Assembly (NCBI GenBank): GCA_025351325.1
Contig: JANXWE010000090.1
Coordinates: 1-34,325 of the forward strand
Length of the DNA: 34,325 nt
Direction: 5' to 3'
Origin: Fimbriiglobus sp.
GTDB taxonomy: Bacteria; Planctomycetota; Planctomycetia; Gemmatales; Gemmataceae
A model generated the notes under the pieces. It was not told the origin of the DNA and did no database searches. It saw only the letters and a list, made by a program, of their open reading frames with translations. The translations under genes were made by a program, and so were the position numbers. Positions 1-34,325 of this stretch are shown here, in pieces (position 1 is the first letter of the stretch; each line of letters opens with the position of its first letter).

Positions 1-164
1 GCCGCCTGCCGCACCACGGGCACACCCAGCGTCCGCAGCTCCGCCTCCCAGCGGTCGATGACGCGGGATTCGTGCAGAATTTCAGCCGGTAGGTCGGTGC
101 GCCCCATCGGATTCACCGACGGGAGTCGCACGAGTTCAGCAAGGAGTTGGGGAAGGGGGAGCAT
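1..164 (-). CDS. M20-family metallopeptidase (ArgE/DapE-like), N-terminal part only
   Basis: An open frame of 54 codons starts with ATG at 164 and runs off the left edge. It begins LLAELVRLPSVNP and continues with MGRTDLPAEI and a helix ending LRTLGVPVVRQ. This is the usual beginning of M20 peptidases (acetylornithine deacetylase or succinyl-diaminopimelate desuccinylase type), where the first helix leads into a PSVNP motif. The zinc ligands and the dimerisation domain lie outside the window, so the substrate cannot be named. The arginine genes about 12 kb away make an acetylornithine deacetylase possible, but that is only inference. No strong ribosome binding site is visible. It is a housekeeping-type peptidase call from a short fragment, so confidence is moderate. 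Confidence 0.65.
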   Translation of the reverse strand, partial: MLPLPQLLAELVRLPSVNPMGRTDLPAEILHESRVIDRWEAELRTLGVPVVRQA

Positions 165-201
165 GGGTGCATCTTCACTGGGAATTGTTGGTAGTGAAAA
201 G

Positions 202-402
202 CTACATATTCTCATGTTGAATGTCGTCTGGCAAAATACCTCCGACTACATCACCCGAAGATAATTGAATAAAGTAATATATTGACGAGTCGTCGTTCAG
301 TGCAATGCCGATGATTACCCCTTCGCCGGAGCCATTCCACTTCGAAGCAAATTTCACCCGAGTACCAAACCTGTAATCTGAGTTAATTGTGTATGTAGTC
401 AT
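202..402 (-). CDS. small unknown protein, 66 aa, beta-rich
   Basis: The frame starts with ATG at 402 and reads MTTYTINSDYRFGTRVKF, ending DDIQHENM. The pattern (RFGTRVKF, GEGVIIGIAL, YYFIQLSSGDVVGG) is that of a short all-beta, SH3- or KOW-like fold with alternating hydrophobic residues. I cannot assign it to a named family. The open frame extends further upstream, but that part is translated from a palindromic repeat and a duplicated gene end, so I chose the internal ATG; a GGA lies about 9 bases before it. Base composition is more AT-rich than in the neighbours, which may mean it was acquired. A non-coding origin cannot be excluded. Confidence 0.45.
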   Translation of the reverse strand: MTTYTINSDYRFGTRVKFASKWNGSGEGVIIGIALNDDSSIYYFIQLSSGDVVGGILPDDIQHENM

Positions 403-482
403 TACTGGTTCCAGAGTTATAACACTCCTGATGTTTGTCATCTGACATCTATTTGGTGCCACGCAACAATAGATATCAGAGC

Positions 483-577
483 TCACAAAACAGAGTCGAT
501 GCAGGCATCCACACCCATCGCTTCTCCGCCGCCGCCCACTTCTCGAGGATGAAGCGAATACCCTTCGTGTCGACCTC
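483..577 (-). pseudogene. duplicated 3' end of the neighbouring epimerase gene
   Basis: Read on the minus strand, this stretch encodes EVDTKGIRFILEKWAAAEK and then runs to a TGA at 483-485. The intact epimerase at 653-1504 ends EVYTQGIKFIREKWAAAGK. At the DNA level 521-577 matches 656-712 at 46 of 57 positions. Only the last 19 or so codons are present, without a start, so it is a remnant. It may be a partial duplication of the intact gene or the leftover end of a former tandem paralogue. A palindromic repeat (582-645) lies between the two copies. Confidence 0.6.
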
Positions 578-581
578 ATTT

Positions 582-645
582 TGTGGGACAGGCATCTTGC
601 CTGTCCTGACTCCACCGTGTGGACAGGCAAGATGCTTGTCCCACA
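582..645. repeat. palindromic repeat with 25-bp arms (REP-like hairpin)
   Basis: The arms 582-606 and 621-645 are inverted repeats matching at 24 of 25 positions, around a 14-base loop. Each arm carries GTGGGACAGGCATCTTGCC or its complement. Transcribed from either strand it would form a very stable hairpin. It lies 7 bases past the stop codon of the epimerase gene, so it may end or stabilise that transcript, but there is no T-run typical of an intrinsic terminator. I judge it a dispersed repetitive palindrome. Confidence 0.75.
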
Positions 646-652
646 GTCTGCA

Positions 653-1504
653 TCACTTCCCCGCCGCCGCCCACTTCTCGCGGATGAACTTGATTCCTTG
701 CGTGTACACCTCCTCCGGCGAGGGGAACAGATCACGCCAGACCCGCGTGGCGGCGGCCAAATCGGGGAGGGCCCGGCCGAAGGCTTCGATGACGCACCAG
801 CCGTCGTAGCCGGTGTCGCGGATGGCTTGGAAGGCTTCGTCCCAGCGGACTTGGCCGGTGCCGGGGGTACCGCGGTCGTTCTCGGAAATGTGGACGTGGG
901 CGAACACGTCCTTGCACGCAGCTACGCCCGCCGCTTGCGATTTCTCTTCGATGTGGGCGTGGAAGGTGTCGTACATGCAGCGGAAACTCGGGTGGTCGAC
1001 CGCCTTCACCAGCGTCCGCGCGTCGGCCGCCGTGGTCAGGAAGTAGCACTCGAAACGATTCAAATATTCGATGGCGAGCGTGAGCTTGGCCTGGGCGGCG
1101 AAGTCGGCGGCCTTGCGCAACACTTCCGCTGCATGACCCTTTTCCGTCGCCGTCGGCCCCGCCCCGCTGAATACGCCCAGCGGCGAATGGTACGGCCCGC
1201 ACATGGCGAAGCTGCCGAGCGTGTGGTTGATGTCGATGGCCCACTTCAGCCGTTCGAGGGCGGCCGCACGAATGCTGGCGTCCGGGCTGATCGGGTTCGT
1301 CTCGGGGTTCATCACGGTGACGGTGGAACAGGCCAGCCCTTGCTTGTCGAGTTCGGCACGCAGGGTCTTGTAATGCGTGGCGGTCCCGTCGAAGAGGGGG
1401 ATTTCCACGCCGTCGAACCCGGCCGCCTTGATCTTGGCAATGGTGGGGTAATCGGCCTCGGTGACGAAGCCGGTCCACAGCAGCAGATTCATCCCAATTT
1501 TCAT
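653..1504 (-). CDS. ketose 3-epimerase-like sugar isomerase/epimerase (AP endonuclease 2-type TIM barrel)
   Basis: The 283-residue protein starts MKIGMNLLLW with ATG at 1504, the start that fits the first strand of the TIM barrel. It belongs to the xylose isomerase-like/AP_endonuc_2 fold. Four metal ligands can be placed: Glu146 in IEYLNRFE, Asp179 in MYDTFHAHIEE, His205 in AHVHISENDR and Glu240 in CVIEAFGR. Their spacing (33, 26 and 35 residues) is the same as that of Glu152, Asp185, His211 and Glu246 in Pseudomonas cichorii D-tagatose 3-epimerase, and Arg211 fits Arg217 there. Epimerisation at C3 of a free ketose in the cytoplasm is therefore likely, though the actual sugar is unknown. It is divergent from the DUF4349 gene. 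Its own last codons are duplicated downstream at 521-577. Confidence 0.88.
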   Translation of the reverse strand: MKIGMNLLLWTGFVTEADYPTIAKIKAAGFDGVEIPLFDGTATHYKTLRAELDKQGLACSTVTVMNPETNPISPDASIRAAALERLKWAIDINHTLGSFAMCGPYHSPLGVFSGAGPTATEKGHAAEVLRKAADFAAQAKLTLAIEYLNRFECYFLTTAADARTLVKAVDHPSFRCMYDTFHAHIEEKSQAAGVAACKDVFAHVHISENDRGTPGTGQVRWDEAFQAIRDTGYDGWCVIEAFGRALPDLAAATRVWRDLFPSPEEVYTQGIKFIREKWAAAGK

Positions 1505-1656
1505 TCCGGACTCCGAGTGCGACTGGGCAGAGCGTGACCGGCATTGTCCGCGCCGCAGGGGATCGTGGCAAGGGGTGGGGTCATTCGCAGCCACTCGCGG
1601 GAATAAATCGCACGTCTCCGGTATCGTATTGGCACTCACTTCACCGGGGGTTTCCC

Positions 1657-2613
1657 ATGCGTCGGCGCATTTGGCCTGTCTTCGTCGCGTTGCTGTGCGT
1701 GCCCCTCCTCGGAGCGGAAGGCTGCGGTGGAGCATCGTCCGGTGAAGCCAACCGACAGGACGGCGCACCGAAACTGCCGAACGCCCCGCAAGCCGGTGGC
1801 AAGGCCGCCGACGGGAAGCCCGCCGCCGACGGACAGAAAGAGGAGCCGGTCAACCGGAAGATCATTTACACGGCCGTGGTCGAAGTCGTCGTCAAAGATG
1901 TCGAGCAGGTCGCGGCCGAAGTCAACCGGATCGTCGAGGAAATCAAAGGGTATGTCGCCAAGTCGGACATCACCGGGCAGGTCGGTTCCCGGCGCACAGG
2001 AACCTGGACGTTGAAGGTGCCGGTCGACAAATTTCCCGAAGTGTTGAAGTCGCTCACGGCACTCGGGCAAGTGGCGAAGAATTCGTCGGACTCGCAAGAT
2101 GTGACCGAAGAATACGTCGATTTGCAGAGCCGCGTCAAGAATTTGAAAGTCGAAGAAGAGACGCTGAACAAGTTCCTCAAGGACGCCATCACCAACGTCG
2201 ATGGGTACTTGAAAACCCGCGATCAGATCAAAAACGTACGCGGGGAAATCGAACGGGCCGAGGGCCGGCTGAAGTACTTGTCGACCATGACGAGTCTGTC
2301 GTCGATCACCTTCACCGCCCGCGAAGAGCAGACGTACGACCCCGTCCGCCCAGCCGCCGCACCCACGTTCGGCGACGATTTGGATGGCACGTTCACACAA
2401 TCGTGGAAGTCGTTATTGCGGCTCGGCAAAAACGCGGTGCTCTTCGTCGTCGGGCTCGCCCCATGGCTCCCGCTGATCGCACTCGGGTTTTTTGTGGGGC
2501 GATTCGCACTGCGTCGTGTCAGTGAATATTCGGGCTTCCGAGAGCGGCCCATTCGGCCCATGGCCCGCGCCACCCGCAAAATGGAAACCCCGGACGAGCC
2601 GGCGAAGGGTTGA
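1657..2613 (+). CDS. DUF4349 membrane lipoprotein
   Basis: This is a 318-residue envelope protein. I chose ATG 1657 because it is preceded by GGGGG and opens a clear signal sequence, MRRRIWPVFVALLCVPLLG, ending at AEGC, a loose lipobox with Cys23. A low-complexity Gly/Ala/Pro/Lys linker follows. The DUF4349 domain (about residues 65-230) begins RKIIYTAVVEVVVKDVEQ and contains VPVDKFPEVLKSL and the coiled EEYVDLQSRVKNL region. A C-terminal transmembrane helix (NAVLFVVGLAPWLPLIALGFF) precedes a basic tail. The family's function is unknown; the architecture places the domain outside the cytoplasmic membrane. It converges on iscX with a gap of only 2 bases. The upstream extension of the frame has no signal peptide and is not used. 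Confidence 0.85.
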   Translation: MRRRIWPVFVALLCVPLLGAEGCGGASSGEANRQDGAPKLPNAPQAGGKAADGKPAADGQKEEPVNRKIIYTAVVEVVVKDVEQVAAEVNRIVEEIKGYVAKSDITGQVGSRRTGTWTLKVPVDKFPEVLKSLTALGQVAKNSSDSQDVTEEYVDLQSRVKNLKVEEETLNKFLKDAITNVDGYLKTRDQIKNVRGEIERAEGRLKYLSTMTSLSSITFTAREEQTYDPVRPAAAPTFGDDLDGTFTQSWKSLLRLGKNAVLFVVGLAPWLPLIALGFFVGRFALRRVSEYSGFRERPIRPMARATRKMETPDEPAKG

Positions 2614-2615
2614 CG

Positions 2616-2834
2616 TTACGCGGTGCCGTACTCGTCTTTCCATTCCTCGAACCAAGCCATTTGGATGGCTTCGAGGATCTTTTCCGAGGAGCCCGTCGGC
2701 ACCCCCTCGAAACCTTCCAAGTCCATCGTCCATTTGTGCAAATCGGTGAAGCGCACCGTGAGCGGATTCAGGGTGTCGTACCGTTCGAACAGCAGTTCGC
2801 CAATCTCGCGGAAGTCGATCCAGTTCAGTACCAT
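2616..2834 (-). CDS. iscX: IscX, iron-sulfur cluster assembly accessory protein
   Basis: The 72-residue acidic protein reads MVLNWIDFREIGELLFERY, then LTVRFTDLHKWTMDLEGF and EKILEAIQMAWFEEW. This is the full length and typical pattern of IscX (YfhJ), the small IscS-binding protein thought to donate iron or to moderate iron-sulfur cluster assembly on IscU in the cytoplasm. The TDLHKW and SSEKILEAIQ segments are the family's signatures. ATG 2834 is preceded by GAGGGA at good spacing, which decides the start against longer frames. No other isc or suf gene lies next to it, so here it is an orphan. Confidence 0.9.
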   Translation of the reverse strand: MVLNWIDFREIGELLFERYDTLNPLTVRFTDLHKWTMDLEGFEGVPTGSSEKILEAIQMAWFEEWKDEYGTA

Positions 2835-2925
2835 GGTTTGTCCCTCAATCCGTAGTTTAAGTAGAGGTATTGTACCGGCGTCAGAAATAGTGATTCGGGC
2901 CGAGTGACCGTTCGGTAAAACGAAC

Positions 2926-2954
2926 CCCGGCGAGCCGACCGGCGTGAGCCGTCG
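2926..2954. repeat. GGCGAGCCG-type hairpin repeat, copy 1
   Basis: The stretch begins CCCGGCGAGCCG and folds into a short imperfect hairpin (CGACCGGC, loop GTGA, GCCGTCG). A sequence with the same first 12 bases and its own hairpin lies at 34095-34124. Two copies in one window point to a dispersed repeat family. The copy lies in the gap between iscX and the DUF6891 gene, which holds nothing else I can recognise. Confidence 0.45.
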
Positions 2955-3017
2955 TTGCAAAATCACCGACCGTTCACAATTGGACGGGATTCCCAGTTCG
3001 CCAGCGGTAGGCGTACG

Positions 3018-3608
3018 ATGGCGAAAGCCCTTGAAGACCTGAGAGCATTTATCGCCCACCGGGTGCGCGAGGGCTTTGAGTCCGCCCACGAGATCGTCGA
3101 GAACGCCACAGACTATGCCTCCGGGAAGTTCGAGCGTGACTTCGGGCCGGAGGCCAAGCGGCTCACCGCCGAGTTGCTGGCGGCCCACCAAGCCGAGCAA
3201 CTCGGGTGGGGGCCTTCGACGGATTGTGACCGCTTGGACGAGGCGTTCGCGGCGCTCGATCGCCAAGGCATCGTCGCCCGGCAGGACTTCAGCTGCTGCA
3301 ACAAGTGCGGGTTCACCGAGATTTGGGACGAGGTCGACGAAGCGGAGAAGCAACAGCCCGTCGAAGGGTACGTTTTCTACCACCTCCAATGCACCGAGAG
3401 GGTCATCAAAACCGGTCAACTCCTGATCGCTTACGGGTGCCTCGAGGAGAACCCCGTGGCGTTCCAAAGGCTCGGCAACGCAGTCGTCGCCGAGCTTCGC
3501 CGCGTGGGTCTCGACGCATCGTGGGGCGGCACCGCCGGGCATCCGATCGTGGTCGATGGCATGGTGTGGCGACGCCGCACGCCGGAAGACGCCGCCCCAG
3601 GAACTTGA
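3018..3608 (+). CDS. DUF6891 domain protein
   Basis: This 196-residue cytoplasmic protein resembles the DUF6891 family. The hallmarks are a Cys pair in FSCCNKCGFTEIWDEV (about residues 94-109), followed by GYVFYHLQCTERVI, LLIAYGCLEEN and a C-terminal WRRR. The four-residue spacing of Cys97 and Cys100 suggests a structural metal site, which is inference. I chose ATG 3018 (MAKALEDLRAFI), since it begins the first helix and TAGGCG lies just upstream; an earlier start at 2955 would run through part of the upstream repeat region. No signal peptide is present. Its role is unknown. The 178 bases after its stop show nothing recognisable. Confidence 0.7.
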   Translation: MAKALEDLRAFIAHRVREGFESAHEIVENATDYASGKFERDFGPEAKRLTAELLAAHQAEQLGWGPSTDCDRLDEAFAALDRQGIVARQDFSCCNKCGFTEIWDEVDEAEKQQPVEGYVFYHLQCTERVIKTGQLLIAYGCLEENPVAFQRLGNAVVAELRRVGLDASWGGTAGHPIVVDGMVWRRRTPEDAAPGT

Positions 3609-3786
3609 TTGCGGGCTGGGATCTGTTTGACCGTACGGGCTTGCTTCCCAACCAGTAAAGCCTTTCCAACCACCTATCGTACTTTCTTCGCGGAAGGCCA
3701 TTTTACCCCTCGTCGTCAATCCTTCGCCGCAACAGGTCGGCCCATTGCGGCAGCGAAAAGTGTCCGTTTTTGTGGGGAACTCCAGT

Positions 3787-5340
3787 TCACTTCACTCGGG
3801 CAGTTTTCAACGCCACCGCGTCCAAGTCGAGCCGGTAAAGGACTTGGTTGTAGTTGTAGCGTGGCGTCTTCTCCAGGTTTCCGGAAAAGTCGTTGGTGTA
3901 CGTCCCCTCGAAGTGGATCGTCCGGCCGCCGTCGCGGTCGAGGAACGCGTGGTGGCAAACATTATAAAATGTTTGCCGGTCGTGGCTCAGCACCTTCACG
4001 GCGTTTGAAAATGGGCCGGTCGGATGCTTGGCTTCGGCGTACCAAACTTCCCCCAAGTGAGACGACTTCCCGCCGAGTTGGCCGGCCAGCAGCACCCAGC
4101 ATTTGCGGTAGTCGTTCCATCGCACCGAACCACTGTGCAACACCACACGGTCGGTCGGTGTGGTCGCATCGGCCGGGTAGAAACGGGCGTGCTCGGCTTT
4201 CAGCTTTTTCTCGGTCACCCACCGTTGCTCGGTTTTGGAATCGGTCGGGGGCAACTCCTTCTGCCAGCGCCAAATTGGTCGGCCATCGGCTCCGATGTCC
4301 GGTATCGACGGCTGTCCCGCTTTCGCGAAACTGTAGGCTTCGTACTTCGTGGAATCGAGTACATCTTTCAAGGTGGCTGGAACACGCACGTTCGGGTTGG
4401 GGCTGCCGAAGAGCAACCATTTGGTACCAGCCTCCTCGAACGCAATCGGGTGCCCGGACGGTCGTCGCCATGTTTCCTTCAATGACAATTCTTGGGCCAA
4501 TTCGAAGAGGGTTTTCTCATCGTGGAATACGGCGATGCCTTGCTCGTACTCCGTTTCCAATCCCTTGCGACGCGAATAGTGGCCGACGAGTTTCTCGGTT
4601 CCTTTTTCATCCGGCAATACGAACAGAGCGAAGATCCAGACGACCCCCTCGGGACGTTCGGCCAGGGGCATCATGGCCCGGGCGAAGCCGGTTTTTTGAT
4701 CGGCGAAGTAATCGAACGCGATCCCGTTCGCTGGATCAGATTTCGGATTTTTCGGATCGGGGATGGCCGTGGTCGCGCCCGCCATGCGGTACAAACCGAG
4801 TGGGTATTCCAGTCGCAGGGTGTCGCCCCAGAGCCAATAGATTTTGCCCTGGTACACGGTCGCTTGAACCGAATCTTGCCCCGCCACGCGGCCCGGATTC
4901 GGCGCTGCGGCGACAGGCGATTTGTAGCCGAGGAGTTGGCTATCTCGGTACTGTCCTTCGCCAGTCAATCGACACAGTCGCTCGGCCACGATGTTGCGTG
5001 TGATCTTAATTTCGGTCGGTTTGTCGGCCCGTGGGGTGACGCGGACACCGACCATCCCGAAGCCATCCTTGGGCACGCTGTAACCATGGCTACGGATGGT
5101 GAAGAAGAGTTCGCGGTTCATCAATCCCGGTTCTTGGAACGCGATCCGTCCGGCATTGTCGGTGACAAACTTGACCCCGTGAACGGTCTCCAGTTCCACG
5201 AGCGGCACGCCCCGGCCACTCTGCGCATCGACGACCCGGATTTCGGCCCAAGGATTCTCCGCCGGTTCATGGCTTGGGGAATCGCTGCCGAACAGAATCA
5301 CGAAGGCGAGTGTCGCCAGTACCAGCACGGTCGATTTCAC
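3787..5340 (-). CDS. secreted beta-propeller-like protein with N-terminal Ig-like domain
   Basis: The 517-residue protein starts at GTG 5340 with a signal peptide (MKSTVLVLATLAFVILFGS). Residues 30-110 (EIRVVDAQSGRGVPLVELE, then TDNAGRIAF) look like a carboxypeptidase-regulatory or Ig-like fold. From about residue 140 the pattern QATVYQGKIYWLWGDT begins a propeller-like region reminiscent of DUF4185 and glycoside hydrolase-like five-bladed proteins, ending HFEGTYTNDFSG and YNYNQVLYRLDLD. No catalytic residues can be assigned, so a glycan-related role is a guess. The GTG start overlaps the stop of the TIGR02996 gene by 4 bases (GTGA), and GAGGAA lies just upstream, so the two are translationally coupled. 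Confidence 0.7.
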   Translation of the reverse strand: MKSTVLVLATLAFVILFGSDSPSHEPAENPWAEIRVVDAQSGRGVPLVELETVHGVKFVTDNAGRIAFQEPGLMNRELFFTIRSHGYSVPKDGFGMVGVRVTPRADKPTEIKITRNIVAERLCRLTGEGQYRDSQLLGYKSPVAAAPNPGRVAGQDSVQATVYQGKIYWLWGDTLRLEYPLGLYRMAGATTAIPDPKNPKSDPANGIAFDYFADQKTGFARAMMPLAERPEGVVWIFALFVLPDEKGTEKLVGHYSRRKGLETEYEQGIAVFHDEKTLFELAQELSLKETWRRPSGHPIAFEEAGTKWLLFGSPNPNVRVPATLKDVLDSTKYEAYSFAKAGQPSIPDIGADGRPIWRWQKELPPTDSKTEQRWVTEKKLKAEHARFYPADATTPTDRVVLHSGSVRWNDYRKCWVLLAGQLGGKSSHLGEVWYAEAKHPTGPFSNAVKVLSHDRQTFYNVCHHAFLDRDGGRTIHFEGTYTNDFSGNLEKTPRYNYNQVLYRLDLDAVALKTARVK

Positions 5341-6587
5341 AGCGTGTTCCTCGGGGATGAGTCAACTGGGCCTGTTTCAAACACGACCCGACCGTGATAA
5401 TGCTTCTGCAACTCTTCTCGGATGCTATCCGGGAAATTCGGGGTCAACCGGAGCAATTCCAACCCGTCGGGCGGGCGGCGTTTCAGCAAGTGCTTCGCCC
5501 CGTTCTCGTCGATGGGGTTGCCGCTGAGGTCGAGTTCGACGAGGTTTTTCCAGAACTTCGCATGGCACAGATACCGGACACTGCGATTGTCGCAGCCCAT
5601 GTGCCGCAACCGGACGATCCGCAGTTTGGCGAGGTGCTCGGCTTTGGCCAGGGCTTGGCACGCTTCCGCGTGGAGCCTGGAGTTCGACAGATCGAGCACC
5701 GTGAGGTTGTGGGGAAGCAAGTTATTGCTCAGAGTGTGCGGGTTGTGGAAGTTCACATTCACCCCATCGAACCGGAGTGTGTGCAATGCCGGCCAGCAAT
5801 CCGCGTATCCGAGGTAACCGACACTCGCCTGGCCGCGTTCATCGACAATGCACAACTCTTCGAGGTGAACCCATGCCCGCGCCGTCAGGAAGTGAAACAA
5901 ATTGCTGTCGCCGAAGCCCATCGATTGCAACCTCAGCGATTTGAGCTTCTCCGCGCCGACTTGGAACGCTTCCAAAAAGTCGTCGAACCAACTCGAATCG
6001 CTCCCGAACGCTTGGGCCAGTTCCAGCGTTTCGAGCTGATCACCAAGCGGGCTGCGCCACAAGCGATTCAGCACTTCGGGCAGGGCCGGACTGGTGCAAC
6101 TCCGGAACCGGAGCGCCCGGATTCCAACGGCCCCAGACGCATGGCAGAGTTCGCGCATCGCTTCGATGGGGGCACCGATGCTCTCGAAGTCGATCTCGCG
6201 GATTTTCGGCAACCATGGGCTGCGGACGAACGCCTTCCACTGCGCGAGTGTTGCGGTGTATAGCCCCAATCGCTCGATGGGCGCCGCCGGCATGACGACT
6301 GCCATGACCCGTTGCAAATCGGCCAGTACCGGTGCTGCAACCGCGTGGCCGAACCCACGCCGAAACGTGTTGTTCTTTTCCCATTCCGGACGAGTCCGAC
6401 GCAGTACCACGGCCTGTGGATCCCACTCCGGCAGTGTCGCCAAGGCAATCTGCGACCGGATGAACCGCGCTTCGTCGGGGTCGCCGTTCTCGTCGAGCCA
6501 ATCGGCGAACACCAGCCGGGGGAGATCGTCGTCCGGGTTCGCTAAAACAGCGGCGAGAAGCGCGTCACGTTCGAGGGACGGGGTCAT
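5337..6587 (-). CDS. TIGR02996 domain protein with leucine-rich repeats
   Basis: This protein has 416 residues. Residues 5-40 carry the Gemmata-type TIGR02996 motif: LLAAVLANPDDDLPRLVF followed by ADWLDENGDPDEARFIR. The rest contains leucine-rich repeat-like units, clearest at LTVLDLSNSRLHAEACQAL and LVELDLSGNPIDENGAKHL. Such proteins are thought to be cytoplasmic binding proteins; no enzyme motif is seen. I took ATG 6587, since the TIGR02996 domain begins almost directly after it; a GTG at 6599 is also possible. Its last codons overlap the next gene (GTGA), suggesting co-expression with the secreted protein. It diverges from the metalloprotease gene. Confidence 0.85.
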   Translation of the reverse strand: MTPSLERDALLAAVLANPDDDLPRLVFADWLDENGDPDEARFIRSQIALATLPEWDPQAVVLRRTRPEWEKNNTFRRGFGHAVAAPVLADLQRVMAVVMPAAPIERLGLYTATLAQWKAFVRSPWLPKIREIDFESIGAPIEAMRELCHASGAVGIRALRFRSCTSPALPEVLNRLWRSPLGDQLETLELAQAFGSDSSWFDDFLEAFQVGAEKLKSLRLQSMGFGDSNLFHFLTARAWVHLEELCIVDERGQASVGYLGYADCWPALHTLRFDGVNVNFHNPHTLSNNLLPHNLTVLDLSNSRLHAEACQALAKAEHLAKLRIVRLRHMGCDNRSVRYLCHAKFWKNLVELDLSGNPIDENGAKHLLKRRPPDGLELLRLTPNFPDSIREELQKHYHGRVVFETGPVDSSPRNTL

Positions 6588-6733
6588 TTCGTTGCTCACC
6601 ACAGGCAGACCATTCGGCCCAATCGGCAATCTTTCGCCAAGTTTCCCATTCGCTACAATTGATTGCATGTTGGCACGCCCCGCCGTCGTCGTCTAGTTTA
6701 AGCCTATCGAACCCGATCTCATAAAGGTCTCCC

Positions 6734-9487
6734 ATGAAGCGTCCCGCGCTCAATGTGCTGCTCTTCGCCGGACTGGTGGCACTGCTGTCGGTTTCCGGCG
6801 GGCAGGGCGAAAGCCCGACTCCCGATGCTCCGGAAAAGAAGTTCCCGGACTTCAACACCGTGGTGAAAGGGGCCAAAATCTACGAGGGTCTCTTCACGCT
6901 CCACCAAAAAGACGATCACGTCTACGCCGAGATCCTCCCGTTCCAATTCGACAAGCCGTTCCTCGTGCCGATGGCCATCGCCAAAGGCGCCGGGGTCGGC
7001 GGCACCACGCTCAACGGCGGCGACGAGTACGTGCTGTTGTTCCGCAAGGTCGGCGACAAAGTGTTCGTGGTGCGTCGCAACGTGCGCTACACGGCCACAC
7101 CTGGCTCTGCAGCCGCGCGGGCACTCGATACCACCTACTCCGATTCGGTACTGATGGCGTTACCGATCAAAGCCCTCAACTCCATGAAAGGGTCGGTGCT
7201 GATCGATTTCAACCAGATCTTCTTCAGCGACTTGGGCGACATCAACATCGGGTTCCTCGACCGCGAGCGGACGACGTGGAACAAAATCAAAACCTTCAAA
7301 AAGAACGTCGAACTGGAAGTCGCCGCGACGTTCGCCGGGAACCGCACCAACGGCGTGGCCCCGACCGGCGGCGATGCCGTGATCGACAGTCGCGGGGCCA
7401 CAGTGGTGATTCATTACGGCATCGTCGAACTCCCGGAACCGGGCTACCAAACCCGGGATGCGGACGACCGCGTCGGGCACTTCACCACCGTCCTCAAAGA
7501 TTTCTCGAAGGAGTCGACCGAAACCGCGTTCGTCCGGCACGTCAACCGCTGGCGGCTGGAGCGGGCCGACGGCTCCCCGTGGAAGGCCGGGGCCAAGCTC
7601 GTGCCCCCGAAGAAGAAGATCATCTACTGGATCGAGAACACCGTGCCGGAAGAGTACCGGGCGACCGTCCGCGAGGGGATTCTCGAATGGAACAAAGCCT
7701 TCGAGAAGATCGGCTTCCGGGACGCCATCGAAGTGCGACAGCAAGAGGGCGAAGACTTCGACCCGGAAGACATCACGTACGCCACGTTCCGGTGGATCAC
7801 GTCGGAGGTGCCGTACGCCATCGGGCCGAGCCGGGCCAACCCGTTCACGGGCGAACTCCTCGACGCCGACATTTTGTTCGATGCCAGCATGGTGCGGGCG
7901 TACAAGGGCGAAACCTTGATCTACCGCGACGACAAGGGGCAAGCGTTCGAGCCGGCCAGCAACATGCAAGCCAGCCGACGGGGCTGGGATCTCCCGTCGC
8001 ACCCGCTCGACCGGCTCCGCGAAAATATGGGGATGACCCCGAGTTGGAACGACCATGCCAGCAAGGCGAACAACCCCGAAGCCCAGTTGCGCCAGAAACT
8101 CGCGCTGATCCGCAACGGGTATTGCCAGTGTGCCCACCACAAACAGAGCGAACTCGCGTTGGCGATGACCGCGGCACTGGTGCAAGCTGGTGTGAAGGAC
8201 GGTGAAAAGGTGCCGGACGATCTGTTGATTCAAGCCATCAAAGAGACCGTGATGCACGAAGTCGGCCACACCCTCGGGCTACGGCACAACTTCAAAGCGA
8301 GCACGGTGCTGAAGAACGACCAACTGCACGACACGGCGATCACGGGCAAGCAAGGCCTCGTCGGCTCGGTGATGGACTACAACCCGGCGAACATCGCCCC
8401 GAAGGGCACCAAGCAAGGTCACTACTTCACGCCGACACTCGGGGCCTACGATTTCTGGGCCATCGAGTACGCCTACACACCCAACGGCAGCCCGGAGCAA
8501 CTGGCGAAGATCGCCAAGCGAGCCGCCGAACCGAACCTGATTTACGGCACCGATGAAGACCTCATGGGTACCAACGACCCGCTCGTGAACCAGTGGGATC
8601 TCGGCTCCGATCCGCTCAAGTTCGCCCAAGAGCGGGTGAAGCTGGCGCAGGATTTGATCCCGAATCTCGCGGAACGTGTCACCGAGAAAGGCGAAGGGTA
8701 CCAGCGTGCCCGCGTCGCCTTCGGCGTGCTACTTCGCCAGTATGGGAACTCGGCGGTGCTCGCCGCGAAGTTCGTCGGTGGCAGCTCCATGAACCGCGAT
8801 CACAAAGACGACCCGAATGCCCGCGATCCGTTCGTGCCCACGCCGGTCGCCAAGCAGCGGGACGCTCTGAAGTTCTTGCAAGAGGACATCCTCACCGATA
8901 AACCGTTCGACTTCCCGCCGGAGCTGTTGCGGAAGCTCGGGGCCGACCGCTGGGTCCACTGGGGGAACGAAGGGTCGATGCGGGCCGTGGAATTCCCGGT
9001 GAACGACCGCGTCCTGGCCATCCACCGGACGGTGCTGAACGAACTGCTCGATTCGAACACGCTCAACGCCGTGCAGAACACCGCCAAGATGACCGCCAAG
9101 GACGACAAGCCGGTGCAACTGTCGGAATTGTTCCGCATGCTGTCCGAGGCGTCGTTCGCCGACCTGCCGAGCGACGGCAAAGCGGCGACGGTGAAATCGT
9201 CGGTGATCCGCCGGAATTTGCAGCGCGAATACGTCCGCAAGCTTTCGGGCATCGTTCTCGGGAAAAACTCCGGGGGCAACCTCTTTGCCATGCTCCTGGG
9301 CGGTGGTGGCAGCAACACCGTGCCCGCCGACGCCAAGAGTTTGGCCCGCCTGCACTTGAAGGAGGCGAGCAAGCGGATCGAGACCGCCCTCAAAGATGAA
9401 AAGGACGACACCGCGAAAGCTCACTTGGACGAACTGAAAGAGCAGATCGGCAAAGTGCTGGGCGCGAACTTGACCGCGAACGAGTGA
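6734..9487 (+). CDS. secreted zinc metalloprotease, DUF5117/DUF4953 type
   Basis: The 917-residue protein begins with a signal peptide (residues 1-25, cut near SGGQGES). It has the layout of the large zinc-dependent proteases with DUF5118, DUF5117 and DUF4953 domains. The zinc site is HEVGHTLGLRH, with His508, Glu509, His512 and His518, which is the full metzincin pattern HExxHxxGxxH. A Met-turn candidate, SVMDY, has its Met at residue 547. It is expected to act outside the cytoplasm as an endopeptidase; the substrate is unknown. The start is ATG 6734. The gene stands alone, diverging from the TIGR02996 gene and followed by a long palindrome. Confidence 0.9.
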   Translation: MKRPALNVLLFAGLVALLSVSGGQGESPTPDAPEKKFPDFNTVVKGAKIYEGLFTLHQKDDHVYAEILPFQFDKPFLVPMAIAKGAGVGGTTLNGGDEYVLLFRKVGDKVFVVRRNVRYTATPGSAAARALDTTYSDSVLMALPIKALNSMKGSVLIDFNQIFFSDLGDINIGFLDRERTTWNKIKTFKKNVELEVAATFAGNRTNGVAPTGGDAVIDSRGATVVIHYGIVELPEPGYQTRDADDRVGHFTTVLKDFSKESTETAFVRHVNRWRLERADGSPWKAGAKLVPPKKKIIYWIENTVPEEYRATVREGILEWNKAFEKIGFRDAIEVRQQEGEDFDPEDITYATFRWITSEVPYAIGPSRANPFTGELLDADILFDASMVRAYKGETLIYRDDKGQAFEPASNMQASRRGWDLPSHPLDRLRENMGMTPSWNDHASKANNPEAQLRQKLALIRNGYCQCAHHKQSELALAMTAALVQAGVKDGEKVPDDLLIQAIKETVMHEVGHTLGLRHNFKASTVLKNDQLHDTAITGKQGLVGSVMDYNPANIAPKGTKQGHYFTPTLGAYDFWAIEYAYTPNGSPEQLAKIAKRAAEPNLIYGTDEDLMGTNDPLVNQWDLGSDPLKFAQERVKLAQDLIPNLAERVTEKGEGYQRARVAFGVLLRQYGNSAVLAAKFVGGSSMNRDHKDDPNARDPFVPTPVAKQRDALKFLQEDILTDKPFDFPPELLRKLGADRWVHWGNEGSMRAVEFPVNDRVLAIHRTVLNELLDSNTLNAVQNTAKMTAKDDKPVQLSELFRMLSEASFADLPSDGKAATVKSSVIRRNLQREYVRKLSGIVLGKNSGGNLFAMLLGGGGSNTVPADAKSLARLHLKEASKRIETALKDEKDDTAKAHLDELKEQIGKVLGANLTANE

Positions 9488-9510
9488 TTTGAAGCTTTCG
9501 GAATGATGGG

Positions 9511-9818
9511 AAGTGGCCGTGGGCGTTCCCAAGGGAGACTGGCAAATTTTTACGGCACACGGCAACTGAGTCTTTGCGGCCCCGAAGGGGCCACCGAAGG
9601 TAGCCTGGGGTGAAGCGCAGCGTAACCCCAGGAACGATTGCGTCCGGGTAGCCCCTTCGGGGCCGAAGATGGTTCTTTACAGCGACCAGGGGTTGCGCTG
9701 CGCTCCACCCCTGGCTACCTTCGGTGGCCCCGTTGGGGCCGCAAGACACTTAAAGCGAAACGTCGGCAGCGCGGCTGACCCGCCAGAAAGATTTGCCAGA
9801 CCCTTCCCACGGCCACTT
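9511..9818. repeat. long imperfect palindrome, about 308 bp (MITE-like)
   Basis: The 442-base gap between two genes is mostly one inverted-repeat structure. Inner arms 9575-9632 and 9686-9743 match at 52 of 58 positions. Outer arms near 9511-9551 and 9787-9818 share AAGTGGCCGTGGG and CTGGCAAAT, with an extra 7 bases in the left arm. A small hairpin (GCCCCTTCGGGGC) lies in the centre. There is no transposase, and translation of it gives no protein-like frame. It could be a non-autonomous mobile element or a dispersed structured repeat; as RNA it would form a long rod. The remaining bases to 9929 hold only the leader of the next gene. Confidence 0.75.
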
Positions 9819-9929
9819 TTGGTTTGCGACTGAAAAGTGGTGTAACATTTCCACCGGCACTGGCAAGAAAGTTGGCAAGCTGTACAGTAAACCATTCGGA
9901 TAGTATTTGACGATCGTATTGGAGTCGGA

Positions 9930-10757
9930 ATGTTTGCAAGTTTTCTTAAGTTGATCCGAGTGCCGTTCACGGTTGCTTTGTTCTCGATGTCGACCGGAAT
10001 CGGGCAAGCTGCCGACGAAAGTCCCGAGACCAAAGCAATTCTCAAAGGATTCTGCACCGACCTCAAATCGAAGAAAGTCGATGATCGTGTGAAGGCGGCG
10101 GAAGCGATTGGTGAACTCGGGCCAAAGGCGTTGTCGGCGTGCCGCCCGCTCTGCGAGGCGATGCTGGATAAAAATGCCAAAGTGAAAGCGGCCGCGGCCG
10201 ACTCGTTGAAGAAAGTCGACAAAAAACTGGGGGATCTCGCGGTCGCGATCTACGTGAATCTCAGTATTGAAGCTGTTGAACAGGCGGCCGTACTCGGGAC
10301 AGTCGCGGAACCGCTCTGTCCACTGATCTGGACGATGGCCAGCCAAATCAGCGCTGGCGAAGCCAGGATTGGAAATGGTTCCCAACTCGTGAAATGCCTC
10401 GTTGCCTTGGCGAAAACATCGCCAGATGACCCAGGTGCGAATGCCATGATCATCTCCGGCATCTCGCTGATTCAAGCGACAGGGATTTACCCGAAAGAGA
10501 TTGCAGAAGTCCGTTCGGAGTCGACCGTACTCATCCGCGAGATGAAAAATAAAAAACAGGCGTTGAAGGCCCTTTTGAACGCGGCCGGGAAAGACACCGC
10601 AGTGATCCGTGTTCGAGCAATCGAATCTCTTGCCATCATTTACGATGAGGACAACGACAAACTGATCACCAAGACATTGGAAGGGATGCGTTTCGACGAA
10701 AGCGTTCCCGTTCGCAACGCAGTCGACATCGCACTGGAAACCTTCAAAAAGAAATAG
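9930..10757 (+). CDS. secreted HEAT-repeat-like protein
   Basis: The 275-residue protein has a signal peptide (residues 1-27, likely cut in GQAADES) and then helical repeats of HEAT type. Two pairs are easy to see: KVDDRVKAAEAIGELGPKAL with KVKAAAADSLKKVDKK, and near the end VIRVRAIESLAIIYDE with VPVRNAVDIALETF. Such repeats serve protein binding; no catalytic motif is visible. The middle (residues 105-200) is less regular. GGAG lies just before the ATG at 9930. The coding sequence is less GC-biased than the neighbours. A strong terminator hairpin follows. The partner is unknown. Confidence 0.7.
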   Translation: MFASFLKLIRVPFTVALFSMSTGIGQAADESPETKAILKGFCTDLKSKKVDDRVKAAEAIGELGPKALSACRPLCEAMLDKNAKVKAAAADSLKKVDKKLGDLAVAIYVNLSIEAVEQAAVLGTVAEPLCPLIWTMASQISAGEARIGNGSQLVKCLVALAKTSPDDPGANAMIISGISLIQATGIYPKEIAEVRSESTVLIREMKNKKQALKALLNAAGKDTAVIRVRAIESLAIIYDEDNDKLITKTLEGMRFDESVPVRNAVDIALETFKKK

Positions 10758-10763
10758 ACCCGC

Positions 10764-10799
10764 AACGAGAAAGGGCGACCCGTAAGGGCCGCCCTCGTT
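10764..10799. terminator. terminator hairpin between converging genes
   Basis: AGGGCGACCC (10772-10781), loop GTAA, and GGGCCGCCCT (10786-10795) pair at 9 of 10 positions. AACG and CGTT extend the stem outside a small bulge, and TTTC follows. It lies 7 bases past the stop of the HEAT-like gene and 20 bases before the stop of the opposing gene, so it may serve both strands. Confidence 0.7.
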
Positions 10800-10819
10800 T
10801 CACTCCGCACTTCACCGAA

Positions 10820-11278
10820 CTACTTCTTGAGTTCGAGCTTCACTTTGTGGACGTACAAGTTGCGGTCGAACTCGTTTTCTTTGTAGGCGTCGTTGGTGAA
10901 GGCGATGCTCAGCTTGGCGTCACCCTTTTTCATCTTGGCGACGAAGGTGTATTCTTTCGCTTCGTTCATGGCGAGTTCGAAGTTCTCCTTCACCACTTGG
11001 TCGCCGACTTTGATCGTCATCTTGGCTTTCATCTTCTCGGCTTCGTCGCCCGACGCTTCGATGGTGATCGTGTACTCGCCGTCTTCGACGATCTTCACCG
11101 TCGCCACGGCTTCGCCGGCGGCGTAGAAGGCGATCTTGGCGTTGCCTTCGTCGAGCACCACCCCTTCGGCCGGAAGTTTGAAGTCCTTCAATTCGACGCT
11201 GATCGCTTCGGCGGCGACCGCAACGCCAACACTGGCCACCACGACAGCCACGGCTGCGACAATCATTCGCTGGAACAT
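10820..11278 (-). CDS. secreted protein with CBM-like (xylan-binding type) domain
   Basis: The 152-residue protein has a clear signal peptide, MFQRMIVAAVAVVVASVGVA, cut after AVAAEA. The mature part is all beta: EYTITIEASGDEAEKMKAK, then YTFVAKMKKGDAKLSIAF and FTNDAYKENEFDRNLYVHKV. The FTND...DRNLYV pattern with acidic residues near the C-terminus is typical of the Ca-dependent carbohydrate-binding modules of the CBM36/CBM60 (xylan-binding) group. As a stand-alone secreted module without a catalytic domain it may bind a polysaccharide or be structural. GAAGGTGG precedes ATG 11278. It is divergent from the response regulator gene. Confidence 0.7.
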   Translation of the reverse strand: MFQRMIVAAVAVVVASVGVAVAAEAISVELKDFKLPAEGVVLDEGNAKIAFYAAGEAVATVKIVEDGEYTITIEASGDEAEKMKAKMTIKVGDQVVKENFELAMNEAKEYTFVAKMKKGDAKLSIAFTNDAYKENEFDRNLYVHKVKLELKK

Positions 11279-11387
11279 GATCGAACCACCTTCTCAAAAT
11301 GAGGAAACAACCCGGGCGAATGCCCACCGGCACCAGACATGAACTCGGGTATTATAGGCACAAGCGGCCGTCGCAGCGAGAGCGCGG

Positions 11388-11393
11388 TATAAT
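11388..11393 (+). promoter_or_regulatory. possible -10 box before the response regulator
   Basis: A perfect TATAAT lies 6 bases before the ATG at 11400. If used, the transcript would start at or within a few bases of the start codon, giving a leaderless mRNA; no ribosome binding site is visible, which agrees. There is no convincing -35 hexamer at the usual distance, so this is tentative. Confidence 0.3.
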
Positions 11394-11399
11394 TTCACC

Positions 11400-12815
<1,416 letters not shown>

Positions 12816-12817
12816 CT

Positions 12818-13735
12818 TCACCCCTTCGCCAACAACCATTCCAGCACGGCCTTCTGCACGTGGAGCCGGTTCTCGGCTTGGTCGAAGACCACGCTCTGCG
12901 GGCCGTCGACGACCTCGTCGGTGATCTCCTCGCCGCGGTGGGCCGGCAAGCAGTGCAGCACCTTGCAACCCTTCGGTGCCTTCGCCATCAGTGCGGCGTT
13001 CAACTGGAACGGGGCGAACTTCGCCAGCCGCTCGTCACGCTCCGCCTCTTGGCCCATGCTCGTCCAAACGTCGGTGTAGACCACATCGGCCGACTTCACC
13101 GCGGCAACCGGATCATGAACGATCAACGGCTTGTCGGCGGAGACTTTGTTCGCGTAATTCTTCAAGAATGCATCGTCGAACGCATAGCCGGGTGGACAGG
13201 CCAGCACGAACTTGGCACCGAGCCGGGCGCAGCCCACGGCCAGCGACATCGACACATTGTTTCCATCGCCAACGAAGACGATGGTCTTCCCGGCGACCGT
13301 GCCGAAGCACTCTTGAATCGTCAGCAAGTCGGCGAGCGCTTGGCACGGGTGCGAGCGATCCGTCAACCCGTTGATGACCGGGATGCTGCCGTGCCGCGCG
13401 AGTGCGTCGACGGTCTCTTGGCAGAACACGCGCAGCACGATGGCGTCGAGGAACCGGCTGGCCGTGCGGGCGAAATCGGGGAGCGTTTCGCGCACCCCGA
13501 GGCCGATCTCGGCGCCGGAAAAGAACAGGCTCGTGCCGCCGAGTTGGGCCACGCCCGCCTCGAAGCTCATCCGCGTCCGCAGCGACGGTTTCTCGAAGAC
13601 CAAGCCGACCACTTTCCCGGCGAGGGGCGTCGGGGATCGACCGGCCCGGCGCTCCGCTTTGAGTTCGGCAGCGCGGCCCACGAGGTTCCGAATGGTGTCG
13701 GTCGGAACGTCGATCAGATTAAGCAGATGCGGCAT
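12818..13735 (-). CDS. argF: ornithine carbamoyltransferase
   Basis: The enzyme makes citrulline from ornithine and carbamoyl phosphate in the cytoplasm (arginine synthesis). At 305 residues it has normal length. Motifs: SLRTR at 51-55 (the carbamoyl phosphate loop, usually STRTR), HPCQ at 129-132, DVWTSMG near 222-228 and HCLPAHRG at 261-268 with the catalytic Cys. I chose ATG 13735 (MPHLLNLIDV), which fits the family's usual start; longer frames read upstream intergenic DNA. It is the last gene of the operon argB-argD-argF, 46 bases after argD. The Leu in place of the first Thr in the phosphate loop is a small oddity. Confidence 0.95.
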   Translation of the reverse strand: MPHLLNLIDVPTDTIRNLVGRAAELKAERRAGRSPTPLAGKVVGLVFEKPSLRTRMSFEAGVAQLGGTSLFFSGAEIGLGVRETLPDFARTASRFLDAIVLRVFCQETVDALARHGSIPVINGLTDRSHPCQALADLLTIQECFGTVAGKTIVFVGDGNNVSMSLAVGCARLGAKFVLACPPGYAFDDAFLKNYANKVSADKPLIVHDPVAAVKSADVVYTDVWTSMGQEAERDERLAKFAPFQLNAALMAKAPKGCKVLHCLPAHRGEEITDEVVDGPQSVVFDQAENRLHVQKAVLEWLLAKG

Positions 13736-13781
13736 CGGCAAAGGTTTCCTGAATCCACTGAACGAATAACTTTCACAGAAT

Positions 13782-14993
13782 CTAAGGCTGATGCTGCGCG
13801 AGCACGTCGGCGAGGATGGCACAGCCATCGTCGATCAGGTCGTCCGGGATGTTCACGGCGGGCAGCAGGCGGATGACGGTGCCGTGCGTGCAGTTGATGA
13901 GCAAGCCGCGGGCGAGGCACTTGGCCACGATGGCTGCCCCTTCGCAATTCAATTCCAAGCCGATCATGGCCCCGAGGATGCGGATCTCCTTCACGAGGGG
14001 CGACTGCAATTGCATCTGTTCGAAGTGGCTGCGGAAGCGTTCGCCGACTTGCAACGCCCGTTCGAGCAAGCCTTCATCTTCAAAAGTTTCGATGGTCGCC
14101 AAGGCCGCACGGCAGGCCAGCGGGTTCCCACCGAAGGTCGCGGCGTGCGTGCCGGGCTTCAAGAGGGCGGCAATCTCCGGCTTGGCGATCACGCCGCCCA
14201 GAGCAACACCGCCGGCGAGTGCTTTGGCCATCGTCACCACGTCCGGCACGATGTTCCAGTGCTGGTGGGCGTACCACTTGCCCGTGCGGCCCATGCCCGT
14301 TTGCACTTCGTCGAGCATCAGCAACATGCCGTTGCGGTCGCAGAGTTCGCGCAACCCTTCGAGATACCCCGGCGGCGGCATGTTGATGCCACCTTCGCCT
14401 TGGATCGGTTCGAGCAAGATGGCGGCCGTTTCGCTGTCGATGGCACGGGCCACGGCATCCAAACTGCCGTGCTGGGTGTAGGTGAAGCCCGGTAGCATCG
14501 GCTCCAGTCCGGCGTGGTACTTCGGCTGTGCCGTGGCCGAGAGGGCACCGAACGTCCGCCCGTGGAAGCTGTTCGTCATCGTGATGATCTTGTACCGGCC
14601 GTGAGGCTTGCCGTGCAATCGCGCGAGCTTGATGGCGGCTTCGTTCGCCTCCGCCCCACTGTTGCAGAAGAAGCACTGGCCGCCCCAACCGGTGCGCTCG
14701 CTGAGGGCTTGTGCGAGTAACGCTTGCGGCTCGGTGTACCACGAATTGGGAACGTGGATGAGCGTGCCGACTTGATCTCGGACGGCATCGACGATGCGCG
14801 GCGGGCAGTGACCGAGGATACCGCAGCCCCAACCCGGGAAGAAGTCGAGGTAGCGGTTGCCCTCGGCGTCCCAGACCCACGACCCGTCGCCGCGCACGAG
14901 GCAGACGGGGTAGCGCGTGTAGTTGCCGATGAGGTACTTCTTGGCCAGCGCGATGACTTCGACGGACGGGAGCGTATCGGCTGTGGTGATCAT
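13782..14993 (-). CDS. argD: acetylornithine aminotransferase
   Basis: This PLP enzyme has 403 residues and converts N-acetylglutamate semialdehyde to N-acetylornithine, with glutamate as amino donor. Class III aminotransferase features are NSGAEANEAAIKLAR (111-125), SFHGRTFGALSAT, LLEPIQGEGG, LMLDEVQTGMGRTG with Asp228, and the PLP-binding Lys257 in VTMAKALAGG. The N-terminus is MITTADTLPSVEV with ATG 14993. The gene lies between argB (43 bases upstream) and argF, as expected of an arginine operon. The same fold serves other omega-aminotransferases, but the context makes ArgD the best call. Confidence 0.93.
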   Translation of the reverse strand: MITTADTLPSVEVIALAKKYLIGNYTRYPVCLVRGDGSWVWDAEGNRYLDFFPGWGCGILGHCPPRIVDAVRDQVGTLIHVPNSWYTEPQALLAQALSERTGWGGQCFFCNSGAEANEAAIKLARLHGKPHGRYKIITMTNSFHGRTFGALSATAQPKYHAGLEPMLPGFTYTQHGSLDAVARAIDSETAAILLEPIQGEGGINMPPPGYLEGLRELCDRNGMLLMLDEVQTGMGRTGKWYAHQHWNIVPDVVTMAKALAGGVALGGVIAKPEIAALLKPGTHAATFGGNPLACRAALATIETFEDEGLLERALQVGERFRSHFEQMQLQSPLVKEIRILGAMIGLELNCEGAAIVAKCLARGLLINCTHGTVIRLLPAVNIPDDLIDDGCAILADVLAQHQP

Positions 14994-15036
14994 TTTGGAA
15001 GGGGCCTGCGGAAAGTCGGATGTTCGGTACTTGGTA

Positions 15037-15900
15037 TTATTTCACAATTTCGGTGCCTGTCGAGCCGGGCTGCAAGAAATCATCGAGCAAAGCCTGGGGG
15101 TCGCGGCCGTCGAGGATGACCGCCCGCCTCGCTCCAGCGTCCAACGCTTCGAAGCAGGCTTCCACTTTCGGGATCATGCCCCCGTCGATCACGCCCGCCG
15201 TCATCAACGTTCGGCACTCATTCGTGGTCAGACGGGCCAAGCGGGTGGAAGGTTCGTGGCGATTTTGGAGTACACCGGGAGTGTCGGTGAGGAACAGCAC
15301 CGCGTCGCAGTCGATTTCGCGGGCCAGCCCCGCCGCCATGGAGTCGGCGTTCACGTTCAACCAGCCGCCGTCGATTTCATCACGAGCCAGCGATGGCACA
15401 ATCGAAACCGTGCCGTTATGCAGTTGATTCCGGAACCACTCCTGGTCGATCTTCGATACGATTCCCACGCGGCCCAAATCGAGCGGTTGAAGATCCAGAC
15501 CCGGCAGAAGCAGGCGAGTCCCAAACACCCCTTCCCGAACCCCGGCGACCTGGCACCCTCGCTGAGTGAACTGGCCCACGAGTGAATCGTTGATCTCGTG
15601 GAGCACCCGCACCACGATTTCGAGAGTCGCGTCGTCCGTGTAGCGGCGCCCTTGAATTTTCACCGGCTTTAGTCCGGCTGCATCCATGGCCCGGTCAATC
15701 GGCTTGCCACCACCGTGAACGAGGAGCAGTTTTACACCCAGCGTTTGCAGGGCCGCAACGGCCTCGACCATGCTTGTGGTTGCCGTGGGCAGTTCCATGG
15801 CGCTGCCACCGAGTTTGACGACGACCGCGCGGCCTTGCAGAGTTCGGAGACGATCCGCGATTTTAGTCAAAATATGAGAACCGTGATTCAACTCGGGCAT
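15037..15900 (-). CDS. argB: acetylglutamate kinase
   Basis: The enzyme phosphorylates N-acetylglutamate, the second step of arginine synthesis and often the feedback-controlled one. With ATG 15900 it has 287 residues. The amino acid kinase signatures are VVVKLGGS at 26-33 and VHGGGKPIDR at 61-70, followed by RRYTDDATLEIV, DGGWLNVNADSMAAGLA and LTDTPGVL. An in-frame TTG at 15963, with GAGG before it, would add 21 residues; I prefer the ATG because the family normally has about 25-30 residues before the glycine loop. It is the first gene of argB-argD-argF. No promoter is obvious; a structured repeat lies about 100 bases upstream. Confidence 0.93.
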   Translation of the reverse strand: MPELNHGSHILTKIADRLRTLQGRAVVVKLGGSAMELPTATTSMVEAVAALQTLGVKLLLVHGGGKPIDRAMDAAGLKPVKIQGRRYTDDATLEIVVRVLHEINDSLVGQFTQRGCQVAGVREGVFGTRLLLPGLDLQPLDLGRVGIVSKIDQEWFRNQLHNGTVSIVPSLARDEIDGGWLNVNADSMAAGLAREIDCDAVLFLTDTPGVLQNRHEPSTRLARLTTNECRTLMTAGVIDGGMIPKVEACFEALDAGARRAVILDGRDPQALLDDFLQPGSTGTEIVK

Positions 15901-16006
15901 CCCGCAAGCGTTCCGTTCACTGACGCACTCGCCAATTTTAGGTACGGTGTGGAACTCCGTCAACCTACCTCGGGTGTGGGAGTAGTTTCAGTGATGTCTT
16001 GTTTTC

Positions 16007-16153
16007 GTTGGAGTTCAACCTTGAGGTTGTCTTCGTCGGAACGAGTCTTCGAGGTTCCGACGTCGGCGAGGGTCGGGCTTCGAGGACTCGGCCCGACCTA
16101 AGCAAACGACAAGCTATGGTTTAGGTGTCACAACCTAAAGGTTGAACTCCAAC
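16007..16153. repeat. 147-bp structured element with 24-bp terminal inverted repeats
   Basis: Ends 16007-16030 and 16130-16153 are inverted repeats matching at 23 of 24 positions. Inside are two more perfect hairpins: CGTCGGAAC with GTTCCGACG (16034-16042 and 16054-16062) and GGTCGGGC with GCCCGACC (16071-16078 and 16091-16098). A third weak pairing (CCTAA with TTAGG) lies further right. The fold looks like a cloverleaf closed by the long terminal stem. It has no coding frame. It is probably a small non-autonomous element or a structured repeat, unlike the palindrome at 9.5-9.8 kb. Confidence 0.65.
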
Positions 16154-16174
16154 AAATTGAAAAACATCGGCAGC

Positions 16175-16897
16175 TCACTTTTTCGCGGGTGCCAGCAGTG
16201 TCTCGAGTTGCTCCGGTTTCCGATGGATGTACCGGGCGATCCCGGAGAAGAAGAAGAGGAATTGCTCCGCCCCCTCCTCGGCCATTTTCGGGGCGCTCGG
16301 TCCCATCATTTTCACCAACCCGGCGGCGACGCGGCTGTCGGCCAGCAGGTACACGTGCACGGTCGGCTTGAACGTGGCGTTGCCCGTGTCCGGGTCTTGC
16401 GAACCGCGTGGGGAATGGAGCACCGCCACGGCTTTAACGGGCACCGTCGGCAACAATACTCCCGGTTTCACCTTGCCGGTGGCGTACCAAATCACGCCGT
16501 GGTCGAATTTGCCGACGGTTTGCCAAGTCAATTCGCTGCCGGTTTCATCGCTCCAGAAGAACTGCCCTTTGCCCAGATCGGTGATGTCGACACAGGGCAC
16601 CTTCAGCCGCTTCCAAGCTTGCGTCGTCCGATCCGGATGTTCGATCAGCCAGTCGTACACATTGGGGTGGGCGACGAATTCATCGTCGTTCGCCTTCGCC
16701 GAAATGGTCGGCGCCTTGATGATCCCCGCCACGACTTCGCGGAACGGTTCGGCCACATAATCGAGTAAAACTTTCGGCTTGGCGGCGGCTGTGGAGGCGG
16801 ACGGTGTCACCACGGGTCGCGGTTCGAGTGCCAGTGCCGGCCACGCCCAGGCGACGGCCACCGTTGAACCGAGCATCCACGTTCGCAGCGCAGCCAT
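16175..16897 (-). CDS. secreted protein of unknown function, 240 aa
   Basis: The protein starts MAALRTWMLGSTVAVAWAW with ATG 16897 and has a signal peptide cut near ALALEP. A Pro/Ala/Ser/Thr linker precedes a folded region with GKGQFFWSDETGSELTW, GVIWYATGKVKPGV and the conserved-looking VHVYLLADSRVAAGLVKMM. The last 40 residues (EQFLFFFSGIARYIHRKPEQ) are helical. I do not recognise a family; it looks like one of the many lineage-specific exported proteins of planctomycetes. It stands alone, with the structured repeat 21 bases after its stop. The 180 bases between it and the small basic protein gene hold only a terminator. Confidence 0.65.
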   Translation of the reverse strand: MAALRTWMLGSTVAVAWAWPALALEPRPVVTPSASTAAAKPKVLLDYVAEPFREVVAGIIKAPTISAKANDDEFVAHPNVYDWLIEHPDRTTQAWKRLKVPCVDITDLGKGQFFWSDETGSELTWQTVGKFDHGVIWYATGKVKPGVLLPTVPVKAVAVLHSPRGSQDPDTGNATFKPTVHVYLLADSRVAAGLVKMMGPSAPKMAEEGAEQFLFFFSGIARYIHRKPEQLETLLAPAKK

Positions 16898-17041
16898 CGC
16901 ACACCCGTCGACGTGGTGGGGAACCCTAACCGACTGTGGTAATTATCGAACCCTGGGTTGCGGGAACATGAATCATTCCCGATTCAACAGACTTGAGGAA
17001 TTATTTGAAATGGAGCGAAAATGAGGGATGGGGAACAAGCA

Positions 17042-17065
17042 GGCGGGTCTCGTGGTCGACCCGCC
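17042..17065 (-). terminator. hairpin after the small basic protein gene
   Basis: GGCGGGTC and GACCCGCC form a perfect 8-bp stem around an 8-base loop, starting 12 bases past the stop codon of the gene on the minus strand. The following bases (TGCTTGTTCC) are only moderately T-rich, so it may be a weak terminator or an mRNA-stabilising hairpin. Confidence 0.5.
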
Positions 17066-17077
17066 CCGATGAAACCT

Positions 17078-17311
17078 TTACTTCTTCTTGGCGCCGGCGG
17101 CGGGAGCGGCCGCGGCATCGCCTTCGGCTTCTTTCTTGACCTTCTTCTTCACCATGACTTTTTGGACGCGGGTCTTGGGCAGGCCGAACGGGCTTTGGCC
17201 CGCACCGAAAGTGCTCGCTTCCTTCATCTTGGTGATGCGTTCGACGCGGGTCAACACGCAGCGATTGCGGACGCCGCCGCTCTTGCGTTTCAGGCTCTTG
17301 TCGATCGACAT
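17078..17311 (-). CDS. TIGR04137-type small basic protein
   Basis: The 77-residue, strongly basic protein begins [20 protein letters not shown], followed by [11 protein letters not shown] and [13 protein letters not shown]. This matches the TIGR04137 small basic protein found across Planctomycetes, Verrucomicrobia and Chlamydiae and suspected to be linked to the ribosome. The core is about 60 residues; here a Lys-rich stretch and an Ala-rich tail ([15 protein letters not shown]) are added. It lies inside a much longer open frame on the same strand, but only this part is protein-like, and ATG 17311 starts exactly at the family's first residue. It is monocistronic with its own hairpin. Confidence 0.85.
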
Positions 17312-17431
17312 GGGTTCGTCTGGGTTCGGGAGTTCGGGTGCACACGGCGCAACTTCGCGCCGCAATTGAAGAAACGCCATCATATAACAGCAGCACGTTC
17401 CGACAAGTTCAGTCTCCGGCGACCCCCTCCC

Positions 17432-18739
17432 ATGAAACTCACGCTCGATTACGGCAAGACCGGCCTCGAAATCACTTTGCCGAAGGAACGGCTGCTCGCT
17501 CCGCCGCTCGGCATTCGCGAAGCCGAGCCGATCCACGACACCGAGGCCGCGCTGAATGCGGCCCTGGCCAACCCCATCGGCACGGCCCCGCTCGCCGAGT
17601 TGGCACGCGGCAAGAAGACGGCATGTGTCGTCATCTGCGACATCACCCGACCGGTGCCGAACAAGCTGCTGTTGCCCCCGATTCTGCGGACGCTCGAAGC
17701 CGCCGGGCTGCCCCGTTCCGGCATCACCATTTTGATCGCCACGGGGTTGCACCGGCCGAACGAGGGGGACGAACTGGTCGAACTCGTCGGGGCCGATATC
17801 GCCCGCGATTACCGCTGCGAGAATCACCACGGCAAAGCCCAGGACGAACACGATTTCCTCGGCATCACCGACCGCGGCGTGCCCATCTGGATCGATCACC
17901 GGTACACCCGGGCCGAGTTGAAGATCACCACGGGGTTGATCGAACCGCACCTGATGGCGGGCTACAGCGGCGGCCGCAAGTTGATCTGTCCGGGGATTGC
18001 CAGCCTCGAAACGGTGAAAGTTTGGCACGGCCCCGCCTTCCTCGAGCACCCCAAGGCCGACGCGGGCAGTTTGGACGGCAACCCCGTCCACGAAGAAAAC
18101 ACCAAGATCGCGCTCAAGACGGGCTGCGACTTCATCGTGAACGTCTGCATCGACGGCAAGCGCCGCGTCACAGGTCTTTGGGCCGGCGACATGATCCGCG
18201 CTTGGGAAACGGGCGTGAATTTCTGCCGGGAATTGGTGAAAGCCGGCGTGCCCCGACCGGCCGATGTGGTGGTGACGAGCTGCGCGGGCTACCCGCTCGA
18301 CACCACTTGGTATCAAGCGGTGAAAGGGCTGACCGGGGCATTGCCCATTGTGAAAGAGGGTGGCACCATCGTGCTGGCGGCGAGCCTCAGCGAAGGTCTC
18401 GGTAGCCCAGAATTCGTGAAACACTTGAAGGAATACCAAGAGTCGGGGCGTTACAAGTCGTTTGCGAATGGCGTCGGTACCGGGGCACCATCGATGCACC
18501 CGGACTTCTGCGAGATGGACGAATGGCAGCTCGTGATGCTGCAAAAAGTACTAGCCAAGTGCCAAGTGAAAGTGGTCACGACCGGTCTGAGTGCCACGAC
18601 CCTGCGGGAGTGCCAAGTGACCCCGGCCGACAGCGTGGAGACCGCCGTCGCCGAGAGTTTGGCCGAGTACGGCCCCGATGCCCGAATCGCCGTGATCCCG
18701 AAAGGGCCATACGTGCTGGCCTATGTGATGGGGGCGTGA
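17432..18739 (+). CDS. LarA-family nickel-pincer racemase/epimerase
   Basis: The 435-residue protein belongs to the nickel-dependent lactate racemase (LarA) family. Residues that hold the nickel-pincer nucleotide in Lactobacillus plantarum LarA are all here, shifted by one: His107 in TGLHRP, His173 in [14 protein letters not shown], the covalently bound Lys183, and the nickel ligand His199 in KVWHG. Asp70 and Arg73 in CDITRP also fit. It would racemise or epimerise a 2-hydroxy acid in the cytoplasm; lactate is only one option among known LarA homologues. The cofactor genes larB, larC and larE are not in the window. ATG 17432 has no clear ribosome binding site. A perfect hairpin follows the stop. 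Confidence 0.88.
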
Positions 18740-18753
18740 TGTTTGTGAAAATC

Positions 18754-18790
18754 CGACGTGGCGACCAGTTTCCAACTGGTCGTCACGTCG
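18754..18790. repeat. CGACCAGTT hairpin repeat, copy 1
   Basis: Arms 18754-18770 and 18774-18790 pair at 16 of 17 positions around a 3-base loop (TCC), 14 bases past the larA-like stop codon. The sequence GACGTGGCGACCAGTTT recurs at 34225 and a shorter version at 18853, so it is a repeat family rather than a simple terminator. No T-run follows, though it may still slow or protect transcripts. Confidence 0.7.
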
Positions 18791-18852
18791 AGTTGTGACC
18801 ATTCGAAAAACGCACTGGATCAGTGATCTGAAGCGGGTGCATTGATAAGATT

Positions 18853-18879
18853 TGTCGACCAGTTGGAAGCTGGTCGACA
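18853..18879. repeat. CGACCAGTT hairpin repeat, copy 2
   Basis: TGTCGACCAG and CTGGTCGACA (18853-18862, 18870-18879) form a 10-bp perfect stem, extended by two pairs to a 3-base loop. It shares the CGACCAGTT...CTGGTCG core with copy 1 and lies 18 bases past the stop of the opposing cytochrome gene. The two hairpins thus flank a 62-base spacer between converging genes. Confidence 0.7.
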
Positions 18880-18896
18880 CGCGAGTCGCTGTGACC

Positions 18897-20339
18897 TCAC
18901 TTCTTCGGTAGTTCGGTCTTCGGGGCCGCGTCCGGGGGGAGCATGGCTTTGATCAGTTTTCCATCGGCCCCGTTGTACAAGCGGATGGTGCCGTCCTCGC
19001 CGCCGGTGGCGAGGATCTTGCCGTCGTCGCTGATGCCGATGGCGTACAGAAAGTCTTTGGCGCCGTCGAAATTCCGCAGGACGCCGCCGTTGTCGGCGTT
19101 CCAGAGTTTGGCCCCGCTGTCGCCGGCGCAGGTCACGAAGGTCATCGTCTTGGGCACGAACATCAACCGGGTGATTTGCTTGGTGCCACCGGGGATGTCG
19201 CGCAGCTTCTCTCCCTTTTCGTAATCCCAAACCTTGATGATGTTGTCCGCCCCGGCACTGGCGAGCTTCTTGCCGTCGCTCGCCCAGCCGACGTCCAGCA
19301 CGTGGTGCGTGTGCCCTTCGAACGACTTCACCAATTTGCCCGTTGGCACGTCGAACACCTTCACGAATTTGTCGGCGGATGCCGTGGCCAGCAGTTTGCA
19401 GTCCGGGCTGAACGAGACCCCGAACACCGTGTCCGAGTGGCCGTTCTTAATATCGGTGACGAGCTTGCCGTCGGCACTGAAGATGCGAATCTCGCCATCT
19501 TCGGTCGGGGCACCACCGCCGGTGGCGAAGCTCTTGCCATCCGGGGCGTATTGAATGGCCACCACGCGGTCGGCGAACCCACCGATGCGCAGTTTGACGG
19601 TGCCCTTCTCGAGATCCCAGAGCGTCACTTCCTGGAAACTGCCGGTGGCAAGCGTTTTGCCATCCGGGCTGGCGGCCATGCTCTCGACGAGCGAAATGTG
19701 AGCGGAATTCGCCGGTTTGCCATCGACCGTCTTTAATTCCGGATCGACCAGCGTCTTCTTGAATTCCCCGGTTTTGGCATCGAACAGGTGGATCTGGTTA
19801 CCGCGCCCGGCCACCACGATGGCTTTATCCGGGCTGACGGTGAGCGCTCGCACGGGCTTCACGAGGATCGGCGGCAGATTCAATACGACGGTGCGTTTGA
19901 CCTTCACATCGACGGCGGGCGGCTTGGCCCCTTGGTTGATCCAGAGGCGAATCAGGCTGACTTCCTGGCTCGTCAGCGGGTTCTCTTCACTCTTCGGTGG
20001 CATGACCGGCTTGATGATGTGCCCGGACACTTTGAACAAGAAACTCTCGTCGGCTTTACCCGCGAGGATGTCCGCACCGCGTTTGCCCCCCTTCATGAGC
20101 GACGCGTACGTGCTCATGTCGAACTTCCCCTCGGTGAGGTTGCCCGCATGGCAGACTTGGCACTTGGCCACGAAGATCGGCAGGATCTCTTTTTCGTAGC
20201 TCACCACATCGGTCCGTTTGAGATCGATCAACGGGATCGGTGTCGGCGGCGCGGACTTGGCGTCGGGTTTCGGATCCTCGGTGAAGCCGAACACTGGGAA
20301 GGCGACGAGCGCGAGCGCGGTCAAAGTGGAACGGAGCAT
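18897..20339 (-). CDS. planctomycete-type cytochrome c/WD40 fusion protein
   Basis: This 480-residue exported protein has a signal peptide (residues 1-19), then a cytochrome c domain of the planctomycete type, with the haem site CQVCH (Cys60, Cys63, His64) and a likely axial Met113 in KPVMPPK. WD40 repeats fill residues 160-465: SPDGKTLATGSF, APDGKSFATGGG, SPDCKLLATASADKFVKVFD, ASAGADNIIKVWD and ATGGEDGTIRLYN. Such fusions are abundant in Planctomycetes; electron transfer coupled to protein binding is supposed but unproven. It lies 75 bases downstream of the tricorn-like protease gene on the same strand, a likely operon. Confidence 0.9.
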   Translation of the reverse strand: MLRSTLTALALVAFPVFGFTEDPKPDAKSAPPTPIPLIDLKRTDVVSYEKEILPIFVAKCQVCHAGNLTEGKFDMSTYASLMKGGKRGADILAGKADESFLFKVSGHIIKPVMPPKSEENPLTSQEVSLIRLWINQGAKPPAVDVKVKRTVVLNLPPILVKPVRALTVSPDKAIVVAGRGNQIHLFDAKTGEFKKTLVDPELKTVDGKPANSAHISLVESMAASPDGKTLATGSFQEVTLWDLEKGTVKLRIGGFADRVVAIQYAPDGKSFATGGGAPTEDGEIRIFSADGKLVTDIKNGHSDTVFGVSFSPDCKLLATASADKFVKVFDVPTGKLVKSFEGHTHHVLDVGWASDGKKLASAGADNIIKVWDYEKGEKLRDIPGGTKQITRLMFVPKTMTFVTCAGDSGAKLWNADNGGVLRNFDGAKDFLYAIGISDDGKILATGGEDGTIRLYNGADGKLIKAMLPPDAAPKTELPKK

Positions 20340-20414
20340 GGGGATTCTCGAAAGTTCGCGGACCGGGGCATCGCCCCGGATTTTGGTAGGTGCTATTAGA
20401 TTATAGGTTCTGGG

Positions 20415-23400
20415 CTACTTGCGGATCTCCGCTCCTGGCTTCGGATCGGTCATCGGCTTGGTTTCGACTGTCTGCGGCTCCGCTGTCGTCGAACTCACGA
20501 CCGGTGGTAACGTCTTCGCCTTCTTCCACGCAGCCACTTCAGTGGTCAGCACTTCCACGCTCTTCGCAATTTGCGTGTCGATCCCCCTGGCCCAATCTTC
20601 CGGGGTGATGACGACCGCCACGTCCGGGGGCACGCCGAACTTGTCCATATTCACGTTCTTGTTCGTGAAGACGCCGATGCGCGGCATGCGGAACTGCGAC
20701 CCGTCGATAAGCCGGGTGCTTCCGGTGCCGATGACCAGCCCACCCGTGGCCTGGCCGACGACTTTGCCCAAGCCGCTAGCGCGGAAGGCGTGCGGGAAGA
20801 TTTCGGCATCGCTGTAACTGCGGTTGTTGATGAGCACCGTGAGCGGCCGGCTCCATTTGCGGTCGAAACTGCGCAGCACTTGTCCTTCGCCGCCGTCGCG
20901 CTGCACGAAGCGGGTGTGATCCTTGCCCGTGAGGTAGTTCAACACTTGGTCGTGGGTGAAGCCACCGCCGTTGTTGCGCACGTCGATGACGATGGCTTCT
21001 TTGTCGAAGTTGTCCGAATACAGGCTGCGCATGAACGATTCCAAGCCGGCCTCCTCCATGTTCGGAATGTGGATGTACCCGAGTTTGCCACCCGAGAGTT
21101 GGTTCACTTGCTCGGCGTTTTTCCGCACCCAACGGTCGTACATGAGGTCGGAGATCTTGCCGCGCTCCGCAGCGATGACTTCCGCGGTGCGGGGAACGTC
21201 GAAGAACGAACTCGGGGCGACTGTCAGGGTCACACCGTCGTTGATCCGGTTGTTCAGCAGCTTCGAGAGGTTCACTTTCGGCGTCAGTTCGATCCGGTCG
21301 ATGTGCGAGATGATGTTGCCGCGTTTGAGGTTCAATCCACGTTTGTCGGCGGGGCCACGTTTGAGCACTTCTGCAATCTTCAGCCCCGGCCCGGTGTAGG
21401 TTTCATCGAACAGTAACCCGAGGTCGGCAGTGGTCTCCTCTGGGTTCGGCAAACGGCCGCTGATGCCCAAATGGCTCGCGTTCAATTCGCCGAGCATCAG
21501 GGAAATCAGGGCGTACAGGTCTTCGCGGTTGGCACAATGGCCGACCATCGGGGCGTACTTGGCCCGAACGTCGTTCCAGTTGGCCCCGTGAAAATCCTTG
21601 TCGTAAAAATTGTCCGAGAGCGAGCGCCACGCTTGGGCGAACATCTCGGCGAACTCTTCATCCCGGTCGATGGTGAGCTTGCACGCGAACTTCACCTGGC
21701 CGGGATCACCGACCGGGCCACCGGTACCGGCGAAGCCGCCGAAGTTGGCCCGGGTGAAGCGCAGTTCGCCGGCCCCGTTCAAAAAATAGATCGTGCCCGG
21801 CGATTTCTTCGCCCACTTGATCCCGCGCGGGGATTGGTTCCCGGACGTCAGGCGTCCGAGGTTCTGACCGTTGCTGCTGACGACCCACAAATCGTCGCCG
21901 TTGGACATCGACCGGAACGCCACCATCTGCCCGTCGGTCGAGATGCTGCCCGATTCCGCCGGCGTTCCGCTGACCCGCTCCACCCGCAGATGGATGTCGT
22001 CCCATTCGATCTCATCCGTCGCCTTCGCACCGTCCACGGCCGGTTTCTGCAAGCTGGCCACGTGCATGGCGAAGACGCCTCCGCGGCGCTGGCTCACGAA
22101 GGCGATTTTGCCGCCGGCCCAGGTCACGTCGTTGTTCGAGGTCGCGTACCGGCTGATGTTCACCGGCTTGCCGGTACCGTCCGCCTTCAAAACGTAAACC
22201 TCGCTGGCGAAGCTGCCGTCCATCCGCGAATAGGTGACGTACTTCCCGTCCGGAGACCAATCGTAATCGAGGACTTTCTTCTCGTCGACCAGCACTTTCG
22301 AGTCGGTGCCGTCGGGCTTCATCGTGCAGAGTTGGCCACCGCGAAGAAAGCTGATTCGATCCCCTTTCGGCGAGAAACTCGGGGCGCTCTCTTCCTCGGC
22401 GGTCTTCGTCAGTTGCGTGGTTTTGAACTTGTGGGCTTTCGTCAACGCCGGGTGTTCGGGGTCGTCGGATTCCAACGAGTACAGCTCCTCGACGCCCGAG
22501 CGATCCGAGGCGAACAAGAGCGTTTTCCCGTCCGGCGACCAGCTCACGCTGTGGTCGGCCGAGGCGTGCTCCGTCAGCCGCGTCGACTTGCCTCCCGAGG
22601 GTACCTTGGTCATGAACAACTGCCCGTGAACCACCACAACCGCGTGCGTTTCATCGGGCGACAGCGCAAACTCCGTGGCATCGCGGCTGAAGGTCGTGGT
22701 TCTCGACGTGTTCGATTTGTCATCAGCGTGGACTTCGATCGCCAACTTCCGTGGCGGTGCTGACGATTTCGTACTCGTCACCCAAATATCGCCGCCGTAC
22801 TCGTAAACAATCCATTCGCCGTTGCCGCTGATTTTGGCCCGCCGCACCATGTCGTCGCTATGCTCCGTAATCGCCTTCGGTTTGCCCACGGCCACCAGAC
22901 CATCGACCGTCTGGCAGACGATGTTCGAGCAACCTTTTTTGAACCCGGCATCGGTGACGTAATAGAGTTTCTTGCCATCCCGGCTCCACATCGGCGCGGT
23001 GTCTTGGCCGTCGTGCGTCGTCAGTTGTTTGGTACCTTTGCCATCGCTCGATGCCAAATAAATATCGTCGTTGCTCGAGCCGCGATATCCCCGGCGGTAC
23101 CACGTGCCCGGCCCGCGTACGAAGGCGACCTTGTCGCCAACCGGGGCGAATTGGGCCTCCTTGGCTTCAAATAGGTTCAACCGCTTCTCGGCACCCCCCT
23201 CGACGGGCACGGTGTAGGCTTCGGGCTGGCCGGGGTAATCGGTGCCGCGTGTACTGGTGAAGACGACATTTTTCCCGTCCGGCGTCCACCCGGTCACGAC
23301 GTCATGGCCCGAATCGAACGTCAGGCGTTTCGGTTTGCCGCCGACCGTCGGGACGACGAAAACGTCGTAGCTACCGTGACGGTTGCTACTGAACGCCAGT

Positions 23401-23633
23401 GACCGGCCATCCGGGCTGAATACGGGGGCGTAATCGTGCGCTTCGTGCATCGTCACCGGGCGGGCCACACCGCCGATGGCTTCGACGATCCAGATATCAC
23501 CCAGGTAGCTGAAGGCGATCTGCTTGCCATCCGGAGAGATGTCCGGTGTGCGCGGGAAACGGATCGGCTCTTGGCCGGACGCCTGGGCGATCAGCGTGAG
23601 TAGCAACAAAATGGGCAGTGCAAGTCGGAGCAT
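20415..23633 (-). CDS. tricorn-like S41 protease with TolB/WD40-like propellers
   Basis: The 1072-residue protein has a signal peptide (MLRLALPILLLLTLIAQASG), so unlike archaeal tricorn it is exported. Residues 25-600 hold propeller repeats of the TolB/WD40-like type (ISPDGKQIAFSYLGDIW, FSPDGRSLAFSSNRHG, WSPDGKTLLFASDRSG). A helical region with ELNASHLGIS (the Ser-His pair of tricorn) is followed by a PDZ-like part (GPADKRGLNLKRGNIISHID) and the S41 core: YIHIPNMEEAGLESFM, VIDVRNNGGGFT and NNRSYSDAEIFPHAF, whose Ser939 or Ser941 is the nucleophile candidate. It probably degrades peptides outside the cytoplasmic membrane. ATG 23633 is the first gene of the pair with the cytochrome protein. Confidence 0.9.
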   Translation of the reverse strand: MLRLALPILLLLTLIAQASGQEPIRFPRTPDISPDGKQIAFSYLGDIWIVEAIGGVARPVTMHEAHDYAPVFSPDGRSLAFSSNRHGSYDVFVVPTVGGKPKRLTFDSGHDVVTGWTPDGKNVVFTSTRGTDYPGQPEAYTVPVEGGAEKRLNLFEAKEAQFAPVGDKVAFVRGPGTWYRRGYRGSSNDDIYLASSDGKGTKQLTTHDGQDTAPMWSRDGKKLYYVTDAGFKKGCSNIVCQTVDGLVAVGKPKAITEHSDDMVRRAKISGNGEWIVYEYGGDIWVTSTKSSAPPRKLAIEVHADDKSNTSRTTTFSRDATEFALSPDETHAVVVVHGQLFMTKVPSGGKSTRLTEHASADHSVSWSPDGKTLLFASDRSGVEELYSLESDDPEHPALTKAHKFKTTQLTKTAEEESAPSFSPKGDRISFLRGGQLCTMKPDGTDSKVLVDEKKVLDYDWSPDGKYVTYSRMDGSFASEVYVLKADGTGKPVNISRYATSNNDVTWAGGKIAFVSQRRGGVFAMHVASLQKPAVDGAKATDEIEWDDIHLRVERVSGTPAESGSISTDGQMVAFRSMSNGDDLWVVSSNGQNLGRLTSGNQSPRGIKWAKKSPGTIYFLNGAGELRFTRANFGGFAGTGGPVGDPGQVKFACKLTIDRDEEFAEMFAQAWRSLSDNFYDKDFHGANWNDVRAKYAPMVGHCANREDLYALISLMLGELNASHLGISGRLPNPEETTADLGLLFDETYTGPGLKIAEVLKRGPADKRGLNLKRGNIISHIDRIELTPKVNLSKLLNNRINDGVTLTVAPSSFFDVPRTAEVIAAERGKISDLMYDRWVRKNAEQVNQLSGGKLGYIHIPNMEEAGLESFMRSLYSDNFDKEAIVIDVRNNGGGFTHDQVLNYLTGKDHTRFVQRDGGEGQVLRSFDRKWSRPLTVLINNRSYSDAEIFPHAFRASGLGKVVGQATGGLVIGTGSTRLIDGSQFRMPRIGVFTNKNVNMDKFGVPPDVAVVITPEDWARGIDTQIAKSVEVLTTEVAAWKKAKTLPPVVSSTTAEPQTVETKPMTDPKPGAEIRK

Positions 23634-23945
23634 GGGAAGAGACCCTGATGAGCGATCCGATCGGCGAGGGCGTGCGGAGCCATGATAGCCCGCGAATCAG
23701 CAATCGCCTTCGTGATCCGCACACTTACCCCATTTTACCACGGGATGGCAGAGAAGCAAAAGTCGGTTGAGAGAGTTTGTCGAAGTGAAAGGGAGGGTAC
23801 CGGTGGTATGGGAATAACCGGCGGAAGTGGAAATGGTCGCCCGACGAGTTCTCGAAGGCCGGTTCAAAGATGACACCGGCAATCGTCATGGTTGAACCCG
23901 TCTAGTATTGTTTCACAATCTGACACCGATCTCTCGACGGAACAC
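23634..23945. other. gene-free stretch, about 310 bases
   Basis: The gap between the DUF262 gene and the tricorn-like gene holds no convincing gene. Short frames on both strands lack protein-like character. No tRNA or repeat was recognised. It should include the promoter of the protease gene, but no clear boxes were seen. Confidence 0.5.
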
Positions 23946-23965
23946 AGCCGACTCAGCTGTCGGCT
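23946..23965 (-). terminator. weak hairpin across the stop of the DUF262 gene
   Basis: AGCCGAC and GTCGGCT form a 7-bp stem with a 6-base loop that contains the stop codon. A modestly T-rich stretch follows on the minus strand (GTGTTCCGT). It could end or stabilise the transcript; the evidence is thin. Confidence 0.3.
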
Positions 23966-26070
23966 CCCGTCCCCATTTGACTCTCCAATGACTGCCGAAC
24001 CAAGCCCATCACGTACGGCAGTTCCTCAAGCGATCCGAAGCCGATTTGGGCATCGCCGTTGCCCTGGTGCCCGAGATCTGTCACATCTTTGCATAGCCCT
24101 TTCGGGTCGCGCGTCTCCGCGAATGCCAGATTGAAGGTCAACAGTAACCGCTTGGCCCGCGGTTCAACATCGACGAAGTTGGTCTCCGCCTTGAACGCGA
24201 TGTATTGCTTGAAGAATTCCTGCGTGACGCAAGGGTCGAGGGCGAGGACTTCTTTCCGCAGCGCATCGAACAGGATCTGTGGCATGCCGCTCAGCAATCG
24301 GGGATGATTTTGGATCGAGTAAGCCTTGGCACCAAGTTGCTTCGTCGTCGTTGACAGGTCGGTCGAACTGCTTGGAAGCGGAGCGGGCCAAGCGCGCACC
24401 GCGATTGCGACCAACCGGGTCGCACGCGATGCAATCTCCTGTTCGTTCCACTTTTCGACTTTGCCCAGCCCGGCGTTCAAGTTCAACGGACTGTTTGCGA
24501 AGCCGCCTTCCATATTTTGCTTCTCGGAAAACGGCTTGTCGCTGTAATCGGAGTTGTACTTGGTCAGCGTGAGGTTCCCCAATTTGTGCAGCCAGTCCCG
24601 CTGGATCCGCTGCCAGTCGGCCCCCAATTCCGCTTTCCAGCTCGCGGACAAGTTGGCGTTCTGCGGCAGGATGTGCTCCACCGTGTAATCGATCAATGAG
24701 ACCAGCTCTTTTCGACCGAAGTTTTCCAGTCGGCGCAGCCAATACGAGCGGCGGGGAAAGTTGTAGAGGTCGCGGAGTGGCAGCTCGCGCTGGAACTCGT
24801 CGTCCGACGGGAAGCGGCGGTACGATGGCAAACTCCGAAAGTGCGCACGGACGCTTTCGAGGTAATCGGCTTTGTCGAGCGCCTTGGTGAAATTGGCGAA
24901 GGTCATGTTCATCGAATTCGGCGTGATCGAGCAAGCCGATCTGCGGAACACGTACGATTCCGCCAGCCGGACGGCTTCGACGAATTCGGATTTCGTTAAC
25001 CGGGATTGCGCGTAGTCGTCGTAGAGTTCGAGGAGGAACGGGTACGCGACGTCGACCTTCAATTCGCGCAGGTCGTCGAACGCGGATTTGAGGTCGGCGT
25101 CGGGTTCTTTCCCGAGCGCCATCGAGCAGTAGTACTTCGCAAAATTGCGAATGTCTTTGACGACGCCTTCGACCCCGTTGGCCGTCTCGATAAACGGTTG
25201 GGAATAGGTTTTGAACTTTTCATAGACGTCGTCGAGTTTCGGGATTTCTCCGCCGTTTTTCAGGGTGAGGTAGTGCCGCATGAAGCCGTCGAAATTCACC
25301 CCGTAGGCCTCTTGCCCGAACTCCAACTCCATTTGCCGCCAGTACTGTTCGTACAGTCTGGTTTGAACGGCGGGTTCCAAACCCATCAATATAAAATTCC
25401 GGATCAAATCCGCTTGGCTGAGCTCACGTCCGGTCGAATTCATGCTCTCGAAAATGAGCTGCGGGTTATCGAGATCACGCTTCAACGCGACATCGACGAC
25501 AACGAGTTTCGCCAGCCCTTTGCAGAGTGGTACGAGGTCGTCTTGACAATCCGCGATCAACTTTCGGAACAATTCGTAGTTCTTCGCGATCCGCAACGAT
25601 GCTTCCGCTGGTGCATCGATCCGCCCGACGACTGCGATCAGAGACGCTTTATCGGTTTGGGACAGGATGAGTTTATAATGCCTATCCCCCGTTTCCTCCG
25701 GGTTGAGCAAATAGTGGTTCCTCAACTTGCGCGGCGAAAAGCCGTCGACCGGTTCCTGATCCGTTTCTTGACGCGTCTCGAGGGCATTCGCCAGCGCCGC
25801 CAGCAACAGCGTCAGGGTTGTGAGCCGCTGCTGCCCATCGATGACGAGCAGCGGAGGTTGGAGCGTGACAGTGTAATCATTGGCTTCGATATAAACGATC
25901 GAGCCGACGAAATGCACCGAGATCGCTTCGTTGCGCCCCGTGCGGATGACGTCGTCCCAGAGTTTTTTGCTTTCCTTGGTTTTCCAAGAATACATCCGCT
26001 GGTAGATCGGGATCACAAACTGCGACGACTTCTTGAGAAATTCGAGCAGTTTGGCTTCGGTTGCTTTCAC
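23953..26070 (-). CDS. DUF262-DUF1524-DUF5655 protein (GmrSD/type IV restriction-like nuclease)
   Basis: This 705-residue protein has three recognisable parts. The N-terminal DUF262 (ParB/GmrS-like) domain shows FVIPIYQRMYSW at 18-29 and DGQQRLTTL at 78-86, the nucleotide-binding and cleaving motif. The DUF1524 HNH-like nuclease has VEHILPQN (Glu465, His466), LGNLTLT at 497-503 and YNSDYSDKPFSEK. From about residue 605 a DUF5655-type tail begins (YIAFKAETNFVD, then DLGHQGNGDAQIGF). Related GmrSD and BrxU proteins cut modified phage DNA, so a single-gene defence role is likely but not shown. The start is GTG 26070 with GAGGA before it. No methylase is nearby, fitting a type IV system. It adjoins the toxin-antitoxin island. 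Confidence 0.85.
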   Translation of the reverse strand: MKATEAKLLEFLKKSSQFVIPIYQRMYSWKTKESKKLWDDVIRTGRNEAISVHFVGSIVYIEANDYTVTLQPPLLVIDGQQRLTTLTLLLAALANALETRQETDQEPVDGFSPRKLRNHYLLNPEETGDRHYKLILSQTDKASLIAVVGRIDAPAEASLRIAKNYELFRKLIADCQDDLVPLCKGLAKLVVVDVALKRDLDNPQLIFESMNSTGRELSQADLIRNFILMGLEPAVQTRLYEQYWRQMELEFGQEAYGVNFDGFMRHYLTLKNGGEIPKLDDVYEKFKTYSQPFIETANGVEGVVKDIRNFAKYYCSMALGKEPDADLKSAFDDLRELKVDVAYPFLLELYDDYAQSRLTKSEFVEAVRLAESYVFRRSACSITPNSMNMTFANFTKALDKADYLESVRAHFRSLPSYRRFPSDDEFQRELPLRDLYNFPRRSYWLRRLENFGRKELVSLIDYTVEHILPQNANLSASWKAELGADWQRIQRDWLHKLGNLTLTKYNSDYSDKPFSEKQNMEGGFANSPLNLNAGLGKVEKWNEQEIASRATRLVAIAVRAWPAPLPSSSTDLSTTTKQLGAKAYSIQNHPRLLSGMPQILFDALRKEVLALDPCVTQEFFKQYIAFKAETNFVDVEPRAKRLLLTFNLAFAETRDPKGLCKDVTDLGHQGNGDAQIGFGSLEELPYVMGLVRQSLESQMGTGADS

Positions 26071-26110
26071 GTTTCCTCACCAACGAGTTGTATCAATCAA
26101 CTGCCCAATT

Positions 26111-26170
26111 CATTCTACCTCACACCTTCGTGCGGAAGTAGTCGAGCCTTAGCTTCATCACTCTTGGCGG
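26111..26170. repeat. direct repeat, left copy (duplicated uxs 3' end)
   Basis: The first 37 bases (26111-26147) are identical to 27429-27465, and similarity continues to 26170 with a few changes and one gap. Read on the minus strand it encodes [11 protein letters not shown] and a TGA, i.e. the last codons of the decarboxylase gene ([11 protein letters not shown]). It lies between the DUF262 gene and the stop of toxin 1, so the toxin-antitoxin genes are bracketed by two copies of one gene end. Confidence 0.85.
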
Positions 26171-26178
26171 TGTTATTC

Positions 26179-26502
26179 TTAGAGGTCATCTTCAGCGAGT
26201 CGGTCTTGGGCGGCTTGGCGAATCCGGTGCACCACAACGAGGTTACCGCGGATTGTGAAAAGAACACGGTGGGTCGTGCCTCGTTTCTTGCCGATGATCA
26301 GCTCTCGAAGATCACGCTGGAGATCGTCGGCCTCTTCGGCGCGAGCGTAGGGGTGCGGATCCGTTTCGAGTTGAATTATGAAACGGTCGACTTGGCCACG
26401 CCATCGATTTTCGGCGCGAGCTCCAACTTCGCGGCGTAAATACCTCGCTTCTTTTTCGATGTCCCAGCGTGCATTCGCTTCAAATTCGACTCGGAAGCTC
26501 AT
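26179..26502 (-). CDS. ParE/RelE-family toxin (module 1)
   Basis: The 107-residue protein reads MSFRVEFEANARWDIEKEAR, then AENRWRGQVDRFIIQLETDP and LRELIIGKKRGTTHRVLFTI, ending NLVVVHRIRQAAQDRL. This is the fold order of the ParE/RelE (plasmid stabilisation) toxins: two N-terminal helices, then strands with LRE...HRVLFTI and a C-terminal Arg-rich strand. ParE members poison DNA gyrase and RelE members cut mRNA on the ribosome; the sequence alone does not tell which. ATG 26502 overlaps the antitoxin stop (ATGA), so the pair is translationally coupled with the antitoxin first. Its stop is 8 bases from the left direct repeat. Confidence 0.85.
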   Translation of the reverse strand: MSFRVEFEANARWDIEKEARYLRREVGARAENRWRGQVDRFIIQLETDPHPYARAEEADDLQRDLRELIIGKKRGTTHRVLFTIRGNLVVVHRIRQAAQDRLAEDDL

Positions 26503-26759
26503 TGGCCCGTCTCATTGCCGGCCTCTCGAGCCGCGATCTCACGGCCCCACTGCTCCAAAAATTCTCGGGCATCGACAAGGCCTTTTCCCGCATCGGCATT
26601 GGCGATCGATTCCCGCAGACCCTGCAGGAATTCCTCGCGAGTCTCCCCGTCCGCCTCCCGCGGCCGCACCACGTCGACGACCACCTCCGTGCCGTCCGGC
26701 AGGGTCGACGCCTCCGTGAACTCGACCCGCCCGTTCATCACCACCCCGGAAAGCAACAT
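26499..26759 (-). CDS. antitoxin of module 1
   Basis: With ATG 26759 the protein has 86 residues and begins MLLSGVVMNGRVEFTEASTL followed by PDGTEVVVDVV. This N-terminus is nearly the same as that of the second antitoxin (SGVVMNGRVEFTE) and recalls the AF2212/DUF104-like antitoxins with an NGxxxx...LPDGT motif. The C-terminal half (EEFLQGLRESIANADAGKGL, FLEQWGREIA) is helical and probably wraps the toxin. The longer frame to 26831 is not used because the second antitoxin starts at the same point. It overlaps the toxin gene by 4 bases. Confidence 0.8.
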   Translation of the reverse strand: MLLSGVVMNGRVEFTEASTLPDGTEVVVDVVRPREADGETREEFLQGLRESIANADAGKGLVDAREFLEQWGREIAAREAGNETGQ

Positions 26760-26827
26760 GCGAATCTCCCGCTTCAGGTGCCGTAATTTTATTTCATCGC
26801 CCAGCCAACTCTCCAAAAGCGATCGCG

Positions 26828-27147
26828 TCAAAAGTCGTCTGCGATCAAGCGATCACGTGCTGCGTGTAAAACGCGGACAATTTCGACTATTTCACCTTCG
26901 ATGGTGAAGAGGATCCATAAACGTGCGGCCGCTTCCGGTGGAGCATTTCCCGGAGATCGAATCCGAGATCCGTGGCCTCATCCGCCTCCGGCCAGCGCTC
27001 GGCGTTGTGAGACAAATTCAAGATCGCGTACTGTATCGAAGCATTCCATTTCGTCGCGGATGCATCCGACAGATTCCGCCTGAGCCAATTGACCGCTCCG
27101 CGGATATCGTTGATCGCGGCGGCGGATGTCACGACGGAACGGGCCAC
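26828..27147 (-). pseudogene. ParE/RelE-family toxin (module 2), frameshifted
   Basis: From GTG 27147 the frame reads MARSVVTSAAAINDIRGAVN to LREMLHRKRPHVY and then leaves the family, ending SSSPSKVK at a TAG (26887-26889). In the next frame from 26915 the expected end continues: ILFTIEGEIVEIVRVLHAAR, then DRLIADDF and TGA at 26828-26830. Adding one base between 26916 and 26917 restores a 106-residue toxin, nearly the 107 of toxin 1. No slippery run is present, so a one-base deletion (or a sequencing error) is the likely cause rather than programmed shifting. The truncated product would lack the last strands. The gene starts 2 bases after its antitoxin. Confidence 0.8.
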
Positions 27148-27149
27148 GG

Positions 27150-27401
27150 CTAGTCCTCGATCACCGGGTCAAACCCGAATTCGGCGTTCAAGCGGGCGAA
27201 GGCCGTTTCGGCATCGAGGGCGTTGCCGGCGCGCAGATCCGCGCGGGCTTCGCGTAATTCGCGGAGCGTCTGTCCGCGGTCGTACAACTCGGCCAGCGGC
27301 TCGATTTGGACGAGATCCGCCGAAATCGGCGTACCGTCCGGTAGATTCACCCGTTCCGTGAACTCGACCCGACCATTCATTACGACTCCAGAAATCGTCA
27401 T
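27150..27401 (-). CDS. antitoxin of module 2
   Basis: The 83-residue protein starts MTISGVVMNGRVEFTERVNL with ATG 27401, followed by PDGTPISADLVQIEPLAEL and a helical C-terminus (LRELREARADLRAG, AFARLNAEFGFD). The first 15 residues nearly repeat those of the first antitoxin, while the toxin-binding halves differ, as expected of related modules with separate specificity. It is followed after 2 bases by the frameshifted toxin. It lies 27 bases from the right direct repeat. It may still be made and could act as a stray antitoxin or repressor. Confidence 0.8.
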   Translation of the reverse strand: MTISGVVMNGRVEFTERVNLPDGTPISADLVQIEPLAELYDRGQTLRELREARADLRAGNALDAETAFARLNAEFGFDPVIED

Positions 27402-27428
27402 GTCCCCCTCCGATCAATGCGTTCCAGA

Positions 27429-27489
27429 CATTCTACCTCACACCTTCGTGCGGAAGTAGTCGAGCGTCAGCTTCAACCCCTCTTGACGG
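27429..27489. repeat. direct repeat, right copy (native uxs 3' end)
   Basis: This copy contains the true last codons and the stop of the decarboxylase gene plus 9 bases beyond. It is identical over 37 bases to 26111-26147. The 1258 bases between the two copies hold exactly the two toxin-antitoxin modules. Confidence 0.85.
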
Positions 27490-28367
27490 TCGATCTTCGG
27501 TTCCCAGCCGAGCAATTTCTGGGCGAGGCCGATGTTCGGCTTGCGCTGCTTGGGATCGTCGGGCGGCAAGGGCCGCTTGACGATGGTGCTCTTGCTCCCG
27601 GTGTGTTTCAGGATCTCATCGGCGAACTGCAAAATGGTGATTTCGGACGGATTGCCGATGTTCACCGGCAAATGGTAGTCGCTGAATAACAGCCGGAAGA
27701 TGCCGTCGACCAAGTCGGTGACGTAGCAGAAACTGCGGGTCTGTTGGCCTTCACCGTAAACCGTCAATGGTTCGCCACGCAGGGCTTGGCCGACGAAGTT
27801 CGGGAGTACCCGACCGTCGTCGAGCCGCATGCGCGGGCCGTATGTGTTGAAGATGCGGACGATGTGCGTGTTCACGCCGTGCTCGCGGTGGTAGGCCATC
27901 GTCATCGCTTCGGCGAAGCGCTTGGCTTCATCGTACATGCTGCGTTCACCGACGGGGTTGACGTTGCCCCAGTAGTCTTCGGTCTGCGGGTGAACGACCG
28001 GGTCACCGTAGACTTCGCTGGTGCTGGCCAGCAAGAATCGAGCTCCGTGGGCCTTGGCGATGCCGAGCGCGACGTGGGTGCCGAGCGAGCCGATTTTGAG
28101 CGTCTGGATGGGGCTTTTGACGTAATCGACCGGGCTGGCCGGGCTGGCGAAGTGCAGCACGTTGTCGATGAGTCCGTCGACGAAGAGCGGCTCCGAAGCG
28201 TCGTGGACGATGATCTGGAAGTCGGGGTCGTTTCGCAAATGCTGGATGTTCGTCGGTCGCCCCGTGATGAAGTTGTCGACGCAGATGACCTCGTGGCCTT
28301 CGGCCAAGAACCGGTCGCACAAGTGCGACCCGACAAACCCCGCTCCGCCTGTAATGAGTGTGCGCAC
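27438..28367 (-). CDS. UDP-glucuronate decarboxylase (UDP-xylose synthase)
   Basis: The 309-residue protein is an extended short-chain dehydrogenase that turns UDP-glucuronate into UDP-xylose, using bound NAD, for surface polysaccharides. It shows the nucleotide loop TGGAGFVG at 6-13, [11 protein letters not shown] at 72-82, STSEVYGDP at 115-123 and the catalytic pair Tyr145/Lys149 in [22 protein letters not shown] and NTYGPRM are typical of the UXS group. GTG 28367 begins [10 protein letters not shown]; no ATG is available close by. aroB lies 54 bases upstream on the same strand. Its 3' end is duplicated at 26111-26170. Another nucleotide-sugar epimerase is the alternative, but UXS fits best. 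Confidence 0.88.
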
Positions 28368-28421
28368 GCCTAAACCCGCCTAGCTCGTAAGGAATGGATC
28401 TCAGAATGAATAGTTTACGGA

Positions 28422-29504
28422 TCAGTGACCGAGCACCCGCCGGACTTCGGCTTCATCAATGCCATCGACGAGTTCCACATGGCCGAGTTTCGTCGGCAGC
28501 ACGAAGCGTAACCGGCCGGCTTGCGACTTCTTATCGCGTCGCATGGCGTCGACCATTTCGCCCGCATCCCACTCCGGCAGCGGCTGAATCGGCAGGCCGA
28601 ACCGCTCGAGCAAGTTCATCTGCCGGGCGGCGAATCCATCCGGCACCCGGCCCAAGTTTTGCGCCAACTGCGCGGCACACACCATCCCCGCCGACACCGC
28701 TTCGCCGTGCAGCCAGGTGCCATAGCCCGCGATGATTTCGAACGCGTGCGCGAAGGTGTGCCCGTAGTTCAGCATCGCCCGCAGGCCGGTTTCTTCGCGT
28801 TCGTCGCGTTCCACCACGTGCGCTTTGAGAGCACAGGATCGTGTGACGATGGTTTCGAGAACCGCCGGGTCACGGGCCAAAATTGCGGCGCTGTTCCGTT
28901 CCAAATAGTCGAAGAACTCCGCATCGAGGATGACGCCGTACTTCACAACTTCCGCTAACCCGCTGCGGAATTCCCGGTCGGGCAAACTCTTCAAATAGTC
29001 GAGATCGATGGCGACGCCGGCGGGCTGATGGAAGGCCCCGATGAGGTTCTTGCCACGATCGTGGTTGATACCGACTTTACCGCCGACGCTGGAATCGACC
29101 ATGGAGAGGAGAGTCGTCGGCACCATGAACAGGGGCAGGCCCCGGTTGTACGTCGCGGCGGCGAAGCCCGCCAAATCACCGATGACACCGCCGCCGAGAG
29201 CGACGACCAACGTCCGCCGGTCGGCATTCAGTTCCGCGAGTTCGTCGTACAGTTCGTTGGCCCAGGTCAGCGATTTCGTTGCTTCGCCCGGTTGCAAAAT
29301 CACCGTGGAAGTCCTAAACCCGGCGGCCTTCAACGACTCTGCCAACGGCGGCGCATGCGGGTCGACATTTTCATCGGTCACAATGAGCGCGAGTTCGGAT
29401 TGGGGGGCGACGGTTCGAGCGAACGCCCCGATGGCCGCAGTGAACCCGGAACCAATTTGAATGGGGTAACTTCGTGGCCCGAGATCGACGGCGAGGTTGG
29501 TCAT
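28422..29504 (-). CDS. aroB: 3-dehydroquinate synthase
   Basis: The enzyme converts DAHP to 3-dehydroquinate, the second step of the shikimate pathway, in the cytoplasm with NAD and a divalent metal. With ATG 29504 it has 360 residues, normal for the family. Signatures are LVVALGGGVIGDLAGFAAAT, PTTLLSMVDSSVGGKVGIN and the metal ligands Glu in GLAEVVKYG, His in LNYGHTFAHAFE and His in WLHGEAVSAGM. The upstream extension of the frame comes from a hairpin repeat and is not protein-like. It sits between the YmdB-like gene and the decarboxylase on the same strand and may share their transcript. Confidence 0.95.
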   Translation of the reverse strand: MTNLAVDLGPRSYPIQIGSGFTAAIGAFARTVAPQSELALIVTDENVDPHAPPLAESLKAAGFRTSTVILQPGEATKSLTWANELYDELAELNADRRTLVVALGGGVIGDLAGFAAATYNRGLPLFMVPTTLLSMVDSSVGGKVGINHDRGKNLIGAFHQPAGVAIDLDYLKSLPDREFRSGLAEVVKYGVILDAEFFDYLERNSAAILARDPAVLETIVTRSCALKAHVVERDEREETGLRAMLNYGHTFAHAFEIIAGYGTWLHGEAVSAGMVCAAQLAQNLGRVPDGFAARQMNLLERFGLPIQPLPEWDAGEMVDAMRRDKKSQAGRLRFVLPTKLGHVELVDGIDEAEVRRVLGH

Positions 29505-29524
29505 GGGGAGTCCCGTGGGATTCT

Positions 29525-29549
29525 CCCCCTCTCCGTTTCGGAGAGGGGG
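29525..29549. repeat. perfect 11-bp hairpin in a CCCCTCTCC-type repeat
   Basis: CCCCCTCTCCG and CGGAGAGGGGG pair perfectly around TTT, in a stretch continuing CCGGGGGGTGAGG. It sits 20 bases upstream of aroB. Hairpins of this kind are common dispersed repeats in many bacteria; here it might also affect read-through from the YmdB-like gene into aroB. Confidence 0.6.
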
Positions 29550-29610
29550 CCGGGGGGTGAGGTCTCCCCGCATGATGATGAAGGTCGATTCGGTTGCCAA
29601 GAACGAGTCA

Positions 29611-30396
29611 TTATCCCGCCTCCAAAAATTGTACCCGCCGAATCCCCGTCGCCAAACCCGTCGCATCATCCACGTCGACGATCGCGCCGGACAGTCGGAC
29701 ATCCCCGGTCGCCACGTCGAATGAACTGGGGATGAACGTGATCGCGGTGCTCAGCACCCGATCCACGCGCCGGCCGAGGATGCTTTCGTACGGCCCGCAC
29801 ATCCCGACGTCGCATTGGAATGCGGTGCCACCCGCTAGAATCTGTTCATCGGCCGTCGGTACATGGGTGTGCGTGCCGAGTACGGCGGTGACACGACCCT
29901 TCAAGTGATGGGCCATCAAATATTTATCGGCCGTGGCCTCGGCGTGAATATCGACGAGCACGATGCGCGGCCTATCCGGCAGAGCCTTCAACACCCGATC
30001 CACGGCGGCGAATGGGCAATCGACGGATCGCATGAACGTGCGCCCCATCACCGAGATCACGACGACGGCCACACCGTTCACAGTCCAAGCGACGTGATCG
30101 CGGCCCGGCGATCCGGACGGGAAATTGGCGGGCTTGCAGATCGGCTCCAGCGGGTTCGCCATGACGTCGGCGATTTCTTGCTTCTTATAAATGTGGTCGC
30201 CGAGCGTGATCGCGTCGATGCCGGCCGAACGGAGTTGGCGGTAATCTTTCGGGCTGAGACCGGAACCGTTGGTGGCGTTCTCGCCGTTGGCGACTATGAA
30301 ATCGAGTCGCTCCGAGAGCCGGATTCCGGGCAACAGTTTTTTGACGGCCGCCACGCCCGGCGAGCCGACGATATCCCCGAGAAATAGAAAACGCAC
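29611..30396 (-). CDS. YmdB/TIGR00282-family metallophosphoesterase
   Basis: The 261-residue protein is a cytoplasmic dimetal phosphoesterase; its relative YmdB of Bacillus subtilis acts on 2',3'-cyclic nucleotides. Ligands can be placed: Asp8 in FLGDIVG, Glu39-Asn40 in ANGENATNG, His68, His151 in DIHAEAT, and His176 and His178 in GTHTHVP. At the usual Asn67 position (family TLGNH) there is Asp67 (TLGDHIYKK), and the following TWD is IYK, an unusual change in the metal site. The start is GTG 30396, directly at MRFLFLGDIVG. It diverges from the nucleotidyltransferase gene and is followed by aroB. Confidence 0.88.
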   Translation of the reverse strand: MRFLFLGDIVGSPGVAAVKKLLPGIRLSERLDFIVANGENATNGSGLSPKDYRQLRSAGIDAITLGDHIYKKQEIADVMANPLEPICKPANFPSGSPGRDHVAWTVNGVAVVVISVMGRTFMRSVDCPFAAVDRVLKALPDRPRIVLVDIHAEATADKYLMAHHLKGRVTAVLGTHTHVPTADEQILAGGTAFQCDVGMCGPYESILGRRVDRVLSTAITFIPSSFDVATGDVRLSGAIVDVDDATGLATGIRRVQFLEAG

Positions 30397-30466
30397 ACGT
30401 CACCCTGAGCACGACCGATATTTTCAATTGCTGTTTTACGAACCGCGCCGGAGTCCACCACACGCC

Positions 30467-31015
30467 ATGCAAGAAGTTCGACTGCACAGGCCGGATGGCA
30501 CCATCGTGACGACCGTTCCCCCGGAACCAATGGCGATTCTTTCCGGCTCGTTCAACCCGCTCCACGATGGGCACCGGACTCTCGCGGCCGTGGTGGAACG
30601 GAAGTTCCAGCGGCCGGTGCATTTTGAACTGAGCCTGACCAACGTGGATAAACCCGAGTTGCCCGAGTCGGTTTGGAAAGAGCGTGCCGAACAATTTCGT
30701 GGCTTCGCCCCACTTTGGATCACCCGTGCCGCCGTCTTCGAGCGGAAGTCGGTACTCTTCCCGGGAGCTTGGTTCGTCGTCGGATACGATACCGCCGTGC
30801 GCCTACTCGACACCAAATATTACGCCGACGAAGCCGCACGGGATGCCAGTCTGCGCACCATCGCCGAACAGGGCTGTCGGTTCATCGTCGGTGGCCGCAT
30901 TGATGCCGCCGGAGTCTTCCAAACGTGGGGAAATCCCGGTGAACTATTTGAAGTGCTGACGGAGCAGGATTTCCGACTCGACCTCAGTTCGACGGAATTA
31001 CGGGGTCGAGCTTGA
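30467..31015 (+). CDS. cytidylyltransferase-fold nucleotidyltransferase
   Basis: The 182-residue protein has the nucleotidyltransferase signature GSFNPLHDGHRTL near residues 27-39 (the HxGH motif) and ends with the LSSTELRGR form of the ISSTxxR motif. Between them lie FELSLTNVDKPEL and FPGAWFVVGYDTAVRLLD. NadD and phosphopantetheine adenylyltransferase share the fold, but the pattern is closer to the uncharacterised plant and bacterial group (such as Arabidopsis At2g01220), so the substrate is not known. I chose ATG 30467, MQEVRLHRPDG; upstream codons overlap the divergent YmdB-like gene. It converges with the FHA gene, leaving 14 bases between the stops. Confidence 0.8.
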   Translation: MQEVRLHRPDGTIVTTVPPEPMAILSGSFNPLHDGHRTLAAVVERKFQRPVHFELSLTNVDKPELPESVWKERAEQFRGFAPLWITRAAVFERKSVLFPGAWFVVGYDTAVRLLDTKYYADEAARDASLRTIAEQGCRFIVGGRIDAAGVFQTWGNPGELFEVLTEQDFRLDLSSTELRGRA

Positions 31016-31029
31016 GAACCCGGCCCCAT

Positions 31030-31719
31030 TCAATTGCAATCGACCCGTTCGGTTTGCAGGGTCAGGCGCATTTGCACCGTACCGATTTGGATCACGTCGT
31101 TGGGTTGCAGGACACGCTGCTGGCCCGGGAAGAGCCGCGTGCGGTTGACGAAGGTTCCGTTCAAACTGTTCAAATCTTCGATCAACACCATGCGTCCGTC
31201 GAATTGGATGCACGAGTGTTGACGGGATGTCCAGACGCGCTCCACCGGCTCTTGACTGGTGAGGTCGATGTCGACGGGCTGATGCACCGTCCGCCCCATC
31301 AAATTCTTCCCTTCCAAAATCGGGAAGCTGACCCCCAACTTCTCCCCGCGAATGACCTCGAGTTTCGGCTTCACCACGATCCGGGTGCCGGGTGCGGGCG
31401 TCGACCGATCCGCCGCGGTATCGCTACTGAGGGTATGCTTCGTCGGGGAATCGAACGTGTTGGGCGTCGACCGAATCGCGTCGGTGTGCTTCATACTTCC
31501 GGACAGCCGGGTCAACACCGACGGCGACGTTTCCGAGCGCGGAGTCGAGTGGCTATCGGGCTGGTACGGACTGGGCGTGACCATGAGGGTCGGGTTGAGT
31601 TGCGGTGGGTCGGCCGTCGCCGTGGCGACGCCGTTCTCGCGGAATTTGAACTTCCCGCAGCGGGCACAGGCGTCCGCGCCGTTCGAGTTCACAAAGAGAC
31701 AAATCGGGCAGATATTCAT
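31030..31719 (-). CDS. FHA-domain protein with N-terminal zinc ribbon
   Basis: The 229-residue cytoplasmic protein begins MNICPICLFVNSNGADACAR with two CxxC pairs (Cys4, Cys7, Cys18, Cys21), a small zinc ribbon. A Ser/Thr/Pro-rich linker (about 30-110) follows. The C-terminal FHA domain has LMGRTVHQPVDIDL, WTSRQHSCIQFDG, LIEDLNSLNGTFVN and NDVIQIGTVQMRL. FHA domains bind phosphothreonine, so it probably works with Ser/Thr kinases, none of which is here. The Thr-rich linker offers possible phosphorylation sites, which is inference. I chose ATG 31719 because the ribbon starts at once; an upstream start would add 22 residues. Confidence 0.85.
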   Translation of the reverse strand: MNICPICLFVNSNGADACARCGKFKFRENGVATATADPPQLNPTLMVTPSPYQPDSHSTPRSETSPSVLTRLSGSMKHTDAIRSTPNTFDSPTKHTLSSDTAADRSTPAPGTRIVVKPKLEVIRGEKLGVSFPILEGKNLMGRTVHQPVDIDLTSQEPVERVWTSRQHSCIQFDGRMVLIEDLNSLNGTFVNRTRLFPGQQRVLQPNDVIQIGTVQMRLTLQTERVDCN

Positions 31720-31934
31720 TTCGGCACCATCCCGGCCAGAACCTCGACAAATGGGATATCGAGGGCTGTGGAAAGCATGGCACACAGTCGCCGCTCAAGC
31801 CAACTATGCTGGCAACTTCGTGCACATTCTGCCCGGAAAAGCTGGGCAGATTGGGCGGAATACCGGACGGACTGTTAACAACTCTTCACACGGATTGAGA
31901 AGACCCATCCTGTTTTTCACGAACCGGACGAAAC

Positions 31935-34031
31935 TTACGACTCCGATATGAGAACCACCAAGCCGAAAGCCGCCACGATGATCGGAGCGCCCGAAGTCAC
32001 GACAGCCCCCAAACTTTCCGCGAATAGATCGTCCGGACTGGCCGCCGCCGTATCGATCAACCGCCGCCAGCGTCGTCCCGTGGGCGATTTCGGCACCGCG
32101 ATAGTATCCGCGGTGGCCGCGCCGTTCATCACCACCAGAAAGTCGTTGTCCGGGGCGACCAGTTCCAAGTCATCGCGGCCGTGGAATCGACCATCCAAGG
32201 TGTAGACTAAAAGTTGCGATTCCGGGCTGAAATCGGGTTCGTCCGGCACGGTGCCGTGCCATCGGATGTCCGACGTGAGCGGAGTGATCGTCCCTTGCAA
32301 GAAACTGCTGCGCCGCAGCACCGGATGCCGCTTCCGCAGCCAGATGAGTTCGCGCACGAAGCGGACAAACCCGGCGTTGCTATCGCCGAGGCTCCAGTCG
32401 AGCCACGACAGTTCGTTGTCTTGGCACCACGCGTTGTTGTTCCCCTTTTGGGTGCGCAAATGCTCGTCACCCGCCAGAATCATCGGCACGCCCTGCGACA
32501 AGAGCAGCGTGGCGATCAAGCTTTTGGCCCGCCGTTCTCGCAACGCACGGATCGCCGGCTTGACCGTCGGCCCTTCGGCCCCGCTGTTCCACGAACAGTT
32601 ATCCCCGTGGCCGTCGCGGTTGCCCTCGCCGTTGGCCTCGTTGTGTTTCTCGTTGTAGCTCACCAAGTCCATCAACGTGAAGCCGTCGTGGCAGGTGATG
32701 AAGTTGATCGTCTGGCCGGGCGTGCCACCGACGGGGCCGAAAATGTCGGCACTGCCGCAGACCCGGCTGGCCATCAGCGCGGTCAGGCCGAGGTCGCCCT
32801 TCCAAAACTTGCGGACGTCGTCGCGGTAGCGGTCGTTCCACTCGGCCCAGCGGTTGCCCGCCGCAAACTGCCCCACTTGGTAGGCACCACCCGCGTCCCA
32901 CGGCTCGGCGATCAACTTGGTGCTGGCGAGGATGCCGTCGTCCGCGATCATCTCGATGGCCGGGGCGTTGGCCATCACGTCCCCGCGCCGATCCCGCCCG
33001 AGTACCGAAGCGAGGTCGAAGCGGAAGCCGTCGACGTGCATGTCCGTCACCCAGTAGCGCAGGCAGGTCAGGATCAGCTCGCGGACGATCGGGTGGTTGC
33101 AATTCATCGTGTTGCCGACGCCGGAGTAGTTCAGGTAGCGGCCTTCTTTGTCGAGCAGGTAGTACAGGTCGTTGTCGAAGCCGCGGAAGTGATACGTCCG
33201 GCCACGGTCGTCTCCTTCACCACTGTGGTTGAAGACCACGTCGAGGTAGACCTCGATGCCGGCCTCGTGGAAGGCCTTCACCATGTCGCGGAATTCGTCG
33301 TCCTGGCCGTGGGTGGCCCCCGATGCGGCGAACGCCGCTTTGGGTGCTGCGAAGCCAATGGGGTTGTACCCCCAGAAGTTCGAGTGCTTCGCACCGGTGT
33401 CCGGGTCGGTGAACGGGCAGTCGCACTCGTCGAACTCGAACACCGGCAACAATTCCACAGCGGTGATGCCGAGCCACGATAAGTACGGGATCTTTTCGAT
33501 CAAACCCCGAAAAGTTCCCGGTGCGGCGACGTGCGCATTGCGGCCGATGGTGAATCCACGCACGTGCAATTCGTAGATGATCGAATCCTCGGGCTTCGTG
33601 TGCAACTGGGCATCGGTGCCCCAATCGTATGGCCCCGAACGAACGTACAAACTGCGCCGGCTGGTGCGTTCGGGGTCGACTTCGCAGGTGCTGGCCCAGT
33701 CGGCCCCGTTGGAAATGGCGGTGGCGCAGGGGTCAATCAGCAACCGCGTCGGGTCGAAGCGGTTCATCGGCCCCTTGGGGCCGGACACGCGGAACCCGTA
33801 GCAGAACAACTCGGGCAGCCCCTCGACGCGGATGTGCCAGTGGTCGCCGGTGCGGTGGGCCTTGCGATCCAGCGGAATCTCTGCCATCGGCCGCGAGCCG
33901 CCCGCTTCCGGCAGAATCACGAGCGTCACGCTTTCGGCGTGGCGGCTGATCACGGCGAAATTGACGGCACCGGGGGCACGGCTGGAACCTAAAGGCAGCG
34001 GCCGGCCACGCGTCGTCGGGAAGGCGGACAT
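31935..34031 (-). CDS. glgX: glycogen debranching enzyme (GH13 isoamylase type)
   Basis: The 698-residue enzyme hydrolyses alpha-1,6 branches of limit dextrins made by glycogen phosphorylase. An N-terminal CBM48-like domain (GAVNFAVISRHAESVTLVIL) precedes the TIM barrel. The catalytic residues are Asp339 in DGFRFDLAS, Glu376 in LIAEPWDAGG and Asp449 in FITCHDGFTL. SYNEKHNEANGEGNRDG is typical of GlgX and isoamylases. ATG 34031 has GAGGTG 5 bases upstream, which decides it over the ATG at 34052. Length is normal. No other glycogen gene lies nearby. The 215 bases between it and the FHA gene show nothing special. Confidence 0.93.
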   Translation of the reverse strand: MSAFPTTRGRPLPLGSSRAPGAVNFAVISRHAESVTLVILPEAGGSRPMAEIPLDRKAHRTGDHWHIRVEGLPELFCYGFRVSGPKGPMNRFDPTRLLIDPCATAISNGADWASTCEVDPERTSRRSLYVRSGPYDWGTDAQLHTKPEDSIIYELHVRGFTIGRNAHVAAPGTFRGLIEKIPYLSWLGITAVELLPVFEFDECDCPFTDPDTGAKHSNFWGYNPIGFAAPKAAFAASGATHGQDDEFRDMVKAFHEAGIEVYLDVVFNHSGEGDDRGRTYHFRGFDNDLYYLLDKEGRYLNYSGVGNTMNCNHPIVRELILTCLRYWVTDMHVDGFRFDLASVLGRDRRGDVMANAPAIEMIADDGILASTKLIAEPWDAGGAYQVGQFAAGNRWAEWNDRYRDDVRKFWKGDLGLTALMASRVCGSADIFGPVGGTPGQTINFITCHDGFTLMDLVSYNEKHNEANGEGNRDGHGDNCSWNSGAEGPTVKPAIRALRERRAKSLIATLLLSQGVPMILAGDEHLRTQKGNNNAWCQDNELSWLDWSLGDSNAGFVRFVRELIWLRKRHPVLRRSSFLQGTITPLTSDIRWHGTVPDEPDFSPESQLLVYTLDGRFHGRDDLELVAPDNDFLVVMNGAATADTIAVPKSPTGRRWRRLIDTAAASPDDLFAESLGAVVTSGAPIIVAAFGLVVLISES

Positions 34032-34094
34032 AGACACCTCACGGAACCTCATTTGGTGGGGGACGTTTTACGGAATTCGCCAACCACCCTACAA

Positions 34095-34124
34095 CCCGGC
34101 GAGCCGGTCAGCGTCCGCTGCCGG
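34095..34124. repeat. GGCGAGCCG-type hairpin repeat, copy 2
   Basis: The stretch begins with the same CCCGGCGAGCCG as 2926-2937 and carries a stem of CAGCG and CGCTG extended by CCGG pairs. It lies upstream of glgX. The hairpin stem differs in sequence between the copies while the leading bases are kept. Confidence 0.4.
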
Positions 34125-34224
34125 ATTCTGAAACGCGGAAAAGAATCCAGCAGGTTGTCATGTGAGGTTTCCAAGCGAAGCATCCAGCAGCAAAGGTGTG
34201 GCAACGACACTTGGAGTTTTTGCA

Positions 34225-34244
34225 GACGTGGCGACCAGTTTTTA
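34225..34244. repeat. half of a CGACCAGTT hairpin repeat, interrupted
   Basis: GACGTGGCGACCAGTTT (34225-34241) is identical to 18755-18771, but the pairing arm is missing. The sequence instead becomes TTA and then the end of an IS630-like element. The repeat seems cut at its loop, next to a TA dinucleotide (34243-34244), the target used by IS630 elements. Confidence 0.5.
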
Positions 34245-34325
34245 GAGCGGTTCTCACGCTGATGTAGCGGACGAATAACCGCAGCTCGCGAAGTAGTTCC
34301 GGCACTCCTCCGGCGAGAAGCAGTC
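34245..34325 (-). mobile_element. end of an IS630-like insertion sequence (runs off the right edge)
   Basis: The part from GAGCGGTTCTCACGC to the edge holds the end of a transposase gene and probably the terminal inverted repeat. IS630 elements duplicate a TA at the target, and a TA lies at 34243-34244. The other end is outside the window. Confidence 0.5.
34254..34325 (-). CDS. IS630-family transposase, last 23 codons
   Basis: The minus strand from the right edge reads DCFSPEECRNYFASCGYSSA and ends TSA before a TGA at 34254-34256. FSPEECRNYF...CGY is the usual C-terminal end of IS630-type (DDE) transposases in planctomycetes and related bacteria. The catalytic part lies beyond the window, so completeness is unknown. 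The short length limits confidence. It is too short to judge codon use. The stop lies 10 bases from the presumed end of the element. Confidence 0.55.
   Translation of the reverse strand, partial: DCFSPEECRNYFASCGYSSATSA

Follow-up and report, generated by a model that had tools for sequence, protein, structure and literature searches.

What does a 705-residue open reading frame beside a toxin-antitoxin array in a planctomycete genome encode, and is it part of a defence locus? We addressed this question in the window, meaning the whole analysed stretch of 34,325 nucleotides from Fimbriiglobus sp. (GCA_025351325.1, contig JANXWE010000090.1, positions 1 to 34,325), for which a preliminary description had proposed a single-gene type IV defence protein at 23953-26170. 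The gene does lie there, as a single copy in the genome with a GTG start (23953..26070, minus strand); the proposed range overshoots the start by 100 bases, into an intergenic stretch that contains a repeat. A ribosome-binding-like GAGGA sequence lies ahead of the start codon (26074..26078, minus strand), and the start is supported by the MKATEAKLL N-terminus, which is conserved in relatives. GC content is 0.559, against 0.61–0.64 in the eight large window genes compared, and codon usage is not unusual.

The protein is organized into three domains, each matched in Pfam above the curated cut-off: DUF262/GmrSD_N, a predicted NTPase/sensor (residues 9–227; 25390..26046, minus strand; PF03235, E 1.5e-33), the DUF1524/GmrSD_C His-Me nuclease domain (residues 420–555; 24406..24813, minus strand; PF07510, E 1.2e-23), and a DUF5655 tail with a predicted YjbR/YdhG-like alpha/beta fold (residues 600–696; 23983..24273, minus strand; PF18899, E 1.3e-10). 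Their joining in one 705-residue chain, already noted in the preliminary description, is confirmed with the motifs intact. Both the DGQQR motif (residues 78–82; 25825..25839, minus strand) and His466, singled out in that description, are found as claimed and are invariant in 49 aligned proteins. Across the same 49, DUF262 further shows, besides D78–R82, invariant Q24 and R25 of its QR motif and, in its FxxxN motif, invariant N211 with F207 nearly so, and the H...N His-Me signature of DUF1524 is retained through invariant E465, H466 and P469 of the EHILP motif (residues 465–469; 24664..24678, minus strand) and the downstream N499 (24574-24576, minus strand). Pfam detects both GmrSD domains in 49/49 of these proteins and DUF5655 in 48/49, so the three-domain fusion is a family trait.

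Profile and fold comparisons place the protein in the same family. Its best PADLOC match is the "Orf5" model (E 3.4e-182, residues 10–561), a label for which no source paper was found, followed by HEC-06 (E 9.6e-63, residues 10–562); HEC-06 profiles together match residues 2–563. A model of the whole protein (mean pLDDT 75.1; DUF262 parts below 50, low confidence) was compared with known structures and gave DndI (VIA Z 23.5; 466 aligned, rmsd 10.0), the SspE C-terminal domain (Z 22.3; 341 aligned, rmsd 3.6) and BrxU (Z 14.9; 306 aligned, rmsd 5.8), all far above the remaining rows; Foldseek returned DndI with E 4.3e-14. The large whole-chain rmsd of the model probably reflects domain movement. 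The overall fold of a fused GmrSD protein was thus recovered (Z 14.9–23.5, with the DUF262 part of the model low in confidence), and the structural alignments put identity to characterised members at no more than 17%, a low value. The kinship to GmrSD and BrxU suggested at the outset is borne out by the Pfam matches, the PADLOC matches and the fold comparison alike.

A genome scan yielded 415 pattern matches, reduced to 402 relatives. The best 80 of the 402 share 59–65% identity over essentially the whole length and span many bacterial phyla together with Methanosarcina, Methanococcoides and Methanospirillum. Phyla are mixed in a gene tree of 49 sequences (22 changes, where the minimum is 11 and shuffling gives a mean of 26), which suggests transfer and does not prove it, because bins can hold foreign contigs. 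Among 58 relatives of the source genome searched, two carry a 64% identical copy and four a distant one; two family-level relatives have the gene in different neighbourhoods. The gene is accessory. Conserved synteny as a housekeeping gene, named in the preliminary description as evidence against defence, is not what we found, the three same-genus genomes giving no match; a housekeeping ParB-like role was rejected on account of the patchy presence. A full-length, 56% identical copy was also observed in an Anaerosphaera phage record (L184:353-2482), near a DNA invertase.

In the source genome (96% complete), HsdS (Methylase_S) had no match and no strong HsdM was found, the N6-methylase matches being weak (best 57 bits). 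DndC, the gene searched as the marker of phosphorothioate modification, likewise had no match, in a search that was positive in 5 of 14 control genomes. These three results together make the window copy an orphan. Within the window, no hsd gene neighbours it in the manner of an RloF-like, type I-embedded gene, and none of the 15 window proteins scanned gave a PADLOC BREX match. The other scanned genes encode a tricorn-like protease, an epimerase, dehydroquinate synthase, lactate racemase, an amino-acid kinase, a response regulator, a WD40 protein and others, with no further convincing PADLOC defence match among them; the match of the sigma-54 response regulator to RtcR models was attributed to an AAA domain common to both.

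Two ParE/antitoxin-like pairs occupy open frames at 26179-27401. No Pfam family was found for these pairs; a sister-genome toxin from the equivalent array matches ParE (Pfam). Toxin 1 (26887-27147, minus strand) carries a frameshift close to its end, and its ParE-like reading goes on in another frame. In the sister genome G002, four tandem antitoxin/toxin-like pairs follow the same epimerase (L096:1938-3771) with no GmrSD gene, and the tricorn gene lies on a different contig. A 47-base repeat of the epimerase gene 3' end (27429-27475) recurs with 45/47 identity directly upstream of the GmrSD-family gene (26111..26157, minus strand). Its copies flank the toxin-antitoxin array, one at the epimerase 3' end and one beside the GmrSD start, which hints at rearrangement at this point. 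The "small defence island" proposed for 23.9-27.4 kb is not supported: the other scanned window genes are mostly housekeeping, the array occurs without the GmrSD gene in G002, the two family-level relatives have the gene in different neighbourhoods, and toxin 1 is frameshifted. The defence-island reading is therefore weak, and a true defence island was rejected on the mostly housekeeping character of the remaining window genes.

The neighbourhoods of relatives present a different picture. Their genes form three large clusters, identified by Pfam as HsdS, HsdM and HsdR. For 52 of the 82 close homologues, which include one genome twice, type I restriction-modification (R-M) genes lie at most five genes away. 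Among the 36 homologues flanked by three or more genes on both sides, type I genes are nearby in 29, at least two subunit types in 26, and none in seven; chance expectation, estimated from how densely N6-methylase matches lie in the source genome (7 in 5.1 Mb) in place of a measured background, is about 0.02 per 16 kb. Many type I-embedded relatives overlap the neighbouring gene by a few bases, and the Ruegeria copy stands after hsdM-hsdS and before a DEAD/DEAH helicase gene, with integrases on the flanks. Some relatives that have no type I neighbours adjoin a C5-cytosine methylase (L043:10228-12291, L045:6395-7576).

The frequency of hsd genes near well-flanked relatives, the overlaps, and the joint retention of both GmrSD domains and the DUF5655 tail in close relatives (Pfam) would also suit a component of a type I R-M complex, the tail docking to that complex and the orphan copy being idle or working with another partner. 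We consider this unlikely, given that copies exist away from type I genes (7/36, plus the window copy), that DUF5655 occurs in other protein architectures too, and that BrxU and HEC-06-type proteins act alone (PMC11411939).

The integrity of individual copies was then compared. The window copy sits on a long branch of the gene tree and deviates at 23 of 301 near-invariant positions (0–12 in other copies), with none of the 23 inside the catalytic motifs; these departures make the activity of the window copy the least secure part of the functional reading, and from its sequence it could be adapted or losing function. The E. coli homologue lies between yjiR and symE-hsdSMR (L141:15001-17094, L139:12001-14091), a region known as the immigration control region, and is present in 1390 of 5426 complete genomes. 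Among 18 well-covered sampled E. coli copies, 17 have two gene calls instead of one and the other is interrupted by IS1, and one further copy has a stop at codon 33; the sampled copies therefore look largely broken. A decaying relic, its open frame kept by chance, would account for the long branch and the departures and would parallel the split or stop-containing E. coli copies, but with 705 codons open and the start, ribosome-binding site and all catalytic motifs retained we regard it as very unlikely. A phosphorothioate-sensing effector like DndI or SspE, sparing self through phosphorothioate marks on host DNA, would agree with these two ranking first among PDB matches by structure and by sequence, and with Tyr23 of PIYQR lying at the position of the phosphorothioate-sensing Tyr25/Tyr30 (PMC11662687), but is highly improbable and was rejected, as the genome has no DndC match by the control-tested search and Tyr23 is not diagnostic, since PxYQR is (nearly) invariant across a family found for the most part beside type I R-M genes.

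Because the tail had no clear fold in the model of the entire protein, it was modelled alone, aligned with diverse DUF5655 domains (pLDDT 87.8). The best Foldseek row was E. coli YjbR (probability 0.99 but E 0.03), with YdhG at probability 0.84. VIA gave Z 8.5–8.9 for YdhG and YdhG-like structures (8.9: 109 aligned, rmsd 3.5), 8.4 for YjbR (98 aligned, rmsd 4.0), and 7.0 and 6.6 for the DNA-binding domain of T4 MotA (99 aligned, rmsd 3.1; 100 aligned, rmsd 3.4). The tail fold is a lead, because such middling Z values may reflect no more than a widespread arrangement; rows for frataxin, secretion chaperones and aminotransferases in the tail search were likewise put down to alpha/beta layouts shared by many proteins. 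At the sequence level, the tail matched nothing significantly in the PDB. By hhalign it is linked strongly or fairly to PDC-S18 (99.6%) and to DUF4287-type DUF5655, weakly to DUF1801, and not to YjbR, MotA being outside this comparison. With a pI of 5.1 and a net charge of -4, the tail is acidic, and the basic residues conserved in it are few, among them K621, K627, R641, R692 and R605.

DUF5655 also occurs in other architectures, namely PDC-S18 candidates and DUF4287 proteins; no paper on DUF5655 or on PDC-S18 was found in PMC. In planctomycetes, proteins that combine a DUF5655 tail with a weak match to NucS_C correspond to PDC-S18 (L129:1501-2496, L120:838-1836, L124:1504-2457, L130:1501-2409). 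The MotA domain is described as a double wing that straddles the major groove and leaves space for glucosylated hydroxymethylcytosine; the same paper refers to work whose title states that modified DNA is recognised (PMC6755090). YjbR homologues adopt the double-wing fold and are predicted DNA binders (PMC7641849), and McrA, a type IV enzyme, has a reader domain with distant similarity to MotA (PMC7145662). On the modelled fold, we tentatively propose, as a doubtful but possible reading, that the tail is a double-wing-like modified-DNA reader of a widespread, type I-associated GmrSD branch; the same module would then target the NucS-like PDC-S18 candidates. The middling Z values, the acidity and scarce conserved basic residues of the tail, and a sequence link that is weak to DUF1801 and absent to YjbR speak against this reading.

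From the directly observed domains, motifs, fold similarity, distribution and context we infer substrate, cleavage and defence, and conclude that the gene probably encodes a GmrSD-family restriction enzyme that consists of one chain and is type IV-like, acting in dependence on DNA modification. What survives of the single-gene type IV defence protein first proposed is a GmrSD/BrxU-type, accessory and horizontally distributed gene with defence-associated relatives; its island setting does not. By homology, the DUF262 domain would bind and hydrolyse NTP and sense DNA, the helical linker would pass on the change, and the DUF1524 His-Me domain would nick or cut foreign DNA, probably DNA with modified bases. 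The DUF5655 tail is probably an extra module that binds DNA or a partner. Behind this functional reading stand the reported defence by TgvAB and BrxU (PMC11411939, PMC8565348), the independent function of HEC-06 (PMC11411939) and further work on DndI (PMC11662687). In relatives, where the enzyme is usually part of a type I R-M operon, it could be the counterpart to a system that restricts unmodified DNA, a role suggested for BrxU and TgvAB; the orphan enzyme in the source genome would have to act alone.

The gene is thus a genuine member, of ordinary to moderate interest, of an established family, and its three-domain architecture is absent from the family survey of 2015 (PMC4619093). Two domains account for most of what is known of GmrSD enzymes, and little is understood of how they select their DNA. 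A conserved tail, shared by a type I-associated branch that crosses phyla and predicted to resemble a fold that reads modified DNA in a T4 protein, offers a concrete hypothesis. Should the tail prove unrelated to DNA, what is left is an unremarkable orphan from a known family.

Set against known systems, the window protein shares with the type IV enzymes GmrSD and Eco94GmrSD a single chain of DUF262, helical linker and DUF1524 with DGQQR and His-Me motifs, and differs in its additional DUF5655 tail; the extra GmrSD-family domains listed by Machnicka 2015 are DUF4268, DUF4357 and DNA_binding_1, DUF5655 not being among them (PMC4619093). DndI and SspE are its closest solved folds (VIA Z 23.5 and 22.3), but rely on phosphorothioate marks, whereas the window genome has no DndC match. 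RloF and TgvAB are encoded by GmrSD-family genes inside type I R-M operons, like most relatives of the window gene; TgvAB requires two proteins, and no type I genes adjoin the window copy. The T4 MotA C-terminal domain, YjbR and YdhG resemble, at middling Z (7.0, 8.4 and 8.5), the fold predicted for the tail, although the tail is acidic (pI 5.1) and has no detected sequence link to YjbR. The PADLOC candidate PDC-S18 carries a C-terminal DUF5655 homologous in sequence to the window tail, while its remainder weakly matches NucS_C and not GmrSD. BrxU and the PADLOC systems HEC-05 and HEC-06 sit in BREX or Hma loci, and identity to BrxU is low, yet they are single-chain GmrSD-type proteins, as is the window protein.
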